A model generated the notes under the pieces. That model did no database searches. It was not told the DNA's origin and saw nothing but the letters and a program-made list of their open reading frames with translations. A program made the position numbers and the translations under genes. Below are positions 1 through 64,000 of a stretch of DNA of 64,000 bases, piece by piece; position 1 is the first letter of the stretch; each line of letters starts with the position of its first letter. The DNA comes from Paenirhizobium selenitireducens ATCC BAA-1503 (lineage in GTDB: Bacteria > Pseudomonadota > Alphaproteobacteria > Rhizobiales > Rhizobiaceae), in contig NZ_KI912495.1 of assembly GCF_000518785.1 (NCBI RefSeq), forward strand, positions 26,257-90,256. The letters are read 5' to 3'.

Positions 1-107
1 CCGTTGCCGTTTCCGTTGCCGTTGCCGTTCCCGTTCCCGTTTCCGTTGCCGTTGCCGTTCCCGTTGCCGTTCCCGGTTCCGTTCCCATTCCCGCTACCGT
101 TCCCGGC
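1..107. repeat. CCGTTN hexamer tract encoding Asn-Gly repeats
   Basis: About 105 bases consist of near-perfect tandem six-base units CCGTTG, CCGTTT, CCGTTC, which read as (Asn-Gly)n on the minus strand in frame with the FecR-domain gene. The third-base variation keeps the dipeptide constant, showing that the tract is under protein-level constraint, while the repeat form suggests growth and shrinkage by slippage. Confidence 0.85.
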
Positions 108-794
108 CGAGGTGGACTGTCCGTTATCGCTGTTGCTGCCGGCCGTGGCGCTCTTGCCCTTGGTGCCGGTCGTCGGCTGGGAGACGCTGGGAACGGCCGG
201 GCTGGTCACGGCCACGTTCACCACCGGTGCCTTGGGGCCTGGGCCGACCACGCTGAGGGATCCGGTCATGGTCGGAGACACCGCGACGGACTGGCCGGGG
301 CGCACGTCGACCGCCTGGCCGCGGCGCGGATCGGTGACGCCGACGACCCCGCGCGCGACACCGAGATTGGCGCCCTGGTGGTCTACCCGCACGGTAAATC
401 GGGTTCCCTTCACCACGGCAGCGAGGAACGGCGTCTGGACGGAAAGACTGCGTCCGTCGCGTTTTTCGAAGTCGACCAGAACCTCGCCGACCTGCTGGGC
501 GATCTCGAATTTCTTGCCCACGCGGTCCTTGGCGAAGATTGCCGTCAGCGTGCCGGGCTGGACCGTGACCATGTCTTCGTCATGGACGAGCACGACGCGC
601 CCACGCGGGCCGGTGCTGATCCAGGCGCCCGCGGGCACTTCCATGCCCTGGTCGAGACGCAGCCAGGTGTACTTGTCCAAGGTGTAGTTGACTGGCTGCT
701 TGACCTTGGAAACGGTCCATCCTTCGGCCCATGCGCCGGCGGCTTGGAACAGTGTCAGGACGATCGCGGCAATGGCGATGGATACGCGGTACAT
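1..794 (-). CDS. FecR-domain secreted protein, 3' end outside window
   Basis: The reading frame opens with ATG at 794 and runs leftward off the window edge, so at least 264 residues are present and the C-terminus is missing. Residues 1 to about 23 look like a signal peptide ending in AWAEG. The following 130 residues resemble the FecR fold: a basal domain with an EVPAGAWISTGPRGRV stretch and a KGTRFTV motif near residue 120. FecR domains in this setting are periplasmic, not the sigma-regulating inner-membrane type. After about residue 180 the protein becomes low complexity (Ser, Thr, Pro, Lys) and ends in an Asn-Gly tract that is still running at the window edge. In related bacteria such proteins often sit beside CHASE2 or autotransporter-like genes; this cannot be tested here. 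Family assignment moderate; function unknown. Confidence 0.7.
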   Translation of the reverse strand, partial: MYRVSIAIAAIVLTLFQAAGAWAEGWTVSKVKQPVNYTLDKYTWLRLDQGMEVPAGAWISTGPRGRVVLVHDEDMVTVQPGTLTAIFAKDRVGKKFEIAQQVGEVLVDFEKRDGRSLSVQTPFLAAVVKGTRFTVRVDHQGANLGVARGVVGVTDPRRGQAVDVRPGQSVAVSPTMTGSLSVVGPGPKAPVVNVAVTSPAVPSVSQPTTGTKGKSATAGSNSDNGQSTSAGNGSGNGNGTGNGNGNGNGNGNGNGNGNGNGNGN

Positions 795-899
795 GAGTGC
801 CCCCCGGCGAGAAAATCAGCCGGAAGCGTAAAACATTCAAAATAACAAATGCCTAACGTCTAAATGACAGGTCCCGAAAGGATATGTGGGCCTGCCGGC

Positions 900-945
900 A
901 AAAAATGTTTCAAAAGGAAACACCCCGGCCATGGCTGACCGGGGC
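900..945 (-). terminator. Double-hairpin terminator after the TRAP binding protein gene
   Basis: Read on the minus strand just after the stop at 976, a CCCCGG/CCGGGG stem (923-945 region) is followed by a second hairpin TGTTTC-CTTTT-GAAACA (906-922) and then six T residues (905-900). This is a good intrinsic terminator for the leftward gene at 976-2082. Confidence 0.75.
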
Positions 946-975
946 GGCACTGTTCCCGAATTGTGCCAACGGCGC

Positions 976-2082
976 TTAGAGCGTGCCCTGACGCTGCTGG
1001 ATCATCATGTAGGTGTCGAAACCGTATTCGGCGACCTGGGCCCACAGATAGGCATCCTTCTTGAAGGCCTGCTGGCTGTCATAGAGCTTCTTGAAGTTCT
1101 CGTTCTTGGCGCTGAGATCGGCATAGGTCTCCAGCGCCGCCTTGTGGCAGACGTCGAGGATGTCCGAGCCGAAGGCGCGAAGCTCTGTGCCCTGTGCCAC
1201 CAGCTGGCGAAGGGCCGCGGCATTCGAGGCGTCGTAGCGGGCCAGCATGCGGGCGTTCGCAGCCGCGCAGGCGTCGGTCAGGATGCGCTTGTAGTTGGCC
1301 GGCAGTTCGTTGAACGTGTCGGAATTGAAGAAGGCGTGGACGGCCGGGCCGCCTTCCCACCACGCCGGATAGTAGTAGTATTTGGCGACCTTGTGGAAGC
1401 CGAGCTTCAGGTCGTCATAGGGGCCGACGAATTCGGTGGCGTCGATCGTGCCCTTCTCGAGTGCCGGGTAGACGTCCGAGCCGGCGATCTGCTGCGGCGT
1501 GACGCCGACCTTGCTCATGACTTCGCCGGCGAGGCCGGCAATGCGCATCTTCAAGCCCTTGAGATCGTCGATCGTCTTGATTTCCTTGCGGTACCAGCCG
1601 CCCATCTGGGCGCCGGTATTGCCGGCGGGCAGCGCATAGAGCTTGTGGCCGGCGAGAAATTCGTTGAGCAGCTCGTTGCCGCCGCCGGCGGTGAACCAGG
1701 CATTGGTCATGCGGGCATTAAGGCCGAACGGAATGGCCGTGCCGAGCGCAAAGGCCGGATCCTTGCCAATGTAATAGTAGCAGCAGGTGTGCGCCATCTC
1801 GACGGTGCCGGCGGCGACCGCATCGGCGGCCTGCAGCGGCGGGATGATCTCGCCGGCGGCAAACGGGGTGATGGTGAAATTGCCGCTGGTGGCCTCGGAC
1901 ACGCTCTGGGCGATGTCGGTGGCGGCGCTGAAGATGATGTCGAGGCTCTTCGGGAAGGATGAGGTCAGGCGCCAGTTGAGCTTCGGATTTTCCTGGGCGA
2001 TGGCAGGGGCGGCAAGCGTGACGGAGGCGGCAGCACCCAAGCCGGCGGCGCCGGCCTGCTGGAAGAATTTACGGCGGTTCAT
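976..2082 (-). CDS. TRAP transporter solute-binding protein, TakP-like
   Basis: A 368-residue DctP/TakP-type periplasmic binding protein. It starts MNRRKFFQQAG, a twin-arginine-like signal with probable cleavage after AIA near residue 29. The mature part carries signatures that I know from the alpha-keto acid receptor TakP of Rhodobacter: WRLTSSFPKSLD at the start, GLQAADAV, YYIGKDP, QMGGWYRKEI (the arginine that contacts the substrate carboxylate), PQQIAGSDVYPALEKG and DATEFVGPYDD. It should capture a small 2-oxo or related carboxylate in the periplasm for a TRAP permease. No permease genes (dctQ/dctM type) lie beside it in this window, so it is an orphan here or uses a distant permease. Substrate is inferred from motif similarity only. 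Confidence 0.9.
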   Translation of the reverse strand: MNRRKFFQQAGAAGLGAAASVTLAAPAIAQENPKLNWRLTSSFPKSLDIIFSAATDIAQSVSEATSGNFTITPFAAGEIIPPLQAADAVAAGTVEMAHTCCYYYIGKDPAFALGTAIPFGLNARMTNAWFTAGGGNELLNEFLAGHKLYALPAGNTGAQMGGWYRKEIKTIDDLKGLKMRIAGLAGEVMSKVGVTPQQIAGSDVYPALEKGTIDATEFVGPYDDLKLGFHKVAKYYYYPAWWEGGPAVHAFFNSDTFNELPANYKRILTDACAAANARMLARYDASNAAALRQLVAQGTELRAFGSDILDVCHKAALETYADLSAKNENFKKLYDSQQAFKKDAYLWAQVAEYGFDTYMMIQQRQGTL

Positions 2083-2283
2083 GGTCTTTAGCCTTGGTTG
2101 TTTCCTATAATCGTCCTCCCCCTCCGGAGGCGGGTCTAGCCATCATGACCCGTTCATGCAAGCCCGAAAGCAGTCTGAATTGCGCGCTGGGGCGGTGATG
2201 CTTGCGGAAAATTGCGTTGATCGAGCGCGAAGCTTGCAAAAACTGCGCAAGGCCTCTTTGCGGTGGGATGGCGCGAGGCCCGC

Positions 2284-2760
2284 TCAGGTCGATGGCTGGA
2301 TGCGTCGGGCCGGGTCGTCGAGGGCCGGATTGTAAAACAGGGCGAGCACGAGGCTGCGGGCGATCCGTTCGGCCGTCGCCATGAACCAGCCGCGCGCTTC
2401 TTCCGTCGCTTCCATGTCGACGAGGGTTTGGTTGAACAGCGCCAGCCATTCGACGAAAAGGCCCTCGGTGACGCCGGCCACGCCGTGATGAGCCTGGACC
2501 GGCTTGCCGCCATAGGCGCCGTTCTTGAACGCGACCGAAGCCCAGAAGGCCTTCATCTTGGCGAGGTGCGCGGGCCAGCGGCCGGAAAGTCGGCCGTCGA
2601 AGACGGGGCCGAGGTTCGGATGGGCCTGGATCCGGCTGTAGAAGGTCTCGACCAGCCGGTCTATGAAGGCCGGATCGACGCCCATTGCGGCCATCTGCGC
2701 CTCGGCGCGGGCGGTGATTTCCGCCCGGTGCGCGGCGCGGCCGATCAGATCATCCTGCAT
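2284..2760 (-). CDS. Group III truncated haemoglobin
   Basis: A short single-domain globin of 158 residues (160 if the ATG at 2766 is used). I prefer the ATG at 2760 because GGAAGG lies 8 bases before it but only 2 bases before the first ATG. Features of the family include the FY(S)RIQAHPNLGPVF stretch, a WPAHLAKMKAFW segment, and the conserved H-H in VQAHHGVAGVTEGLFVEWLALF, which should hold the proximal histidine. Group III truncated globins bind O2 or NO and are linked to NO or oxidative stress, but the physiological role is not fixed. The gene lies divergent to mbfA, with 198 bases between the two starts. Confidence 0.88.
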   Translation of the reverse strand: MQDDLIGRAAHRAEITARAEAQMAAMGVDPAFIDRLVETFYSRIQAHPNLGPVFDGRLSGRWPAHLAKMKAFWASVAFKNGAYGGKPVQAHHGVAGVTEGLFVEWLALFNQTLVDMEATEEARGWFMATAERIARSLVLALFYNPALDDPARRIQPST

Positions 2761-2924
2761 CGCCATGTCCTTCCGTCATTCTTGGTCGTCTCCACGCTTG
2801 TCGCGTATCGTCGGGCGGGCGTCAAACGCGCGGGTCCGTGCCGATCGTCGCATCGGCGGCTTCCCTGCGTTTGTGCGCACTGCGGCATCGCTGCGGCTTG
2901 ACCTGGAAAACACGACGCAATAAG

Positions 2925-2941
2925 TTTAGAACAATTATAAA
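2925..2941 (+). promoter_or_regulatory. ICE-like Irr box upstream of mbfA
   Basis: TTTAGAACAATTATAAA is a near-perfect inverted repeat (TTTAGAA-CAA-TTATAAA, one mismatch to the mirror half TTCTAAA). It matches the iron control element bound by the haem-responsive regulator Irr in rhizobia as I recall it. It ends 17 bases before the mbfA start, a position that would block transcription or initiation when Irr is bound under low iron. Confidence 0.7.
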
Positions 2942-2958
2942 GAACAGGATAGGCACCG

Positions 2959-3942
2959 ATGCTCGCGCGCTTTTTTTCTTCGTCGAAACGACCGTTTTCC
3001 AGCCTGAGCGAACAGGAAATCCTGGCGCTGGCGATTTCCTCGGAAGAGGACGATGCGCGCATCTATCTCGCCTATGCCGACCAGCTGCGCGAACAGTATC
3101 CGCAGTCGGCCAAGGTGTTCGAGGACATGGCGGAGGTCGAGCACACCCATCGCAACCAGCTGATCGACATGCACCGCCTGCGCTTCGGCGAACGCATTCC
3201 GCTGATCCGCCGCGAGCATGTGAGCGACTTCTACCATCGCAAGCCCGACTGGCTGCGCGCCAACCAGAGCCTCGACCAGATCCGCGCCGAGGCGGAGACG
3301 ATGGAGCAGGGTGCCTATCGCTTCTATATCGCCGCGGCGCAGCGCACGACGGACGCCCAGACGCGCAAGCTGCTCGGCGATCTGGCGCTGGCCGAGCAGG
3401 GCCATGAGGAAATCGCCTCCATGCTCGGCGAGCGCCACACGCCGGAAGACGTCAAGGCGGAAGAGGATGCGAGCGCCCACCGCCAGTTCGTGCTGACCTA
3501 TGTGCAGCCGGGCCTTGCCGGGCTGATGGACGGATCGGTCTCGACGCTGGCGCCGATCTTCGCCGCCGCCTTCGCCACCGGCGATACCTGGCAGACCTTC
3601 CTCGTCGGCCTGTCCGCCTCGGTCGGCGCCGGCATTTCCATGGGCTTCACTGAAGCCGCCCACGACGACGGCAAGCTGTCCGGTCGCGGCTCGCCGATCA
3701 AGCGCGGCCTGGCCTCGGGCATCATGACGGCGCTCGGCGGTCTCGGCCATGCGCTGCCCTATCTGATCCCGCACTTCTGGACGGCGACCCTCACCGCCGC
3801 CGTGGTCGTCTTCATCGAACTCTGGGCGATCGCCTTCATCCAGAACAAGTACATGGAGACGCCTTTCCTGCGCGCCGCCATGCAGGTCGTGCTCGGCGGC
3901 TCGCTGGTCCTGGCGGCCGGCATCCTGATCGGCAACGGTTGA
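2959..3942 (+). CDS. mbfA: MbfA, rubrerythrin/VIT1 fusion iron exporter
   Basis: A 327-residue membrane-bound ferritin-like protein. Residues 15-165 form a ferritin-like di-iron domain with glutamate ligands in SSEEDDARIY, a first ExxH in EVEHTH, AEAETMEQGAYRFY, and a second ExxH in EQGHEE. Residues about 180-327 are a VIT1-type domain with several membrane spans, including GLMDGSVSTLAPIFAAAFATG and GISMGFTEAAHDDGKLSGRGSP. MbfA of Agrobacterium and Bradyrhizobium exports iron across the inner membrane and protects against iron overload and peroxide. The ICE-like box just upstream agrees with repression by Irr at low iron. Start chosen at the ATG that gives the usual N-terminus. The next gene begins 44 bases downstream on the same strand. 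Confidence 0.93.
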   Translation: MLARFFSSSKRPFSSLSEQEILALAISSEEDDARIYLAYADQLREQYPQSAKVFEDMAEVEHTHRNQLIDMHRLRFGERIPLIRREHVSDFYHRKPDWLRANQSLDQIRAEAETMEQGAYRFYIAAAQRTTDAQTRKLLGDLALAEQGHEEIASMLGERHTPEDVKAEEDASAHRQFVLTYVQPGLAGLMDGSVSTLAPIFAAAFATGDTWQTFLVGLSASVGAGISMGFTEAAHDDGKLSGRGSPIKRGLASGIMTALGGLGHALPYLIPHFWTATLTAAVVVFIELWAIAFIQNKYMETPFLRAAMQVVLGGSLVLAAGILIGNG

Positions 3943-3950
3943 TCCTTGTC

Positions 3951-3985
3951 ATGACGCCGCAACACGAATAGCGTAGCGGCGTCAT
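3951..3985 (+). promoter_or_regulatory. 10-bp inverted repeat abutting the MFS start codon
   Basis: ATGACGCCGC (3951-3960) is perfectly repeated as GCGGCGTCAT (3976-3985) around a 15-base loop. The right arm ends one base before the ATG at 3987, and no other ribosome binding site is visible. It could be an operator, a terminator-like stem without a T run behind mbfA, or an RNA hairpin controlling translation. Confidence 0.5.
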
Positions 3986-3986
3986 C

Positions 3987-5195
3987 ATGAAACCATCCCC
4001 CGCCACCCTCGGCATGGGCGTTTCCATGACCGTCGGTTATGGCACGCTCTATTATTCCTTCTCCATACTGGCTCCCGAAATCGCCCGCGAATTCGGCTGG
4101 TCGCAGAGCTTTGTCTTCGCGGTTTTCTCGATCGGCCTGCTGGGCGGCGCCGTCTCCGCACCGATCATCGGGCGGCTGATCGACCGCTTCGGCGCACGCC
4201 CCGTGCTGACCTTCGGGTCGATCCTTGCCGCCGCCGCTCTCGCAGGCCTATCGATGGTGCAGAACGGCTGGCAGTTCGCCGCCGTCACTCTGGCGGCCGA
4301 ATTCGTGTCGATCGCCGTGCAGTACGATGCGGGCTTTGCCGCGCTGGCCCAGCGTCACGGCCAGGAGGCCAGAAGCCAGATCACCCTGGTGACGCTGGTC
4401 GCGGGCTTTGCCTCGACGGTGTTCTGGCCGCTGATCCAGTGGCTCTTGACGATGATGACCTGGCGCGAGGTCTATCTCGTGCTCGCCGGTCTCAACCTGG
4501 CGCTCGCCCTTCCGGTGCACGCGCTCTGGCCGTCCTATCGACGCGAGGTCGCAGTCCCGCAAAAATCATCGGCCGAAGCCGGCGCTCCCGCCGTCGCCAG
4601 CCGCCGGCCGCATCTCGCGCTGATGGCCATCAGCCTTTCGGCCGGCGGTTTCGTTCTCTCGGCCATGGGCGCATCGCTCCTGGTGCTGCTCGGCGATGCC
4701 GGCTTCACGCCGGCGATCGCCACCCTGACCGGCAGCCTGATTGGTCCGTCGCAGGTCGCCGCCCGCGTCATCGAATATGCGCGCCGGGGCGTGCTGTCTC
4801 CACCTGTGACGGGGCTGATCGCCACGGGGGCGATCTTTCTGGCGCTGACCTTGCTGTTTGCCGCGGCCATTTTCCCGGCCGTCGCCATCGTGCTGGTCTT
4901 CGCCGTCTTCTTCGGCATCGGGCAGGGGCTGACCTCGATCATCCGCGGCGTCCTGCCGCTGCACTTTTTCGGCACGGCAGGCTACGGCCGCACCATGGGC
5001 ACGTTGTCGGGTATCCGCATGGTCCTGTCGGCCGCCGCCCCGGTGACGATCATCTTCGTCAATGAGCGTCTGGGCGTCGAGGCCGCGATCGGCTGCCTGC
5101 TTCTGATGGGGGCTATCGGTCTTCTGGCGATGGTCGGACTTTCCCGCCTGCCGCCGCTGCGCTTAGACGCGGAACGCCGGGGCCAGCTGTCCTAA
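3987..5195 (+). CDS. Major facilitator superfamily transporter
   Basis: A 402-residue protein with about twelve hydrophobic segments and the MFS loop 2-3 signature GRLIDRFGARPVL near residue 55-70. The N-terminal half starts with SMTVGYGTLYYSFSILAPEIAREFGWS, typical of small MFS exporters related to the oxalate/formate group. A polar central loop around residue 185-205 (AVPQKSSAEAGAP) joins two six-helix halves. Substrate cannot be read from the sequence; arsenite exporters of the ArsK type belong to a similar size class, but no arsenic genes are nearby. The ATG at 3987 lies directly behind a 10-bp inverted repeat, so expression may be controlled at this site. The gene ends 15 bases from the convergent BTLCP gene. 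Confidence 0.85.
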   Translation: MKPSPATLGMGVSMTVGYGTLYYSFSILAPEIAREFGWSQSFVFAVFSIGLLGGAVSAPIIGRLIDRFGARPVLTFGSILAAAALAGLSMVQNGWQFAAVTLAAEFVSIAVQYDAGFAALAQRHGQEARSQITLVTLVAGFASTVFWPLIQWLLTMMTWREVYLVLAGLNLALALPVHALWPSYRREVAVPQKSSAEAGAPAVASRRPHLALMAISLSAGGFVLSAMGASLLVLLGDAGFTPAIATLTGSLIGPSQVAARVIEYARRGVLSPPVTGLIATGAIFLALTLLFAAAIFPAVAIVLVFAVFFGIGQGLTSIIRGVLPLHFFGTAGYGRTMGTLSGIRMVLSAAAPVTIIFVNERLGVEAAIGCLLLMGAIGLLAMVGLSRLPPLRLDAERRGQLS

Positions 5196-5210
5196 AACAT
5201 CGGACGTTGT

Positions 5211-5828
5211 CTAGTCGAGCGCGCCGACCATGACGTCGGTGGTGCCGTTCTCGATCGTCACCCAGCGACCGGTATCGAAGCTCGCCTGGCGCTTGAGATA
5301 GGTATAGGGCGTCTCGGTCCACAGCTTGACGTCGTTGACGAGGTTGTCGAGGACGAAATCGCCCTGGGCACTGCGCAACGTCAGTACGGCATGGCCTTCG
5401 CCGTCGGGCTTGCGCACCACGGTGATCAGCAGGTCGGCGGGCGAAAAGCCCGCTTCCATCATCTTTTCGCGCTTCAGCAGGACAAAGTCCTCGCAGTCGC
5501 CCGCATCGACCGGATAGGCCCACACTTCCTCGCGGCCATAGGCATCGGCATCGGTGACCGGCGTGATGGCGGAATTGACGGTCAGGTTGATGTCGCGCAC
5601 CACGTCCCAGCCATGCGGGGTCAGTCGCGGCAGGGCGCCAGACTTGCTCTTCACGCTGCATTCGTCGCGATGCAGGCGGCAAAATTCGTAATGACCGATC
5701 GGCTGTGACGTGACGCTGCCCGTCGTCATCGACAGCAGTGTCTTGGGTGCGGTGAAGCCGGTGCCGGCCGGCGCCGATACACCAAGCACCACAAGCAACG
5801 CAGCAAAAGCGCGCGATCGGTTCATCAT
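5211..5828 (-). CDS. BTLCP transglutaminase-like cysteine peptidase
   Basis: A 205-residue secreted protein of the bacterial transglutaminase-like cysteine proteinase family (formerly DUF920). The N-terminus MMNRSRAFAALLVVLGVSAPAG is a signal peptide. The predicted catalytic triad is complete: Cys in AGDCEDFVLLKR, His in GEGHAVLTLR and Asp in FVLDNLVNDV. The family is widespread in proteobacteria, partly linked to biofilm adhesin processing (LapG-type relatives), but this short version has no proven substrate. No LapD-like partner lies nearby. Two adjacent in-frame ATG codons (5828, 5825) are equally possible starts. Confidence 0.88.
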   Translation of the reverse strand: MMNRSRAFAALLVVLGVSAPAGTGFTAPKTLLSMTTGSVTSQPIGHYEFCRLHRDECSVKSKSGALPRLTPHGWDVVRDINLTVNSAITPVTDADAYGREEVWAYPVDAGDCEDFVLLKREKMMEAGFSPADLLITVVRKPDGEGHAVLTLRSAQGDFVLDNLVNDVKLWTETPYTYLKRQASFDTGRWVTIENGTTDVMVGALD

Positions 5829-5845
5829 GAACTCGTCCCTTTAAT

Positions 5846-5864
5846 CCTTAACAAAACGTTAAGG
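5846..5864. promoter_or_regulatory. Inverted repeat in the BTLCP promoter region
   Basis: CCTTAAC (5846-5852) and GTTAAGG (5858-5864) form a 7-bp inverted repeat with a 5-base loop, 18 bases upstream of the leftward BTLCP start. Likely an operator; the regulator is unknown. Confidence 0.35.
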
Positions 5865-5933
5865 TCCAAGCGGGTTTCGAGTCAATCGCGGTGGCGCCCG
5901 CGCGTTAGGGATTTGTCAACTATGGTTAAAATG

Positions 5934-6761
5934 CTACAGGCCCGGCGCGCCGTCCGTCGCGGCCATGGACAGGATCGCCGCCTTCATCCGCGCGATGTCC
6001 TCGGGGCGGGACAGCCGATGGTCGCCATCGCGCACCAGGGTGAGTACGACATCGTCGGCCGGCAGGAATTCCATGAGCTTGAGCGCATGGGCATAGGGTA
6101 CGTCGGGATCGGCCATACCCTGCAGGATATGCACCGGGCAACCGGTTTGGATGATGCCGGTCAGCACGCGGTTGGCGCGGCCGTCCTCGATCAGGGCGCG
6201 GGTGAAGATGTTTGGCTCGGGGCTGTATTCCGATGGTTCCTCGAAATAGCCGCGCTCGGCCAGCGACGCCCGCTCGACGTCGGAAAGGTTCGGCTCGATC
6301 AGTTCGATGGTGAAGTCCGGCGCCGGTGCGATCAGCACCATGCCGACAACGCGGGGGCCTAAACCGCGACGCGCAAGCGCCTGCACGAGCCTGAGCGCGA
6401 TCCAGCCGCCCATCGACGAGCCGACCAGCACGACGCTCTGCGGTGCGACATGGTCGAGAACGGCCAGCGCCTCCTCAAGCCAGCGCGTGATCGTGCCGGA
6501 GCGGAACGCGCCGCCGGAGGCGCCGTGGCCGGAATAGTCGAAACGGATCGCTGCCAGACCCTTTTCCGCCGCCAGCGCATCCATTTCGATCGCCTTGGTG
6601 CCGCTCATGTCGGACCGGTAGCCGCCGAGCCAGACGAGCGCCGGCCTTGACGGCTCGGACGCCGGACCGGCGGGGCGGAGAAGGAGCGCGATGTCGCGGG
6701 CGTCGCCGCCGTTGCCCACCGTAATTGTCTCGGCGCGCGGGGCGGAATGGATCGTGGTCAT
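5934..6761 (-). CDS. Alpha/beta hydrolase
   Basis: A 275-residue cytoplasmic alpha/beta hydrolase. The start at 6761 (MTTIHSAPRAE) is preceded by GGAG at 8-10 bases; a longer frame upstream has no ribosome binding site. The fold elements are clear: the oxyanion region LVWLGGYRSDMSGTKA, the strand-turn IRFDYSGHGASGG, the nucleophile elbow GSSMGG (Ser near residue 109), an acid in GMADPDVPY and a catalytic His in RDGDHRLSRPED. This resembles palmitoyl-protein thioesterase ABHD10-like or carboxylesterase enzymes. The substrate is unknown. It is divergent from infC, with 183 bases between the starts. Confidence 0.88.
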   Translation of the reverse strand: MTTIHSAPRAETITVGNGGDARDIALLLRPAGPASEPSRPALVWLGGYRSDMSGTKAIEMDALAAEKGLAAIRFDYSGHGASGGAFRSGTITRWLEEALAVLDHVAPQSVVLVGSSMGGWIALRLVQALARRGLGPRVVGMVLIAPAPDFTIELIEPNLSDVERASLAERGYFEEPSEYSPEPNIFTRALIEDGRANRVLTGIIQTGCPVHILQGMADPDVPYAHALKLMEFLPADDVVLTLVRDGDHRLSRPEDIARMKAAILSMAATDGAPGL

Positions 6762-6930
6762 GCAGGGCTCCCTGGGCGTGAATGGCCCTGTAAAACAGAT
6801 TCGCGAAGTGACGGACAGCAGGTGATTTTCGATCCGAAGCGTGTTATTGACTTGCCGAGCGGCAATAGCCAAATAGCTGAAACGCTAGAAGCCCGCGCTT
6901 GAAGCGCGTTGCCGCAAGGCTCAACAGTTC

Positions 6931-6947
6931 AGGAGAATACGACCATT
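6931..6947 (+). promoter_or_regulatory. Shine-Dalgarno and AUU start of infC
   Basis: AGGAG (6931-6935) is placed 9 bases upstream of ATT (6945-6947). It is the only strong ribosome binding site in the region and decides the start in favour of the non-canonical codon. Confidence 0.8.
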
Positions 6948-7481
6948 CGCAGACCTTTCAAAGCCGATGCCCCTGTCAAGGAAGGGCCGCGCTCCAATCG
7001 GGAGATCCGGATTCCCCGGGTCCAGCTTATCAATGACGAAGGCCAGAACCTCGGCATCGTGCCGACGGACGAGGCGCTCAGGATGGCGGAAGAGGCGGGT
7101 CTCGATCTCGTCGAGATCTCGCCCAATGCCGAGCCGCCGGTTTGCAAGATCCTGGACCTCGGCAAGCTGAAATTCGCCAACCAGAAGAAGGCGGCCGAAG
7201 CGCGCAGGAAGCAGAAGATCGTCGAGGTCAAGGAAATCAAGATGCGTCCCAACATCGACACCCATGACTATGAGGTGAAGATGAAGGCGATGAACCGCTT
7301 CTTCGAAGAGGGTGACAAGGTCAAGGTGACGCTGAAGTTCCGCGGTCGTGAAATGGCCCACCAGGAACTCGGCATGAAGCTTCTGCAGCAGGTGAAGGAA
7401 GATACCGTCACCATCGCCAAGGTCGAGGCCGAGCCGAAGCTCGAAGGCCGGCAGATGATGATGGTGCTCGCGCCGAAGTGA
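6945..7481 (+). CDS. infC: Translation initiation factor IF-3, AUU start
   Basis: IF-3 binds the 30S subunit, blocks premature 50S joining and checks the start codon. The frame holds the N-domain ([36 protein letters not shown]) and C-domain ([38 protein letters not shown]), ending MMMVLAPK. No ATG or GTG precedes the conserved start. An AGGAG at 6931-6935 lies 9 bases before ATT (6945), which would give the family N-terminus MRRPFKA and 178 residues. A TTG at 6909 in frame has no ribosome binding site. IF-3 mRNA with AUU is the classic autoregulated start known from enterobacteria, because IF-3 itself discriminates against it. Unusually, rpmI and rplT do not follow directly. Confidence 0.95.
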
Positions 7482-7505
7482 GTCTGAAAAGACGCACCGC
7501 GAAAC

Positions 7506-7530
7506 AAGCCGCCGCTAAGGCGGCTTTTTT
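7506..7530 (+). terminator. Intrinsic terminator after infC
   Basis: AAGCCGCC (7506-7513), loop GCTAA, GGCGGCTT (7519-7526), followed by a T run to 7530. It separates infC from the acidic-protein cassette that follows. Confidence 0.9.
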
Positions 7531-7542
7531 CATGGGCCGTTG

Positions 7543-7581
7543 CTGACATTTCCCTGACAGCCCCGTTGGGCAAGCTGTCAG
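7543..7581 (+). promoter_or_regulatory. Candidate response-regulator box upstream of the acidic-protein gene
   Basis: CTGACA occurs at 7543-7548 and again at 7554-7559, separated by five bases, so the halves are 11 bases apart on the same face of the helix. This 6-5-6 direct repeat is the layout used by OmpR/PhoB-type regulators such as PhoP and PmrA. A further CTGTCAG at 7575-7581 forms an inverted repeat with CTGACAG at 7554-7560. The site lies 57-95 bases before the ATG at 7638, and an OmpR-type regulator gene lies 1.3 kb downstream. Confidence 0.5.
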
Positions 7582-7637
7582 CCTCCCGGATGCATGATGC
7601 TCGTCATAGAGTTCATCACAGCAAACCGGAGGATAAC

Positions 7638-8222
7638 ATGATCAACCTTTTGCGCAGGCACCTGCTCGTCTCGACCACCGCCCTCTTCTCGCTCACCCTT
7701 GCGCCGGCGCTCGTTTCCGCGCTGTCGGCCCCCCTTGGCGCATCGATCGTCTCGGTCGCGCTCGCCGACGATGACAATGATGGCGGCAACGACGACGACG
7801 GCGGTGACGATGACAACGGCAGTGACGACGACAACGGCGGCAATGACGACAACGGCAATGACGACGGCGGTAATGACGACAGCGATAACGGCAATGACGA
7901 CGATGACAACGGCACCGATGACAATGACAACGGTACCGACGACGACGACAACGGTACGGATGACGACTCGACGGATGATAACGGCGTCGATGACAATGGT
8001 ACCGATGACGACTCCACCGGCGCGAATGCAGATGGCGAACGCACCAGCCTCGTGGTCAACGACGCCCAGCTGCGTGGGCTGAAGAACGGTTCGATGGTTG
8101 CAGTTGACCAGAAGGGTCGCCGCCTCGCCCTCGAAATGGAGCGGAACCGCAACCGGACCGAAGTCAAGATAAAGGCGCCGCGCAATTCGGTGACTGCCGT
8201 GACAATCGTCCCGGCCAACTGA
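7638..8222 (+). CDS. Secreted aspartate-rich repeat protein
   Basis: A 194-residue protein of no recognised family. The ATG at 7638 follows GGAGG at 5 bases; a longer upstream frame is less likely. Residues 1 to about 45 form a signal peptide (INLLRRHLLVSTTALFSLTLAPALVSA). From about residue 42 to 130 the chain is almost only Asp, Asn, Gly and Thr in units such as DDDNGGND and NGTDDD, giving an extreme negative charge suited to loose Ca2+/Mg2+ binding but lacking a strict RTX nonapeptide. The last 60 residues form a small ordered domain (RTSLVVNDAQLRGLKNGSMVAVDQKGR, then RNRTEVKIKAPRNSVTAVTIVPAN) that is basic. It is the first gene of a cassette with a PepSY protein and a two-component system, so a role as cation buffer or signal partner is inferred, not shown. 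Confidence 0.8.
   Translation: MINLLRRHLLVSTTALFSLTLAPALVSALSAPLGASIVSVALADDDNDGGNDDDGGDDDNGSDDDNGGNDDNGNDDGGNDDSDNGNDDDDNGTDDNDNGTDDDDNGTDDDSTDDNGVDDNGTDDDSTGANADGERTSLVVNDAQLRGLKNGSMVAVDQKGRRLALEMERNRNRTEVKIKAPRNSVTAVTIVPAN
7764..8030 (+). repeat. Low-complexity GAC/AAC/GGC tract
   Basis: About 265 bases built from GAY, AAY, GGY and ACS codons encode the Asp/Asn/Gly tract of the acidic secreted protein. Units are imperfect, so the tract is protein-driven and not a simple DNA satellite. Confidence 0.8.
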
Positions 8223-8230
8223 GGTCCGTC

Positions 8231-8295
8231 GAAACGGATGCGGCGCAGCCGCCGGTGCCGCAGCCGTTTCACCCCGCCCGCAACCCGGGCGGGGT
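8231..8295 (+). terminator. Tandem hairpins between the two acidic-protein genes
   Basis: A first stem joins AAACGG (8231-8236) to CCGTTT (8264-8269), with TGCGGC/GCCGCA inside it. A second, very stable stem pairs ACCCCGCCCG (8271-8280) with CGGGCGGGGT (8286-8295), followed by CTTCTC, not a clean T run. It may be a full or partial terminator that lowers expression of the downstream PepSY/two-component genes relative to the acidic protein. Confidence 0.6.
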
Positions 8296-8373
8296 CTTCT
8301 CGTTGCAGTGGCGCATCGGCCCGACAGTCGCTAGTCTCAATGGTGATCGACCGGCGAAGAGAACGACGAAATC

Positions 8374-8868
8374 GTGAAAATGATGAACAGGCGAGATTTC
8401 CTGCTGTTGTTGCTGGCGGCGCTGCCCGGCGCCGGCGCAATGCTGCATGTCAATCCGGTGTTGGCGGACGACGATGACGGCGGCGACGATGGTGGAGACG
8501 ACGGCGGCGACGATGGCGGCGATGACGGCGGCGACGATGGCGGCGATGACGGCGGCGACGACGATAGCGGAAATGACGATGATGGCGGCAATGACGATGA
8601 TGGCAAGGACAGCGCCGACAAAGACGGCGACGCGGACGACCACGTCGAAGCGCGTGATGCCGTTCGTAACGGCCGCATCCTGCCGCTTCGCGAAATCCTG
8701 AACCGGGTGAAAGCCATGCGTGCCGGGCGTGTCCTGTCGGTCGATCTGACGCTGGGCGGCAGGACGCCGGTCTATATCCTCAAGGTCGAGAACAACACGG
8801 GAAGCGTGCGCACGCTTCGCCTCAATGCGGAGACGGGTCGCGCGCTCGGCCCGTTCGCATGGTGGTGA
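8374..8868 (+). CDS. Acidic PepSY-domain secreted protein
   Basis: A 164-residue exported protein. GTG at 8374 or ATG at 8380/8383 are possible starts; none has a strong ribosome binding site. MNRRDFLLLLLAALPGAGAMLHVNPVLA is a signal peptide with a Tat-like RR. Residues about 30-90 are a DDGGDDGG tract. The C-terminal 75 residues (VEARDAVRNGRILPLREILNRVKAM to LNAETGRALGP) match the PepSY pattern: a helix followed by YILKVEN and the closing D/NAxTG motif. PepSY proteins often lie beside two-component systems and act as periplasmic modulators. The stop at 8868 is 4 bases from the response regulator start, so the three genes are probably co-transcribed. The shared Asp/Gly tract ties it to the protein at 7638-8222. 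Confidence 0.85.
   Translation: MKMMNRRDFLLLLLAALPGAGAMLHVNPVLADDDDGGDDGGDDGGDDGGDDGGDDGGDDGGDDDSGNDDDGGNDDDGKDSADKDGDADDHVEARDAVRNGRILPLREILNRVKAMRAGRVLSVDLTLGGRTPVYILKVENNTGSVRTLRLNAETGRALGPFAWW
8466..8640 (+). repeat. GACGATGGCGGC tandem tract
   Basis: Repeating GAC-GAY-GGC-GGC units encode DDGG repeats of the PepSY protein. The 12-base period is much more regular than in the preceding acidic gene and could vary in copy number by slippage. Confidence 0.8.
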
Positions 8869-8872
8869 CGAC

Positions 8873-9538
8873 ATGAGGTTGCTGCTTGCCGAAGATGATC
8901 GCGATATCGCGGAACACACGAAAGCCAAGCTCGAGGCGGAGGGCTATCTCGTCGACCATCTCGCCTCCGGCCCCGAGGTCTGGGAGGAGGGCGAGACCGG
9001 CGACTATGCCGCCATCATCCTCGATCTTGGCCTGCCGGGCATGGACGGCCTGTCGATCCTCAAGCGCTGGCGGGCAAGCGGCCTCGATACGCCGATCCTC
9101 GTCCTGACGGCGCGCGGTTCCTGGATGGAGCGGGTCGATGGCTTCGAGGCCGGCGCGGACGACTACCTGCCGAAGCCGTTTCGCAGCGAGGAACTGATCG
9201 CCCGTCTCAAGGCCTTGCTGCGCCGCTCCCGCAAGCGCCCGTCGCCGATCAAGTCGGCGGGGCGTTTCGTGGTCGACGACCAGACGCGGCGGGTCACCTA
9301 TGACGGCCAGCCGCTGGAACTGACCGCGCTGGAATATCGCCTCGTGCAAATGCTTGTCAGCGAGCCGGGCCGCGTCTTCGATCCGATCGAGATCGCCCGA
9401 CGCGTGCAGGGGCGGGACGACGACACGGCCAAGAACTCGGTCGAGGCTATGATCGCCCGGCTTCGGCGCAAGACCGATCCGGAAGCGATCGAGACGCGCC
9501 GGGGCTTCGGCTATGTGCTGCCGGATCAAGACGCATGA
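8873..9538 (+). CDS. OmpR/PhoP-family response regulator
   Basis: A 221-residue response regulator. The receiver domain (1-115) has the acidic pair in LLLAEDDRD, the phospho-acceptor Asp51 in IILDLGLPGMDG, Thr in LVLTARG and Lys in YLPKPF. The C-terminal winged helix (about 130-218) has the ELTALEYRLVQMLVSEPGRVF and IARLRRKTDPEAIETRRGFGYVL pattern of the OmpR/PhoB group. The ATG at 8873 is chosen because it begins the receiver; it is 4 bases after the PepSY stop. The stop overlaps the kinase start by 4 bases (ATGA). A CTGACA-N5-CTGACA direct repeat upstream of the cassette is the best candidate for its own binding site. Confidence 0.95.
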   Translation: MRLLLAEDDRDIAEHTKAKLEAEGYLVDHLASGPEVWEEGETGDYAAIILDLGLPGMDGLSILKRWRASGLDTPILVLTARGSWMERVDGFEAGADDYLPKPFRSEELIARLKALLRRSRKRPSPIKSAGRFVVDDQTRRVTYDGQPLELTALEYRLVQMLVSEPGRVFDPIEIARRVQGRDDDTAKNSVEAMIARLRRKTDPEAIETRRGFGYVLPDQDA

Positions 9539-10860
9539 TCCATTCGCTCCGGATCCGGGTCGTCCTCGGCGCCTTTGCCGCCATCGTCTTCATTCTTCTG
9601 GTGCTGGGTTATGGCCTGAGCCGTGTCTTTTCCGGCTATGTCGCCGAGCGCTACAGGGTGGAAATGGCGGGCATCGTCGATCAGCTCGCTGCGGGCCTGG
9701 AGCTGCGCGACGGCAAGGTGGTTCTCGAAAAGACGCCGACCGATCCCCGCTTCACGCTTCCCGGCAGTGGACGGTACTGGCAGGTGGTTCCCCAACCGGG
9801 CGAGGTGCTGCGCTCGCGGTCGCTGTGGGATATCGACCTGCCGGCCGATGCGCTGCTTCCGGCGGATTACGGGTTCCTGGCGGCGGAGGGGCCCGACGGT
9901 GCCGACCTTCTTGTCTATCAGCGTGCGATCTCTCTCGATGAGCCGCATGGCTCGCGGCGGTTTACGCTGTCGGCCGCCTTCGATCGTTTCGAGTTCGACG
10001 ATGCGGTTGCCCAGTTTCACAGTGCCATGGCCCTGATGCTGACCCTCAGCGCCACAGTCCTAGTGGCCGCCGCGATCTTTCAGGTGGGCGTCGGGCTCGC
10101 GCCTCTCGTGCGCCTTCAGCAGCGGGTGGGGCTGGTGCGCTCCGGACAGGCGAATTCGGTCGACGATGTCGGCGTGTCGGAACTGCGGCCGCTCGTTTCC
10201 GAGCTCAACCTGCTGCTCCAGGAACGCGAGACGGCCGTCGAACGGGCGCGAGCCCGGGCCAGCGATCTAGCGCATGGCCTGAAGACGCCCTTGACCGTCC
10301 TTCTCCATCTCGCCGACCAGCTTCCGCCCGAAGAGAAGGAACTGGCGCGCCAGCAGGTGGATCTCATTCGCCAGCGCGCCGACCGCCAGCTGCAATCGGC
10401 ACGGCTGGGCGTCGAGCAGATGAGCCTGACCGAACTCGGCTCGCTGGTCGGCAAGCTGGTCATGGTGCTGAGGCCGATCACCGAGCCGAGCGGTATCGAA
10501 TGGTTGATCCGCGTTCCGGCCGGGCTTGCCGTGGACATGGACGCGGCGGATTTCGCAGAAGCGCTGGGCAACGTGCTCGACAACGCCACCCGGTTTGCCC
10601 GGGGCGAAATCCGCATCACGGCCACCGGCGAGGACAAGGCGGCGGTGGTGACCGTTGAGGACGACGGACCGGGCGTGGCGGACACGGACCTGGCCATCCT
10701 CCCGTCGCGGGGCGTGCATCTGGGGGATGACGACGGCGGTTCCGGTCTAGGGCTTTCCATCACGGCGGAAATCCTGTCGGCCTATGGCGGTGTGCTGGAG
10801 CTCGGCCGCTCCGAACTCGGCGGGCTGTCGGTCCGGCTGTCTGTGCCGCTTCGCGGGTAG
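9535..10860 (+). CDS. Membrane sensor histidine kinase, PhoQ-like
   Basis: A 441-residue kinase. Transmembrane segments lie near residues 8-30 and 163-185 and enclose a periplasmic sensor of about 130 residues. A HAMP-like linker precedes the H-box ASDLAHGLKTPLTVLL, with the phospho-acceptor His at residue 247. The ATPase domain has the N-box NVLDNATRFA, the G1 box DDGPGV and the G2 box GSGLGLSI. The LAHGLKTPL form is shared with PhoQ/FeuQ-type kinases, which sense divalent cations, cationic peptides or envelope state. Coupled to the response regulator by a 4-base overlap. Stimulus is inferred only; the two very acidic exported proteins upstream fit a cation-related signal. Confidence 0.93.
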   Translation: MIHSLRIRVVLGAFAAIVFILLVLGYGLSRVFSGYVAERYRVEMAGIVDQLAAGLELRDGKVVLEKTPTDPRFTLPGSGRYWQVVPQPGEVLRSRSLWDIDLPADALLPADYGFLAAEGPDGADLLVYQRAISLDEPHGSRRFTLSAAFDRFEFDDAVAQFHSAMALMLTLSATVLVAAAIFQVGVGLAPLVRLQQRVGLVRSGQANSVDDVGVSELRPLVSELNLLLQERETAVERARARASDLAHGLKTPLTVLLHLADQLPPEEKELARQQVDLIRQRADRQLQSARLGVEQMSLTELGSLVGKLVMVLRPITEPSGIEWLIRVPAGLAVDMDAADFAEALGNVLDNATRFARGEIRITATGEDKAAVVTVEDDGPGVADTDLAILPSRGVHLGDDDGGSGLGLSITAEILSAYGGVLELGRSELGGLSVRLSVPLRG

Positions 10861-10905
10861 CGGGTTCGCACCATCGGTGCCGTTCGAGATTCCCGATGTG
10901 ACCCG

Positions 10906-10934
10906 TTGCGCTTTTATCCGTCAGCGGTTATAAG
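10906..10934 (+). promoter_or_regulatory. Sigma-70-type promoter of rpmI-rplT
   Basis: TTGCGC (10906-10911), a 17-base spacer and TATAAG (10929-10934). Spacing and both elements are near ideal for a housekeeping promoter. It gives rpmI-rplT a transcription start near 10941, independent of infC. Confidence 0.65.
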
Positions 10935-10944
10935 CGCGCGTCCG

Positions 10945-10974
10945 AACGGTCCGGCAGGGCATGCCGTGGCCGTT
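10945..10974 (+). promoter_or_regulatory. Hairpin in the rpmI leader
   Basis: AACGG (10945-10949) pairs with CCGTT (10970-10974), and CGGCA (10952-10956) pairs with TGCCG (10962-10966), followed by CTTTAT. It would be at the very 5' end of the rpmI-rplT transcript. Such leaders are regulated by L20 in other bacteria; here that is an inference. Confidence 0.45.
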
Positions 10975-11035
10975 CTTTATGCTTGAAAACGGGCGTCGTC
11001 TGTCCGTTTCGATACAAGAACAATGGAGTAGCAAA

Positions 11036-11239
11036 ATGCCCAAGATGAAGACGAAGTCCTCCGCCAAAAAGCGGTTCAAGATCACTGCCACCGGCAAGGT
11101 CCTCGCGGCCGCCGCCGGCAAGCGTCACGGCATGATCAAGCGGTCCAACAAGTTCATCCGCGATGCACGCGGCACGATGGTTCTTTCCGAAGCTGACGGC
11201 AAGAAGGTCATCAAGAACTACCTGCCGAACGGTCTCTGA
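11036..11239 (+). CDS. rpmI: 50S ribosomal protein L35
   Basis: 67 residues, the usual size. It starts [17 protein letters not shown], with the conserved core [18 protein letters not shown] and a C-terminal [12 protein letters not shown]. The ATG at 11036 follows ATGGAGTAG; longer frames upstream would add residues that L35 never has. The gene is followed after 38 bases by rplT, the standard pair. It has its own promoter because the two-component cassette separates it from infC. Confidence 0.97.
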
Positions 11240-11277
11240 GACCCTTTCGCTTTTTGGATCATTAAGGAGATCATGAC

Positions 11278-11682
11278 ATGGCACGCGTAAAACGTGGCGT
11301 AACTTCCCGCGCCAAGCACAACAAGGTATTCAAGGCAGCCAAGGGTTTCTACGGCCGCCGCAAGAACACGATCCGCGCAGCAAAGGCAGCTGTGGATCGT
11401 TCGAAGGCATTCGCCTACCGCGACCGCAAGGTCAACAAGCGCAACTTCCGCGCCCTGTGGATCCAGCGTATCAACGCTGCTGTGCGCGAACACGGCCTGA
11501 CCTATGGCCGCTTCATCGACGGTCTGAACAAGGCCGGCATCGAAGTCGACCGCAAGGTTCTGTCCGACATGGCCATCCACGAACCGGCAGCCTTCGGCTC
11601 GCTGATCGCGGCTGCCAAGAAGGCACTGGCCTACCTCAAGGACGCCGGCACGGCGAACGAGTTTGAAAGCGCGGTCAAGTAA
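11278..11682 (+). CDS. rplT: 50S ribosomal protein L20
   Basis: 134 residues beginning [30 protein letters not shown], with the conserved [25 protein letters not shown] core. L20 binds 23S rRNA early in 50S assembly, and in many bacteria it also represses its own operon by binding the leader or the rpmI region. AAGGAG lies 8 bases before the ATG. A strong terminator follows the gene. Confidence 0.98.
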
Positions 11683-11722
11683 GCCAGCGCTTCCCAAGCT
11701 TTTGTAAAAAGAAATTGTTGGG

Positions 11723-11755
11723 AAACCCGCGCTGGCAGGGCTAGCGCGGGTTTTT
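11723..11755 (+). terminator. Intrinsic terminator after rplT
   Basis: AACCCGCGCT (11724-11733) pairs with AGCGCGGGTT (11743-11752) around a GGCAGGGCT loop and runs into TTTTT. It ends the rpmI-rplT message and leaves pheS to start anew. Confidence 0.92.
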
Positions 11756-11816
11756 CATTTTGTCGTCATGCCGGGGCGTTAGGGACCCGCGGTGGTATAA
11801 GGGGCAGGAAACGGAC

Positions 11817-12902
11817 ATGTCCGATCTCGACAGTTTGAAAACGGCGCTTCTCGCCGACATCGCCGCGGCGGACAATGAAGCCGATATCGAAGCGGTCCGC
11901 GTCGCCGCCCTCGGCAAGAAGGGTTCGGTTTCCGAACTCCTGAAGACGCTGGGCTCGATGACGCCGGAAGAGCGCCAGACGCGCGGTGCGGCGATCAACG
12001 CGCTGAAGAACGAAATCACCGAAAAGATCACTGCCCGCAAGGCCGAGCTGAAGGACGCCGCCATCACCGCGCGGCTGAAGGCCGAGACCGTCGACGTCTC
12101 GCTGCCCGTCCGCTCCTCGCCGGCCGAGCGCGGCCGCATCCATCCGATCAGCCAGATCGTCGACGAGATCACCGCGATCTTCGCCGACATGGGCTTCTCG
12201 ATCGCCGAAGGCCCGGATATCGAGACCGACTACTACAATTTCACCGCGCTCAACTTCCCCGAAGGCCATCCGGCCCGCGAGATGCACGACACCTTCTTCC
12301 TGGAGCCGGACGACAACGGCGACCGCAAGGTTCTGCGCACCCATACCTCGCCGGTGCAGGTGCGCACCATGGAAGCGCAGAAGCCGCCGATCCGCATCGT
12401 CATTCCCGGCAAGACCTACCGCCAGGACAGTGACGCCACGCACTCGCCGATGTTCCATCAGGTCGAAGGCCTGGTCATCGACAAGACCGCCAATGTCGGC
12501 CATCTGCGCTGGATCCTGGAAGAGTTCTGCAAGGCCTTCTTCGAGGTCGACAATGTCGTGATGCGCTTCCGCCCATCCTTCTTCCCGTTCACGGAGCCGT
12601 CCTTCGAGGTCGACATCCAGTGCGACCGCTCGTCCGGCCCGATCGTCAAGTTCGGCGAGGGTACCGACTGGATGGAAATCCTCGGCTGCGGCATGGTCCA
12701 TCCGAACGTGCTGCGCGCCGGCGGTCTCGATCCCGACGAATACCAGGGCTTTGCCTGGGGCATGGGGCTCGACCGCATCGCCATGCTGAAATACGGCATG
12801 CCGGACCTGCGCGACTTCTTCAACGCCGACGTGCGCTGGATGAGCCATTACGGTTTCCGTCCGCTCGACATGCCGACCCTGTTCGGCGGCCTGAGCGCGT
12901 AA
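11817..12902 (+). CDS. pheS: Phenylalanyl-tRNA synthetase alpha subunit
   Basis: 361 residues. An N-terminal coiled coil (about 1-90) contacts tRNA. The class II catalytic core follows, with motif 1 in [33 protein letters not shown], motif 2 in [21 protein letters not shown] and motif 3 in [17 protein letters not shown]. The alpha2-beta2 enzyme charges tRNA-Phe. The ATG at 11817 gives the family N-terminus; a longer frame to 11760 is not conserved. pheT begins 13 bases downstream, so the two are co-transcribed. I find no Phe leader peptide upstream. Confidence 0.97.
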
Positions 12903-12915
12903 GGAGGATAGACCC

Positions 12916-15342
12916 ATGAAATTCACACTCTCCTGGCTGAAGGATCACCTGGAAACCGACGCCACACTCGAGGAAATCTGCGAGCGCCTGACGGCGATCG
13001 GTCTCGAGGTCGAGGACGTCGATGACAAGGCGGCCTACAAGCCCTTCGTCATTGCGAAGATCCTTACCGCTGAAAAGCATCCCGAAGCCGACCGGCTGAA
13101 GGTCCTGACGGTCGATGCCGGCGACGGTGCAGCGCCGGTGCAGATCGTCTGCGGCGCACCGAATGCGCGTGCCGGCCTGGTCGGTGCGCTGGCCCGTCCC
13201 GGCACCTATGTGCCCGGCATCGACGTGACGCTCGCCGTCGGCAAGATCCGCGGCGTGGAAAGCCACGGCATGATGTGCTCCGAAAAGGAGCTCAACATGT
13301 CGGACAATCACGACGGCATCATCGACCTGCCCGCCGATGCGCCGGTCGGCACGAGCTTCGCGTCCTATGCCGGCCTCGACGATCCGGTCATCGAGATCAA
13401 CCTGACGCCGAACCGCCCGGACTGCACGAGCGTCTTCGGCATTGCCCGCGATCTCGCCGCCTCCGGCCTGGGCAGGCTCAAGACCGCGAAGGCGCCCGAG
13501 TTCAAGACCGACGGCGAAACGCCGATCGAAGTGAAGATCGTGCTCGACGACGAGAAGCTCTGCCCGGGCTTTGCCTATCGCCTGGTGCGCGGCGTGAAGA
13601 ACGGTCCGAGCCCGCGCTGGATGCAGCAGCGGCTGCTGGCGATCGGCCTTCGTCCGATCTCGGCGCTGGTCGACGTCACCAACTACATGACCATCGACCA
13701 GGGCCGGCCGATGCACGTCTTCGACGCCGACAAGGTCAAGGGCGCGCTCGTGGTTCGCCGCGCCCGCGAGGGCGAGGAAATCCTGGCGCTCGACACCCGC
13801 ACCTACAAGCTCAACCCGGCCAACGTCATCATCGTCGACGACAATGGTCCGGAATCGATCGGCGGCATCATGGGTGGCGAACACTCCGGCTGCGACGAGA
13901 ATACCGTCAACGTGCTGATCGAATCCGCGCTGTGGGATCCGATCAACATCGCCAAGACCGGCCGCAGCCACGGCATCATCACCGATGCGCGCTATCGCTT
14001 CGAGCGCGGCGTCGACCCGGAATACATGATGCCCGGTCTCGAGCGCACCACCGAACTGGTTCTTTCCATGTGCGGCGGCACCGCGGCCAAGGCCAAGGTC
14101 GTCGGCTACAAGGGTTTCGACCGCAAGATCGTCGATTTCCCCTTCTCGGAAGTGAAGCGGCTGACCGGGCTTACCGTCTCCAACGACGAATCGCGCCAGA
14201 TCCTGACCGGCCTCGGCTTCGAGGTGTCCGGCGAAGGCGAGACGGTTTCCGTCGCGGTGCCGTCCTGGCGCCCGGATGTCGACGGCAAGGCGGATCTGGT
14301 CGAAGAGGTCATGCGCGTGTTTGGCGTCGACAAGATCAAGCCCGAGCCGCTGGCGCCGACCGGTTCGGTCAACGCCAAGATCCTCACACCCCTGCAGATC
14401 CGTACCCGTACCGCCAAGCGGGCGCTGGCCTCGCGCGGCATGCTGGAGGCCGTCACCTGGTCCTTCATCCCGGAAGCGCACGCCAAGCTTTTCGGCGGCG
14501 GAAGCCGTGCGCTGAAGCTTGCCAACCCGATCGCCGCCGATATGTCGGACATGCGCCCCTCGCTGCTGCCGGGCCTTTTGACCGCTGCCCAGCGCAACGC
14601 CGACCGCGGCTTCGGCGACGTGGCGATCTTCGAGGTCTCGGGCACCTATGAGAGCGACAAGCCGGAAGGCCAGCGTCGCGTGGCCGGCGGCATCCGCCGC
14701 GGCACGGCCTCGCTTGCCGGCGCCGGCCGCATGTGGTCGAACGCGGCCAAGGGCGGCGGCAAGCCGGTCGACGTCTATGACGCCAAGGCCGATGCGCTCG
14801 CCGTGCTTGAGGCCTGCGGCCTGCCGATGTCGAACGTCCAGGTCGAGCAGGGCGGTCCGGCCTGGTATCATCCGGGTCGTTCCGGCACGATCAAGATGGG
14901 TCCGAAGGTGGTGATCGGCCATTTCGGCGAATTCAATCCGAAGACGCTCGAAGCGCTCGACGTGTCCGGTGCGCTGTGCGGCTTCGAGGTTTATCTCGAC
15001 GTCGTGCCGGAACCGAAGCGGAAGGCGACCCGCACCAAGCCCGCGCTCGATCTCTCGCCCTTCCAGATGGTGAAGCGCGACTTCGCCTTCGTGGTGGAGA
15101 AGTCGGTCGAGGCAGGCGCGATCATCAAGGCGGCGGCCAGCGCCGACCGCAAGCTGATCACCGGCGTCAACGTCTTCGACATCTTCGAGGGGGCAAGCCT
15201 CGGCGAGGGCCGGAAGTCGGTGGCGATCGAAGTGCTGATCCAGCCGGCCGACAAGACGCTGACCGACGAGGATTTCGACGCGCTGACCAAGAAGATCGTC
15301 GGCAATGTCGAAAAGACCACCGGCGGCAGCCTGCGCGCCTGA
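12916..15342 (+). CDS. pheT: Phenylalanyl-tRNA synthetase beta subunit
   Basis: 808 residues, full length. Order: N-terminal domain [14 protein letters not shown]-fold tRNA-binding domain (about 40-150, [16 protein letters not shown] and [10 protein letters not shown]), B3/B4 editing region ([17 protein letters not shown] to [12 protein letters not shown]), B5 helix-turn-helix domain (about 400-475), a catalytic-like core, and the C-terminal ferredoxin-fold anticodon-binding domain (about 715-807, [21 protein letters not shown]). It binds tRNA-Phe and edits mischarged Tyr. AGGAGG is 7 bases before the ATG. Confidence 0.97.
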
Positions 15343-15366
15343 GGGCGAAAGACCATTGATCAAGAT

Positions 15367-15391
15367 AAAAGGCCCGCTCTGCGGGCCTTTT
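15367..15391 (+). terminator. Terminator after pheT
   Basis: AAAAGGCCCGC, loop TCT, GCGGGCCTTTT. The symmetrical A and T flanks allow it to work for both pheT and the convergent transporter gene. Confidence 0.92.
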
Positions 15392-15423
15392 GCGTTTCGG
15401 GATCGCTGGAGCCGCGCCGGTCG

Positions 15424-16317
15424 TCAGGCGGTCGCGGGCGTGCGGCGGGGCGCCGGCTTGGTGAAGATCACCACATTGCCGAGCAGCGTGAGGAAGAGGC
15501 CGAACAAACCCGCTGCCGTCCAGTGGTAGCCTTCGTAGATCGTCGACAGCGAAAGCGCGACGACGGGAAAGAGCACCGTCGTATAGGCGGCCTTGGAGGA
15601 GCCGAGGCGCGAGACCAGCATGAGATAGGTGGTGAACCCGACCACCGAGCCGATGGCGGCGAGATAAAGCAGGGCCACCAGATATCTTGTGTCCGGTGGC
15701 GCGACGACGGGCGTGCCGGTCACCGCGATCAGGGAGAGCAGGATGACGGCCCCATAGGCCATGCCCCAGGCGTTGGCGATCACCGGCGGGATCCCGACGG
15801 CGCTGTTGCGGCGCGAAGCCATGTTGCCGAGCGAGAAGAACAGGGTTCCGAGCACCGAGAGGCCGATGCCCTTCCACGTGTCGGCGTCAAAGTCGAGCAC
15901 GATGTCGGGACCGAACAGCAGGACGAGGCCGGTGGCACCGAGAACGGCGGCGACCAGCGTGCGGCCGGTGATGGGATCGCCGAAGAACAGCCGCGCGTTG
16001 ACCGCGTTGTAGATCGTGGCCAGGGAAAAGATCACGGAGATCAGGCCGGACGGAACGAAGCCGGCCGCGGTGTAAAAGCACAGGAAGTTGCAGCAGAACA
16101 GGCAGAGCGCCTGCGCCAGGACGAAGGGCTGGTGCTTCAGCGCCGGTATCGTCAGCCTGCCCGTGGCCGCCAGCACCAGCAGGAACAGCACGGCCGCCGC
16201 GGCGAAGCGATAGAACACCGAGACCAGCACGGGCACCGGACCGACCTGCATGGCGATGGCGATCCAGGTCGTACCCCAGATGAGGACGGTCGAGGCGAAA
16301 AGCAGAATATTGGTCAT
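15424..16317 (-). CDS. EamA/DMT-family exporter
   Basis: 297 residues with about ten membrane helices arranged as two EamA repeats. The first begins LLFASTVLIWGTTWIAIAM, a typical DMT start, and the second includes FSLGNMASRRNSAVG and GSVVGFTTYLMLVSRLGSSKAAYTTVLFPVVALSLSTIYEG. Members export amino acids or metabolites; the substrate is unknown. It is divergent from an AraC regulator, 158 bases away, which may control it. Confidence 0.88.
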   Translation of the reverse strand: MTNILLFASTVLIWGTTWIAIAMQVGPVPVLVSVFYRFAAAAVLFLLVLAATGRLTIPALKHQPFVLAQALCLFCCNFLCFYTAAGFVPSGLISVIFSLATIYNAVNARLFFGDPITGRTLVAAVLGATGLVLLFGPDIVLDFDADTWKGIGLSVLGTLFFSLGNMASRRNSAVGIPPVIANAWGMAYGAVILLSLIAVTGTPVVAPPDTRYLVALLYLAAIGSVVGFTTYLMLVSRLGSSKAAYTTVLFPVVALSLSTIYEGYHWTAAGLFGLFLTLLGNVVIFTKPAPRRTPATA

Positions 16318-16475
16318 GGGCCCTCTCGGATTGAGCCCGAGGTCTAGACCGCCTGATCGTCTGGCTCTTGCATATTCTTGCGGTGAAATGCCGATGAACG
16401 GCGCCCTCAGCGTTATTCGGCAGTGGCCTGCGGCGAAGTCTGCGATAGAATGGCGGCCTGTTTCGAGGTTATGCC

Positions 16476-17348
16476 ATGTCGTCCCAGCACAGGTCCGTCT
16501 TCAGCTTCCTCTCGGCATCGCCGAGCGCGGAGATGATGGGCGCGCTCGATCTCGGCCTGGGGCGATCGGCGGCGATCTGGCGCAATGCCAACGACCGCAT
16601 GACCTATGAACGCACGGCGGATCACACGTTCAGCCTCTATCTCGAAGGCGGGGTCGGCACGCGTAGGCTCGACGGTGGCCCCCGCCATGGCTGGCCGGGC
16701 GCCTTCTGCCTCATGCCGCAGGGCACCTCGTCGGAATGGGAGATTACCGACCTCTTCGAGTTCGTCCACTTCTATGTCCCCGATCATGAACTCCGGCGCG
16801 TCTTTGCCGAGACCTTCGACCAGGATGCCCGGCTGATGGTTCTGCCCGAGGCGACCTTCGATCATGCGCCGGCGCTGGCCGAGGCGCTGCGCCGGCTCGC
16901 CTTGGCGACGCGGTCGCAACAGCCGCTGCTGGCCGAGGAGGCGATCAACACCGCCTTCGTCACTCTGCTTGGCGATCCGCGCTATGGCGGCGCCCGCTCG
17001 CGCGCCATCCGGGGCGGTCTCTCGCCGGCCGTCCGGCGGCGCCTCCTCGACTATATCGAAGCTCATCTCGACAGCCAGGTCACGCTGAGCGACCTGGCGT
17101 CGATCGCCGGTCTGAGCGAGTTTCACCTGCAGCGCATGTTCACTGCCAGCTGCGGCATCTCTCCCCATGGTTGGGTGCTGCGCCGGCGTCTTGCCCGCGC
17201 CAAGTCCCTCCTGGCAGGATGCGATCCGATCGCGCAGATCGCATCCGCCTGCGGCTTCAGCAGCCAGAGCCACATGACGCGGGTCTTCAAGGCTATGACG
17301 GGCACGACGCCGTCCTCCTACCGGCACGGCGTCGCGGTTGCTGCCTGA
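16476..17348 (+). CDS. AraC-family transcriptional regulator
   Basis: 290 residues. The N-terminal 165 residues form a cupin-like ligand domain (HTFSLYLEGGVGTRRL, GAFCLMPQGTSSEWEI). The C-terminal 100 residues carry two helix-turn-helix units: LSDLASIAGLSEFHLQRMFTASCGISPHGWV and IAQIASACGFSSQSHMTRVFKAMTGTTPSSYR, the standard AraC signature. It is divergent from the DMT exporter gene, its likely target. The effector is unknown. It ends 8 bases before the stop of the convergent aldo/keto reductase gene. Confidence 0.92.
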   Translation: MSSQHRSVFSFLSASPSAEMMGALDLGLGRSAAIWRNANDRMTYERTADHTFSLYLEGGVGTRRLDGGPRHGWPGAFCLMPQGTSSEWEITDLFEFVHFYVPDHELRRVFAETFDQDARLMVLPEATFDHAPALAEALRRLALATRSQQPLLAEEAINTAFVTLLGDPRYGGARSRAIRGGLSPAVRRRLLDYIEAHLDSQVTLSDLASIAGLSEFHLQRMFTASCGISPHGWVLRRRLARAKSLLAGCDPIAQIASACGFSSQSHMTRVFKAMTGTTPSSYRHGVAVAA

Positions 17349-17356
17349 ACGGTGGG

Positions 17357-18355
<999 letters not shown>

Positions 18356-18463
18356 GAAATCGTACCTCTGATGTTCGATCACCGTCCGTCAGTATAGACG
18401 GAGGTGACGGGGGCAAGATAGCGCGGCATCAGTCTGCCGATAATGCATGCAATCTGTCGCAGC

Positions 18464-18484
18464 TTGTTCTATCAGATAGAACAA
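18464..18484. promoter_or_regulatory. Perfect 21-bp palindrome overlapping the lysR start
   Basis: TTGTTCTATC (18464-18473) and GATAGAACAA (18475-18484) are exact mirror halves around a single A at 18474. The last A is the first base of the LysR start codon. The spacing fits the dyad sites of LysR-type regulators, and binding here would also occlude the ribosome-binding region of the gene, a simple autorepression layout. Confidence 0.75.
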
Positions 18485-19374
18485 TGAACAGGATCCAACT
18501 CTCGCAGCTTGCCGTTCTGGCCGCCGTTGCCGAAGGCCGCAGCTTTCGCAAGGCGGCCGAGGAACTGGGCATTGCCCCCTCCGCCGTCAGCCATGCCGTG
18601 ACCGCGCTGGAGGCGAGCCTCGGCGTGCGCCTGCTCGCCCGCACCACCCGCAGCGTCGCGCCGACGGAGGAGGGACGCATGCTCTTGGAAACGCTGTCGC
18701 CGGCGCTCGCCGACATCGGTGCGGTGCTGGAGGGGCTTGCGGACCGCAGGGGTACGCCGGCGGGGCCGTTGCGCGTGACCATGCCGATGCTCGCCGCCGA
18801 AGACCTGATCGCTCCGCGCCTTGGCGCCTTCCTCAGCGCCTATCCGGAGATCGAGCTGGACGTCGTCACCAATGACCGCTTCGAGGACATCGTCGCCGAA
18901 GGTTTTGACGCGGGGCTGAGGCTCGGCGAGCATCTGGAGGCCGACATGATCGCGGTTCGCGCCAGCGGTCCGCAGCGTGGTGTGATCGTCGCGGCGCCGG
19001 CCTACATCGCCGCCCATGGCCGGCCGCAGGCGCCGGACGATCTCATTCATCACCGTTGCATCCGGCGGCGTTTTTCCAGCGGGCGCATCTATCGCTGGGA
19101 GCTGGAAAAGGCGGGAAAGGTGTTGGCCGTCGACGTGTCCGGCCCGCTGATCCTCTCCGACCAGCGGCTGATACGCCGCGCGGCGATCGACGGCGTGGGG
19201 CTTGCCTACCTGTTTGATGGGCGCGTCGACGCGGATGTCGCCGCCGGAAGGCTCGTCCCCGTGCTTGAGGACTGGTGCCCGCCCTTCGAGGGCTTCTTCA
19301 TCTACTATCCCTCGCGCCGCCAGATGCGCCCGGCGCTGCGCGCCTTCGTGGATTTCTTTCGGCACCGGGGCTGA
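18484..19374 (+). CDS. LysR-family transcriptional regulator
   Basis: 296 residues. The N-terminal winged helix (1-60) reads MNRIQLSQLAVLAAVAEGRSFRKAAEELGIAPSAVSHAVTALEASLGVRLLARTTRSV, typical of LTTRs. The remainder is a periplasmic-binding-like effector domain (MPMLAAEDLIAPRLGAFLSAYPEIELDVV). The start is placed at the ATG inside a perfect palindrome; the wHTH would be intact. It probably controls the divergent aldo/keto reductase and itself. The effector is unknown. Confidence 0.93.
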   Translation: MNRIQLSQLAVLAAVAEGRSFRKAAEELGIAPSAVSHAVTALEASLGVRLLARTTRSVAPTEEGRMLLETLSPALADIGAVLEGLADRRGTPAGPLRVTMPMLAAEDLIAPRLGAFLSAYPEIELDVVTNDRFEDIVAEGFDAGLRLGEHLEADMIAVRASGPQRGVIVAAPAYIAAHGRPQAPDDLIHHRCIRRRFSSGRIYRWELEKAGKVLAVDVSGPLILSDQRLIRRAAIDGVGLAYLFDGRVDADVAAGRLVPVLEDWCPPFEGFFIYYPSRRQMRPALRAFVDFFRHRG

Positions 19375-19414
19375 CGGATCAGCGCCGTCCATGATCTGGG
19401 TGGTGTGCCTGGAA

Positions 19415-19759
19415 CTAACGACGGCGAAGAATGTTTGCGACGTTCGGCGACAGCCGGTCCCTGGTCAGCGCGACGTAGTCGGCATAACCGATACGTCCGT
19501 CGGCAATGCCGTTGGCAACACGCGCGCAAACCGTCTCCGGCCCGAGCTTGACCGAAATCCTGGCCAGCTCCGCGTCGGTCTTGCGTCGTTCCGCCGGATT
19601 TGTCTTGTATTCCTTCACGCACCTTCGGATCAACTCGTCCTTGAGCTTCGGGCTCCCCTCAAGAGCTGTCTGCATTGCCGCATATCTCGGCTCCGACACG
19701 GCACAACCGACCAGCCCCAGACCGATCAGGGCAAGAAAAATTGGACTTCTGAGGTTCAT
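19415..19759 (-). CDS. Small lipoprotein (tandem copy A)
   Basis: 114 residues. The ATG at 19759 yields a lipoprotein signal MNLRSPIFLALIGLGLVGC with the lipobox LVGC; longer frames upstream would bury it. The mature part, AVSEPRYAAMQTALEGSPKLKDELIRRCVKEY..., ends after a segment similar to GRIGYADYVALTRDRL. It matches no family that I recognise but is clearly a paralogue of the next gene: both share GCAVS, RYxA, TALEGSPKLK, a conserved second Cys pair (RRC, TVCARV) and ADGRIGYADY/ANGRLTYQDY. Likely an outer-membrane or periplasmic anchored protein. Confidence 0.8.
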   Translation of the reverse strand: MNLRSPIFLALIGLGLVGCAVSEPRYAAMQTALEGSPKLKDELIRRCVKEYKTNPAERRKTDAELARISVKLGPETVCARVANGIADGRIGYADYVALTRDRLSPNVANILRRR

Positions 19760-19927
19760 TCCGATTCCTATCCAAGAAAGCACCGACGTGCCTCTGGCTC
19801 GTCGGTGCCCGGCTTTTGCCGTCAATCGGTGTGCTGATCGCGCATGTGCAAAAGGCCAAGCGGCTGCCTGGCTTCGGTTGCAGCAGGTTTGCCGGTTCAA
19901 GCCGAACCAGGATCCGATCGATGGAGT

Positions 19928-20272
19928 TTACCGGCCCTGGATGATCTTGATGGTGGCCGGAGTGGGATTGCCGGTCATGCCGGACTTGTAGTCCTGATAG
20001 GTCAAGCGCCCGTTGGCCCATGCATTGTAGACACGTGTGCACAAGACCTTAGGCACAGCCGCAGTCGATGTATTGGCCAGCATCGCAAGAACTTTCAGTT
20101 TTTCGGACGACTTGGACTTCGTGTCCTTTGTGCATTGGTTGATAGCCTCCTGCTTCAGCTTCGGGCTCCCCTCCAGCGCAGTACGGCCAGCTTCATATCG
20201 CTGCTGGGATACGGCACACCCGCTCAAGGACAGTGCGACAGCGAGCAAGGGCAAAGAATATCTGATTGTCAT
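19928..20272 (-). CDS. Small lipoprotein (tandem copy B)
   Basis: 114 residues, identical in length to copy A. Signal MTIRYSLPLLAVALSLSGC with lipobox SLSGC. The mature protein has AVSQQRYEAGRTALEGSPKLKQEAINQCTKD, then VPKVLCTRVYNAWANGRLTYQDYKSGM. Two cysteines besides the lipidated one are conserved with copy A, suggesting a disulfide. The sequences have diverged to roughly half identity by eye, so the duplication is old. Copy B lies upstream of copy A with a 168-base gap. Function unknown. Confidence 0.8.
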   Translation of the reverse strand: MTIRYSLPLLAVALSLSGCAVSQQRYEAGRTALEGSPKLKQEAINQCTKDTKSKSSEKLKVLAMLANTSTAAVPKVLCTRVYNAWANGRLTYQDYKSGMTGNPTPATIKIIQGR

Positions 20273-20338
20273 GTGTAAATAGATCCGGTTGAAATGATGC
20301 GCACTTCATAGTTGTTTCGCCGTTGTCGGGCAATAGCC

Positions 20339-20785
20339 TTACGCCAGCGCCATCCGATAGCGCACGTGTCCGTCTTCCTTCGCATAGGTGTCGTAGAGCT
20401 TGCGCGCTGTCGCATTGTCGTGGTTGGTGTGCCAGTAGAGGCGGGACCAGCCCTTTTGCATGGCGAGGGCGATCAGATCGTCGATCAGGGCCCGGCCGAG
20501 ACCGCGGCCGCGGAATTTTTCATCGAGATAGAGGTCTTCCAGATAGCAGTCCGGGGTCAGTGCCCAGGTGGAATCGTGGAAGTGGTGGATGGCGAAACCG
20601 GCCATCTGGTCACCGACCAGCGCCACCCGCATGGCGACGCGGGACGAAGGGTCGAGGATGCGCGCCCAGGTGCGGTTGGTGATCTCTTCCGGCAGGTCGA
20701 CCTTGTAGAAGGTGAGGTATCCCTTCCACAGGCGCCGCCAGGCGACTTCGTCGGCGGGCTCGGCATAACGTATCTCGATGGTCAT
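20339..20785 (-). CDS. GNAT-family N-acetyltransferase
   Basis: 148 residues with the GNAT fold: IEIRYAEPADEVAWRRLWKGYL at the start, the acetyl-CoA-binding loop FRGRGLGRALIDDLIALAM (Q/RxxGxG/A motif) and the C-terminal WHTNHDNATARKLYDTYA. The acceptor is unknown. It starts 7 bases downstream of the aldo/keto reductase stop and is probably co-transcribed with it. Confidence 0.92.
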   Translation of the reverse strand: MTIEIRYAEPADEVAWRRLWKGYLTFYKVDLPEEITNRTWARILDPSSRVAMRVALVGDQMAGFAIHHFHDSTWALTPDCYLEDLYLDEKFRGRGLGRALIDDLIALAMQKGWSRLYWHTNHDNATARKLYDTYAKEDGHVRYRMALA

Positions 20786-20792
20786 GGAATTC

Positions 20793-21743
20793 TTACGCTC
20801 CGGCGTCGGTGAGGAGAGTCATCTGGGCTTCGGAAAGCGCAAGCTCGCCGGCGGCGATCAGGCTTTCGAGCTGGCGAAGGCTGGTGGCGGAGGCGATCGG
20901 CGCGGTGATGCCGGGACGCGCTACGACCCAGGCGATCGCGACGGTTGCCGGCGTGGTGCCGGTCTCGGCCGCGACCTGGTCTAGGGCGGCGAGGATCTTC
21001 AAGCCCTTGTCGTCGAGATAATTGCCGACGCGGTAGCTGCGCGCCGCACCTTCCGTGTCCTTCAGGCTGCGATACTTGCCGGTGAGGAAGCCGGCGGCGA
21101 GCGCGTAATAGCTGATGACGCCGATCTCTTCCTTGACGCAGAGGTCGGCAAGCGGCCCTTCGAACCTGTCGCGGGTATAGAGATTGTATTCCGGCTGCAC
21201 GACGTCATAGCGCGGCAGGTTGTTTTTTGCCGCGGCGTCGAGCGAAGCCTGCAACTGGTCGGCCTCGTAGTTCGAGCAGCCGATCGCCCGGACCTTGCCC
21301 TGCTGCTTGAGCCGGGCAAAGGCCTCCAGCGTTTCCTCGATCGGCACGTCCTCGTCCGGCTTGTGGGCGAGATAGAGGTCGATATAATCGGTGCCGAGCC
21401 GCTTTAGCGAGGCCTCGGCCGCTTCCGCGATCCACTTGGCGGAAAGCCCGGTCTTTCGCCCTTGGCTGTCGAAGCCGACCTTGGTCACGATCACCGCCTT
21501 GTCGCGGGCGACATGGCCGCGCTTCAGCCACCGGCCGATGATTTCCTCGCTCTCGCCGCCCTTGTGGCCGTCGACCCAGGAGGAATAGACGTCTGCCGTG
21601 TCGATCGCATTGTAGCCTGCGTCGAAAAAGGCATCGAGCAGGTCGAACGAGGTCTTTTCGTCGACGGTCCAGCCGAACACATTGCCGCCGAAGACGACGG
21701 GCGCGATGGAAAGGCCGGTGCGGCCGAGCGAACGCTTCTGCAT
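20793..21743 (-). CDS. Aldo/keto reductase (second copy)
   Basis: 316 residues. Starts MQKRSLGRTGLSIAPVVFGGNVFGW. The tetrad residues are seen in AIDTADVYSSW (Asp, Tyr), IVTKVGFDS (Lys) and IDLYLAHKPDEDV (His); GCSNYEADQLQASL is the expected strand-loop and APIASATSLRQLESL the cofactor end. It belongs to the YghZ/Tas-like group and is distinct from the copy at 17357-18355. Forms a likely operon with the GNAT gene downstream. Substrate unknown. Confidence 0.92.
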   Translation of the reverse strand: MQKRSLGRTGLSIAPVVFGGNVFGWTVDEKTSFDLLDAFFDAGYNAIDTADVYSSWVDGHKGGESEEIIGRWLKRGHVARDKAVIVTKVGFDSQGRKTGLSAKWIAEAAEASLKRLGTDYIDLYLAHKPDEDVPIEETLEAFARLKQQGKVRAIGCSNYEADQLQASLDAAAKNNLPRYDVVQPEYNLYTRDRFEGPLADLCVKEEIGVISYYALAAGFLTGKYRSLKDTEGAARSYRVGNYLDDKGLKILAALDQVAAETGTTPATVAIAWVVARPGITAPIASATSLRQLESLIAAGELALSEAQMTLLTDAGA

Positions 21744-21831
21744 GGGTAAACTCCGTGGGTTCGCGGGAGGCGGCCGAAGGCGGCCGGGCTTGAGAGGTCG
21801 CAGGTTAGCAACCGCGCCTGTGATCGACCAC

Positions 21832-22830
21832 TCAATTTCTTTGATCGGACGTCCTGTAGTGGCTCGGCGGCAGGGTGTTGTGCTGCGCCCAGATGCGCCT
21901 GAGATGGCGCGGTGAGGAGAAACCCGCCCGCTCGGCCACCGTCTCCATGTCGAGGCGGGAGTGAGAGAGGATGTCGCGCGCCAGCGTCACCCGCATCAGA
22001 TTGACGTAAGCGATGACGGACAATCCGGCGTGCTCGCGAAACAGCCGTGTCATGTGGCGCTCGCTCAAATGGCCGAGATCCGCCAGCTGCGACAGCGTCC
22101 AGTCGCGCGCCGGATCGGCCATGATCGCATCCTGGATGCGGTGGATCGCCGGGTGCAGGTGGTTGCGGCCGGACAGCCAAGGGGAGAGCTGTGGATCGGC
22201 GCCGCTGCGGCGCATGTAGATCACCATGGTCCGCGCGATCGCCAGCGCAACGGGGGCGGAGGTCAGCTTCGCGACGATGTGCAGCATCAGGTCTATGCCG
22301 GTGGAGATGCCGGCGCTGGAAAAGCGTTCGCCGTCCTCGACGAAGAGGCGGTTTTCCAGCACCTGCGCGGTCGGAGAGAGACGCCGCAGGTCGTCGATGC
22401 AGTCCGAATGGGTGGTGCAGGCATGGCCGTCGAGCAGGCCGGCGGATGCTGCAAGCAGGGCGCCGGAACAGATGGTGACGAGCGTGATGCCGGGCACGAC
22501 GACGCGGCCGAGCCAGCGCGCGATCTCCGCCCGCTCCGCCGCGACCGATGCCGGATCGGGAACCGCGCCCATGCTGCCGGAAATGACGACATAGGCGCCG
22601 TCGGGGAGGCGATCGGGCAGGGGCTGGAGATTGGCGAGCGTCAGCCCGATCGATGTTGTCTGTTCGGCACGGGCAGCGACGAAACGGCAGTCGAACAGGA
22701 TTTCCTCCTGTTCGCTGTTGGCATAGCGCAACACCTCGACCGGACCGGCGACATCCATCAAGAGCGTGTGCGGCGGCAGCACGACATAGACAGGGATGGT
22801 CCGGCGGTCGGGGCGGGGCGCGGCTGTCAT
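21832..22830 (-). CDS. GlxA-type AraC regulator with DJ-1/PfpI domain
   Basis: 332 residues. The N-terminal 190 residues form a DJ-1/PfpI-like domain (IPVYVVLPPHTLLMDVAGPVEVLRYA, with the elbow LVTICSGALLAASAGLLDG), as in GlxA regulators. The C-terminal AraC domain has WTLSQLADLGHLSERHMTRLFREHAGLSVIAYV and METVAERAGFSSPRHLRRIWAQHN. Start at ATG 22830, which overlaps the stop of the cysteine hydrolase by 4 bases (ATGA), so translation is coupled. Such regulators often control catabolism of small nitrogen compounds or isonitriles; the target here is unknown. Confidence 0.92.
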   Translation of the reverse strand: MTAAPRPDRRTIPVYVVLPPHTLLMDVAGPVEVLRYANSEQEEILFDCRFVAARAEQTTSIGLTLANLQPLPDRLPDGAYVVISGSMGAVPDPASVAAERAEIARWLGRVVVPGITLVTICSGALLAASAGLLDGHACTTHSDCIDDLRRLSPTAQVLENRLFVEDGERFSSAGISTGIDLMLHIVAKLTSAPVALAIARTMVIYMRRSGADPQLSPWLSGRNHLHPAIHRIQDAIMADPARDWTLSQLADLGHLSERHMTRLFREHAGLSVIAYVNLMRVTLARDILSHSRLDMETVAERAGFSSPRHLRRIWAQHNTLPPSHYRTSDQRN

Positions 22831-23387
22831 GCGGCAAGCCCGATCTGGCCGAGCGCCTGTTCGACCGTCGCGATGCGGGCAAAGCGACCGGCAAGCACGA
22901 GTTCGGTGCGGGTCTTGATGTCGGCCGCGCTGAAGACCTGGCCAGAGGCATGGGTCATCGGGAAGGTCAGCGTCGCCTCGGTGACGTAGTCGACCGCAAA
23001 GCCGAGATCGGCGCCGTGGCGCGTCGTTGTCTCGCAGCACTGCTCGGTGCGGATGCCCGAGACGATCAGCCGGCCGATGCCGCGCTGGCGCAGCCAGATT
23101 TCGAGCGGCGTGCCGACGAAGGCCGAGTGCCGGGTCTTGTGGATGATGACATCAGGCTCGATCTTAAGGCCGGCGAGCGTCGTGACGAAACCGCTGTCGA
23201 GGCGGAATTCTGCATCGTTGTCGGTGTGGAAGATCTGCACGACGGCATGGCCGGCGGCCTTCGCCCCGTCGATCAGCGCCTGCTGCCTGGAGAGGAAATC
23301 GACGACGTCCTCGTCGCGCCAGTAGGGGCGGTGGCGGAAGGATTCCTGTACGTCGATGACAAGGAGGGCTGTGTTGCTGGCGGTCAT
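22827..23387 (-). CDS. Isochorismatase-like cysteine hydrolase
   Basis: 186 residues. The ATG at 23387 is preceded by GAGG at 9 bases; the ATG at 23396 would touch the ribosome binding site. The catalytic triad of the family is present: Asp in LLVIDVQESF, Lys in IHKTRHSAF and Cys in GIRTEQCCETTTRHGADLG. Members hydrolyse amides or vinyl ethers (nicotinamidase, isochorismatase, N-carbamoyl hydrolases); this one is not resolved further. It forms a two-gene unit with the GlxA-type regulator downstream. Confidence 0.9.
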   Translation of the reverse strand: MTASNTALLVIDVQESFRHRPYWRDEDVVDFLSRQQALIDGAKAAGHAVVQIFHTDNDAEFRLDSGFVTTLAGLKIEPDVIIHKTRHSAFVGTPLEIWLRQRGIGRLIVSGIRTEQCCETTTRHGADLGFAVDYVTEATLTFPMTHASGQVFSAADIKTRTELVLAGRFARIATVEQALGQIGLAA

Positions 23388-23587
23388 TTTCTGCATCCTC
23401 TGTGTTGATGGGATAGCCGAAAATACCGCATGAGAAAAAGGGAAAAAGTTCTGCTCCGGACGATGATGGGACATTTCCGGCCAACCATGATCTGCCACGC
23501 GGCACGCCCTGACCTGCCTTCGAGGCCCGTTGCCAAGCGGCGGATCTCTGACTAGGGTCGCGCGGCAACGTTACAGGAGGAGCCCCC

Positions 23588-24577
23588 ATGCTGCGTTTCG
23601 GAATTCTGTCCACGGCCAAGATCGGCCGCGACCTCGTCGTGCCGGCCATGCAGGACGCCGAGAACTGCGTCGTCACGGCGGTTGCAAGCCGTGATATTTC
23701 CAAGGCGCGCGCCATGGCTGATCGCTTCTCCGTGCCGCATGCCTTCGGCTCCTACGAGGAAATGCTGGCCTCCGATACGATTGATGCCGTCTACATTCCG
23801 CTGCCGACGGCGCAGCACGTCGAATGGACGATCAGGGCCGCCGACGCCGGCAAGCATGTGCTGTGCGAAAAGCCGATTGCGCTCAAGGCGTCGGACATCG
23901 ACCAGCTGATCGCGGCGCGCGACCGAAACGGCGTGCTGGTCTCCGAAGCGTTCATGGTCACTTACGCGCCGGTCTGGCGCAAGGTGCGCGCCCTGCTGTC
24001 CGAAGGGGCGATCGGCCGGCTGCGCCACGTGCAGGGCGTCTTCACCTATTTCAACCGCGACCCCGGCAACATGCGCAACATTCCCGAACTCGGCGGCGGC
24101 GGCCTGCCGGACATCGGCGTCTATCCGGCGATCGCCACGCGTTTCGCCACCGGCACCGAACCGTTGAAGGTGCAGGCCGTGGTCGAGCGTGATGCCGAAT
24201 TCGGCACCGACATCTATTCGAGCGTCAAGGCGGATTTCGGCACTTTCGAGCTGAGCTTCTACGTCTCGACCCAGATGGCCAACCGCCAGTCCATGGTGTT
24301 CCACGGCACGGAAGGCTTCATCGAGGTCCGTTCGCCCTTCAACGCCGATCGCTGGGGCGCCGAAGAGGTCGAGCTTTCCAACCAGTCGCACAACCAGTCG
24401 CAGGTCTTCCGCTTCCAGGACAGCCGGCAGTATCGGCGCGAGGCCGAGGCCTTTGCCAAGGCAGCGCTGAGCGGCGATCGCTCCGACGTCGTAAACCTGG
24501 AAAGCTCGCGCGACAACCAGCGCTTCATCGACGCGATCTATCGCGCCGGCGAGAAGGACGGCTGGGAGACGGTCTGA
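23588..24577 (+). CDS. Gfo/Idh/MocA-family oxidoreductase
   Basis: 329 residues. The N-terminal Rossmann fold begins [35 protein letters not shown], and the conserved EKPIAL (in [16 protein letters not shown]) lies near residue 95. The C-terminal substrate domain contains [21 protein letters not shown], with the DxG(x)Y pattern seen in glucose-fructose oxidoreductase and dimeric dihydrodiol dehydrogenase relatives. It probably oxidises a sugar or cyclitol with NAD(P). AGGAGG lies 9 bases upstream of the ATG. No sugar operon lies around it. Confidence 0.92.
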
Positions 24578-24585
24578 GCCGGAGA

Positions 24586-24960
24586 TCAGCGGCGAAAGAC
24601 GAAGCGCGAATAGCCGAAGAAGGAAAAGGCCATGGCGGCGATCGAGGCGATCACCAGCGCCGCCATCGGCTGGAGGATCGGCAGCGACAGAAGAAGCCCG
24701 CTATAGATCAGATAGTTGACCGCGGACGAGACGAGGCCGACCGAGCCGTAGCGGAAGCCTTCCACCGCGATCGAGCGGCGCGAGGCGCCGAAGGTGAAGC
24801 TGCGGTTCAGATACCAGGTTGCGACGAGCGCAACCGCAATGGCGATGGCACGGGCGAGGAAGGGACCGAGCGGTGTCGTTTCGAGCAGCAGCCAGAGCAG
24901 GACGGCATCGATGACGAAACCCGCCGTGCCGACGATGCCGAAGCGGACAAGCTTCTTCAT
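24586..24960 (-). CDS. GtrA-family membrane protein
   Basis: 124 residues with four membrane helices and the GtrA pattern: KLVRFGIVGTAGFVIDAVLLWLL at the start, WYLNRSFTFG in the middle and AMAFSFFGYSRFVFRR at the end. GtrA proteins are thought to flip undecaprenyl-phosphate-linked sugars across the inner membrane. The start overlaps the stop of the GT2 gene by 4 bases, so the two are translationally coupled. In phage serotype-conversion clusters gtrA and gtrB have exactly this pairing. Confidence 0.92.
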   Translation of the reverse strand: MKKLVRFGIVGTAGFVIDAVLLWLLLETTPLGPFLARAIAIAVALVATWYLNRSFTFGASRRSIAVEGFRYGSVGLVSSAVNYLIYSGLLLSLPILQPMAALVIASIAAMAFSFFGYSRFVFRR

Positions 24961-25961
24961 GCCGCGTCGGCGGTTCGCGCCGGCTTACGCTTTTCGCGGT
25001 CCGCGCGGGCGCCCGGTTGCGCATGGGCAAGCGCCGGCAGGCTGAGATAGTGGATGCGCAGCTGTTCGGCGCGCGAGCGGGCGAGCGAATCGAGGATCAG
25101 CCCGGCGGTGAAGGCGAGCAGCGACATCATCATCAGCGCCGTCGCCAGGATCCAGGTCGGCATGCGGCTGACGAGGCCGGTGGTGAAGTATTCGACGAGC
25201 ACGGGGGCCATGAAGATGAGGCTCGCCGCCATGATCGTCGCCGCGATAGCGCCGAAGAAGGCGAAAGGACGGGTTTCCTTCATCAGCATGGCAAACATCC
25301 ACAGGATCTTTGCGCCGTCCCTGAAGGTCGACAGCTTGGAATGCGAGCCTTCCGGGCGGCGGCCATAGTCGAGCTCGAGCTCGGCCACCGGCAGCTTCAG
25401 CCGCGAGGCATGGACCGACATTTCCGTCTCGATCTCGAACCCGGCCGAGACGGCGGGGAAGCTCTTGACGAAACGGCGGGAAAAGACCCGGTAACCCGAC
25501 AGGATGTCGGTGAAGTCGCTGCCGAACAGGAAACGGTAGAGTTTGTTGAACAGCCGGTTGCCGAAGGCGTGGCCGTTGCGGCCTGCGTCGGCATGCACGC
25601 CACGACGCGTGCCGACCACCATGTCGGCGCGCTCGGTCACAAGCGTGCGGATCAGTTCCTCGGCATCGTCGGGTGCATAGGTGCCGTCGCCGTCGGCCAT
25701 GACATAGACGTCGGCCTCGATGTCGCAGAACATGCGGCGCACCACATGGCCCTTGCCCTGCCGGCGCTCGCGCATGACGGTTGCGCCGGCAAGCATGGCC
25801 GTCAGCGCCGTGCCGTCGGTTGAGTTGTTGTCGTAGACGTAGATGCGCGCCTGCGGCAGCGCCGCGCGGAAACCCTGCACCACGGCGCCGATCGTGCCTG
25901 CTTCGTTATAGCAGGGCAGCAGTACCGCCACGTCGAGATTTTCGGATGCTGGCCCACGCAT
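24957..25961 (-). CDS. Family 2 glycosyltransferase, GtrB/DPM1-like
   Basis: 334 residues. The catalytic GT-A domain reads DVAVLLPCYNEAGTIGAVVQGFR, YVYDNNSTDGTALTA and VMADGDGTYAPDDAEEL (the DxD-type motif MADGDGTY), followed by LSGYRVFSRRFVKSFP. Two membrane helices near residues 235-300 are followed by a basic tail. This matches polyprenyl-phosphate glycosyltransferases that load a sugar on undecaprenyl phosphate at the cytoplasmic face. With the coupled GtrA it should form a lipid-linked sugar supply unit. The nucleotide sugar is not known. Confidence 0.92.
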   Translation of the reverse strand: MRGPASENLDVAVLLPCYNEAGTIGAVVQGFRAALPQARIYVYDNNSTDGTALTAMLAGATVMRERRQGKGHVVRRMFCDIEADVYVMADGDGTYAPDDAEELIRTLVTERADMVVGTRRGVHADAGRNGHAFGNRLFNKLYRFLFGSDFTDILSGYRVFSRRFVKSFPAVSAGFEIETEMSVHASRLKLPVAELELDYGRRPEGSHSKLSTFRDGAKILWMFAMLMKETRPFAFFGAIAATIMAASLIFMAPVLVEYFTTGLVSRMPTWILATALMMMSLLAFTAGLILDSLARSRAEQLRIHYLSLPALAHAQPGARADREKRKPARTADAA

Positions 25962-26124
25962 ATCGGCTACTCACGACAGAAGACATGCCCGACGATGATC
26001 GTGTCCGGCCCGGTTTTACTATTTCTTGAGAAGGTTAAGGCTAGGTTTCGCCGATCGATACCAAGCAATGTTTTTCGCCTCACGCTCCCTGCGCGAGGCC
26101 TCATCTTCGGGGTTTGACGCGCGT

Positions 26125-27942
26125 ATGGCGGATCAAGGAACGACCGGTAAGGAAGCGGCGCGGCTCTGGGGGCGCTTGTGGTTCGCTGTCGCCTTCTATG
26201 GCGCGGTCACGGTCGCCATTCTGCTGCTCGTCAACCTGCCGGGCGCCACAGACTATGTGGGCGCCGACAACGACGACGTGATGCGTCTCGTCCAGGTGCG
26301 CGATCTGCTGGCTGGCCAGTCGTGGTTCGATCTCACGCAATATCGGCTGGGGCTCGACGGCGGCACTCTGATGCACTGGTCGCGGCTGATCGACCTGCCG
26401 ATCGCAGGGCTGATCCTTGCCTTCTCGCATTTCCTGCCGCCGGCCCGTGCCGAAGCCATGGCCCTCTTGGTCTGGCCGCTCGCCCTGACGATCCCGTTGT
26501 TTGCGGCCGTCGCGGTGGGTGCGCGGCGCATCGGCGGCGTTCCCGCCATGCAGATAGCGCTCGGGCTTGCCGCACTGCTGATCATCACCTCGAACCGCTT
26601 CCTTCCGGGCGCGATCGACCATCACAATGTGCAGCTCGTGCTGGTGGCTGTGATCACCGCCATGCTGGTCGATCCCGCCCACAAGCCGGCAAGCTTCGCT
26701 CTGGCCGGCCTCGCCGCGGCGCTGGCCATTGCGATCGGTGCCGAGACGACGCCGCTCGTCGCGACGGCCTGCCTCGTGGTGGCCGGCCTCTGGGCCTGGC
26801 ATGGCGTGATCTTCCTCCAGGCGGCGCGCGCCTTCGCGCTCACCGTGACGATCAGCATCTCGGCCCTGTTCTTCGCCACCGTGCCGCAGCACCTCTACAC
26901 CATGGTCACTTGCGACAGCCTGTCGATCGGCTATTACGGGATCGCGGCGGTCGGCGGCATGTTGCTGTTTCTCTCGGCCGAGTTCGCAAGCGGCGCTTCG
27001 CGTCCTGTGCGCTTCGGGGTGCTGTGTGTCGATGGCCTGCTGGTGCTCGCCGCGGCGCTGGTGCTCGCGCCGCAATGCCTGCAGAACCCGCTGAACGATC
27101 TCGATCCGCTGCTCTTTACCCTTTGGCTCGACTACGTCACCGAGGCCCAGTCTGTTCTCCGGCAAATGCGCATCGAGCCCGCGAGCGTCGGCGGCTTCTA
27201 TGCCGTCGGCTTCTTCGCCCTGGTCACCTGCCTCTTCCGCATCGCCCGACGCGACCGCACGGAACTGCATGCCATCCTGCTGCCGCTGATCCTCGTCAGC
27301 TGGGGGATCGCTCTCATTCAGCTGCGCGGTGCCGTCTTCGCCAACCTGCTCTCGATCCTGCCGCTCTCGCTGCTGATTGCCGAACTGCGCCGCAATGCGC
27401 GCAGCGACCCCGAAAACCCGAGCGCCGGTTTCGCCTTTGCCGTCTCGACGCTGCTCGCCGTGCCGAGCGTCTGGGCGCTGACCGGCGTCTTCGTCACGGA
27501 GGGAACGGCGGGCATTTCGCAGCGCTTCAAGGCCGAGGTGGTCGGTCCCGCGACGACCATGGACTGCGAATCCGCTGCGGCGCTGCGCCAGCTGGCTGCG
27601 CTGCCCCCGGCCACCGTGGTCGCGCCGTCGAATTCGGGGTCCGAGATCCTGCGCTTCACCGCGCATCGTGTACTCACCGCGCCCTATCACCGCAACCAGG
27701 GCGGCATGCTGACCGAACTGCATATCGGCCTCGCGAAGCCCGCGGAGGCGGAAGCCTTCCTGCGCGGGTCCGGCGCCACCCTCGTCGCCTATTGCCACTC
27801 CGACCTGCAGACGAAGATGATCCGCGACCTCAAGCCGGACGGGTTCTATGCCGCGCTCGAACGCGGCGAGGTGCCCGCCTACCTCGAAGCCCTTCCGCTC
27901 GATCCCAAATCGGGCATGGTGCTCTACCGCACGCGGTTCTGA
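26125..27942 (+). CDS. Polytopic membrane glycosyltransferase-like protein
   Basis: A 605-residue protein (up to 638 with starts at 26026 or 26068; none has a good ribosome binding site). There are about twelve to thirteen hydrophobic helices and a C-terminal soluble part (about residues 480-605). The first external loop holds DYVGADNDDVMRLVQVRDL, acidic as in GT-C enzymes of the STT3/PMT type, and a later loop has GAIDHHNVQLV. These are GT-C-like features but not a proof. Divergent from gtrA-gt2, it may be the enzyme that uses the lipid-linked sugar they provide. The alternative is an unrelated DUF membrane family. Confidence 0.7.
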   Translation: MADQGTTGKEAARLWGRLWFAVAFYGAVTVAILLLVNLPGATDYVGADNDDVMRLVQVRDLLAGQSWFDLTQYRLGLDGGTLMHWSRLIDLPIAGLILAFSHFLPPARAEAMALLVWPLALTIPLFAAVAVGARRIGGVPAMQIALGLAALLIITSNRFLPGAIDHHNVQLVLVAVITAMLVDPAHKPASFALAGLAAALAIAIGAETTPLVATACLVVAGLWAWHGVIFLQAARAFALTVTISISALFFATVPQHLYTMVTCDSLSIGYYGIAAVGGMLLFLSAEFASGASRPVRFGVLCVDGLLVLAAALVLAPQCLQNPLNDLDPLLFTLWLDYVTEAQSVLRQMRIEPASVGGFYAVGFFALVTCLFRIARRDRTELHAILLPLILVSWGIALIQLRGAVFANLLSILPLSLLIAELRRNARSDPENPSAGFAFAVSTLLAVPSVWALTGVFVTEGTAGISQRFKAEVVGPATTMDCESAAALRQLAALPPATVVAPSNSGSEILRFTAHRVLTAPYHRNQGGMLTELHIGLAKPAEAEAFLRGSGATLVAYCHSDLQTKMIRDLKPDGFYAALERGEVPAYLEALPLDPKSGMVLYRTRF

Positions 27943-28002
27943 GGCACGCGGCCGTTCAATGCCGGCGTTGGTCAGGGGCGATGTCTGGCAAGGGGAGCGC
28001 TC

Positions 28003-28233
28003 TCAGGCGGTCTTGCGCCGCTCGATCGCGACAAGCCCCAGAAGCACGGCGATCAGGCCCGAATTGAACCCGGCATAGGCCCAGGCCAGCGAGAGCCAGA
28101 CGACGGGGCCGGGCGATACCATCACGGCCAGCGTGAAGGTCAGACCGATCAATACCGCCGAAAGGGCGATGCCGATCGCCGAGCGGGTCAGGCCGGCGGC
28201 AAATCCGATCATCATGGCGGTTGGGAAGATCAT
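28003..28233 (-). CDS. Small membrane protein
   Basis: 76 residues from the ATG at 28233 (87 if the GTG-like start at 28266 is used). Two strongly hydrophobic helices (GIALSAVLIGLTFTLAVMVS and VVWLSLAWAYAGFNSGLIAVLLGLVA) are followed by a basic end ERRKTA. I do not recognise a family. Codon use is like the neighbours, so it is probably real; it lies between the polytopic transferase and the spike-base-like gene. Confidence 0.6.
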   Translation of the reverse strand: MIFPTAMMIGFAAGLTRSAIGIALSAVLIGLTFTLAVMVSPGPVVWLSLAWAYAGFNSGLIAVLLGLVAIERRKTA

Positions 28234-28309
28234 CGTGGGTCTCGGCTTCGGAACTCGTCGGACCATTCTAGGGTGAATTGTCTAACAAGCGGTTTCCGGC
28301 CGAAAGGGC

Positions 28310-28339
28310 GGCCGGGCGCAGGTTTTGCCGCGCCCGGCC
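28310..28339. terminator. Strong GC hairpin after the spike-base-like gene
   Basis: GGCCGGGCGC (28310-28319) pairs with GCGCCCGGCC (28330-28339). On the minus strand it follows the stop at 28366 and is followed by GCCCTTTC. A probable terminator with a weak T tail. Confidence 0.55.
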
Positions 28340-28365
28340 CATCGGTTGCCTTGAGAGGAGGAGGC

Positions 28366-28629
28366 TCAGGCAAGCCCGACGATGGCACCGGCGGTGGTGC
28401 CCGTCGCCCGCACACGCACGACCCGCAGCGGCAGCATGCTGCCACCGGCGACGCTGGTGAAGACGACGGTTGCGCCGGACAGCATGGTGACGGCGAGATC
28501 GCCGCCGCTACCGACATAGAGCGCCCGCGTCGCCTCCGGCAGGTCGGTATCGTCGGCAGGAACGATGGCGAAGCCGGTCGAGGCCGGACCGGAAAGCGAG
28601 GGCTGGAAGTCTGCGAAGCGGTCGGTCAT
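28366..28629 (-). CDS. Spike-base-like protein, RcGTA Rcc01079 family
   Basis: 87 residues: MTDRFADFQPSLSGPASTGFAIVP, TDLPEATRALYVGSGGDLAVTML, PLRVVRVRATGTTAGAIVGLA. As I recall it, this matches the short conserved protein annotated as the spike base protein of the Rhodobacter gene transfer agent (near the GTA head spike fibre gene). AGAGGAG lies before the ATG, so the gene is likely expressed. No other phage or GTA gene is in the window, so it is an isolated member. The family is common as singletons beside phage-like regions of alphaproteobacteria. Function by family only. Confidence 0.65.
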   Translation of the reverse strand: MTDRFADFQPSLSGPASTGFAIVPADDTDLPEATRALYVGSGGDLAVTMLSGATVVFTSVAGGSMLPLRVVRVRATGTTAGAIVGLA

Positions 28630-28837
28630 GGAAATGCTCCTCTTGGCGCGTCTGATCTCGGCCGATTGTCGCTCCCGGCAAGGAGGCGGGGAAAATCGTG
28701 TGCCGCAATTCTTGATCCGGATGGGGGAGCTGGGCGGGATTTCCCTTGCGGCGCCGTGGCTTGGGCGGAGAGCGAAAGGGAGGAAAAGCGCGCAAGGGGC
28801 GGCTGAACTTCCCCGCTTTTTGCGCTAGGAAGGGAGC

Positions 28838-30478
28838 ATGACCAGTTTCTCCAGCGATGATTCGCGCTCAAATCTCGCCGAGTTCACCGTCTCGGAACTG
28901 TCGGGCTCCATCAAGCGCACGATCGAGACCGCCTTCGACCATGTGCGCGTGCGCGGCGAGATCTCCGGCTATCGCGGTCCGCATTCCTCGGGCCATGCCT
29001 ATTTCAGCCTGAAGGACGACAAGTCGCGCATCGATGCGGTGATCTGGAAGGGCTCGTTTTCCAAGCTCAAATATAGGCCCGAAGAGGGCATGGAGGTGAT
29101 CGCCACCGGCCGCATCACCACCTTCCCCGGCTCGTCAAAATACCAGATCGTCATCGAGCAGATGGAGCCCGCGGGCGCCGGCGCCCTGATGGCGTTGATC
29201 GAGGAGCGCAAGCGCAAGCTCGGCGCCGAGGGCCTGTTCGACCCAGCGACGAAGCAGCTCCTGCCCTTCATGCCTAGGGTCATCGGGGTGGTGACCTCGC
29301 CGACCGGCGCCGTCATCCGCGACATCCTGCACCGCATCGCCGACCGCTTTCCGGTCCACGTGCTCGTCTGGCCGGTCAAGGTGCAGGGCGAGGGCTCGGG
29401 CGAGGAGGTGGCCAATGCGATCCATGGCTTCAACGCGCTGGAGCCGGGCGGCCCGATCCCGCGGCCGGATGTGCTGATCGTCGCGCGCGGCGGCGGCAGC
29501 CTTGAGGACCTGTGGAGCTTCAACGACGAGATCGTCGTGCGCGCGGCCGCGGCAAGCGGCATTCCGCTGATCTCGGCGGTCGGCCACGAGACCGACTGGA
29601 CGCTGATCGACTATGCCGCCGACGTGCGCGCACCGACGCCGACGGGTGCCGCCGAAATGGCGGTGCCGGTCAAGGCCGATCTGGTGGCGCAGGTGGCCAG
29701 TATCGCCGCGCGGCTTTCGGGCGCCACCTCCCGCCAGATGGAAATACGCCGCCAGGGCCTGAGGGCGCTGACGCGTGCGCTGCCGTCGCTCGACCAGTTG
29801 CTCGCCCTGCCGCGCCGCCGTTTCGACGAGGCGGCGACCGGGCTTGGCCGGGGCCTCGAACTCAATACCATGGCCAAGCGCCGGGCCTTCGAGCGCTCCG
29901 CGTCGGCGCTCCGTCCCGACATGCTGGCGCGGCGCATCGGCGAAAGACGCCAGAGGGTGGCCGAACGCTCGGCGCTGGCCGAACGCATCGTCGAACGCAT
30001 GATCGATCGCCTGCGGGCCCGGGTGGGCGGCGCCGACGCGGTGCTGCGCAATCTGCCGGCACGCCTGCGCGCGCAGACCGACCGCAGCCGCGACCGGCTG
30101 GAGGGGCTCACCCGGCGCGCCGACAGCGCAGTGTTGAACGAACTCAGGGCGAACCGCGCGACGCTCACTGGCCACGAGCGCATGCTGCAGTCGCTGTCCT
30201 ACAAGAACGTGCTCCAGCGCGGCTATGCGGTGATCCGCGATGGCGCCGACCGTCCGGTCTCGCGGGCGGCTGGCCTTGGTGCGGGATCGGCGATCTCGAT
30301 CGAGTTTTCCGACGGCCGCGTGTCGGCCATCACCGAAGGCGGCGACGGGGTGCCAGGGCAGCCAGCGCGCGAACCGTCATCGCCTCCGGTATCGCCGGCC
30401 GTGACTGCCAGGCCCGCGACCGCGCCTCGGCCAGCGAAAAAGAGCGAGCCGCCTGCCGGGCAGGGGAGCCTGTTCTGA
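28838..30478 (+). CDS. xseA: Exodeoxyribonuclease VII large subunit
   Basis: 546 residues. Residues 15-110 form the OB-fold nucleic-acid binding domain ([50 protein letters not shown]). The catalytic domain begins [32 protein letters not shown], with the family motifs [20 protein letters not shown] and [29 protein letters not shown] long coiled-coil region follows, then the C-terminal part [10 protein letters not shown]. The last 50 residues are a Pro/Ala/Ser-rich tail. With XseB it degrades single-stranded DNA in mismatch repair and recombination. xseB is not in this window. Confidence 0.96.
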
Positions 30479-30529
30479 TGAGTCGAATCTGCATGTATAA
30501 TAACAGAGCGCATTTGCGATAATACGGTC

Positions 30530-31036
30530 CTATCCCAACATATCGTCGATATCGGCTGTTGCCGATGCTGGATCCGCGCCTTCCCCCTGATTTTCAGCCA
30601 GATCATATCGACCGTCCGGTCGCTTAGCCACACGGTGTTGCATACGCCACAGCATTGTGGTGAGTACGTTCAGCGGGTCCTTTCCATTGATCGTAAGACC
30701 TTTTGCAATCAAAGCCTCATACAGTTCTTCCCTGCGTAGAGGATGGCCCGAGCGGCGTATGATTTCCCTAGAGGCTTCTGCGACATCCTCCTTGCGTGAA
30801 TTGCTCACGATCCTGTTGTTCGGTGATTCTGTGGTTTCGTCTTTGTTCTGTTTTTCCGCTGCCGATAACAACAATTCGTCGCCTTCTTGTTCAGAGAACA
30901 TGTGCCATGTCTTGATGAAGGATTCCACTTCGCCGATTTGTTGGTCGATCTGAGTGATCTCATCGTGTAAGGCTAAGCGTCTGTCAATTAAAGATTTTTT
31001 TCGCGCCACGGCGTTCTTGAGAACCTTGTCGGACAT
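30530..31036 (-). CDS. Coiled-coil plus HARE-HTH-like winged-helix protein
   Basis: 168 residues, no firm family. The N-terminal 50 residues (VARKKSLIDRRLALHDEITQIDQQIGEVESFI) form a coiled coil. Residues about 85-145 resemble a HARE/HB1-type winged helix: VAEASREIIRRSGHPLRREELYEALIAKGLTINGKDPLNVLTTMLWRMQHRVAKRPDGRYDL. In other proteins this domain reads DNA and is found in restriction and chromatin factors. The gene and its flank are less GC-rich than the housekeeping genes nearby, suggesting acquisition. Orphan here, with no partner nuclease or methylase. Function unknown; DNA binding is an inference. Confidence 0.75.
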   Translation of the reverse strand: MSDKVLKNAVARKKSLIDRRLALHDEITQIDQQIGEVESFIKTWHMFSEQEGDELLLSAAEKQNKDETTESPNNRIVSNSRKEDVAEASREIIRRSGHPLRREELYEALIAKGLTINGKDPLNVLTTMLWRMQHRVAKRPDGRYDLAENQGEGADPASATADIDDMLG

Positions 31037-31157
31037 CGCTTTACTCCTCTGAGTTAAAGCTACCTTACACTCGGTTGAAAATCAGCACAAGGCGTGTGTG
31101 CGCCCTTGTGTGGCACTGAAATGGAGTGTATGAAGGGGTATGAATGCCGGAATGAAA

Positions 31158-31195
31158 ACGGCCCCACGAAGCGCGCCAACGCTTCCGTAGGGCCG
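31158..31195 (-). terminator. Minus-strand terminator-like hairpin
   Basis: CGGCCC near 31160 pairs with GGGCCG near 31190, and GAAGCG with CGCTTC inside. On the minus strand the stem is followed by GTTTTC, so it could end leftward transcripts that pass the MarR gene at 31555. On the plus strand no T run follows. Confidence 0.45.
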
Positions 31196-31304
31196 GTTCC
31201 GGTCCCGCTGTGCCTACCATGACTCGTCGGCGGGATAAGATGGACACTGTGGTTAAGTCTCCCTCGCAAGGTGGGTTATCACAGGTTCATCTGACATTCA
31301 AGAG

Positions 31305-31322
31305 TCCTCCAGCGAAGGAGGA
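31305..31322 (+). promoter_or_regulatory. Hairpin sequestering the micro-ORF ribosome binding site
   Basis: TCCTCC (31305-31310) is the exact complement of GGAGGA (31317-31322) with a 6-base loop AGCGAA. The right arm is the Shine-Dalgarno of the ORF starting at 31328, so translation would need the hairpin to open. Confidence 0.6.
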
Positions 31323-31327
31323 TAACA

Positions 31328-31423
31328 ATGGCCCCCCGTGCTTGTCACTGGGTCCAGTCGTACACACGCGTCCGGTACGGACGTGTTGAGTGCGTCTGCG
31401 GCTATTGGCGTTGCTGCGGCTAG
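31328..31423 (+). CDS. 31-residue cysteine-rich micro-protein
   Basis: ATG at 31328, stop TAG at 31421-31423. The AAGGAGG at 31315-31321 is an ideal ribosome binding site with 6-base spacing. The peptide starts MAPRACHWVQSY, continues TRVRYGRVECVCGYW and ends RCCG; it has five cysteines and a histidine in a CH...CxC...CC arrangement that could bind metal. The central HWVQSYTRVRYGRV resembles short phage-type SYxRxxG repeats but no family is firm. The start, spacing and folded leader support expression; conservation has not been checked. Confidence 0.5.
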   Translation: MAPRACHWVQSYTRVRYGRVECVCGYWRCCG

Positions 31424-31554
31424 TTCCTCAGCACTGCCAAAACGCGTTTGCCGACGGCGGAGCCGTTAGGCCAGATTTAGGGCGTCGGAGCGAGTCTCCG
31501 GCGCTCACCAACAATCGCGATGCTACTGTCATATTGATCTATCGGCCCGCCGAC

Positions 31555-32052
31555 CTATTCGAACGCGGCGAGATGTCGTCTCAGAAGCGCGTCGAGCGCC
31601 TGGCGCTCCTCGACGGTGAGCGCGGCCACCAGCCGGTCCTGATTGGCGACATGTGCCGTCACGGCCTCGTCCACCAGCGCCCGGCCCTTGGGCGTCAGCG
31701 CCACGAGCAGGCCGCGCCGGTCTTCCGGATTGGGCAGGCGCTCGACGAGACCCTGCTTCTCCAGCTGGTCAATGCGGTTGGTCATGGTGCCTGAAGTGAC
31801 CATCATGGTCGCCATCAGGTCGGAAGGAGAGAGACGGTAGGGCGTGCCCGACCGGCGCAGCGTCGCCAGAACGTCGAAGGTCGAACTGTTCAGCCCGTGG
31901 GCTGAAAGCACGGCGTCGATCTCGCGCGACAGATGGGTGCGCAGCCGCGCCAGCCGTCCGAGTGGCCCCATGGCGGAGACGTCGAGGTCGGGCCGCTCCC
32001 TGTTCCATTGGGCGAGAATCTGATCGACGGCGTCGGGCTTGGGAGATGTCAT
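31555..32052 (-). CDS. MarR-family regulator of the divergent exporter
   Basis: 165 residues with the MarR winged helix: LSREIDAVLSAHGLNSSTFDVLATLRRSG, then LSPSDLMATMMVTSGTMTNRIDQLEKQGLVERLPNPEDRRGLLVALTPKG, with the beta-wing arginine/aspartate DRR. It is divergent from an EamA exporter with 78 bases between the starts, and two near-identical palindromes sit in that gap. It should repress the exporter and itself, released by an unknown ligand. Confidence 0.93.
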   Translation of the reverse strand: MTSPKPDAVDQILAQWNRERPDLDVSAMGPLGRLARLRTHLSREIDAVLSAHGLNSSTFDVLATLRRSGTPYRLSPSDLMATMMVTSGTMTNRIDQLEKQGLVERLPNPEDRRGLLVALTPKGRALVDEAVTAHVANQDRLVAALTVEERQALDALLRRHLAAFE

Positions 32053-32076
32053 GGGACTAGCTAGCCGACAATTTTG

Positions 32077-32127
32077 CTTGACGTCAAGATATCTGCCGAT
32101 AATCTGCTCATATAACTTGAGGTCAAG
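32077..32127. promoter_or_regulatory. Pair of MarR operators
   Basis: CTTGACGTCAAG (32077-32088) is a perfect 12-bp palindrome. CTTGAGGTCAAG (32116-32127) is the same except for one central base. Both are followed by ATA, giving two 15-base direct copies 39 bases apart. The second copy overlaps the ribosome-binding region of the exporter gene. Confidence 0.75.
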
Positions 32128-32130
32128 ATA

Positions 32131-33018
32131 ATGGAACTGAAGGTAAATTCGCCCATGACGGTGATCGCCCTGACCGCGCTGGCGCCGGCGATCTGGGGCA
32201 GCACCTACATCGTCACCACCGGCCTCCTGCCGCAGGGCTATCCGCTGACGGTCGCCATGCTGCGCGCCCTGCCGGCCGGCCTGCTGTTGCTGGTCCTTGT
32301 GCGGCAGCTGCCGTCCGGCCGCTGGTGGCCGCGCGTCTTCGTGCTCGGCGGTCTGAACTTCACCGTCTTCTGGGCCATGCTGTTCGTCTCGGCCTATCGC
32401 CTGCCGGGCGGCGTCGCCGCCACGGTGGGAGCGATCCAGCCGCTGATCGTCATCGGCCTCGCCCGGCTCGTGATCGGCACGCCGATGCGCCGCGCCGTGG
32501 TGCTCGCGGCGGCCGGCGGGCTCTTTGGCGTGGCACTGCTGGTGCTGACGCCGAAGGCCGCGCTCGACCCGCTGGGCGTGGCAGCAGGCCTGGCCGGGGC
32601 TGCGTCCATGGCGGCGGGCACGGTGCTCTCACGCCATTGGCGCCCGCCGGTCTCCAGCCTGACCTTCACCGCCTGGCAGCTGACCGCGGGCGGCATCATG
32701 CTGGTGCCTTTGGCGTTTCTGCTGGAGCCGGCGCTGCCTCCGCTCACGCTCGCGAACTATCTCGGCTTTGTCCATCTCGGCCTGATCGGCGGTGCGCTGA
32801 CTTATCTCGTCTGGTTCTGGGGGCTCGCCCGTCTCGAGCCGTCGGCAGTCGCCTCGCTCGGCTTCCTGAGCCCGCTGGTCGCGACCCTGCTCGGCTGGAC
32901 GCTGCTCGGGCAGAACCTGTCGCCGCTGCAGATGCTCGGCTTCGTGGCGGTGCTCGTCAGCGTCTGGTCGGCGCAATGGGCGTCCCGGCCGCCGTCGGCG
33001 GTGTCAGCCGAGGTCTGA
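32131..33018 (+). CDS. EamA/DMT-family exporter, MarR-controlled
   Basis: 295 residues, about ten helices in two EamA repeats. The first repeat has ALAPAIWGSTYIVTTGLLPQGYPLTVAMLRALPAGLLLL and the second has GLIGGALTYLVWFWGLARLEPSAVASLGFLSPLVATLLGWTLLGQNL, the RhtA/YedA-like pattern. The ATG at 32131 is immediately behind a palindromic operator. Probable efflux of an amino acid or drug-like metabolite; the substrate is unknown. Confidence 0.9.
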   Translation: MELKVNSPMTVIALTALAPAIWGSTYIVTTGLLPQGYPLTVAMLRALPAGLLLLVLVRQLPSGRWWPRVFVLGGLNFTVFWAMLFVSAYRLPGGVAATVGAIQPLIVIGLARLVIGTPMRRAVVLAAAGGLFGVALLVLTPKAALDPLGVAAGLAGAASMAAGTVLSRHWRPPVSSLTFTAWQLTAGGIMLVPLAFLLEPALPPLTLANYLGFVHLGLIGGALTYLVWFWGLARLEPSAVASLGFLSPLVATLLGWTLLGQNLSPLQMLGFVAVLVSVWSAQWASRPPSAVSAEV

Positions 33019-33063
33019 CGCTGGAAAGGCCGGCGTGACCGGCCCCTCCGATGACCGGATCGC

Positions 33064-34320
33064 TCAGGCCCATTCGCCCTTGCGCATCACCGGCACCTTC
33101 GCGCCGTCGGCGCGAATGCCGTCGATGTCGACCTTGTCCGAACCGATCATCCAGTCGATGTGGATCAGCGAGGAATTGCCGCCCTGCGCCTTGATTTGAT
33201 CCGGCGTCAGCGACGCCCCGTCGAGGAAGCACTTGGAATAGCACTGGCCGAGCGCGATATGGCACGACGCGTTCTCGTCGAACAGCGTGTTGTAGAACAG
33301 CACGCCGGAGGCCGAGATCGGCGAGGAATGCGGCACCAGCGCCACTTCGCCGAGACGGCGCGCGCCCTCGTCGGTGTCGAGCACCTTGAGCAGCACTTCC
33401 TCACCCTTCGAGGCCTTCGCCTCGACGATGCGGCCGCCCTCGAACCGCACCTGGATATTGTCGATCAGCGTGCCCTGGTGTGACAGCGGCTTGGTGGACG
33501 AGACATGGCCGTCGACCCTGAGCGCGTGCGGCGTGGTGAACACTTCCTCGGTCGGGATGTTGGGATTGCAGGTGACGCCGTTCTTGGCCGTGGACGCGCC
33601 GCCATGCCATTCATGGCCGTCGGCGAGACCGACGGTCAGGTCGGTGCCGGGGCCGGTGAAATGCAGCGCCGAGAAACGCTTGCCGTTCAGCCAGCCCGAG
33701 CGCTTGCGGAGCTCGGCATTATGGGCGGCCCAGGCGGCGATCGGATCGGTCTCGTTGACGCGCGAGGCGGCGAAGATCGCCTCGGCTAGCCTGCCGACGG
33801 CCTCGGCGATGGGCAGGTCCGGGAAGACGAGCTTGGCCCAGGAGGGGTTGGGATAGGAGCAGATGTTCCAGTTGATGTCGAAATTGGAGATATGCTCCAG
33901 CGCCGGCTTGTAAGCGATCGAATTGGCCTTGTTGGCGCGCGCCACCTTGGCCGGATCCTGGCCGGAGAGCAGCATGGGATTGTCGCCGGCAATGGCGAGC
34001 CGTGCCGCTCCGCCTTCGAAGGCTCTTGCCATGCCGTCATAGAGCCAGCCGGACGCCTTGTCGAAGCTCTCATCGGGCGCGTGGGCATAGCGCGCCAGCG
34101 TCGTCTCCTCGTCGGCGTAGAAGGTGGTGACGAGACCGGCACCGGCCATATAGGCATGCCTGGTGATGAGGCGCACCAGCGGCAATGCCGCGATCGGCGC
34201 GGTCATGACCAGGTCCTGACCCTTCTGCAGCTGGAGCCCGACCTTGACGGCCACTTCGGCAAGCTTGTCGAGGCGGACCGGGTCGACCGGGTCGATGGCG
34301 GTATGGAGAGATGCGTTCAT
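33064..34320 (-). CDS. M29-family aminopeptidase
   Basis: 418 residues, full length for the AmpS/AmpII-type thermophilic aminopeptidase family. Recognisable stretches are LQLQKGQDLVMTAPIAALPLVRLITRHAY, the metal-ligand region FTGPGTDLTVGL, NIPTEEVFTTPHALRVDGHVSS (with the catalytic Glu pair), SSPISASGVLFYNTLFDENASCHIALGQCYSKC and GNSSLIHIDWMIGSD. It is a metal-dependent exopeptidase acting on N-terminal residues in the cytoplasm. It stands alone between the exporter and a GST. Confidence 0.95.
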   Translation of the reverse strand: MNASLHTAIDPVDPVRLDKLAEVAVKVGLQLQKGQDLVMTAPIAALPLVRLITRHAYMAGAGLVTTFYADEETTLARYAHAPDESFDKASGWLYDGMARAFEGGAARLAIAGDNPMLLSGQDPAKVARANKANSIAYKPALEHISNFDINWNICSYPNPSWAKLVFPDLPIAEAVGRLAEAIFAASRVNETDPIAAWAAHNAELRKRSGWLNGKRFSALHFTGPGTDLTVGLADGHEWHGGASTAKNGVTCNPNIPTEEVFTTPHALRVDGHVSSTKPLSHQGTLIDNIQVRFEGGRIVEAKASKGEEVLLKVLDTDEGARRLGEVALVPHSSPISASGVLFYNTLFDENASCHIALGQCYSKCFLDGASLTPDQIKAQGGNSSLIHIDWMIGSDKVDIDGIRADGAKVPVMRKGEWA

Positions 34321-34406
34321 CGAATATCCTGCTTCCGTCGATTGCGTTGCGCCCTTTTAGGACGGATTCGGGCAAAACAGAAGACGGATGCGAAGCCCGC
34401 GCCTGT

Positions 34407-35078
34407 TCAGACCGCTGGCTTCGCCTGCCTCAAAAGGACAGCGTCGTGCTTCTCCAGGAAGGCCATGAGCCGGTCCGCATAATCGTCGGCGACCGCGCCC
34501 TTGACGCTTGGGCGCGCAGCCAGCGCCTGGCGCCATGCAGTCACCTTCGGCAGGCCGTCGAAGATATGATGGTCGGCGAGCCTGTCGAACAGGTCGAAAT
34601 AGCGGAAGATCGGCGCGAAGACCGCATCCACGAGGCTGAAATGTGCACTGGCGAAGAATGGCCCGTCCCCGAGTTCGGCCTCCAGCGTGGCAAATCTGGA
34701 GGCGAGCACCTTGCTCTTGGCCTCCAGCGCTGCCTGGTCCTGGGTGGTTTCGAAAACCCAGAGATCGGAGAGGATGGAGGATCCGAACTCCATCCAGCCG
34801 CGATGACGGGCGCGCCGCAGCGGGTCGGCCGGGTGCAGCTTCTGGCCCGGTTGGGTCTCCTCCAGGTATTCGCAGATGACCGAGCTTTCGAACAGCACGT
34901 CCTGTTCGACCTGCAGGAGCGGAACCTTGCCCAGCGGCGATATTTTCAGGAACCAGTCGGGCTTGGCCGCAAGGTCGATGTTGATGCGCTCGAAGGGTAC
35001 GCCCTTTTCGGCGAGCGCGATGGCAGCCCGCTGGACATAGGGGCACAGGTGGTGGCTGACGAGGCGTAGTTCGGCCAT
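34407..35078 (-). CDS. Glutathione S-transferase (MarR-linked)
   Basis: 223 residues. The N-terminal thioredoxin fold begins AELRLVSHHLCPYVQRAAIALAEKGVPFERINIDLAAKPDWFLKISPLGKVPLLQ. CPY near residue 12 is the omega/beta-type catalytic Cys, and VLFESSVICEYLEE holds the glutathione-binding ES pair. The C-terminal helical domain follows (SLVDAVFAPIFRYFDLF). Likely a thiol transferase or dehalogenase-type enzyme. It is divergent from a MarR regulator, with 83 bases between starts that contain two palindromes. Confidence 0.93.
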   Translation of the reverse strand: MAELRLVSHHLCPYVQRAAIALAEKGVPFERINIDLAAKPDWFLKISPLGKVPLLQVEQDVLFESSVICEYLEETQPGQKLHPADPLRRARHRGWMEFGSSILSDLWVFETTQDQAALEAKSKVLASRFATLEAELGDGPFFASAHFSLVDAVFAPIFRYFDLFDRLADHHIFDGLPKVTAWRQALAARPSVKGAVADDYADRLMAFLEKHDAVLLRQAKPAV

Positions 35079-35102
35079 GGGGCGTCCTTCCTTGAATGAA
35101 GT

Positions 35103-35161
35103 AGATGCATCTGCATGTAATTCATCTTGCGGAGATCGTCAAGATGCATGTAATTGCATCT
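35103..35161. promoter_or_regulatory. Two ATGCAT-type operators between GST and marR
   Basis: AGATGCATCT (35103-35112) is a perfect palindrome. AGATGCA (35142-35148) and TGCATCT (35155-35161) form a 20-bp inverted repeat that ends at the base before the MarR start. The segment GCATGTAATT is repeated in both. This layout fits a MarR dimer binding at the two divergent promoters. Confidence 0.7.
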
Positions 35162-35614
35162 ATGTCCGACGAAAAGAAGACCGCCCCGTGTTCCGCCGCG
35201 AGCGTCACGGAACTCTGGGTCACGCTGGCGCGCGCGCAACAGCGGGTACTCGCGGCGATGGAATGCGACCTGAAGGCGGCAGGCTTGCCGCCGCTCAGTT
35301 GGTACGACGTGCTGTGGGAGCTTGATCGCGCGGAAGATGGCCGCCTGCGCCCTTTCGAGATCGAAGAGCGCACCCTGTTGACCCAGTACAATCTTTCACG
35401 GCTGATCGATCGGCTGGAGAAGGAGGCGCTGGTGCGCCGTGAGGTGTTCGACCAGGACAGTCGCGGACGCTGGGTCGTCATCACCGAGGCGGGGCGGGAA
35501 AGGCGCGCGCGCATGTGGACGATCTACGGGCGCTCGATCGAGGAACATCTGGGAGCCCGGCTGAGCGAGGAGGAGGCGCAAATGCTGACAAGTCTGCTCA
35601 AGCGACTGGCCTGA
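35162..35614 (+). CDS. MarR-family regulator of the GST unit
   Basis: 150 residues from the ATG at 35162. A MarR-type core is visible: VTLARAQQRVLAAMECDLKAAGLPPLSWYDVLWELDRA, IEERTLLTQYNLSRLIDRLEKEALVRREVFDQDSRGRWVVITEAGRERR. The start lies at the end of a 20-bp inverted repeat, suggesting autorepression. Control of the divergent GST gene suggests a response to electrophiles or phenolics; no conserved sensing cysteine is obvious besides one near the N-terminus (APCSAAS). Confidence 0.9.
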   Translation: MSDEKKTAPCSAASVTELWVTLARAQQRVLAAMECDLKAAGLPPLSWYDVLWELDRAEDGRLRPFEIEERTLLTQYNLSRLIDRLEKEALVRREVFDQDSRGRWVVITEAGRERRARMWTIYGRSIEEHLGARLSEEEAQMLTSLLKRLA

Positions 35615-35631
35615 GGCTCGGCCGGCCGCAG

Positions 35632-36105
35632 TCAGGAGACCAACGATGCGGCGATGGCACCCAGCGCGTTGAGCGCATCCTGCGGCGAGAGCCGAACCTG
35701 GAGGCCGCGTTGCCCACCGTTGATATAGACCTGCGTCTCCGACAGCGCGTCGATCTCGATCGCCGTCGGCACAAGCTTCTTCTGGCCGAAGGGGCTGATC
35801 CCGCCGACTACATAGCCCGTCGTCTTCTCGGCCACCGCCGGCTTCATCATAGCCGCATGCTTGCCGCCGAAGGCGGCGGCGAGCTTCTTCATGCTCACCT
35901 CCTTGTCGGAGGGCACGACGACGCAGACCGGCTTGCCGTCGAGTTCGGCCATCAGCGTCTTCAGCACGCGATGCGGCGCCTCGCCGATCGCCTCCGCGGC
36001 CTGCAAGCCGATGCGTTCGGCGTTCGGATCGTAGTCATAGGTCACGGTGGCAAAGGCCACCCCGGCCTTTTCCAGGAACTGGGTTGCGCGCGTCGTCTTC
36101 GCCAT
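35632..36105 (-). CDS. ybaK: YbaK/EbsC-type aminoacyl-tRNA deacylase
   Basis: 157 residues of the YbaK family, which deacylates Cys-tRNA-Pro and related mischarged tRNAs. Conserved points: TTRATQFLEKAGVAF, the catalytic Lys in VVPSDKEVSMKKLAAAFGGKHAAMM and the GYVVGGISPFGQKKLVPTAIE loop. It ends 17 bases from the convergent marR and starts 4 bases after the ArsC-like gene stop, so the two leftward genes are likely one transcript. Confidence 0.95.
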   Translation of the reverse strand: MAKTTRATQFLEKAGVAFATVTYDYDPNAERIGLQAAEAIGEAPHRVLKTLMAELDGKPVCVVVPSDKEVSMKKLAAAFGGKHAAMMKPAVAEKTTGYVVGGISPFGQKKLVPTAIEIDALSETQVYINGGQRGLQVRLSPQDALNALGAIAASLVS

Positions 36106-36109
36106 GGCG

Positions 36110-36460
36110 TCAGGCCTTCAACGCGGCGGCGTAGACCTCCGGCTTGAAGCCGATGAGCAGCTTGCCGCCGGCCTCCAGCACCGGCCGCTTGATCATCGAC
36201 GGCTGGGCGAGCATCAGTTCGATCGCCTTGTCCGGGTCGAGATCGAGCTTCGCCGCGTCGGGCAGGTTCCTGAAGGTCGTGCCGGCGCGATTGAGCACGG
36301 TCTGCCAGCCGGCCTCGGCGCACCAGCGTTCGAGATGGTCCCGGTCGATGCCTGAGACCTTGTAGTCGTGGAAGGCATAATCGACGCCGTGCTCTTCGAG
36401 CCACAGGCGCGCCTTCTTCATCGTGTCGCAGTTCTTGATGCCGTAAATGCGTGCCTGCAT
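36110..36460 (-). CDS. ArsC/Spx-like reductase (YffB type)
   Basis: 116 residues. It starts IYGIKNCDTMKKARLWLEEHGVDYAFHDYKVSGID, and the CDT in NCDTMKKA holds the single reactive Cys of the YffB/ArsC group. FRNLPDAAKLDL and MIKRPVLEAGGKLLIGF follow. YffB-like proteins are glutathione-dependent thiol reductases of unsettled role and are not proven arsenate reductases. It is the first gene of a two-gene leftward unit with ybaK. Confidence 0.92.
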   Translation of the reverse strand: MQARIYGIKNCDTMKKARLWLEEHGVDYAFHDYKVSGIDRDHLERWCAEAGWQTVLNRAGTTFRNLPDAAKLDLDPDKAIELMLAQPSMIKRPVLEAGGKLLIGFKPEVYAAALKA

Positions 36461-36657
36461 GGGTCAAAATCCCAAATGAAACCGAACAAGGCAGATAGCA
36501 CGGGGCGGGCTAAAGGCAAATGCGAGTCGGGGGGAGGGGCCGCCCGACGACCTGATAGACCGGGTAGCGCGCGGGATCGCGACATCCCGCCGTGGGAGGA
36601 ACAATGTCGGTCGGTTGCGTATGGTTTGGTCCGCGATCGGCTGTCGTGCGAGCAGGC

Positions 36658-37605
36658 TCACGCAGCAAGCGGAGAGGCCGCTGGCTCGATCACCACCCGG
36701 TTTCGGCCGCCGTTCTTGGCGCCATAGAGCGCATGGTCGGCGCGACGGATCAGGTCGTCGAGGCTCTCGTCGGCCGCTCCGGCCGTGCTCACGCCGGCGC
36801 TGACCGTCAGGCGCAGCGACACGCCGCTTGCCGTGCCGAATTCGAGGATCTCGACATTGCGGCGAACCATGTCGGCGATCGCCGCGCAGCGCTCGACGCT
36901 GGTATCCGGCATCATCAGCACGAATTCCTCGCCGCCCCAGCGGGCCAGCAGGTCGCCGCTGTGGGCGACCGATTTCAGGATCTGGGTGAATTCGCAGATC
37001 ACGGTATCGCCGACATCATGGCCATATCCGTCATTGACGGCCTTGAAGCCGTCGAGGTCGAACAGGATGATCGACACCGGTTCCTGCGCCTGCCGGCAGC
37101 GGGAGAGTTCCTTGACCGCGAGGTTGGTGAAGGCGCGGCGGTTGTTGATGCCGGACAGCGGGTCGGTATTGGCAAGCCGTTCGAGCTCGTGCTGGTAGCC
37201 GTGCCGTTCGGTCAAATCGCGCAGCACGGCGATGAAGACCGGTCCGTCTATGCCGCCGGTGCGCAGGATGGTGGCGCCGAGATGGATCTCCGTTCCGTCC
37301 GCGCGGTAGCCGATGATGAAGGATCTCCGGCTGCCCATGTATTTCGCGTCGACCTGCCCCTCCATGAAACCGGCCAGGTGGTGCCGGTGGATCTGGCGGA
37401 AGCGCGGGGGCAAGAGCGCGTCGAGCGGCTGGCCGACAAGGCTCGCCGACGTCTGCTGGAAAAGGCTTTCCACCGCGTGATTGCAATAGAGGATCGTGCC
37501 GTCCGCGTCGATCGCGACGATGCCGTCTTCCATTTCAGCGACGATCCTGCTGTAAACCGCGTCATCGAGGCGCGATGGCTCTCCGTAAGTGGATAGGGAA
37601 GCCAT
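36658..37605 (-). CDS. PAS-GGDEF diguanylate cyclase
   Basis: 315 residues, no membrane helix. A PAS domain (about 20-135) reads IVAEMEDGIVAIDADGTILYCNHAVESLF and HLGATILRTGGIDGPVFIAVLRDLTERH. The GGDEF domain (about 145-305) has NTDPLSGINNRRAF, LFDLDGFKAVND and the catalytic signature RWGGEEFVLM, so it should make c-di-GMP. The inhibitory I-site RxxD before GGEEF is replaced by HSGD, so product inhibition may be lost. It lies 140 bases downstream of the globin-coupled chemoreceptor on the same strand. Confidence 0.93.
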   Translation of the reverse strand: MASLSTYGEPSRLDDAVYSRIVAEMEDGIVAIDADGTILYCNHAVESLFQQTSASLVGQPLDALLPPRFRQIHRHHLAGFMEGQVDAKYMGSRRSFIIGYRADGTEIHLGATILRTGGIDGPVFIAVLRDLTERHGYQHELERLANTDPLSGINNRRAFTNLAVKELSRCRQAQEPVSIILFDLDGFKAVNDGYGHDVGDTVICEFTQILKSVAHSGDLLARWGGEEFVLMMPDTSVERCAAIADMVRRNVEILEFGTASGVSLRLTVSAGVSTAGAADESLDDLIRRADHALYGAKNGGRNRVVIEPAASPLAA

Positions 37606-37745
37606 GAGAAAATCCTTTTCAAGACAATATAGTTATACTTTGTAAGATGTGTCCACCGAACCACCTATTCCTTAATGGAGGTTTGTCGGCGGGCCGGGGG
37701 CGGCCCCGACCTGCCGCTATCGTAAACGAAGGATGACGACCCTCT

Positions 37746-39314
37746 TCAGGCCGCCGACCTTTTGCCTGCCGCTCCGGAGCGGGTCTCCGCGGCCCTTGGG
37801 TCGGCCTTGTCAGTCGAGAATTGCCGGATCATCTGCACGATGCGGCCGATCTCGGCGGTGAGCGCATGGGTAGCCGCCGTCGACTGCTCGACCATGGCGG
37901 CATTCTGCTGTGTCGCCTGGTCCATGCTGTTGACGGCGGTGTTGATCTCGGTGAGTGCCGTCGACTGTTCGCGGGCCGCCAGGACGATGGCGCCGATGTG
38001 ATGCGTCAGTTCGCCGACGTCCGTGGCGATCCCTTGTAGCGCTTCGCCCGTATGGCCGACCAGGGCCACGCCGCTGCGCACCTGCTCGCCGGACCGGGTG
38101 ATCAGCTCCTTGATCTCGCGCGCCGCCTGGGCCGAGCGTTGGGCCAGTTCGCGAACCTCCTGCGCGACGACCGCAAACCCCTTGCCGGCCTCGCCGGCGC
38201 GGGCCGCCTCGACCCCGGCATTCAGCGCCAGCAGGTTCGTCTGGAAGGCGATGTTGTCGATCACGCCGATGATGTTGCCGATCGCACTGGAGGAAGCCTC
38301 GATCGCATCCATGGCCGAGACCGCCTGCTTGACGATCTCGCCCGAGTGCTCAGCCCCGCTCTTCATCCTCGCCACCAGCAGGCCGGCCTCGCCGGCACGT
38401 CGGGTCGAGTCGCCCACTGTCGTGGTGATCTCGTCAAGCGAGGCCGCCGTCTCCTCAAGCGAGGCTGCCTGTCGCTCGGTGCGCTTGGCAAGATCCTCCG
38501 CCGCCTGCCGGATCTCCTCGCTGCCATTGTTGATCTGATGCATGCCGGCCTCGATGGCGCCGATCGTCGCAGCCAGCTCCTGCGTCGCATTGTTGAAGTC
38601 GGAACAGACCGAGTGATAGGCCATCGGCACGTCGTGGGCCATGCAGTGGGTCAGGTCCTTGGCGGCGATGCGCGCCATGGCCTCGCCGAAGATGTCGCAG
38701 ACCAGGTTTCGCTCGGCGGCGATCGCCTCGGCCTGCGCCTTCTGCTTGGCCGCCTCCGCTTCGTCGATATAGACGGAGATGGCGAGGTCCATGTCGAGCA
38801 TCACGGCCTTGACCAGCGCGCCGAGCACGCGTCCCGTCTCCTCCGCCTTGGCCCGCCCCTTGCCGAACAGGCCCTGGCCGGCGAAGGCATCGCGCACCAC
38901 TTCCTGGACCAGATGGTCGAGCACGATGGCGTAGCCGCCGATATACCAGCGCGGCTCCAGGCCGATCCGGGCATGCACCGTGCCGATGGTGCGGACCTTT
39001 GCCACATAGTCGGCGCTGAAGTCGCCCTCGGAAATGTTCGACCAGTGGTTCACCTGCGCGCCCTTGGCGCGGCTGATATGCTCGTCGGAGGCGAAGAACC
39101 GCCGCACCTCCGGTGTCTTGCGCAGCTGCGCATAGAACTTGTCGAGCCCTTTGGGCAGTTCCCGGTCGATTAGCGCCTTAAGGCTGCGGATCCCGTCCCG
39201 GTCGGTCTTCGTCAACTGCATGAAGTCGAGGCGCTGCTCGACGCTCGCTCCCGCTGATTGTCCGACCGCTTGGGTGGTCGTGGAATGCACGGCGTCCTGC
39301 TTGAAATTGGTCAT
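37746..39314 (-). CDS. Globin-coupled methyl-accepting chemotaxis protein
   Basis: 522 residues without any membrane span, so a soluble receptor of the HemAT type. Residues about 25-180 form the sensor globin ([31 protein letters not shown]), with the proximal His likely in [21 protein letters not shown] helical linker (180-270) follows. The methyl-accepting signalling domain (about 270-505) contains the hairpin tip [48 protein letters not shown]. It should report O2, NO or CO to a CheA/CheW cluster. No che genes are in the window. GCGAGGGGG precedes the ATG. Confidence 0.95.
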
Positions 39315-39719
39315 GGCGGCCCCCTCGCCGATAAAAGATCTCTGGAAATTTTGGTTCGCCTAATATTGATCGCGAATCTTCTATGGAGAGGATAGAACAC
39401 TATGGTTTATGAATAGTAACGCCTATATATATTACGATCTTCTGAATTCGATATTTATAATATATGTATGAAGTATTGTCAGAAGTGCTCTGAAAATTGA
39501 CAATAAGCAAGAGTTGTGCGGTGAGTGTGTCGTTTAATAGTATCGATTGCTACCAATATGTTTCGTTGGTGTCCGTCAACAGACGGTCGGCTGCAACAAG
39601 AGTGCGGAAATGGATAGTCAACGGTGAATGTGCGAAGCCCAACGTCGGTCGCAAATGCTCAAGCTGAGTGAGGGGATTATGAGGCCCGTGCGGAGGGCGT
39701 CACCTCGTCGACTTCCCGA
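39315..39719. other. AT-rich intergenic stretch upstream of the chemoreceptor
   Basis: 405 bases between the start of the chemoreceptor and the end of the next leftward gene. The central part (about 39360-39560) is markedly AT-rich with runs such as TATATATATTACG and ATTTATAATATATG, likely holding the chemoreceptor promoter on the minus strand. I see no ORF with a ribosome binding site, no tRNA and no clear terminator. Confidence 0.5.
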
Positions 39720-40577
39720 TCAACCGCCAACGCTATCGGCAGCTTTCCTGGCCCTGTCGGCGGCGGCCTGGGCGTCGAATATGGCCTGGACTGCCTCCTC
39801 CCGACCAGTGGCGGCATGGCCTTTCGCCATCTGGGCGAAACCCGCTGCCGTCTGCGCGGAAGACTGTGCAGCCGCTCTCAACGCCATGACCGCTGCCTGG
39901 TCACCCTTTGCCTGGGCTTCCCTGGCTTCCTGAGCCATGTTTTCGGCTCCGATTGCCAACTGATTGGCGGTAGCCGCAAGATGCATGGCGAGCTGAGCCT
40001 CGTTGAGGCTAGCGACGGTCGAGGTTTGAGCCTCATTCATAAAAGTCGTGTCCCAGTTCAATGCGGCGGCCGGGTCGACACAGTGTGTCTGCATGTATGC
40101 CTGGAACTGGGCCGTCAGATTTGCCATTTTTTGGGAAACGTCGTCACGCGTTCGCGCGGCCTTGCCCAGTTCCGCCCCATAATCTACCCCCAGTTTGAAA
40201 CCCGCCTGCAGGCCGTCGCCAAATCCGAGACGTTCGTCGCCAGGCGAGAGCGCCCTGGGCGTGGGAACCTTCAGCAAGACGCTCGACGGGTTTTCAACGG
40301 GGCTCTTGGACAGATCATTGTAACCATCGACGACGCCGCGCAGCCATCCGGGATACGCGCCGCGACATGCCCCGCTATGAAACTGTGGCGTGTCGCGACC
40401 GGCAAGAGCGACGGTTGCGCCCCAAGGGCCTGCGGAGAGGGCCAGGATGGCCGCCAAAGCTGAGGGAAGCCCTGCTGCCCCTAATTTCCAGATGAGTTTT
40501 GCCACTTGCGCCACCTGCCGCGTCGTGTCGGCCGCCCGGATCTTGTGTGCGTCCGTCCGGAGAGACGCCGACGACAA
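39720..40577 (-). CDS. Ala-rich exported hypothetical protein
   Basis: Up to 285 residues. The longest frame begins at TTG (40577); a GTG 21 codons further (VAQVAKLIWKLGAAGLPSALAAILALSAGPWGATVALAG) would give a clean signal peptide and is my preferred start. The middle (GACRGAYPGWLRGVVDGYNDLSK, LGFGDGLQAGFKLGVDYGAELGKAARTRDDV) suggests a small ordered domain with two cysteines. The C-terminal 100 residues are a long amphipathic Ala/Gln/Glu helix. No family recognised. It stands alone beside an AT-rich gap and may have been acquired. Confidence 0.65.
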   Translation of the reverse strand: MSSASLRTDAHKIRAADTTRQVAQVAKLIWKLGAAGLPSALAAILALSAGPWGATVALAGRDTPQFHSGACRGAYPGWLRGVVDGYNDLSKSPVENPSSVLLKVPTPRALSPGDERLGFGDGLQAGFKLGVDYGAELGKAARTRDDVSQKMANLTAQFQAYMQTHCVDPAAALNWDTTFMNEAQTSTVASLNEAQLAMHLAATANQLAIGAENMAQEAREAQAKGDQAAVMALRAAAQSSAQTAAGFAQMAKGHAATGREEAVQAIFDAQAAADRARKAADSVGG

Positions 40578-40721
40578 GGATAGGGGCTTAAGGATGGGGA
40601 CTCAACCGGCAATGACCTGCCTTCGCTCTGGCGGTCGAAATGACGGTCATGCCAATCCCACCTGGCAATGACGGCATGTTCCGCACGTCACCATGGCCCG
40701 CAAAGGGAACGATGCCCGGAA

Positions 40722-40755
40722 AGGGCGAAACGGATGCTGTTCCGCCCTTGGGCCT
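40722..40755 (-). terminator. Terminator-like hairpin after guaA
   Basis: AAGGGCG near 40722 pairs with CGCCCTT near 40752. On the minus strand the stem is followed by TCC, so it is a weak terminator candidate just beyond the guaA stop. Confidence 0.35.
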
Positions 40756-40773
40756 GCAAGCGTACCTAGACGC

Positions 40774-42336
40774 TCATTCCCACTCGATCGTGCCGGGCGG
40801 CTTCGACGTCACGTCGTAGACGACGCGGTTGATGCCGCGCACTTCGTTGATGATGCGGGTGGCGGCGCGGCCGAGGAATTCCATGTCGTAGTGGTAGAAG
40901 TCGGCCGTCATGCCGTCGACCGAGGTCACGGCGCGCAGCGCGCAGACGAATTCATAGGTGCGTCCGTCGCCCATGACGCCGACGGTCTGAACCGGCAGGA
41001 GCACGGCGAAGGCCTGCCAGATGGCGTCGTAAAGGCCGGCCTTGCGGATCTCGTCGAGATAGATGGCGTCGGCTTCGCGCAGGATCTCGAGCTTCTCGCG
41101 CGTGATGCCGCCGGGGCAGCGGATGGCGAGGCCGGGGCCCGGGAAGGGATGGCGGCCGATGAAGCTGTCCGGCAGGCCGAGTTCGCGGCCGAGCGCCCGC
41201 ACCTCGTCCTTGAACAGTTCGCGCAGCGGCTCGACGAGCTGCATGTTCATGCGTTCGGGAAGGCCGCCGACATTGTGGTGCGACTTGATTGTCACCGACG
41301 GGCCGCCGGTGAAGGAGACGCTTTCGATGACATCCGGATAAAGCGTGCCCTGGCCGAGGAAGTCGGCGCCGCCGAGCTTCTTCGCCTCGTCCTCGAAGGT
41401 CTCGATGAACAGGCGGCCGATGATCTTGCGCTTGGTTTCCGGGTCGCTCACACCTTCCAGTTCGCCGACGAAGCGGTCGATCGCATCGACGTGGATGAGG
41501 TGCAGGTTGTAGTGTTCCTTGAACATGGCGACCACGTCGGCCGCCTCGTTCTTGCGCATCAGGCCGTGGTCGACGAGGATGCAGGTCAGCTGGTCGCCGA
41601 CGGCTTCGTGGATCAGAAGCGCTGCGACCGAGGAATCGACGCCGCCGGACAGCGCGCAGATGACGCGTTTGGTCCCGACCTGGTCGCGGATCTGCTGCAC
41701 GGCCTTGGCGCGATAGGCCGACATGGTCCAGTCGCCCTTGAGGCCGGCGATGTTGTGAATGAAGTTGCCGATCAGCTTGGCGCCGTCCGGCGTGTGCACG
41801 ACTTCCGGATGGAACTGCACGGCGTAATACTTGCGCTTCTCGTCGGCGATGAAGGCGAAGGGGGCGTTGGACGAGGTGGCGACGACCTCGAAGCCCGGCG
41901 GGATCGCGGTGACGCGGTCGCCATGGCTCATCCACACCTGGTGACGCGAGCCGGCGGACCACAGGCCCTCGAACAACGGGCATTCCTTGTCGATCTCGAG
42001 GAAGGCGCGGCCGAATTCGCGGTGATGGCCGCTTTCGACCTTGCCGCCGAGCTGGGCGCACATCGTCTGCTGGCCGTAGCAGATGCCGAAGATCGGCAGG
42101 CCGCTGTCGAAGATGATCTGCGGCGCCCGGGGGCTGCCTTCGTCCAGCGTCGAGGCGGGGCTGCCCGACAGGATGATTGCCTTCGGCTTCAGCCGGTGGA
42201 AACCTTCCTCGGCGGACTGGAACGGGACGATCTCGCAATAGACGCCGGCTTCGCGCACGCGCCGTGCGATCAGCTGCGTTACCTGGCTGCCGAAATCGAT
42301 GATGAGAACGCTGTCGGGATGTGCTTTCTGGGTCAT
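40774..42336 (-). CDS. guaA: GMP synthase (glutamine-hydrolysing)
   Basis: 520 residues. The class I glutamine amidotransferase domain (1-195) has the nucleophile Cys in GICYGQQTM and the His/Glu pair in VQFHPEV. The ATP pyrophosphatase domain has the P-loop [12 protein letters not shown], followed by the dimerisation domain to the C-terminal PPGTIEWE. It converts XMP to GMP. It lies 72 bases downstream of the nucleosidase gene on the same strand, and the two may share a transcript. Confidence 0.98.
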
Positions 42337-42408
42337 GGCGAGCCTTTAATGAAAAGCGCGGGTTCTTTCAATCGGAGAATTGTGCCGATTGTCCGCAATT
42401 CCGGTGCT

Positions 42409-43047
42409 CTAGAACCAGAACACGCCGTCTTCGAGCGCTTCGAACAGGGTGTCGACGGTGAGCGCCAGCTTGCGATCGACGACGTGGAGATATTCCTTCC
42501 AGTCGTCGACATGCTTCAGTTCCTGCTTGCCGTCGGAAATGCCGCGCAGCCCGATCAGCGGCAGGTTGAAGGCATGGCATGTCCTGAGGACCGCAAAGGT
42601 CTCCATGTCGACCATGTCGGCGTCGATCGTGCCATAGGTGTCGCCCGAAACGATGTTGGCACCGGTCGAGAGGCTGGCGGTCGGCACGCCGGGAATACGC
42701 AGCGGCAGTTCGAGCGCCGCCGGCAGGTCGAGAAAGGGCGTGCGGCCCTTCTCGAAGCCGAGCGGCGAGGCATCCATGTCGCGATAGGAAACAGAGGACG
42801 CCTGGTAGATCTCCGTCTGCTCCAACCTGGCCGAGCCTGCCGAGCCGAGCGAGACGACGAGGTCGGGCCGTTCGTTTTCCTGTTCGAGCTTCGCCAGCGT
42901 GCGCGTCAGCGCGATGGCGGCTTCGACTGGGCCGACGCCGGTCATCAGCGGTTCGATCCGCGAGCGCAGGAACGACCCGTATTCGGCCTCGACCGCCATG
43001 ACGAACAGGATCGACTTGCCTGATACCGACTTGAGCTCGAACGTCAT
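42409..43047 (-). CDS. MTA/SAH nucleosidase-like protein
   Basis: 212 residues from the ATG at 43047, which overlaps the stop of the thioesterase gene by 4 bases. The PNP/UDP phosphorylase fold is evident: SILFVMAVEAEYGSFL, MTGVGPVEAAIALTRTL, LVVSLGSAGSARLEQTEIYQ, the catalytic Glu region DADMVDMETFAVLRTC and catalytic Asp in LRGISDGKQEL. It hydrolyses methylthioadenosine and/or S-adenosylhomocysteine to adenine, feeding purine salvage. Its place before guaA fits purine metabolism. Confidence 0.92.
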   Translation of the reverse strand: MTFELKSVSGKSILFVMAVEAEYGSFLRSRIEPLMTGVGPVEAAIALTRTLAKLEQENERPDLVVSLGSAGSARLEQTEIYQASSVSYRDMDASPLGFEKGRTPFLDLPAALELPLRIPGVPTASLSTGANIVSGDTYGTIDADMVDMETFAVLRTCHAFNLPLIGLRGISDGKQELKHVDDWKEYLHVVDRKLALTVDTLFEALEDGVFWF

Positions 43048-43493
43048 CCGGAAATTCCCTCGCGGCCGCGAACGGCCATCATCGTGCTGGTCATGGAGGC
43101 AATGAGCTTGGCCGGGCCGTCCCCGATCGCGTAGCCGCGCCCGTCTGCGACGACGATTGTGGAGCCGGGCTTGGTAATCTCGCCGCGAAACAGGAAGCGC
43201 TCGCCCTTGCCGGGCGACATCAGGTTGACCTTGAACTCGATCGTCAGAAGCGAGACGTCCGGCGCGATCATCGTATAGGCGCTGTAGGTGCAGGCGGCAT
43301 CGAGGGCGGCTGAAATCACGCCGGCATGCAGGATGCCGTGCTGCTGCGTCAGCTTCTCGTCGAAGGGCATTTCGATTTCCACGACGCCCTTGCTGACGCT
43401 GGTGAGTTCGGCGCCCAGCGTGCGCATGGCACCCTGCCGCGCAAAGCTCTGCCGAATACGCTCGCCGACCGCGTCGCTGTTGATTTCGCTCAT
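43044..43493 (-). CDS. PaaI-type hotdog thioesterase
   Basis: 149 residues from the ATG at 43493 (GAGGG upstream). Hotdog fold signature: GVVEIEMPFDEKLTQQHGILHAGVISAALDAACTYSAY, with the catalytic HGILHAG loop and Asp in AALDAAC. It hydrolyses acyl-CoA thioesters; the substrate is unknown. It is translationally coupled to the nucleosidase gene downstream. Confidence 0.93.
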   Translation of the reverse strand: MSEINSDAVGERIRQSFARQGAMRTLGAELTSVSKGVVEIEMPFDEKLTQQHGILHAGVISAALDAACTYSAYTMIAPDVSLLTIEFKVNLMSPGKGERFLFRGEITKPGSTIVVADGRGYAIGDGPAKLIASMTSTMMAVRGREGISG

Positions 43494-43578
43494 ATAGCTG
43501 CCCTCTCGCAGGTGCGAAATTGGCACGCCCGATGCACTTCGGCAAGCGGCCCGAGAGCAGATTCGGGCGGCTGTGGTA

Positions 43579-44031
43579 CTAGTTCATGAGGAAAATCGAG
43601 GCGTTGAGCAGAGTGGCGAAGCCGACCCAGGCGGCATAGGGCAGGAACAGCAATCCGGCCAGGCGGTCGAGCGGCCCGGCCTTCCAGATGAAGCCCAGGA
43701 TGGCGACGAGCAGCGCCACAATCAGCAGCAACGCCAGACCGGTCGCCTGAAGGCCGAAGAAGGTCGGCGACCAGAGCATGTTGAGGGCGATCTGGGCAAA
43801 CCAGATCTGCATCGCGGCGGAGGCCGGCGCGACCAGCCAGATGCGGGCGCCGGCAATGGCGATCATCACGTAGAGCGCGGTCCAGACCGGCGCGAAGATC
43901 CAGGGCGGCGGGTTGAAGAACGGCTTCTCCAGCGACTGGTACCATTCGCCCGGCATGTTGGAGACGCCCGAGAGAATGCCCAGCCCGACGACGACGGCGA
44001 TGAAGACGAGATAGGTGAGGAACTTGCGCAT
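43579..44031 (-). CDS. TspO/MBR-family protein
   Basis: 150 residues with five membrane helices. Family signatures: WYQSLEKPFFNPPPWIFAPVWTALYVMIAIA near residue 30-60, NMLWSPTFF and YAAWVGFATLLNASIFLMN at the end. TspO binds porphyrins and cholesterol-like ligands; in rhizobia it is tied to stress and haem regulation. It is the last gene of the leftward iron/redox operon, 42 bases behind the DUF1513 gene. Confidence 0.95.
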   Translation of the reverse strand: MRKFLTYLVFIAVVVGLGILSGVSNMPGEWYQSLEKPFFNPPPWIFAPVWTALYVMIAIAGARIWLVAPASAAMQIWFAQIALNMLWSPTFFGLQATGLALLLIVALLVAILGFIWKAGPLDRLAGLLFLPYAAWVGFATLLNASIFLMN

Positions 44032-44073
44032 GGCAGGAACATAGGGCGCCGCTGTTCCCCGCCAAGGCCGGGC

Positions 44074-45156
44074 TTAAGAAAGGCGGACGATATGCTGGTC
44101 CCAGGCGACCGGGCTGCGGTTTGCGCCGAAATGGCCGTCATAGGAGGAGACGGCAAAGCCGGAGGCCGCCGGTGCGATCCCGGCCGCATCGGCGACGGGG
44201 GCGGTCGAGACCACCGCGCCGCTCCGACCGTCGATGGTGACGGCGAGGCCGCCCTTCGGCGAGGCGATGCCGACCAGACCGTCGCGCCGGTTGACGGCGA
44301 TGGCGCCGACGTAGTTGGCAAGGCCTTTCGTCACCTCCTCGGGAAGGAACAGGAATGAAAGCGCCTCGCCCCTGGCGAAATGCCCGACCAGTGGCGGCAT
44401 GTCGTTGCGCGAGCCTTCATACTGGCAGGCGAACCAGGCGCGGCCGTCCTCACTGACGTCCAGATGCCGGGTCGACAACTGGCTGAACTCGCGCGGCATG
44501 ACATGCTTTTCGATCAGCGCACCGCTCGCCGCATCGGCGATCACCAGGGAGGGTTCCATGCGATCGAGATTGAGCTTGGTGCGGCCGAAATCCGGATGGG
44601 TCTCGATGCCCCCATTGGCGATGATCAGCAGGCGGCCGTCGTCGCTGACCGTCATGTCGTGCGTGCCGATGCCGTGGGCTTCGAACTCGCCGATCCGGCG
44701 GAAACCATCCGTGGCGTCATAGATGCCGATCATGCCGCGATTGGCGTCGAAATCGTTTTCGCTGGCATAGAGCAGACGGCCGTCCGGCGAAAAGTGCCCG
44801 TGGCCGAAGAAGTGCCGGTCGGCCGGCGCGGCGATCACGATCGGCTCGCCGCGCTTGTGGGAATCGAAGATGACCGCAAACGTGCCCGGACGCCGGGCAA
44901 AGGCGACGGAGAGACCCGTTGCCGGGCTGTGGCCCAGACCGTGGATGCGGTCCGGCAGATCGATCCGGTCGATGAAGGTGCCGTCCTCGGCGACAAGGCC
45001 GATGCCGAAACGTCCGTCCGGCGCGCGGAAGCCGGAGGCAAAGACCGCATCGCTGCGCTCCAGCGCGAACAGAGCGCGCGGCGAAAGCGAGGCGAGGAAC
45101 AAAGCCCCCGCCGCCTTGATGAAGGATCGCCTGTCGATCAGCGCCGATCGCCGCAT
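44074..45156 (-). CDS. DUF1513 periplasmic beta-propeller-like protein
   Basis: 360 residues from the ATG at 45156; the start is one base after the preceding stop. MRRSALIDRRSFIKAAGALFLASLSPRALA-like N-terminus is a Tat signal (RRSFIKAA). The body has repeated beta-sheet blades: GHGHFSPDGRLLYASENDFDANRGMIGIYDATDG, GTHDMTVSDDGRLLIIANGGIETHPDFGRTKLN and RHLDVSEDGRAWFACQYEG. DUF1513 is regularly found behind imelysin and di-haem genes, as here, but has no known activity. Confidence 0.9.
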   Translation of the reverse strand: MRRSALIDRRSFIKAAGALFLASLSPRALFALERSDAVFASGFRAPDGRFGIGLVAEDGTFIDRIDLPDRIHGLGHSPATGLSVAFARRPGTFAVIFDSHKRGEPIVIAAPADRHFFGHGHFSPDGRLLYASENDFDANRGMIGIYDATDGFRRIGEFEAHGIGTHDMTVSDDGRLLIIANGGIETHPDFGRTKLNLDRMEPSLVIADAASGALIEKHVMPREFSQLSTRHLDVSEDGRAWFACQYEGSRNDMPPLVGHFARGEALSFLFLPEEVTKGLANYVGAIAVNRRDGLVGIASPKGGLAVTIDGRSGAVVSTAPVADAAGIAPAASGFAVSSYDGHFGANRSPVAWDQHIVRLS

Positions 45157-45157
45157 C

Positions 45158-46261
45158 TCAGTCTCCGTCGGAGAAGGAGAAGCCGGCGGCAAGACCGATC
45201 GCGCCGCCATAGTCGTTGTTGAGCCGCAGGATCAGATCCTTGCTGTTGAGCAGCAGGAAGTCGAGCTTGGCGCGCTCGGCCGGATCGCTGACGGCCGCTT
45301 CGACGTCCGGATTGACGTCGTCGGCCACCCGGACGAGCGCCTTGGCGACGAAATCGATCGACGAGACGATGGAGCGCGACTCCTCGTTCAGCAGGTCGAC
45401 CATGGCCGATTGCCTTATCAAGCTGCGCAGGCCCTCGATATTGCCGTGGATCGAGGTGAAGGTATTGCCGGAGCGCCAGTAGATCGCCTGCTTGGGAAAG
45501 GTGTTGTTCTCCTCGCCCTTGTAGAAGGTTTCGATGCGCTGGTCGCGGATCGCCTCCGCGCCATGGACCAGGATGCCGAGCAGGGCGGAGATTGCCTCGC
45601 GGCCGTCGCGGAATTCCGGATTGTCGGGGCCGGGGTGCTTCCAGGCGTCCTGAATGCCGTCGGGCTTGTCCCATGCCTCGGCGAGTTCGCCGCCGAGCCG
45701 CACCAGATTGCCGGCGATCGCCGCGCCGTAGCGGCAGCGGAAGCCTTCCTTCTCCTCGACGAGCCCGTCGGATCCCGTGCCGAAGAGCACGAATTCGAGC
45801 GCGCCGAGCCCCTGCATGGCGACACTCTTGTCCTTCAGCGTCTCGACCGAGGTAGCGCTTTCGTCCGGCTTGGCGAGAATGGCCTGGACCTGTTTCAGGC
45901 CCGTGCTCTTGCGGTCGGGGTAGAAGAGAATGCGCTCAAACCGGTTGGCCTCGATCACCGGACCGACGCGGACGATTTCGATCGCCGACCATGCCGCAAC
46001 CGTCTCATCGAACGCGCCCCGGGCCACGTCGAGCGCCTCGGTCGACGGTGCGGCGCAGAGCGCACGCAGGTCGGTCTCGAGAGCCGCCGAGGCGTCGCGG
46101 AAGCGGTGGTAGCCGGGACGGATGAAACCGTCGACAGCCTTTTCCATCACGGCCTGGATCGCCTCGCTCCTCAGCGTAGGTGGCGCGAGATTGGCATCCT
46201 GCGCCGCTGCGGTCGCGGCAAGGCTGAGAGCGGTGAAGACGCCGAGGAGGAAAGGCTTCAT
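45158..46261 (-). CDS. Imelysin-like periplasmic protein (short)
   Basis: 367 residues. Signal peptide MKPFLLGVFTALSLAATAAAQD. The two imelysin helical bundles follow: GFIRPGYHRFRDASAALETDLRALC near the start, GLGALEFVLFGTGSDG and NNDYGGAIGLAAGFSFSDGD at the end. The GxHxxE motif of iron-binding imelysins is replaced by GLGALE, lacking the His, so metal binding may be altered. It overlaps the di-haem gene stop by 4 bases (ATGA). Likely a periplasmic metal carrier or partner. Confidence 0.92.
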   Translation of the reverse strand: MKPFLLGVFTALSLAATAAAQDANLAPPTLRSEAIQAVMEKAVDGFIRPGYHRFRDASAALETDLRALCAAPSTEALDVARGAFDETVAAWSAIEIVRVGPVIEANRFERILFYPDRKSTGLKQVQAILAKPDESATSVETLKDKSVAMQGLGALEFVLFGTGSDGLVEEKEGFRCRYGAAIAGNLVRLGGELAEAWDKPDGIQDAWKHPGPDNPEFRDGREAISALLGILVHGAEAIRDQRIETFYKGEENNTFPKQAIYWRSGNTFTSIHGNIEGLRSLIRQSAMVDLLNEESRSIVSSIDFVAKALVRVADDVNPDVEAAVSDPAERAKLDFLLLNSKDLILRLNNDYGGAIGLAAGFSFSDGD

Positions 46262-47790
46262 AGGGACTCCAGAAAGGCGATGAGCGCCTTGCGATCATCG
46301 GCCACAAGGCCTGCAAAGGTGTCGCGGGCGGCCTGCGCTTCGCCGCCGTGCCAGAGGATGGCCTCCGTCAGGTTGCGCGCCCGCCCGTCATGCAGGAAGA
46401 AGGTGTGGCCGTTCACCCTCTCGGTCAGACCAATACCCCAGAGCGGCTGGGTGCGCCACTCGCGCCCGCGCGCATCGCCGACCTGCTGGCCGTCGGCGAG
46501 ACCCTCGCCCATGTCGTGCAGCAGGAAATCGGAATAGGGCCAGATCAGCTGGAACCGGTGCGCCTTGTTTTCCGCCTTGCGACTGGTCACGAATTTGGGC
46601 GCATGGCAGGCGACGCAGCCGGAGGTGTAGAAGATCGATTTGCCTTTGAGCACGGCCGGATCATCGATGCCGCGCCGCGCCGGCGGCGCGAGGTTTTCCG
46701 AATAGAAGGTGACGAGGTCGAGCACCGGGTCGGGGGCTTCGGTATCGCCGAGCCGCTTCTGCACGCCGGTCGGCATGGCCAGGCAATTCGCCTGCGCCTC
46801 CGTGCAGTCGCCGAAGGAGTGCGGTGCGTCTGGCGTCGATATGCCGATGTCGCCCTTGAAGGCGCCGGAACTCTGGTCGCGCACCGAGGCGTTCTGCGCC
46901 TTCCAGCCGAAACGGCCCAGCTTCAGCTCGCCGGTGCGATGATCGCGGGCGCGGGCCGCCCGGCCGGAAATGCCGTCGCCGTCCCGGTCCTCGGGATCGG
47001 CCCGGGCGAGAATATCGGCATCGGCAATCGCCTGGATCAGCCCCATGCCGATCATCGGATTGGCAATGCGCGGCGACAGCGTCGTATCCGGGGCGAGCGG
47101 TCCGTAGGCGAGATCGGCGACGCTGTAGTGCGGCCGGCGCAGCGACACGGTCTCTCCGCCGGCGAGCGTCACGGGCTCCTCCTTGTAGGTTATGACCATC
47201 CGCCCTTCGGCCGCGAGGCCGGGCACGGCGAGGTCCTGCAACTGGCCGCCATAGGTCGGGTCCGGGAAATTGACGGCCTTCAGCTCGGCAACCGCCTGGC
47301 TCTCTTCCGCGGTCCGTGCCGGGCGGGCGAGCCTGAGGAACATCGAGGTTGAATCGGCAGCCCCTTCCGGCGGATGGCCGCGACCGTCCTTCAGGTGGCA
47401 ACTCTGGCAGGCGCGGGCATTGAACAGCGGCCCAAGCCCGTCGGACGCCTGGGTGGACGACGGCGAGGAGACCCAGAACTTGCGGAACAGCGCATTGCCG
47501 AGCTTGAACGTCTCTTCTTCGGAGAAGGTTATGTTGGACGAGAAGTGCGAGAAGGCATCGCCGTTGACCGGCTGGGTCGACGTGGCAGCCCCGCCCTGCA
47601 TCCGTTCGAACGGTTCCGGCCTGGAGAAATCGCTCGTCGGGCTCGTGACCTTTTCGACGCGCTTCAGGTCCTTCGGCGTCAGATCCGTCCGTCGCACCGG
47701 ATCATCGGCCAGCGCATTGCCGAAAAGAGCGAACGACAGGCCGGTTGCGAGCAGCAGATGCCGGGGGATGCGGGCGGTCATGCGGGACAT
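46258..47790 (-). CDS. Di-haem oxidoreductase, DUF1111/thiol-oxidoreductase type
   Basis: 510 residues, exported (signal LLLATGLSFALFGNALA). Two CxxCH haem motifs: ACQSCHLKDGRGHPP near residue 130 and GCVACHAPKF near residue 400. The sequence carries HDMGEGLADG and DGRARNLTEAILWHGGEAQAARD. This is the cytochrome c peroxidase-like family found with imelysins. The ATG at 47790 is the start; an in-frame ATG at 47781 is also possible. It is placed between two imelysin genes and probably transfers electrons for metal or thiol oxidation in the periplasm. Confidence 0.93.
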   Translation of the reverse strand: MSRMTARIPRHLLLATGLSFALFGNALADDPVRRTDLTPKDLKRVEKVTSPTSDFSRPEPFERMQGGAATSTQPVNGDAFSHFSSNITFSEEETFKLGNALFRKFWVSSPSSTQASDGLGPLFNARACQSCHLKDGRGHPPEGAADSTSMFLRLARPARTAEESQAVAELKAVNFPDPTYGGQLQDLAVPGLAAEGRMVITYKEEPVTLAGGETVSLRRPHYSVADLAYGPLAPDTTLSPRIANPMIGMGLIQAIADADILARADPEDRDGDGISGRAARARDHRTGELKLGRFGWKAQNASVRDQSSGAFKGDIGISTPDAPHSFGDCTEAQANCLAMPTGVQKRLGDTEAPDPVLDLVTFYSENLAPPARRGIDDPAVLKGKSIFYTSGCVACHAPKFVTSRKAENKAHRFQLIWPYSDFLLHDMGEGLADGQQVGDARGREWRTQPLWGIGLTERVNGHTFFLHDGRARNLTEAILWHGGEAQAARDTFAGLVADDRKALIAFLESL

Positions 47791-47840
47791 GATGATGGAA
47801 TTCGGGCCACCGGAGAGTTCCGATGGCCCGCCTTTTTCTC

Positions 47841-49121
47841 TTATTGGAACACGGCGTTAGGATTATCCAGGCTGTCGGAACCCTCAAGCTCGATCGTTCC
47901 GAGATCCAGCGACGCAATGACGCGCTCGATGGTCTTGGTCTGGTCGATCAGGCCGTCGATGGCGGCCTGGACGGTGGCGTTGCCCTCGGCATTGCCTTCG
48001 CCGATCATCTGGTCATAGGCCTCGACCGTCTCGGCGCGCTTGGCCATGGCGTTCATTGCGTCGAGCGTCTTGGTGAGCTTGGCCTTCATCTCGGTGTCGA
48101 GGGCCGCATCCTTGGCGGCGACCAGTTCGGAGAGCGAAGGACCGGTCATCTTCGTGCCGTCGGCGCGGGTATATTCGCCGGTATAGGCGGACGCGATGCC
48201 GACGGCGTCGTTGAGGTGCGAGGCATGCGTGTTGTCGGAGAAGCAGTCGTGTTCTTCTTCCGGGTCATGCAGCAGGACGCCGAGCTTCATGCGCTCGCCG
48301 GCGAGTTCGCCGTAGGACAGCGAGCCCATGCCGGTGAGAATGGCGGAAATGCCGGCCTTCGGATCGGCGGTCACGGTCTTGGTCGCTTCGCCTTCCGGCG
48401 CCCAGGCGGTGACCATTTCCTCGAGATCGGAAACCAGCAGCGAGGAGGCGGCCTTCAGGTATGCGGCGCGGCGGTCGCAATTGCCGTTGGTGCAGTTCTT
48501 GGTGTCGAAGTCGGTATAGGCGCGGTTTCCGGCGCCCGGACCCGTGCCGTTGAGGTCCTGGCCCCACAGCAGGAATTCGATGGCGTGATAGCCGGTCGCC
48601 ACATTGGCTTCGATCTCGCCGGCTTCATGCAGGGTTCCGGAGAGGAATTCCGGCGTGATGTTGGTGGCGTCGACATCCTTGCCGTTGATCTTCAACTTCG
48701 GGTTGGCGATCACGTTGGCGACGAACAGCGCGTTCTCGTCGCTCTCGGTGCCGTAGGAGGCGTCGACATAGTCGATCAGGCCCTCGTCGAGCGGCCAGGC
48801 ATTCACCTTGCCTTCCCAGTCGTCGACCACGGCATTGCCGAAGCGATAGACTTCCGACTGCTGATAGGGCACGCGGGCCTTGATCCAGGCGGCGCGCGCG
48901 GCCTTCAGCGTCTCATCGCTCGGGGTGGCGATCAGCGCGTCGATGGCGGCGTCGAGCGCCTTGGCGGTGTTGAGCGAGTCCTCATACTTGGCATGGGCCA
49001 GCGCCGCATAGTGGTTCAGCACCGCGGCCGCGTCGGTGGCTGCGGCTGCGGGGCCGGCCATGAAGCTTGCCGAGGCAATCAATAGCGCGAACGAGGCGCC
49101 AAGAATGGATTTGCGGGACAT
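47841..49121 (-). CDS. Imelysin-like iron-binding protein (long, GxHxxE)
   Basis: 426 residues from the ATG at 49121, preceded by AAGGAGAG. Signal SILGASFALLIASASFMAGPAAAA. The imelysin GxHxxE is intact in VATGYHAIEFLLWGQDLNGTGPG. Other blocks are VNAWPLDEGLIDYVDASYG and GELAGERMKLGVLLHDPEEEHDCFSDNTHASHLNDAVG. Insulin-cleaving membrane protease relatives (M75) bind iron and are iron-regulated. It is the first gene of the operon. I do not find an ICE box in its 142-base upstream region. Confidence 0.93.
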   Translation of the reverse strand: MSRKSILGASFALLIASASFMAGPAAAATDAAAVLNHYAALAHAKYEDSLNTAKALDAAIDALIATPSDETLKAARAAWIKARVPYQQSEVYRFGNAVVDDWEGKVNAWPLDEGLIDYVDASYGTESDENALFVANVIANPKLKINGKDVDATNITPEFLSGTLHEAGEIEANVATGYHAIEFLLWGQDLNGTGPGAGNRAYTDFDTKNCTNGNCDRRAAYLKAASSLLVSDLEEMVTAWAPEGEATKTVTADPKAGISAILTGMGSLSYGELAGERMKLGVLLHDPEEEHDCFSDNTHASHLNDAVGIASAYTGEYTRADGTKMTGPSLSELVAAKDAALDTEMKAKLTKTLDAMNAMAKRAETVEAYDQMIGEGNAEGNATVQAAIDGLIDQTKTIERVIASLDLGTIELEGSDSLDNPNAVFQ

Positions 49122-49263
49122 GGTCTCTCCTTCGACGCTCGCGCGCCCTCTCCGTGAAACGAACGACCTTGTCTTGGCGGAAAAAGAAACTGGTGTCAAA
49201 TAGTCGAGTATCGAAAAACGCCAGCCACCTGTTGTTCGTCAAATCCGACCGGGCGGATGTGCC

Positions 49264-50553
49264 TCATGCCTTGCGGCGCATCCGGCAGAAGAAGAAGCCG
49301 TCGGTATCGGTCGAGGCGGGGCTGAGCGTCACGGTCAGACCGTTCTGCGAGCCTGGGCGCGGCGCATCCTTGCCGAACAGCCGGTCCCAGCTGTCGAGCG
49401 TCGGAGCAATCTCGAATTCGGGATTGGCGGCGCAAAAGGCGGTCGCCTGCGCGTCGTTTTCTTCCGGCAGCGCCGAACAGGTGACGTAGAGCAGTTCCCC
49501 GCCCGGCCGCACATAGGCCGCCGCTTCGCTGAGCGCTTCCTGTTGCTGGGCGACGCGTTCCTGCAGATTGCGCAGCGTCAGGCGCCATTTCGTGTCGGGG
49601 CGTCGGCGCCAGGTGCCGGTGCCGGTGCAGGGGGCGTCGACCAGCACGCGGTCGACATGGCCTTTGAGGCTTTCGATGCCGCGCAGGCTATCGTGCACCT
49701 GGACGTTGCGGGTGCCGGCGCGCTTCAGCCGCTCGATGATCGGCGCCAGACGCTTGCGGTCGGCGTCATAGGCGTGGACCTGGCCCTTGTTGTTCATCAC
49801 CGCGGCGATGGCGAGCGTCTTGCCGCCGCCGCCGGCACAGAAATCGAGAACCTGATCGCCTTCCTTGGCGTCGACCAGATCGGAGACGATCTGCGATCCC
49901 TCGTCCTGAACCTCGAACCAGCCCTTCTGGAAGCTGAGTTCGGCGGTGACGTTGGGCAGTCGCGAAGCGCCTTCGCCGGCCGGAATACGGATGCCGAAGC
50001 GGGCGATGCGGGCCGCCTGGGCACTGGTGCGGTCGAGCGCTTTCAGAACCTTGTCGCGATTGGCCTTGATGGTGTTGACGCGCAGGTCGAGCGTCGGACG
50101 GCCGGCGAGCGCCTTGGCTTCGTCGAGCCAGTCTTCGCCGAAGGCGGCTTCGAAGGAGGGCTGGATCCATTCCGGGATGTCGCCCTGCACATTGAGCGGC
50201 GCATCGGCGAGGTCGCGGGACGAAAAGGCGGCCAATTGCTCCGCCGTCAGCGGCTTGGGGGCAAAATTGTCGCCGTCGAACTCGGCCGCCAGCGCTTCGG
50301 CGTCAAGGCCCCATTGGCGCAGCAGCACGGCCCAGCCGAGCGCTGCGGCGCTGTCGTCGTCCATCAGCCAGGCATGCGAGAGCTTCATCCTCAACGCGTC
50401 GTAGACGATATTGCCGATCGCGGCGCGGTCGCCGGACCCGGCGAACCGGTGCGCGAGGCCCCAGTCCTTCAGCGCGTCGGCAACGGGCCGACGACGGGCT
50501 TCGATGTCATCCAGTACTTCGATCGCACCAGCGAGGCGGCCGCCCAGACGCAT
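49264..50553 (-). CDS. RsmB/NOP-family rRNA cytosine-C5 methyltransferase
   Basis: 429 residues from the ATG at 50553, with AGGAG before it. An N-terminal NusB-like helical part (1-130) precedes the NSUN-type catalytic domain: LDFCAGGGGKTLAIAAVM (SAM site), VLVDAPCTGTGTWRRRPD with the catalytic DAPC and the second Cys in LLYVTCSALPEEN. It methylates an rRNA or tRNA cytosine; the precise target is unknown. Its stop is 143 bases from the imelysin operon start. Confidence 0.95.
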   Translation of the reverse strand: MRLGGRLAGAIEVLDDIEARRRPVADALKDWGLAHRFAGSGDRAAIGNIVYDALRMKLSHAWLMDDDSAAALGWAVLLRQWGLDAEALAAEFDGDNFAPKPLTAEQLAAFSSRDLADAPLNVQGDIPEWIQPSFEAAFGEDWLDEAKALAGRPTLDLRVNTIKANRDKVLKALDRTSAQAARIARFGIRIPAGEGASRLPNVTAELSFQKGWFEVQDEGSQIVSDLVDAKEGDQVLDFCAGGGGKTLAIAAVMNNKGQVHAYDADRKRLAPIIERLKRAGTRNVQVHDSLRGIESLKGHVDRVLVDAPCTGTGTWRRRPDTKWRLTLRNLQERVAQQQEALSEAAAYVRPGGELLYVTCSALPEENDAQATAFCAANPEFEIAPTLDSWDRLFGKDAPRPGSQNGLTVTLSPASTDTDGFFFCRMRRKA

Positions 50554-50652
50554 GTTCCATTCTCCTGAATTCGAAGAGAGCGTGGTAGCGGCGAACCGAT
50601 GGAAGAGCAAGCGCCTAACCGGTCGGCATCGTGCCCGATCCGTAGCTGGCGA

Positions 50653-51015
50653 TTAGCCGATGATCTCGTAGCAGACCTTGCCGTGGCCGGAGCGGACCAT
50701 GCCGATGTTCTGGGCTGCGGCCTTGGAGAGGTCGAGAACCCGGCCGCGGATGAACGGGCCACGATCATTGATGCGCACGACGACGCTCTTGCCGTTCTTC
50801 GCATTGGTGACCTTCAGCTTGGTGCCGAAGCGCAGCGACTTGTGGGCAGCGGTGAGAAGCGACGGGTTCATGCGTTCACCGGAAGCTGTCTTGGAGTGCA
50901 ACGCATACCAGGATGCGCCGCCGCAGGAAGAGGCCGCATGGGCCGAGAGCGGCAAGCAAGCAGAGAGGGCAACAATTGTTGCGATGGTGAAGCTAGAGCG
51001 TCGGATATTCGTCAA
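50653..51015 (-). CDS. RlpA-like septal lytic transglycosylase, TTG start
   Basis: 120 residues from TTG at 51015, which gives [30 protein letters not shown], a complete signal peptide. AGGGAAATGC is upstream; the nearby ATG is out of frame. The DPBB domain has [39 protein letters not shown], the catalytic Asp in [18 protein letters not shown] and AAQNIGM. It is the short form without a SPOR domain. RlpA proteins cleave naked glycan strands at the septum. Confidence 0.9.
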
Positions 51016-51358
51016 TTTGCATTTCCCTAGTCGTTGACACGAGCCGAATTTTGCGCGGCATCGCCAAAACGAGGGGAAAAATGGCAAAAACGTGCCTTTA
51101 CGTCATCACGGAATGTTACAGTGCGTAACATTCGTGATTTGGCATATCGAATCACGCCGTTTACCTTTTGATAATATCCAGCAAAAGCAGTTTAATTTCA
51201 GACGAAAAGCGGAATGCCATTCCGGGCGAATCCCAAAATGGTGCGATCACGAAAAAAATGACGCAAAAATAATCCGAACCGCCACATTCCCTGCCTGAAA
51301 TGTGGAGATTCGGGGGCAGACGGTGGTGGATCAATCGTCTGGAGGTGTCGTTCTGCTG
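51016..51358. other. AT-rich regulatory gap upstream of the RlpA-like gene
   Basis: 343 bases without a convincing gene. It holds three inverted repeats: a large imperfect palindrome with AATGTTAC/GTAACATT at its core (51105-51138), GGAATG-C-CATTCC (51211-51223) and CCACATT/AATGTGG (51282-51305). AT content is much higher than around it. The RlpA-like promoter should read leftward from here. Confidence 0.6.
51105..51138. promoter_or_regulatory. 14-bp imperfect palindrome upstream of the RlpA-like gene
   Basis: AATGTTAC (51112-51119) and GTAACATT (51125-51132) are exact mirror arms around AGTGC. The symmetry extends outward to ATCACG/CGTGAT, with one unpaired G. The site is centred about 107 bases upstream of the TTG start of the leftward RlpA-like gene. 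Confidence 0.55.
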
Positions 51359-52252
51359 TTAAAACGCCTGGGTGGCGGCTTTGTTCCAGGTGCCGTTCGA
51401 CCACAGATCCTGCAGCGATTGGCGGTAGTCGCCGAAGCGGAAGGCGTAGCCGAGCGCCTTGAGCCGCGCATTCGAGACCCGCTTGTTCTCGCCGTAGAAG
51501 GACCGGGCCATAGGCGACAGGTCGGCCGTCTCGAAGGGCTGCTCCGGCGGAGGCTCCATGCCCATCAGGCGCGCCGCCTCGGCGACCACGTCCTGCGGCG
51601 GGCAGGGCTCGTTGTCCGTGACATTATATACGCCCGGTTGGCGCAGTTCCGCGAGCAGGGCGGTCGCACCGGCGATATCCTCGACGCGGATGCGGTTGAA
51701 CACCTGGTCCTTCTTGACGAGGCGCCGCGCCGTGCCGTTGGCGAGGTTGACGAAGGCATTGCGGCCGGGGCCGTAAATGCCCGACAGGCGCAGGATGGCG
51801 AGCGGCAGGCCGTTCTGCCCGGCAAGGGCCTGCCAGGCCTCTTCCGCTTCGACACGTTCGACCGAGCGTTGCGAGACCGGTTTGAGCGTCGTGGCCTCAT
51901 CCACCCAGCCGCCGTCATGGTCGCCATAGACGCCGACGGTGGAGAGATAGGCGATCCATTCGAGCTTCGGCATCAGCGTCTTGAGCTGGCTGCCGGTGAA
52001 CAGGCGGATCAGCGGGTCGCCGTCGCGCCCGGGTGCGATCGACTGGACGAGGTGGGTGACCGTCGCCAGTTCCGCGGTGAGCGCGTCGGAGAGTTCGCCG
52101 CCGTCGAACTGGAAAGGCTGAATTCTGCAGTCGCGCAACGCGTCCTGCTTCTCGATGCTGCGCGTCGTGCCCGAAACCCGGCATCCGTGGGACGAAAGGA
52201 GCTGGCCGATGGCCTTGCCGGAATAGCCGGCGCCGAAAATCATCACATGCAT
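51359..52252 (-). CDS. NAD(P)-dependent epimerase/SDR-like protein
   Basis: 297 residues from ATG 52252 (or 52243). The Rossmann start is HVMIFGAGYSGKAIGQLLSSHGCRVSGTTRS. YLSTVGVYGDHDGGWVDE and NVTDNEPCPPQDVV are typical of the YeeZ-like extended SDR group. Reaction unknown. It lies 4 bases behind queG and is probably co-transcribed with GST and queG. Confidence 0.9.
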   Translation of the reverse strand: MHVMIFGAGYSGKAIGQLLSSHGCRVSGTTRSIEKQDALRDCRIQPFQFDGGELSDALTAELATVTHLVQSIAPGRDGDPLIRLFTGSQLKTLMPKLEWIAYLSTVGVYGDHDGGWVDEATTLKPVSQRSVERVEAEEAWQALAGQNGLPLAILRLSGIYGPGRNAFVNLANGTARRLVKKDQVFNRIRVEDIAGATALLAELRQPGVYNVTDNEPCPPQDVVAEAARLMGMEPPPEQPFETADLSPMARSFYGENKRVSNARLKALGYAFRFGDYRQSLQDLWSNGTWNKAATQAF

Positions 52253-52256
52253 CACT

Positions 52257-53411
52257 TCACTCCGACATCGTCCATTCACGTCTTACCTCGGCTTCGGCCT
52301 CGCCCGGAAGATGCCCCTCGCGCAGCTCTGCAAATTCCGCCTCCGGCAGCAGGCGCGACAGGGCCCAGATCGCCATGCCGCGAACCTCCGGTGCCGTGTC
52401 GCCGATCAGCGTCCGGCAGGCGGGGATCAGATCACGGAGACCCGAATTGCCGGCAGCGATCAGGCAATTGCGGACGAAGCGGTTGCGGCCGATGCGCTTG
52501 ACGGGAGAGCCACTGAAGAAGCTGCGGAACGTCGGGTCGTCGAGCGAAAGCAGGAAGGAGAGGTCCGGCTCGATCAGGTCGGCGCGGGCCTGAAGCTTCA
52601 TCGCGCGCGCCTCGCGCGCGAACTTGTTCCACGGACAGGCCGACAGACAGTCGTCGCAGCCGTAGATGCGGTTGCCGAAGGCGGCGCGCAGCGCAGGGTC
52701 GATGTTGCCCTTGTGCTCGATGGTCAGATAGGAAATGCAGCGCCGCGCATCGATCTTGTAAGGCGCCGGGAAGGCATTGGTCGGGCAGGCATCGAGACAG
52801 GCCCGGCACGAGCCGCAATGATCGATCTCGGGCGCATCGACCTCCAGATCGGCCGTGGTGAACAGGCTGCCGAGGAAAAGCCAGGAGCCGTAGTCGCGGC
52901 TGACGAGGTTGGTGTGCTTGCCCTGCCAGCCGAGGCCGGCGGACGCGGCAAGCGGCTTTTCCATCACCGGCGCGGTATCGACGAAGACCTTGACGTCGGC
53001 GCCGGCCCGCGCGGCAAAGCGCGTGGCGATCTCCTTCAGCCGGCCCTTCATCACATCGTGATAGTCGCGATTGCGGGCATAGACCGAGATCGCGCCCTTG
53101 TCCGGCTTGCCCTGCAGGTAACGCGGGTCGAGATCGGGGCCGTAATTCATGCCGAACATGACGATGGAGCGCACGTCGTTCCACAGCACACGCGGATCGG
53201 AGCGGCGTTCGCGCGTCTCCGGCATCCACTCCATGGTGCCGTGATAGCCGGCCTCGATATAGGCGGAGAGCCGCGCCGGCGCCTCGGGAATGGCCTCGGG
53301 TCTGGTGACGCGGCAAAGCTCGAAGCCTTGGGCCTCGGCCTCCTTCCTGATGAAGGCCGTCAGCGACGCACGCTTCTTTTCGGACGATGGGTCGGCCTGC
53401 TCCGGCGGCAT
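52257..53411 (-). CDS. queG: Epoxyqueuosine reductase
   Basis: 384 residues. The N-terminal cobalamin-binding part (FVDTAPVMEKPLAASAGLGWQGKHTN, with the catalytic Asp in FVDTAP) precedes two 4Fe-4S clusters (CGSCRACLDACPTNAF and CDDCLSACPWNKFA). A HEAT-like end follows. It reduces epoxyqueuosine to queuosine in tRNA. It is the middle gene of a likely GST-queG-SDR operon with gaps of 12 and 4 bases. Confidence 0.96.
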   Translation of the reverse strand: MPPEQADPSSEKKRASLTAFIRKEAEAQGFELCRVTRPEAIPEAPARLSAYIEAGYHGTMEWMPETRERRSDPRVLWNDVRSIVMFGMNYGPDLDPRYLQGKPDKGAISVYARNRDYHDVMKGRLKEIATRFAARAGADVKVFVDTAPVMEKPLAASAGLGWQGKHTNLVSRDYGSWLFLGSLFTTADLEVDAPEIDHCGSCRACLDACPTNAFPAPYKIDARRCISYLTIEHKGNIDPALRAAFGNRIYGCDDCLSACPWNKFAREARAMKLQARADLIEPDLSFLLSLDDPTFRSFFSGSPVKRIGRNRFVRNCLIAAGNSGLRDLIPACRTLIGDTAPEVRGMAIWALSRLLPEAEFAELREGHLPGEAEAEVRREWTMSE

Positions 53412-53423
53412 GGCCCTGTCCCG

Positions 53424-54116
53424 TCAGAAATCCAGGTCCGCGTAGTGCGAAACCGGGGTGAGGCCGCGCAGGCGCTCGGCCAGCAGCGGGCGGAAGGAGG
53501 GGCGCGACTTCAGCCGCTGGTACCACTCCTTGGCGATGGGATATTCCGACCAGTCGATCTCGCCGAGATAGTCGAGCACGGAGAGCGATGCGGCAGCGGC
53601 GAGATCGGCATAGCTCAGCCGGTCGCCGGCGAGCCACGGACGCGAGCCGGAGAGCCAGCTCAGATATTTCATGTGCTGGCGGATATTGCCGCGCGCGGTG
53701 CGCAGGACCTTCGAATCGGGCGCCCCACCGCCGAGCCCGTTCGGGATCAGCAGCTTGTGCACGCGTTCGCGCACCAGCGGCTTGGTGACGTCCTGCTCCA
53801 TTTTTTGCAGGAACCATTCGGTCAGGCGGCGGATCTCGGCGCGCTGGAACGGGTCTTCGGCAAGCAGCCTGCGGTCGCGCTTCAGCACGCCGTGGGTCTC
53901 GTCGAGGAATTCCGAAATCACCGCTGGTCCGCACAGCACCCTCATATTGTCGTCGACATAGACGGGCAGCGTTCCGGCCGGGTTGAGCGACAGGAATTCC
54001 CGGCGCTTCTCCCATGTCTGCTCTTCGACGAGATCGACCTGGAAGCCGTATTCGGAGAGCACCAGCCGGATGAACCGGGACGCGGTGGACATGGGGTGAT
54101 GATACAATGTTGGCAT
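53424..54116 (-). CDS. Glutathione S-transferase family protein
   Basis: 230 residues from the ATG at 54116 (a GTG two codons upstream is possible). The thioredoxin fold begins MPTLYHHPMSTASRFIRLVLSEYGFQVDLVEEQTWEKRREFLSLNPAGTLPVYVDDN. The position of the catalytic Ser/Cys is taken by Ser in STASRF. The helical domain follows with SWLSGSRPWLAGDRLSYADLAAAASLSVLDYLG. It resembles GstA/FzlA-like division proteins of alphaproteobacteria in layout (lead in FzlA of Caulobacter); this is a tentative link. It is first in the operon with queG. Confidence 0.9.
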   Translation of the reverse strand: MPTLYHHPMSTASRFIRLVLSEYGFQVDLVEEQTWEKRREFLSLNPAGTLPVYVDDNMRVLCGPAVISEFLDETHGVLKRDRRLLAEDPFQRAEIRRLTEWFLQKMEQDVTKPLVRERVHKLLIPNGLGGGAPDSKVLRTARGNIRQHMKYLSWLSGSRPWLAGDRLSYADLAAAASLSVLDYLGEIDWSEYPIAKEWYQRLKSRPSFRPLLAERLRGLTPVSHYADLDF

Positions 54117-54264
54117 TGTCACTCGAATTCTTCAGGCGTTTGAACACCGGCATGGGCGCGCGACTTGCGGCTGGTCATGACCACGGCTTCCAAGCTATAG
54201 GAGCTTGGTTGACGCAATACAAGCAAATCGCATTTCCTCCCGCCCCGCTTCTCAAGGACTTTCC

Positions 54265-55083
54265 ATGGAAGATCAATCCATTCTGAGTGCGCTGTTTCTC
54301 GGCCTGATCGAGGGTCTGACCGAGTTCATTCCCGTTTCGTCGACCGCGCATGTGCTGCTGGCCGGTCATTTTCTCGGTTTCAAGTCGCCGGAAAACACCT
54401 TCGCCGTGCTGATCCAGCTCGGCGCCATCCTGGCGATCCTCAGCGTCTATTTCCGTAAGCTCTTCCTGCTGGCGATCGGTCTGCCGACCGATCCGGGCAG
54501 CCGGCGATTCGTCGCGGCGATCCTCCTCGCCTTCCTGCCGGCGGCCGTGATCGGGGCGATTGCCCATGACTTCATCAAGTCGGTGCTGTTCGAAACCCCG
54601 ACGGTGATCTGCGTCATGCTGATCCTCGGCGGTTTCGTGCTCCTGTGGATCGACCGGCTGAAGCTTACGCCCAGGTTCACCGACGTCACCGAATACCCGC
54701 TGTCGCTCGCCTTCAAGATCGGGCTTTGCCAGTGTGTCGCGATGATCCCGGGTGTTTCGCGCTCCGGCGCGACGATCGTCGGCGCGCTGCTGCTCGGCGC
54801 CGACAAGCGCTCGGCGGCGGAATTCTCCTTCTTCCTCGCCATGCCGACCATGGTCGGCGCCTTTGCCCTCGACCTCTACAAGAACCGCGATGCGCTGAGC
54901 TTCGACGACGGTGCGATCATCGCCATCGGCTTCATCGCGGCATTTCTGTCTGCACTGCTGGTGGTGCGCAGCCTGCTCGACTTCGTGTCGAAGCGTGGTT
55001 ACGCGCTCTTCGCCTGGTGGCGGATTGTGATCGGCACACTGGGGCTGATCGGTCTGCTGCTGGGACTGGGAGGAGCCGCTTGA
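54265..55083 (+). CDS. uppP: Undecaprenyl-diphosphatase
   Basis: 272 residues from the ATG at 54265. UppP/BacA signatures: [29 protein letters not shown] (Glu-rich motif) and [26 protein letters not shown], preceded by [13 protein letters not shown]. About eight membrane helices. It recycles undecaprenyl pyrophosphate to the monophosphate for cell wall synthesis; overexpression gives bacitracin resistance. A terminator follows. Confidence 0.96.
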
Positions 55084-55105
55084 CGCGGTGAAAGGACAAA
55101 GAAAA

Positions 55106-55133
55106 GGCCGGCGAAAGCCGGCCATATTTTTTT
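55106..55133. terminator. Bidirectional terminator between uppP and the small secreted protein
   Basis: GGCCGGC (55106-55112), GAAA tetraloop, GCCGGCC (55117-55123), then ATATTTTTTT on the plus strand. On the minus strand the stem runs into TTTTC. It ends both uppP and the convergent small gene. Confidence 0.9.
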
Positions 55134-55150
55134 GGATCAGAATCGCAGAT

Positions 55151-55309
55151 TTACTGCGTGACCGAGATCGAACCGGTGCTGCAGGGATCGACGCCATAGG
55201 CGGGTGCGCAATTGCCTTTGCGCGCAGCAACGGTGGACGGTGCCAGGAACGAACCGGCGATGATGACCAATGCCGCACATGCAAAAAACAGTGCGATAGA
55301 CTTACCCAT
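55151..55309 (-). CDS. 52-residue secreted cysteine-containing protein
   Basis: ATG at 55309, TAA at 55151-55153. GAGGGG lies 8 bases before the ATG. The signal peptide MGKSIALFFACAALVIIAGS ends near APSTVAA. The mature 22-residue peptide has two cysteines in KGNCAPAYGVDPC and a polar end TGSISVTQ. It is followed by a terminator in the leftward direction, which supports a real transcript. I do not recognise a family. The gap of 188 bases to the NDUFA9-like gene holds its promoter. Confidence 0.75.
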   Translation of the reverse strand: MGKSIALFFACAALVIIAGSFLAPSTVAARKGNCAPAYGVDPCSTGSISVTQ

Positions 55310-55497
55310 GAAGTGGCCCCTCGAGATGAATTTGTGGTCGTCGCCGGCGGTGTCCGCCGCGTCCGAACTGGTGGTTGTTTACGCATTGCCCGCAGGAGCA
55401 TCAATAGAAGATCTTGCTAAATTCGCAGTTAACGCAAGGATTCCGTCTCTGCGTCATTTGTGCAACGCCGAGACGGTTGATCTGGTTCCGCGACGGG

Positions 55498-56478
55498 TCA
55501 GGCAGCCTTGCCCGAACCGGTAAACTGGCCGTGCGGCCGGTAGTGGACGAGATAGGTCGGCAGGATCGCTTCGACCGAACCAGGGCTGATGCCCATGCCC
55601 TCGAGCGTGCGGCCCTCGGCCTTGGCGGCATCGGACACGACATTGTCGGACTTCAACAGCTTGACCTGGTCGCTGGTCAGCGCCGGTTTGACGAAGGGGA
55701 TCATCGACGACAGGCTGCCGATCAGCGAGGCGATGCCGAAGGGCAGCGTCAGGAAGGGGCGCTTGCGGTCGACGACGGCGAGCATGGTCTCGAGACATTC
55801 GCGGAACGTCATGACGTCACGGCCGCCGAGTTCATAGACCTTGCCGGGGATGAGCTTGCCATCGACGGAGCGTGCGACAGCCTCGGCAACGTCCTCGACA
55901 TGCACCGGCTGGAATTTCGTCTTGCCACCGCCGACCAGCGGCAGGACCGGCATGATCTTCGCCATGGCGGCGAACTTGTTGAAGAAGCCGTCTTCCGGTC
56001 CGAAGATGATCGACGGGCGCAGGATGACGGCGTCCGGCTTGATCGACAGAACGGCGGCCTCGGCGCGGCCCTTGGAAGCGGCATAGTCGGAACCGGACTT
56101 GGCATCGGCGCCGATGGCGGAAACATGGGTCAGCCGGGCGCCGGCCGAACGGGCAGCCTCGGCCACGGCGCGTGCGCCGAAGTCCTGCACGGCGTCGAAG
56201 CTGTTGCGGCCGCTCTCGAACAGGATGCCGACGCAGTTGACGACATGGTCGGCGCCCTGGACCGCCTGGTCGACCGAAGCGCGATAGCGAAGATTGGCCT
56301 GGACGAAGGAAATCTGTCCGACATTGCCGAGCGGCTGCAGGAAGAAGGCGAGGTCGGGACGACGCACCGCGACGCGGATGCGGTAGCCACGCTTGGCAAG
56401 GGCCCGCACGACGTGACGCCCGACAAAACCCGATCCCCCGAACACGGTGACGAGCGGCGGAAGGTTGGACAAGGTCAT
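55498..56478 (-). CDS. NDUFA9-like NAD(P)-binding protein
   Basis: 326 residues of the atypical SDR family related to the complex I subunit NDUFA9. The Rossmann motif is VTVFGGSGFVGRHVVRALAKRGYRIRVAVRRPD. THVSAIGADAKSGSDYAASKGRAEAAVL follows, and the C-terminal half has FGPEDGFFNKFAAM. AAGGAG precedes the ATG. In alphaproteobacteria it may act in respiratory complex I stability or lipid/quinone metabolism; not established. Confidence 0.93.
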   Translation of the reverse strand: MTLSNLPPLVTVFGGSGFVGRHVVRALAKRGYRIRVAVRRPDLAFFLQPLGNVGQISFVQANLRYRASVDQAVQGADHVVNCVGILFESGRNSFDAVQDFGARAVAEAARSAGARLTHVSAIGADAKSGSDYAASKGRAEAAVLSIKPDAVILRPSIIFGPEDGFFNKFAAMAKIMPVLPLVGGGKTKFQPVHVEDVAEAVARSVDGKLIPGKVYELGGRDVMTFRECLETMLAVVDRKRPFLTLPFGIASLIGSLSSMIPFVKPALTSDQVKLLKSDNVVSDAAKAEGRTLEGMGISPGSVEAILPTYLVHYRPHGQFTGSGKAA

Positions 56479-56597
56479 GACGGGCTCCTTGGAATAGGCA
56501 TGCGCTGAGATGCGCTGAAGATCTCGCTGTCTTTAGCCGAATCGAAAGGCGAGCGGAAGGGCCGTCGACATGCGCGGCCCCGCGAAAAAGGTCTTAC

Positions 56598-56885
56598 TCA
56601 AGCGCCTTCGACGACCACCATTTCCGCGTCGGCCACTTCCTGGCGGATCTTTGCGGCAATCTGGTATTCGGGCGAGTTGTAGCAGTCGACCGCGGCCTGG
56701 TGCGAAGGGAACTCGATGACCACGTTGCGGGCCCGGGCCTTGCCTTCGAGCTCGGTGAACGCGCCGCCGCGCGCGAGGAACTTTGCACCGAACTTCTCGA
56801 AGGCCGGCTTCGCTGCCGCGACATAGTCCTTGTAACGTTCGGCATCGCGAATATCGACTCGTGCGATCCAGTAGCCCTTGGCCAT
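56598..56885 (-). CDS. DUF1330-family protein
   Basis: 95 residues: MAKGYWIARVDIRDAERYKDYVAAAKPAFEKFGAKFLARGG, then VVIEFPSHQAAVDCYNSPEYQ. A dimeric alpha/beta barrel protein related to YciI/EthD-like folds. AAGGTGGG precedes the ATG. Function unknown; probably a single-gene unit. Confidence 0.93.
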   Translation of the reverse strand: MAKGYWIARVDIRDAERYKDYVAAAKPAFEKFGAKFLARGGAFTELEGKARARNVVIEFPSHQAAVDCYNSPEYQIAAKIRQEVADAEMVVVEGA

Positions 56886-57002
56886 GTTTTCGTCCCACCT
56901 TTGACTGGTTATGCCGGTTTATTTCAGTAAATTTGCGTCACGGTCAAGCACTTCGCCGCGTCGCGATGGCCCGGCCGTCGGCTGGTCAACAAGGAAGAAT
57001 CG

Positions 57003-58094
57003 ATGCGCAGATACGATCCGAGACGAATGATGGTCCTCACCGGCGGCATGTGGCTGGCCGGGGCCGTGCTGGCGGTGGGCTTTGCCCTTTGCGCTCCAGC
57101 GCAGGCTGAGGCCAAGGCCTGCCAGGCGCCGCTCTATGCCGAGTTGCGCAAACCCGCCGACCCGAAGGCGCGCCCGCTCGAGATCGCCTGCGACATGACG
57201 CTCGGTCCGAAGGATGTGATTTCCCGGCCGATCGCCTTTTCCGGCGCCCGGGCCTCCGGCGTCACCCTCGATTGCAAGGGCGGAACGCTCGGCACGGCTG
57301 ACGCGGTGATCGGCGCCGGCCGCCCGACCGTCGTGATCCGTTCGCTCAAGGGAGGAGACGGGCAGTGGAGCGTTCCTGAAGGCGTGACTGTCAGGAACTG
57401 CAAGATCATCGGTAACCTGCGGCTGATGGGGCTTGGCCCCAACGGGCAGGGCGAGCTGGTCAAGCTTTCCTCGCGCCGCCGCGATCACACGGCAAGGGCG
57501 CAGGCCGCCGCGCCGCGGGATATCCTGCTCGACAATCTCGATTTCGTGGCGCGCGGCACAGTGCCGCTCTATCTCGGCCCGGGCGTCACGCGGGTGACGG
57601 TCAACGGATCACGCTTCCGGGGCGAGGCCAAGGGCACGGCTGTCTATCTCGATGCCGAAAGCGCCGAGAACCGTTTCACCGGAAACCTCTTCGCCATGAA
57701 GACGACGCGGCGCGAGCAGATCGCCATCGACGGCTCGGCCCGCAACGTCATCTCCGGCAATGTGTTCGAGAATCCGGTGAACGGCGGCATCTTCCTCTAC
57801 CGCAATGCGGGCGAGGGCGGCACGATCCGCCACCAGCCGCCGCAGTACAATGTCATCGAGGGCAATACCTTCCGCTACGAGCCGGCAGGCCGTCCGCGGC
57901 CGGCCATCTGGCTCAACCAGCGCAATGGCAAGACCTCTCACCGCTTCAGCGATCCGGCCTTCCCCTTCGGCAGCAGCCTTGATCCGCGGGATTTCGCGCA
58001 ATTCAACATCGTGCGCGACAACCGCTTCATCGGCGGCGGCAGGGGCCTCATCCGCAACGCCGACCCGACCAACGAGATCGTCGGGAACGATTGA
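57003..58094 (+). CDS. Secreted right-handed beta-helix protein
   Basis: 363 residues. A signal peptide (MVLTGGMWLAGAVLAVGFALCAPAQAEA) follows a basic start. Repeated short strands with Asn/Asp turns (GVTLDCKGGTLGTADAVIG, VTVRNCKIIGNLRLMGLG, NVIEGNTFRYEPAG, NIVRDNRFIGGGRGLIRNADP) form a pectin-lyase-like beta helix. It may act on or bind surface polysaccharide. No catalytic set is obvious. AAGGAAG precedes the ATG. It is convergent with pyrF, leaving 32 bases. Confidence 0.85.
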   Translation: MRRYDPRRMMVLTGGMWLAGAVLAVGFALCAPAQAEAKACQAPLYAELRKPADPKARPLEIACDMTLGPKDVISRPIAFSGARASGVTLDCKGGTLGTADAVIGAGRPTVVIRSLKGGDGQWSVPEGVTVRNCKIIGNLRLMGLGPNGQGELVKLSSRRRDHTARAQAAAPRDILLDNLDFVARGTVPLYLGPGVTRVTVNGSRFRGEAKGTAVYLDAESAENRFTGNLFAMKTTRREQIAIDGSARNVISGNVFENPVNGGIFLYRNAGEGGTIRHQPPQYNVIEGNTFRYEPAGRPRPAIWLNQRNGKTSHRFSDPAFPFGSSLDPRDFAQFNIVRDNRFIGGGRGLIRNADPTNEIVGND

Positions 58095-58126
58095 CCGCGT
58101 CTGCCGGGGGAGGGAAAGGCCTGCGG

Positions 58127-58819
58127 TCAGAGGGCGGTGGCCATCTCATCCAGAATGGCACGGGCCGCAGCCTTCGGATCGGCGGCCTTGACGATCGGCC
58201 GGGCGACGACGAGGTGGCTGGAACCGGCCTTCAGCGCGTCGGCGGGCGTCATCACCCGCTTCTGGTCGCCCTTGTCGGCGCCGGCCGGGCGGATGCCGGG
58301 GGTGACCAGCGCCATGTCGGGTCCGATCACCTTGCGCACGGCGCTTGCCTCTTCGGCCGAGCAGACGATGCCGCCCATGCCGGCGATGCGGGCCTGTTCG
58401 GCGCGCTTCAGCACGAGTGTGTGAGGATCGTATTCATAGCCGGCATCGACCAGGTCCTGCTCGTCCATCGAGGTGAGCACGGTGACGCCGAGCAGGCACA
58501 GCCCGGAGCCTTCCGCGGCCTTGACCGCGGCGCGCATGGCCTTCGGATAGGCGTGCAGGGTCAGCATCGACATGCCCATCTTGGCGATATTTTCGACGCC
58601 CGAAGCGACCGTGTTGTCGATGTCGAGCAACTTCATGTCGAGGAAGATCTTCTTGCCGCTCTGGGCCAGTTCGCGGGCGAATTCCAGCCCGCCGGCGAAG
58701 GCCAGCTGATAGCCGATCTTATAGAAGAGGATGTCGTCGCCGAGCGTTTCGACGATGGCTTCGGCTTCCCGTACGGTCGGCACATCCAGGCCGACGATGA
58801 GGCGTTCGCGTGGCGTCAT
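58127..58819 (-). CDS. pyrF: Orotidine 5'-phosphate decarboxylase
   Basis: 230 residues. The family signatures are [35 protein letters not shown], the catalytic Lys/Asp motif [24 protein letters not shown] and [39 protein letters not shown]. It converts OMP to UMP. The start overlaps the stop of the histidine phosphatase gene by 4 bases. The short length is normal for the proteobacterial enzyme. Confidence 0.97.
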
Positions 58820-59406
58820 GGGTCGATCCCCTTCCAGTCTTCAATCGGCGTCCAGTCGCATGCGATGCGCCGATCCGCAAGAGAGAAGGCGTAAAGATTG
58901 CCGCCGCCGGGCAGCTGGTCTTCGGCGCGGCTGATCGGGATGCCGAGCAGGTGGCACCTGAGCAGCGTGCCGACTCCCCCATGGCCGACAAAGGCGATCG
59001 GTGCAGCCGGATCGTGATCGTCAAGGATGGCCGTAACCGCGCCGACGATGCGGGCCTGAGCGTCCATCGCCCTCTCCCAGCCGCGAAAGCTCTCCAGCGG
59101 ATGGGCAAAAAACCAGTCGGCGGCCTTCTCGAATTCGTCCGGCTTCAGGAAACCGGTCGCCGAGCGATCGTTTTCGTGCATTACCTCGACCGTCTCGAAG
59201 CCGATACCGGCGGCGCTCGCGAGGATTTCCGCGGTCTCGATCGCCTTGACCTCGGCGCTGGAGACGATGCGTGCGAGTTGCTTCGCCCAGGGGCGTGAAG
59301 CGGCCTGTTTTGCGCGGGCGGTGCCGATCTCCGACAGTCCCCATTGCGGAACGGGAACGGCCGGATCGATCCGGACCTGGGGGTGGGTGATATAGAGGCC
59401 GAACAT
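58816..59406 (-). CDS. Histidine-phosphatase-family protein with altered RHG motif
   Basis: 196 residues of the phosphoglycerate-mutase-like clan. The second active-site region is intact ([13 protein letters not shown]), with [18 protein letters not shown] after the first strand. The first motif, normally RHG, reads YITHPQV, so the Arg is missing and Gly is Pro; the catalytic His is kept. Either catalysis differs or the protein is a binding variant. Upstream of pyrF with a 4-base overlap. Confidence 0.85.
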
Positions 59407-59425
59407 CCGGGCGTGCCGCCTGTCG

Positions 59426-60019
59426 TCAGCCGCGACGATAGATCCACAGCTGCGCCGGTGGAATGTTGCGCATTACGAAGTCGAAATGCTGGATGTGATA
59501 GCTTTCCGGCTTGGCGATGATCGGCGAGACGGCGCCGTAGGAAATCTGCATGACCGGGCGTCCTGCCGGCAGGCGGTCGAGCAGGGCTTCCAGCATACGG
59601 ATGCGCTCCGACATCGGGAAATTCAGAAGGGGAACAGCGGAGACGACCGAGTCGAACATCTGGTCGGCAAGGGGGCCGAGCGTCGTTTTAAGATCGAAGG
59701 CATCGCCGTGAATGAAGTTGACGCCCGGATATGCCTGGACCAGGTGATCGTAGAAATCCTCGGAATACTCGATCGAAACGAGGTTTTCCGGTTTCACGCC
59801 GCGCGCCAGGATCGCCTTGGTGATCACGCCCGTCCCGGGGCCGAGCTCCAGGACCGGCAGGCTTGCATGCGGATTGACGACGCTGGCCATCCTGCGTGCG
59901 GTGATCGAGGATGTCGGAGCGATGGCGCCTACGGTCTTCGGCCCTTGCATCATGCCCTTGAAGAAGCGGATCTCCTCATCGAACTTCTTCTCGAACTTCT
60001 GCTTCAACCGTCGTACCAT
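59426..60019 (-). CDS. pmtA: Phosphatidylethanolamine N-methyltransferase
   Basis: 197 residues matching PmtA of Agrobacterium and Sinorhizobium: KFEKKFDEEIRFFKGMMQGPKTVGAIAPTSSITARRMASVVNP. The SAM site is LELGPGTGVITKAILARG, and the catalytic region continues FDSVVSAVPLLNFP. It makes phosphatidylcholine by three methylations of phosphatidylethanolamine. The N-terminal amphipathic helix (LKQKFEKKF) should bind the membrane. The location beside dnaN is the same as in Agrobacterium. Confidence 0.95.
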   Translation of the reverse strand: MVRRLKQKFEKKFDEEIRFFKGMMQGPKTVGAIAPTSSITARRMASVVNPHASLPVLELGPGTGVITKAILARGVKPENLVSIEYSEDFYDHLVQAYPGVNFIHGDAFDLKTTLGPLADQMFDSVVSAVPLLNFPMSERIRMLEALLDRLPAGRPVMQISYGAVSPIIAKPESYHIQHFDFVMRNIPPAQLWIYRRG

Positions 60020-60140
60020 GGCCTAATCCCCACTCAAGACCTAAAGCGCGTACATCCGCGCCCGGCAAATGTCGCCCGGGTTTGTCGCAAAAACAAGGCG
60101 AAATGCCGCAACCGGCAAAATTGCCTGTGCGAATCGTGAC

Positions 60141-61259
60141 TTAAACCCGCATCGGCATCAGAACATACAGCGCGTCGTCACCGGCCGTATCGCGGATCAG
60201 CGTTGGCGAACCGGCATCGGCCAGCAGGAAGATCGCGTCGTCGCCGGACAGCTGCGCGGTGATATCAAGCAGGTATTTGGCGTTGAAGCCGATTTCCATC
60301 GCGTCGTTTTCGTAGCCGACTGCGACTTCTTCCGTCGCGCTGCCGGAATCCGGGTTGTTGACGGTGAGCATCAGGTGGCCGTCCGACAGCGCCAGCTTCA
60401 CGGCGCGGCCGCGCTCGGAGGAAATTGTCGATACGCGGTCGACGGCCTGGGCGAAGGTCTGGCAATCGACCCGCATTTCCTTGTCGTTGGCCGCCGGAAT
60501 GACACGCTGGTAGTCGGGGAAGGTGCCGTCGATCAGCTTGGAGGTTATGACGATCTCGCCGATGGTGAGGCGGATCTTGGCGTCGGAGACCTCGACGGTG
60601 ACCAGCAGGTCGGGATTGTCCATCAGCTTCTGCAGTTCGCCGACCGTCTTGCGCGGAATAATGATGCCCGGCATGCCTTCCGAGCCGGACGGCGCCTCGA
60701 CATCGGCGCGGGCCAGGCGATGGCCGTCGGTTGCTACCGCGCGGAGCTTCAGCGCGCCGCCGCTCTCGATCGTGTGCAGGAAGATGCCGTTCAGGTAGTA
60801 GCGGGTCTCTTCGGTCGAGATCGCGAACTGGGTGCGATCGATCAGCATCTTCAGGTCGCTCGCCTTCAGCTTGAAGGAATGCGAAAAATTGCCGGCCGTC
60901 AGGTCCGGGAAGTCGGTTTCCGACAGGCACTGCAGCGAGAATTTCGACCGGCCGGAGGCAACCGTCATGGATGCGCCGTCGGGCGTGGTGGCGAGCAGCA
61001 CTTCGGCGCCGTCCGGCAGCTTGCGGACGATTTCATAGAGCAGGTGCGCGGGAACCGTGGTCGCGCCCGCCTGCTCGACCATGGCCGGCGTCGCCTCGGT
61101 GATCTCGAGGTCGAGGTCGGTCGCCTTCATCGCCAGGCTCGCGCCCTCGGCGCGCAGCAGGACGTTCGAAAGAATCGGGATCGTGTTGCGCCGCTCGACC
61201 ACGCGATGCACGTGGTTCAGCGATTTCAGAAGGTTCGACCGTTCAAGAGTAATACGCAT
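60141..61259 (-). CDS. dnaN: DNA polymerase III sliding clamp beta
   Basis: 372 residues from the ATG at 61259, giving MRITLERSNLLKSLNHVHRVVERRNTIPILSNVLLRAEG. Three clamp domains follow, with the usual FPDLTAGNFSHSFKL, RYYLNGIFLHT, VATDGHRLA and a C-terminal YVLMPMRV. The longer frame to 61418 is not part of the protein. dnaA, recF and oriC are not in this window; in rhizobia dnaN lies apart from the origin. Confidence 0.97.
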   Translation of the reverse strand: MRITLERSNLLKSLNHVHRVVERRNTIPILSNVLLRAEGASLAMKATDLDLEITEATPAMVEQAGATTVPAHLLYEIVRKLPDGAEVLLATTPDGASMTVASGRSKFSLQCLSETDFPDLTAGNFSHSFKLKASDLKMLIDRTQFAISTEETRYYLNGIFLHTIESGGALKLRAVATDGHRLARADVEAPSGSEGMPGIIIPRKTVGELQKLMDNPDLLVTVEVSDAKIRLTIGEIVITSKLIDGTFPDYQRVIPAANDKEMRVDCQTFAQAVDRVSTISSERGRAVKLALSDGHLMLTVNNPDSGSATEEVAVGYENDAMEIGFNAKYLLDITAQLSGDDAIFLLADAGSPTLIRDTAGDDALYVLMPMRV

Positions 61260-61487
61260 GGACACTACCGCTTTCGACCTGTCGCGGTCCAGACTTCGGG
61301 ACCGCACTGTTCCTCCCGGCCACTGAGGACGGCCGGACAATGTGGACGGGCAAAATGGCAGGAATTGAACGAGAAAAGCAAGAGGCAGCTGCGCGGCGTT
61401 CGCACCAAATTGACGCAATGGCTAACGCCGGTGCGGGCGGGCGCGGCCCTTGCCCAATCGCAGGGGCTGGACGATAAGGAGGGAACA

Positions 61488-61508
61488 ATGCGGAGAGACG
61501 GGACGTGA
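61488..61508 (+). other. Six-codon leader ORF overlapping the rsmI start
   Basis: AAGGAGGGAACAATG gives a strong ribosome binding site to the ORF MRRDGT (61488-61508). Its stop TGA overlaps the rsmI GTG (61505) as ACGTGA. It could couple rsmI translation, or be a relic of another start. Confidence 0.4.
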
Positions 61509-62422
61509 CTGTGGCTGAGGACGGAAAAGAGGCGGCTTCGCCGCAGCGGACCTATCGGGTGAGCGACGTGGTGATCGCCGCCCGGCCGCTGGAGCCGGCG
61601 CTCTATCTGGTCGCAACCCCGATCGGCAATCTCGGCGACATCACGCTCAGGGCGCTGGAAACGCTGGCCGGTGCCGATGTGCTGGCCTGCGAAGATACGC
61701 GCGTGACCCGCGTGCTGCTGGACCGTTTCGGCATCCAGAACCGGCCCTACTCCTATCACGAATACAATGCCAACGAGGCAGGACCGAAGCTGATCGCGGC
61801 GCTGGAGGCCGGCCGGTCCGTGGCGCTCGTCTCGGATGCCGGGACCCCGCTCGTCTCCGACCCCGGCTATCGTCTCGGCCAGCTGGCGATCGAGGCGGGC
61901 CATCGCGTCGTACCGATCCCCGGCGCCTCGGCGCCGCTTGCCGCCCTCGTCGGTTCCGGCCTGCCCAACGACGCCTTCCTGTTTGCCGGCTTCCTGCCGG
62001 TGAAGGACAAGGCGCGCCACGAACGGCTGGCGCAATTGCGCGAGGTGCCCGCCACCCTCATCTTCTTCGAGAGCCCGCACCGGATCGGCGACACGCTCGC
62101 TGCCGCCGCGGATGAGCTCGGGGCCGAACGACCGGCTTCGGTGTGCCGGGAGCTGACCAAGACCTTCGAGGAGTTCCGCCGCGGCTCGCTGCGGGAACTT
62201 GCCGACTACTACGCCGACCGGACCGTCAAGGGCGAAGTCGTGCTGGTGGTCGGCCCGCCGCTGGAAAAACCGGCGCCGGAAGCCGGCGAGATCGATCGCA
62301 TCCTCGCCCAGCTCGCGGAAACCTTACCCACCGCGAAAGCGGCAACGGAAGCGGCAAAGATCACCGGCCTGCCGCGCAAGGACCTGTACCAGCGTCTGCT
62401 TGAGCTGAAGGGTGAGGGATGA
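61505..62422 (+). CDS. rsmI: 16S rRNA 2'-O-methyltransferase for C1402
   Basis: 305 residues from GTG (61505). The family signatures are LYLVATPIGNLGDITLRALETLAGADVLACEDTRVTRVLLDRFGI, VSDAGTPLVSDPGYRLG and VPIPGASAPLAALVGSGLP. It 2'-O-methylates C1402 of 16S rRNA. A ribosome binding site serves an upstream six-codon ORF; rsmI itself has GGAGAG. It overlaps YraN by 4 bases. Confidence 0.95.
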   Translation: MTVAEDGKEAASPQRTYRVSDVVIAARPLEPALYLVATPIGNLGDITLRALETLAGADVLACEDTRVTRVLLDRFGIQNRPYSYHEYNANEAGPKLIAALEAGRSVALVSDAGTPLVSDPGYRLGQLAIEAGHRVVPIPGASAPLAALVGSGLPNDAFLFAGFLPVKDKARHERLAQLREVPATLIFFESPHRIGDTLAAAADELGAERPASVCRELTKTFEEFRRGSLRELADYYADRTVKGEVVLVVGPPLEKPAPEAGEIDRILAQLAETLPTAKAATEAAKITGLPRKDLYQRLLELKGEG

Positions 62423-62787
62423 GCCGGTTCGCCCCGCCCGAAAAGCGAAAGCGTGCCGAACGTCGGGGACGGTGGTCGGAATGGGGGGCGGCGATATTTC
62501 TGATGGCGAAAGGATATAGCATCCTCGCCATGCGCTACCGCGCCCGGGCAGGCGAGGTCGACATCATCGCGCGCCGCGGTGAAGTGATCGCCTTTATCGA
62601 GGTCAAGGCTCGCCGCGACCTGATGGCCGCGATCGATGCTGTGACCTTCACCAGCCAGAACCGAATCCGCGCCGCAGGCGATCACTGGCTTGCCCGCCAG
62701 CCCGATGCCGCGCGTCTGTCGCTGCGCTACGACATCGTCGCCATCGTGCCCTGGACGTGGCCTCGCCATATCGAAGACGCGTTTTAG
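62419..62787 (+). CDS. YraN-family (UPF0102) endonuclease-like protein
   Basis: 122 residues: RRGRWSEWGAAIFLMAKGYSILAMRYRARAGEVDIIARRGEVIAFIEVKARRD. The catalytic E, D and ExK of the PD-(D/E)xK nuclease fold are visible in the GEVDIIA and FIEVKAR parts. It overlaps the rsmI stop (ATGA), the usual alphaproteobacterial pair; gshB, which often follows, is absent. Role unknown. Confidence 0.95.
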   Translation: MSRFAPPEKRKRAERRGRWSEWGAAIFLMAKGYSILAMRYRARAGEVDIIARRGEVIAFIEVKARRDLMAAIDAVTFTSQNRIRAAGDHWLARQPDAARLSLRYDIVAIVPWTWPRHIEDAF

Positions 62788-62815
62788 GTTCGTTTTGCTT
62801 TCGTATCGGCGATTG

Positions 62816-62833
62816 CTGTAATCGAAGTGACAC
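62816..62833 (+). promoter_or_regulatory. Pho-box-like site upstream of ugpB
   Basis: CTGTAATCGAAGTGACAC matches 13 of 18 positions of the remembered Pho box consensus (CTGTCATA, two W, CTGTCAY, arranged in 11-base direct halves). It lies 75 bases before the ugpB start, the correct direction for PhoB activation under phosphate limitation. Confidence 0.45.
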
Positions 62834-62907
62834 AAAACGTTTAATTCCGCGTCACACATCGCGGCTAATGCACTCCTCACCCCAATATTGGCGGAGAGGA
62901 TTTTTCC

Positions 62908-64000
62908 ATGTTCAAGAAGCTTTCTTTGGCCGCTCTGGCCCTGTCCATGACCGCATCGACGACGCTGGCCGCGACCAACATCACCTGGTGGCACGGCATG
63001 GGCGGCCGCAACGGCGAAGTCATCAACGAAGTTGCCCAGAAGTTCAACGCCGCCCAGAGCGAATGCGCCCTGACGCCGGTTTCCAAGGGTTCCTACGAGG
63101 AAGCCCTGTCGGCCGGCATCGCCGCCTTCCGTTCGGGCGAACAGCCGAACATCCTGCAGGTGTTCGACGCCGGTGCCGCCACCATCATCAATGCCAAGGG
63201 TGCTGCCGTTGCCGCCGAAGACCTGATCAAGGACGCCGGTTTCGAGTTCAACCGCGACGACTTCATCGAAGGTGTGCGCTATTTCTACGCCGATAGCGAA
63301 GGCAAGTTCGTCGGCATGCCGTTCAACTCCTCGGCCCCGATCATGTACGTCAACACCGACGCGCTGAAGAAGGCCGGCGTTGAAGCCCCGAAGACCTGGG
63401 AAGAGTTCGAAGCCATCGCGCCGAAGCTCAAGGAAGCCGGCTTCATCCCGCTCGTCCAGTCGCAGCTCACCTGGCAGTTCACCGAGAATTTCTTCTCGCG
63501 CCATAACCTGCAGTTCGCCTCGAACAACAATGGTTACGACAGCGTCGTCGACACGACGATCAACGTCACCGACCCGAACCACGTCATGATGTACGAAAAG
63601 CTGAAGGCCTGGTACGATCAGGGCCTGTTCGGCTACTACGGCGCCGGCTGGAACGACAACCAGAAGCCCTTCGAAGAAGGCAAGGTTGCGCTCTGGATCG
63701 GTTCGTCCGGTTCGTTCGGCGGCCTGCAGAAGACCGCGACCATGCCGTTCTCGGCCACCTTCCTGCCCTTCTGGAAGTCGGTCAACCCGGAAGGCGTCCA
63801 CACCTTCATCGGTGGCGCGGCCCTCTTCGCCATGGCCGGCAAGCCGGAAGCCGAGAACAAGTGCACGGCTTCGTTCTTCCACTTCCTGACCTCGCCCGAG
63901 ATCCAGAAGTTCTACCACCAGGCAACCGGCTACGTCGCCATCACCAAGGCAGCCTATGAGCTGGCCAAGTCGGAAGGCTACTACAACGAGAAGCCGGCCG
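62908..64000 (+). CDS. ugpB: UgpB, sn-glycerol-3-phosphate binding protein, 3' end outside window
   Basis: At least 364 residues, cut by the window edge. Signal peptide MFKKLSLAALALSMTASTTLAA. The body matches the UgpB family: NITWWHGMGGRNGEVINEVAQKFNAAQ, GSYEEALSAGIAAFRSGEQPNILQVFDAG, MPFNSSAPIMYVNTDALKKAG, LQFASNNNGYDS, FIGGAALFAMAGK and YHQATGYVAITKAAYE. It captures glycerol-3-phosphate or glycerophosphodiesters for an ABC importer, whose genes ugpA, ugpE and ugpC should follow. GAGAGG is 9 bases before the ATG. A Pho-box-like site suggests phosphate control. Confidence 0.95.
   Translation, partial: MFKKLSLAALALSMTASTTLAATNITWWHGMGGRNGEVINEVAQKFNAAQSECALTPVSKGSYEEALSAGIAAFRSGEQPNILQVFDAGAATIINAKGAAVAAEDLIKDAGFEFNRDDFIEGVRYFYADSEGKFVGMPFNSSAPIMYVNTDALKKAGVEAPKTWEEFEAIAPKLKEAGFIPLVQSQLTWQFTENFFSRHNLQFASNNNGYDSVVDTTINVTDPNHVMMYEKLKAWYDQGLFGYYGAGWNDNQKPFEEGKVALWIGSSGSFGGLQKTATMPFSATFLPFWKSVNPEGVHTFIGGAALFAMAGKPEAENKCTASFFHFLTSPEIQKFYHQATGYVAITKAAYELAKSEGYYNEKPA

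Follow-up and report, generated by a model that had tools for sequence, protein, structure and literature searches.

The window (the whole 64,000-nucleotide stretch analysed here) carries, between infC and rpmI, a four-gene cassette encoding two proteins, P1 and P2, an OmpR/PmrA-type response regulator (RR) and a sensor histidine kinase (HK), with open reading frames where an earlier sequence-only reading of the same DNA had placed them. That reading had also given infC its own terminator and rpmI a separate promoter, and both were recovered, the latter as an upstream region kept with or without the cassette (alike by eye, among the loci printed, in ten cassette loci and six cassette-less loci). 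The features are as follows.

7506..7526, + strand: intrinsic terminator of infC, a stem with TTTTTT after it
7543..7559, + strand: candidate regulator box CTGACA-N5-CTGACA, a direct repeat with an 11-bp period, from a 40-locus scan
7576..7581, + strand: inverted third half-site TGTCAG, 16 nt past the box, followed by a -10-like TGCATGAT (by eye)
7638-8222, + strand: P1, open reading frame, position as in the sequence-only reading
8019-8219, + strand: codons of the conserved C-terminal domain of P1
8232..8295, + strand: structured RNA element, two nested stems and a GC hairpin (8271-8295)
8374-8868, + strand: P2, open reading frame, ending 4 bp before RR
about 8683-8850, + strand: PepSY stretch of P2
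8873-9538, + strand: RR, open reading frame with domain models
9535-10860, + strand: HK, open reading frame overlapping RR by 4 bp
9631-10023, + strand: codons of the PDC/PhoQ-like periplasmic domain of HK
10906-10934: TTGCGC-N17-TATAAG, in rpmI's own upstream region
11036-11239: rpmI, open reading frame
11278-11682: rplT, open reading frame

RR matched Response_reg and Trans_reg_C, both above cut-off, while HK matched HATPase_c above cut-off and HisKA just below it (24.2 vs 26.9), with its phospho-acceptor histidine within HGLKTP. The description of HK as PhoQ-like held in part: its predicted sensor model has a PDC fold of the PhoQ/CusS type, with PhoQ among the best structure matches, but its best NCBIfam model, PhoQ, scored far under the equivalog cut-off (113.8 vs 497 bits), and an acidic cluster is absent from the sensor (no more than four D/E in any seven residues, N = 29 sensors).

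P2, exported as judged by eye from a signal-like N-terminal segment, combines an RRxF Tat-like signal (Tat model score 13.7, below the cut-off of 16.7), an Asp-rich linker and a C-terminal FAWW, replaced by FGW in relatives. Its score against PepSY (PF03413) lay below the curated cut-off (17.4 vs 24 bits), with matches at E<=0.1 in 11/19 members of the P2 alignment; hhalign related it to the PepSY proteins of other triads with 99.0% probability (E 5.6e-18), and it matched the PDB PepSY chain 9vy3 (E 9.1e-5). Since the value missed is a cut-off rather than a structural feature, and profile homology was found, P2 is, on these profile comparisons, a divergent PepSY relative, lying within four genes of the HK/RR pair.

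P1 has a signal-like start (by eye), an Asp-rich low-complexity middle and a conserved C-terminal domain that was found in cassette genomes only and, when compared with PepSY, was not recognisable as such. The statement that the two exported proteins are acidic stood for the main clade, where linkers were net negative in all correctly trimmed rows (27/27 for P1, leaving out row L052, in which trimming failed, and 30/30 for P2), and did not extend to the sister clade, where P1 is absent and P2 linkers are Gly/Pro-rich, with net charges of +2 to -11 (11 readable rows). Linker letters vary freely; conservation in P2 is concentrated in the PepSY domain and the aromatic tail.

The structured RNA element that separates P1 from P2 showed covariation, with two-sided changes in 8/18 pairs. 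Rhizobiales-2 (25.5 vs 40) and Atu_C7 (21.8 vs 45) matched below their gathering scores, no Rfam family reached its gathering score across 15 loci, and no match above 20 bits was found beyond main-clade loci among the Ensifer, sister-clade, cassette-less and other loci searched.

The box precedes the first cassette gene in all 40 loci scanned (exact in 28, with one mismatch in 8 and two in 4), against 0 exact and 0.06 one-mismatch hits per set of permuted half-site controls, and TGTCAG follows at +15 or +16 in 37/40. Near distant PepSY-kinase operons it was present within one mismatch in 27/42 loci (controls 0.22; the close relative L106 excluded from this set). The cassette may be self-controlled through this shared DNA box. 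An exact box also lies upstream of a cytochrome c' gene in 17/30 main-clade cassette-positive genomes, with three more at two mismatches; the counts were 0/13 in the sister clade and 1/15 in other genomes (G010, which has remnants; the 15 include G030, in which infC was not found), with a two-mismatch box in G040, which has a scar, and none in the window's own genome. Because this pattern is lineage-specific and confounded by ancestry, cytochrome c' as a putative regulon member is a lead only.

In the genus sample, a kinase orthologue was present in 44/60 genomes, with rpmI downstream in all 44 and infC upstream in 40 (the remaining four being two contig ends and two rearrangements). The main clade keeps the four genes in constant order, and parsimony gives about ten losses, each of the whole unit, clean loss leaving both flanks intact. 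Together with the cassette-only tail domain of P1, this upheld the view of a self-contained module; its genes were not found apart in most relatives. Of 80 named kinase loci, 29 were flanked by infC upstream and rpmI downstream, among them those of Oricola, Salaquimonas and the Pseudomonadota MAG KLAP69. A cassette-less locus (L158) retains kinase remnants, and another (L152) a remnant of 32 aa (59% identity, E 1.2e-7). The site is old and the absences look like losses, so that a recent arrival on a mobile element is not supported.

The premise that infC, rpmI and rplT are usually adjacent failed in this order: of 100 genomes having both genes, own genome counted, only 23 keep infC to rplT contiguous (<=900 bp), and 26 have the two on different contigs, in some cases perhaps through assembly breaks. 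Beyond the genus, the cassette was not found in any of 27 loci retrieved (21 from the 27 non-own genomes of the 901-6000 bp class, four above 6 kb, one contiguous and one not collinear); L306 carries weakly similar RR/HK genes (24-27% identity) on the opposite strand. Separation of infC from rpmI, with unrelated genes in the gap in other families, is largely typical of the order, which concerns the oddness of the site and leaves the module unaffected.

We consider it probable that these features form a circuit with a P2-guarded kinase, a self-activating regulator and P1 in excess. P2, exported probably by Tat, would bind the PDC sensor domain of HK through its PepSY domain and aromatic tail, keeping HK in the phosphatase state, until envelope disturbance removes or outcompetes P2 and HK phosphorylates RR. 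RR would then bind CTGACA-N5-CTGACA/TGTCAG (7543-7581) and activate the operon from P1 onwards, with positive feedback through RR and HK and negative feedback through new P2. The RNA element may cause P1 to be made in excess, P1 being a predicted acidic, mostly disordered envelope protein that could act as output or second modulator.

Of the alternatives, the one that survives best, though we hold it unlikely, is that P1 and P2 serve chiefly as outputs, protecting the envelope as secreted acidic proteins that bind cations, metals or cationic peptides, while HK senses stress alone. Consistently with it, the box directly precedes P1, P1 has a separate domain of no recognised family, correctly trimmed main-clade linkers are net negative, and the P1 slot holds exported low-complexity proteins (by eye) in Oricola, R. 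alvei and some Sinorhizobium, tail domain or not; P2, however, shares PepSY domain and gene position with the kinase modulator DbfQ, and is conserved outside its linker.

Somewhat less likely again is the proposal of the sequence-only reading that the acidic tracts act as a buffer for divalent cations or cationic peptides, or hand these on to HK; this would amount to an acidic patch provided in trans for a PhoQ-like sensor. A PhoQ-type fold lacking an acidic cluster beside proteins with long acidic tracts would suit it, but it stays a minority reading because sister-clade linkers are mostly near neutral and Gly/Pro-rich; moreover, in many distant triads the PepSY proteins are short and lack these tracts (among the rows listed; alignment of 16). 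As worded it was not upheld, given a sensor with no acidic cluster, a sister clade without P1, the freely varying linkers and a conserved PepSY part whose relative DbfQ binds a kinase. Slightly more doubtful still is an extended version, in which the acidic tails of P2 and P1 would form a detachable polyanion shield for the patch-less kinase, neutralising cations or cationic peptides would strip P2 off and switch the circuit on, and the box would mark a PepSY-guarded kinase family spread through Proteobacteria, with periplasmic and membrane cytochromes among its ancestral outputs. That the cassette regulates, or is co-regulated with, the translation genes infC and rpmI-rplT through its position, which is conserved across Rhizobiaceae, is very improbable in view of the infC terminator, the upstream region of rpmI, the absence of a recurrent box before rpmI (40 loci, two mismatches allowed), the intact flanks after loss and the unrelated genes in the same gap elsewhere.

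Returning to the proposed P2-guarded kinase, such sensors are widespread but little studied, and the cassette offers a handle on how they are restrained. The box with its inverted half-site, the covarying RNA element and P1 with its cassette-only domain are new here; among titles and abstract openings in the open PMC literature, nothing on the cassette or box was found. With the box, operon and regulon sites can be predicted in relatives throughout Proteobacteria from DNA sequence alone; repeated natural losses provide closely related strains, some carrying the cassette and some not, for comparison; and P1, P2 and the RNA element are each small enough to lend themselves to direct tests.

Among known systems, PhoPQ is approached through the model and structure matches of HK to PhoQ; the cassette differs in the sub-threshold score, in a sensor without PhoQ's own acidic cluster, and in its PepSY partner. 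FeuN-FeuPQ of Sinorhizobium meliloti joins a rhizobial kinase and a periplasmic negative regulator (PMC12486126, PMC5929573). The cassette likewise has a rhizobial kinase and a periplasmic partner, whose negative role is proposed. A separate paralogous RR-HK pair in the own genome (contig 2, L004), with a small upstream protein lacking a Pfam match, may be feuNPQ itself. In BqsRS of Pseudomonas aeruginosa, PA2658 and PA2659, both PepSY-type exported proteins, are encoded before the pair (PMC12714742); the cassette also has two exported proteins ahead of RR-HK, but the P1 tail is not recognisably PepSY. The closest match is DbfQRS of Vibrio cholerae, in which a small exported PepSY protein, encoded directly upstream of the RR-HK pair, binds its kinase and biases it to phosphatase activity; the sensor domain of that kinase is periplasmic, the operon is reported to be under positive feedback, and the authors note widespread relatives (PMC12714742). 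Within the literature found, evidence that a PepSY protein binds a kinase directly comes from this one species (PMC12714742, 2025). The cassette shares the exported PepSY protein just upstream of RR-HK and the periplasmic sensor; unlike DbfQRS, it has P1, a long Asp-rich linker and Tat-like signal in P2, a fixed infC-rpmI site, the box and the RNA element, and its function is predicted from sequence. It is likely, in our judgement, a variant of the published DbfQRS-type PepSY-regulator-kinase modules with an added exported protein.

The sequence-only reading placed four genes between infC and rpmI, and these genes (P1, 7638-8222, and P2, 8374-8868, for two Asp-rich, putatively exported proteins; RR, 8873-9538, an OmpR-type regulator; HK, 9535-10860, a PhoQ-like sensor kinase), the infC terminator and a separate rpmI upstream region were all confirmed at those positions. 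RR and HK were typical by Pfam, and neither reached the cut-off of any listed NCBIfam equivalog. By eye, both P1 and P2 carry a signal-like segment at the N-terminus. The C-terminal domain of P2 is PepSY (profile comparison, 99.0%), and its 30 orthologues all end in FGW, FGWW or FAWW; RRxF was found by regular expression in 29 of them, the 30th (locus L039) reading MDRRRF on inspection, and P2 scored below the cut-off of the NCBIfam Tat model.

Of 60 genomes sampled from the genus, 44 carried an HK orthologue (at least 44% identity), and all 44 loci, the window's own and 43 others, were inspected. rpmI lay downstream of HK in every one and infC upstream of the cassette in 40, the others being contig ends (L041, L049) or rearranged (L058, L059); in the latter two, rpsO-pnp (by eye) stands in infC's place beside RR-HK-rpmI and no P2 was recognisable, a natural example of the pair without a PepSY partner. 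Genome G004 (locus L156), at the edge of a contig, shows infC plus part of an RR, and G030, where no infC was found, was counted neither as cassette-positive nor as cassette-less. Fourteen genomes lacked the cassette: in 12 the infC-rpmI gap was 211-244 bp, with no cassette trace by tblastn at E 0.01, and the other two retained kinase remnants (G010, gap 715; G040, gap 338). Since presence and absence required 11 changes on an infC, rplT and pheS tree (68 rows, including one cassette-less genome from another genus), at least nine of them forced by supported branches, and since the cassette has the same location in Ensifer, Sinorhizobium, Pseudorhizobium, Oricola and Salaquimonas, the simplest reading is repeated loss of the whole unit. 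Four named relatives (L085, L090, L091, L096) have P2-RR-HK without infC or rpmI inside the fetched flanks. A sister clade of 13 cassette genomes lacks the P1 tail.

The view that infC and rpmI are usually adjacent did not hold for this order: of 100 genomes sampled across it, 23 have infC and rplT contiguous and 28 have the two collinear with 901-6000 bp between them, the rest having them apart or on other contigs. Because contiguity is this infrequent and the other gaps, in the loci read, hold unrelated genes, separation is common and unremarkable; what is noteworthy at this site is its conserved content. As a side observation, the rpmI upstream region (10906-11035, TTGCGC-N17-TATAAG plus leader) is near-identical among the loci compared, with or without the cassette; it had no Rfam match and is possibly an autoregulatory leader.

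Two non-coding elements accompany the genes. CTGACA-N5-CTGACA follows infC and precedes the first cassette gene in 40/40 loci with at most two mismatches (zero, one and two in 28, 8 and 4 loci), with TGTCAG 15-16 nt past it in 37; 50 permuted half-site sets gave 0 exact and 0.06 one-mismatch matches per set. Across the 60 genomes there were 94 exact matches, versus 7 for the reversed pattern. Between P1 and P2 lies an RNA element of two stems and a hairpin, with both-sided changes in 8 of 18 pairs, covariation of 0.294 versus 0.154 when shuffled (0/500 shuffles) and a fold z of -3.15 on the window's strand. A model built from 22 sequences scored at least 75 bits in all six left-out main-clade genus loci (L033, L035, L036, L043, L045, L055); in a 30-genome scan it matched at the cassette in 15 of 16 main-clade-cassette genomes, the 16th (G018) being a contig end, and elsewhere gave weak matches only (<29 bits).

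Of the 31 main-clade cassette genomes, 29 have the P1 tail domain, once each, and the remaining two are contig ends; the domain was not found in the 29 genomes that complete the sample of 60. By eye, the P1 slot in Oricola, R. alvei and certain Sinorhizobium loci holds exported low-complexity proteins that lack this domain. The proposal of intrinsically acidic exported proteins stood for the main clade, where linkers vary in residues and length yet are net negative (P1, -10 to -42 in 27 correctly trimmed rows, one more being mis-trimmed; P2, -8 to -30 in 30 correctly trimmed rows), and did not extend to most of the sister clade, where the PepSY protein of 11/13 genomes has a Gly/Pro-rich linker of +2 to -11. 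Cation buffering by acidic tracts is possible, and is not general to the family.

The box also accompanies related systems. The comparison covered 42 distant RR-HK loci whose HK shares 34-41% identity; most come from alpha- and gammaproteobacteria, a good number being MAGs, and one is a Gallionella MAG. An HMM built in part from the same loci placed a PepSY gene upstream in 41. Within 900 bp, the best box matched exactly in 17 loci and with one mismatch in 10, against 0 and 0.22 for permuted sets. Sixteen of the 42 had a divergent cytochrome b561 gene, with a box within one mismatch in 12. The window's genome has a second PepSY-RR-HK triad (contig 4, locus L068). PepSY_2 and cytochrome b561 genes, each scoring above cut-off, point away from it, and between them and the triad lies:

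L068 4071-4110, degenerate CTGACA box.

In a relative, G055 (L211), the exported protein corresponding to that of L068 also looks Asp/Gly-rich. A third RR-HK paralogue (L004, own genome contig 2) has a small upstream protein without a Pfam match; we take this set to be possibly feuNPQ. Other exact boxes in relatives precede a cytochrome c' gene (PF01322; one subclade, L208, L212-L219, L222, L224; absent from the window's genome) or a TctC-like gene, or lie beside genes without search-based identity. Three (L206, L207, L209) adjoin a membrane protein gene, kinase-like by eye; that of L207, from G040, which keeps only the cassette scar, is also near a haem-peroxidase-like gene (by eye). At about 2865 of L205 (own genome contig 12), CTGACATTTGCCTGACA is divergent from a gene that looks TctC-like by eye; a TctD-type regulator may use a half-site resembling this one.

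We infer the contact between P2 and the kinase, its sign, the signal and RR binding at the box. DbfQ of V. cholerae is a PepSY protein encoded before dbfRS that binds the DbfS sensor (30 nM) and was inferred to favour phosphatase activity; the same paper places PepSY-TCS neighbourhoods across phyla and two PepSY-type proteins before BqsRS (PMC12714742). FeuN is reported to restrain FeuQ in S. meliloti (PMC12486126, PMC5929573). Because of the DbfQ and FeuN precedents, P2 would most likely be a modulator that holds the kinase, the box a predicted autoregulatory site and P1 an exported partner made in excess.
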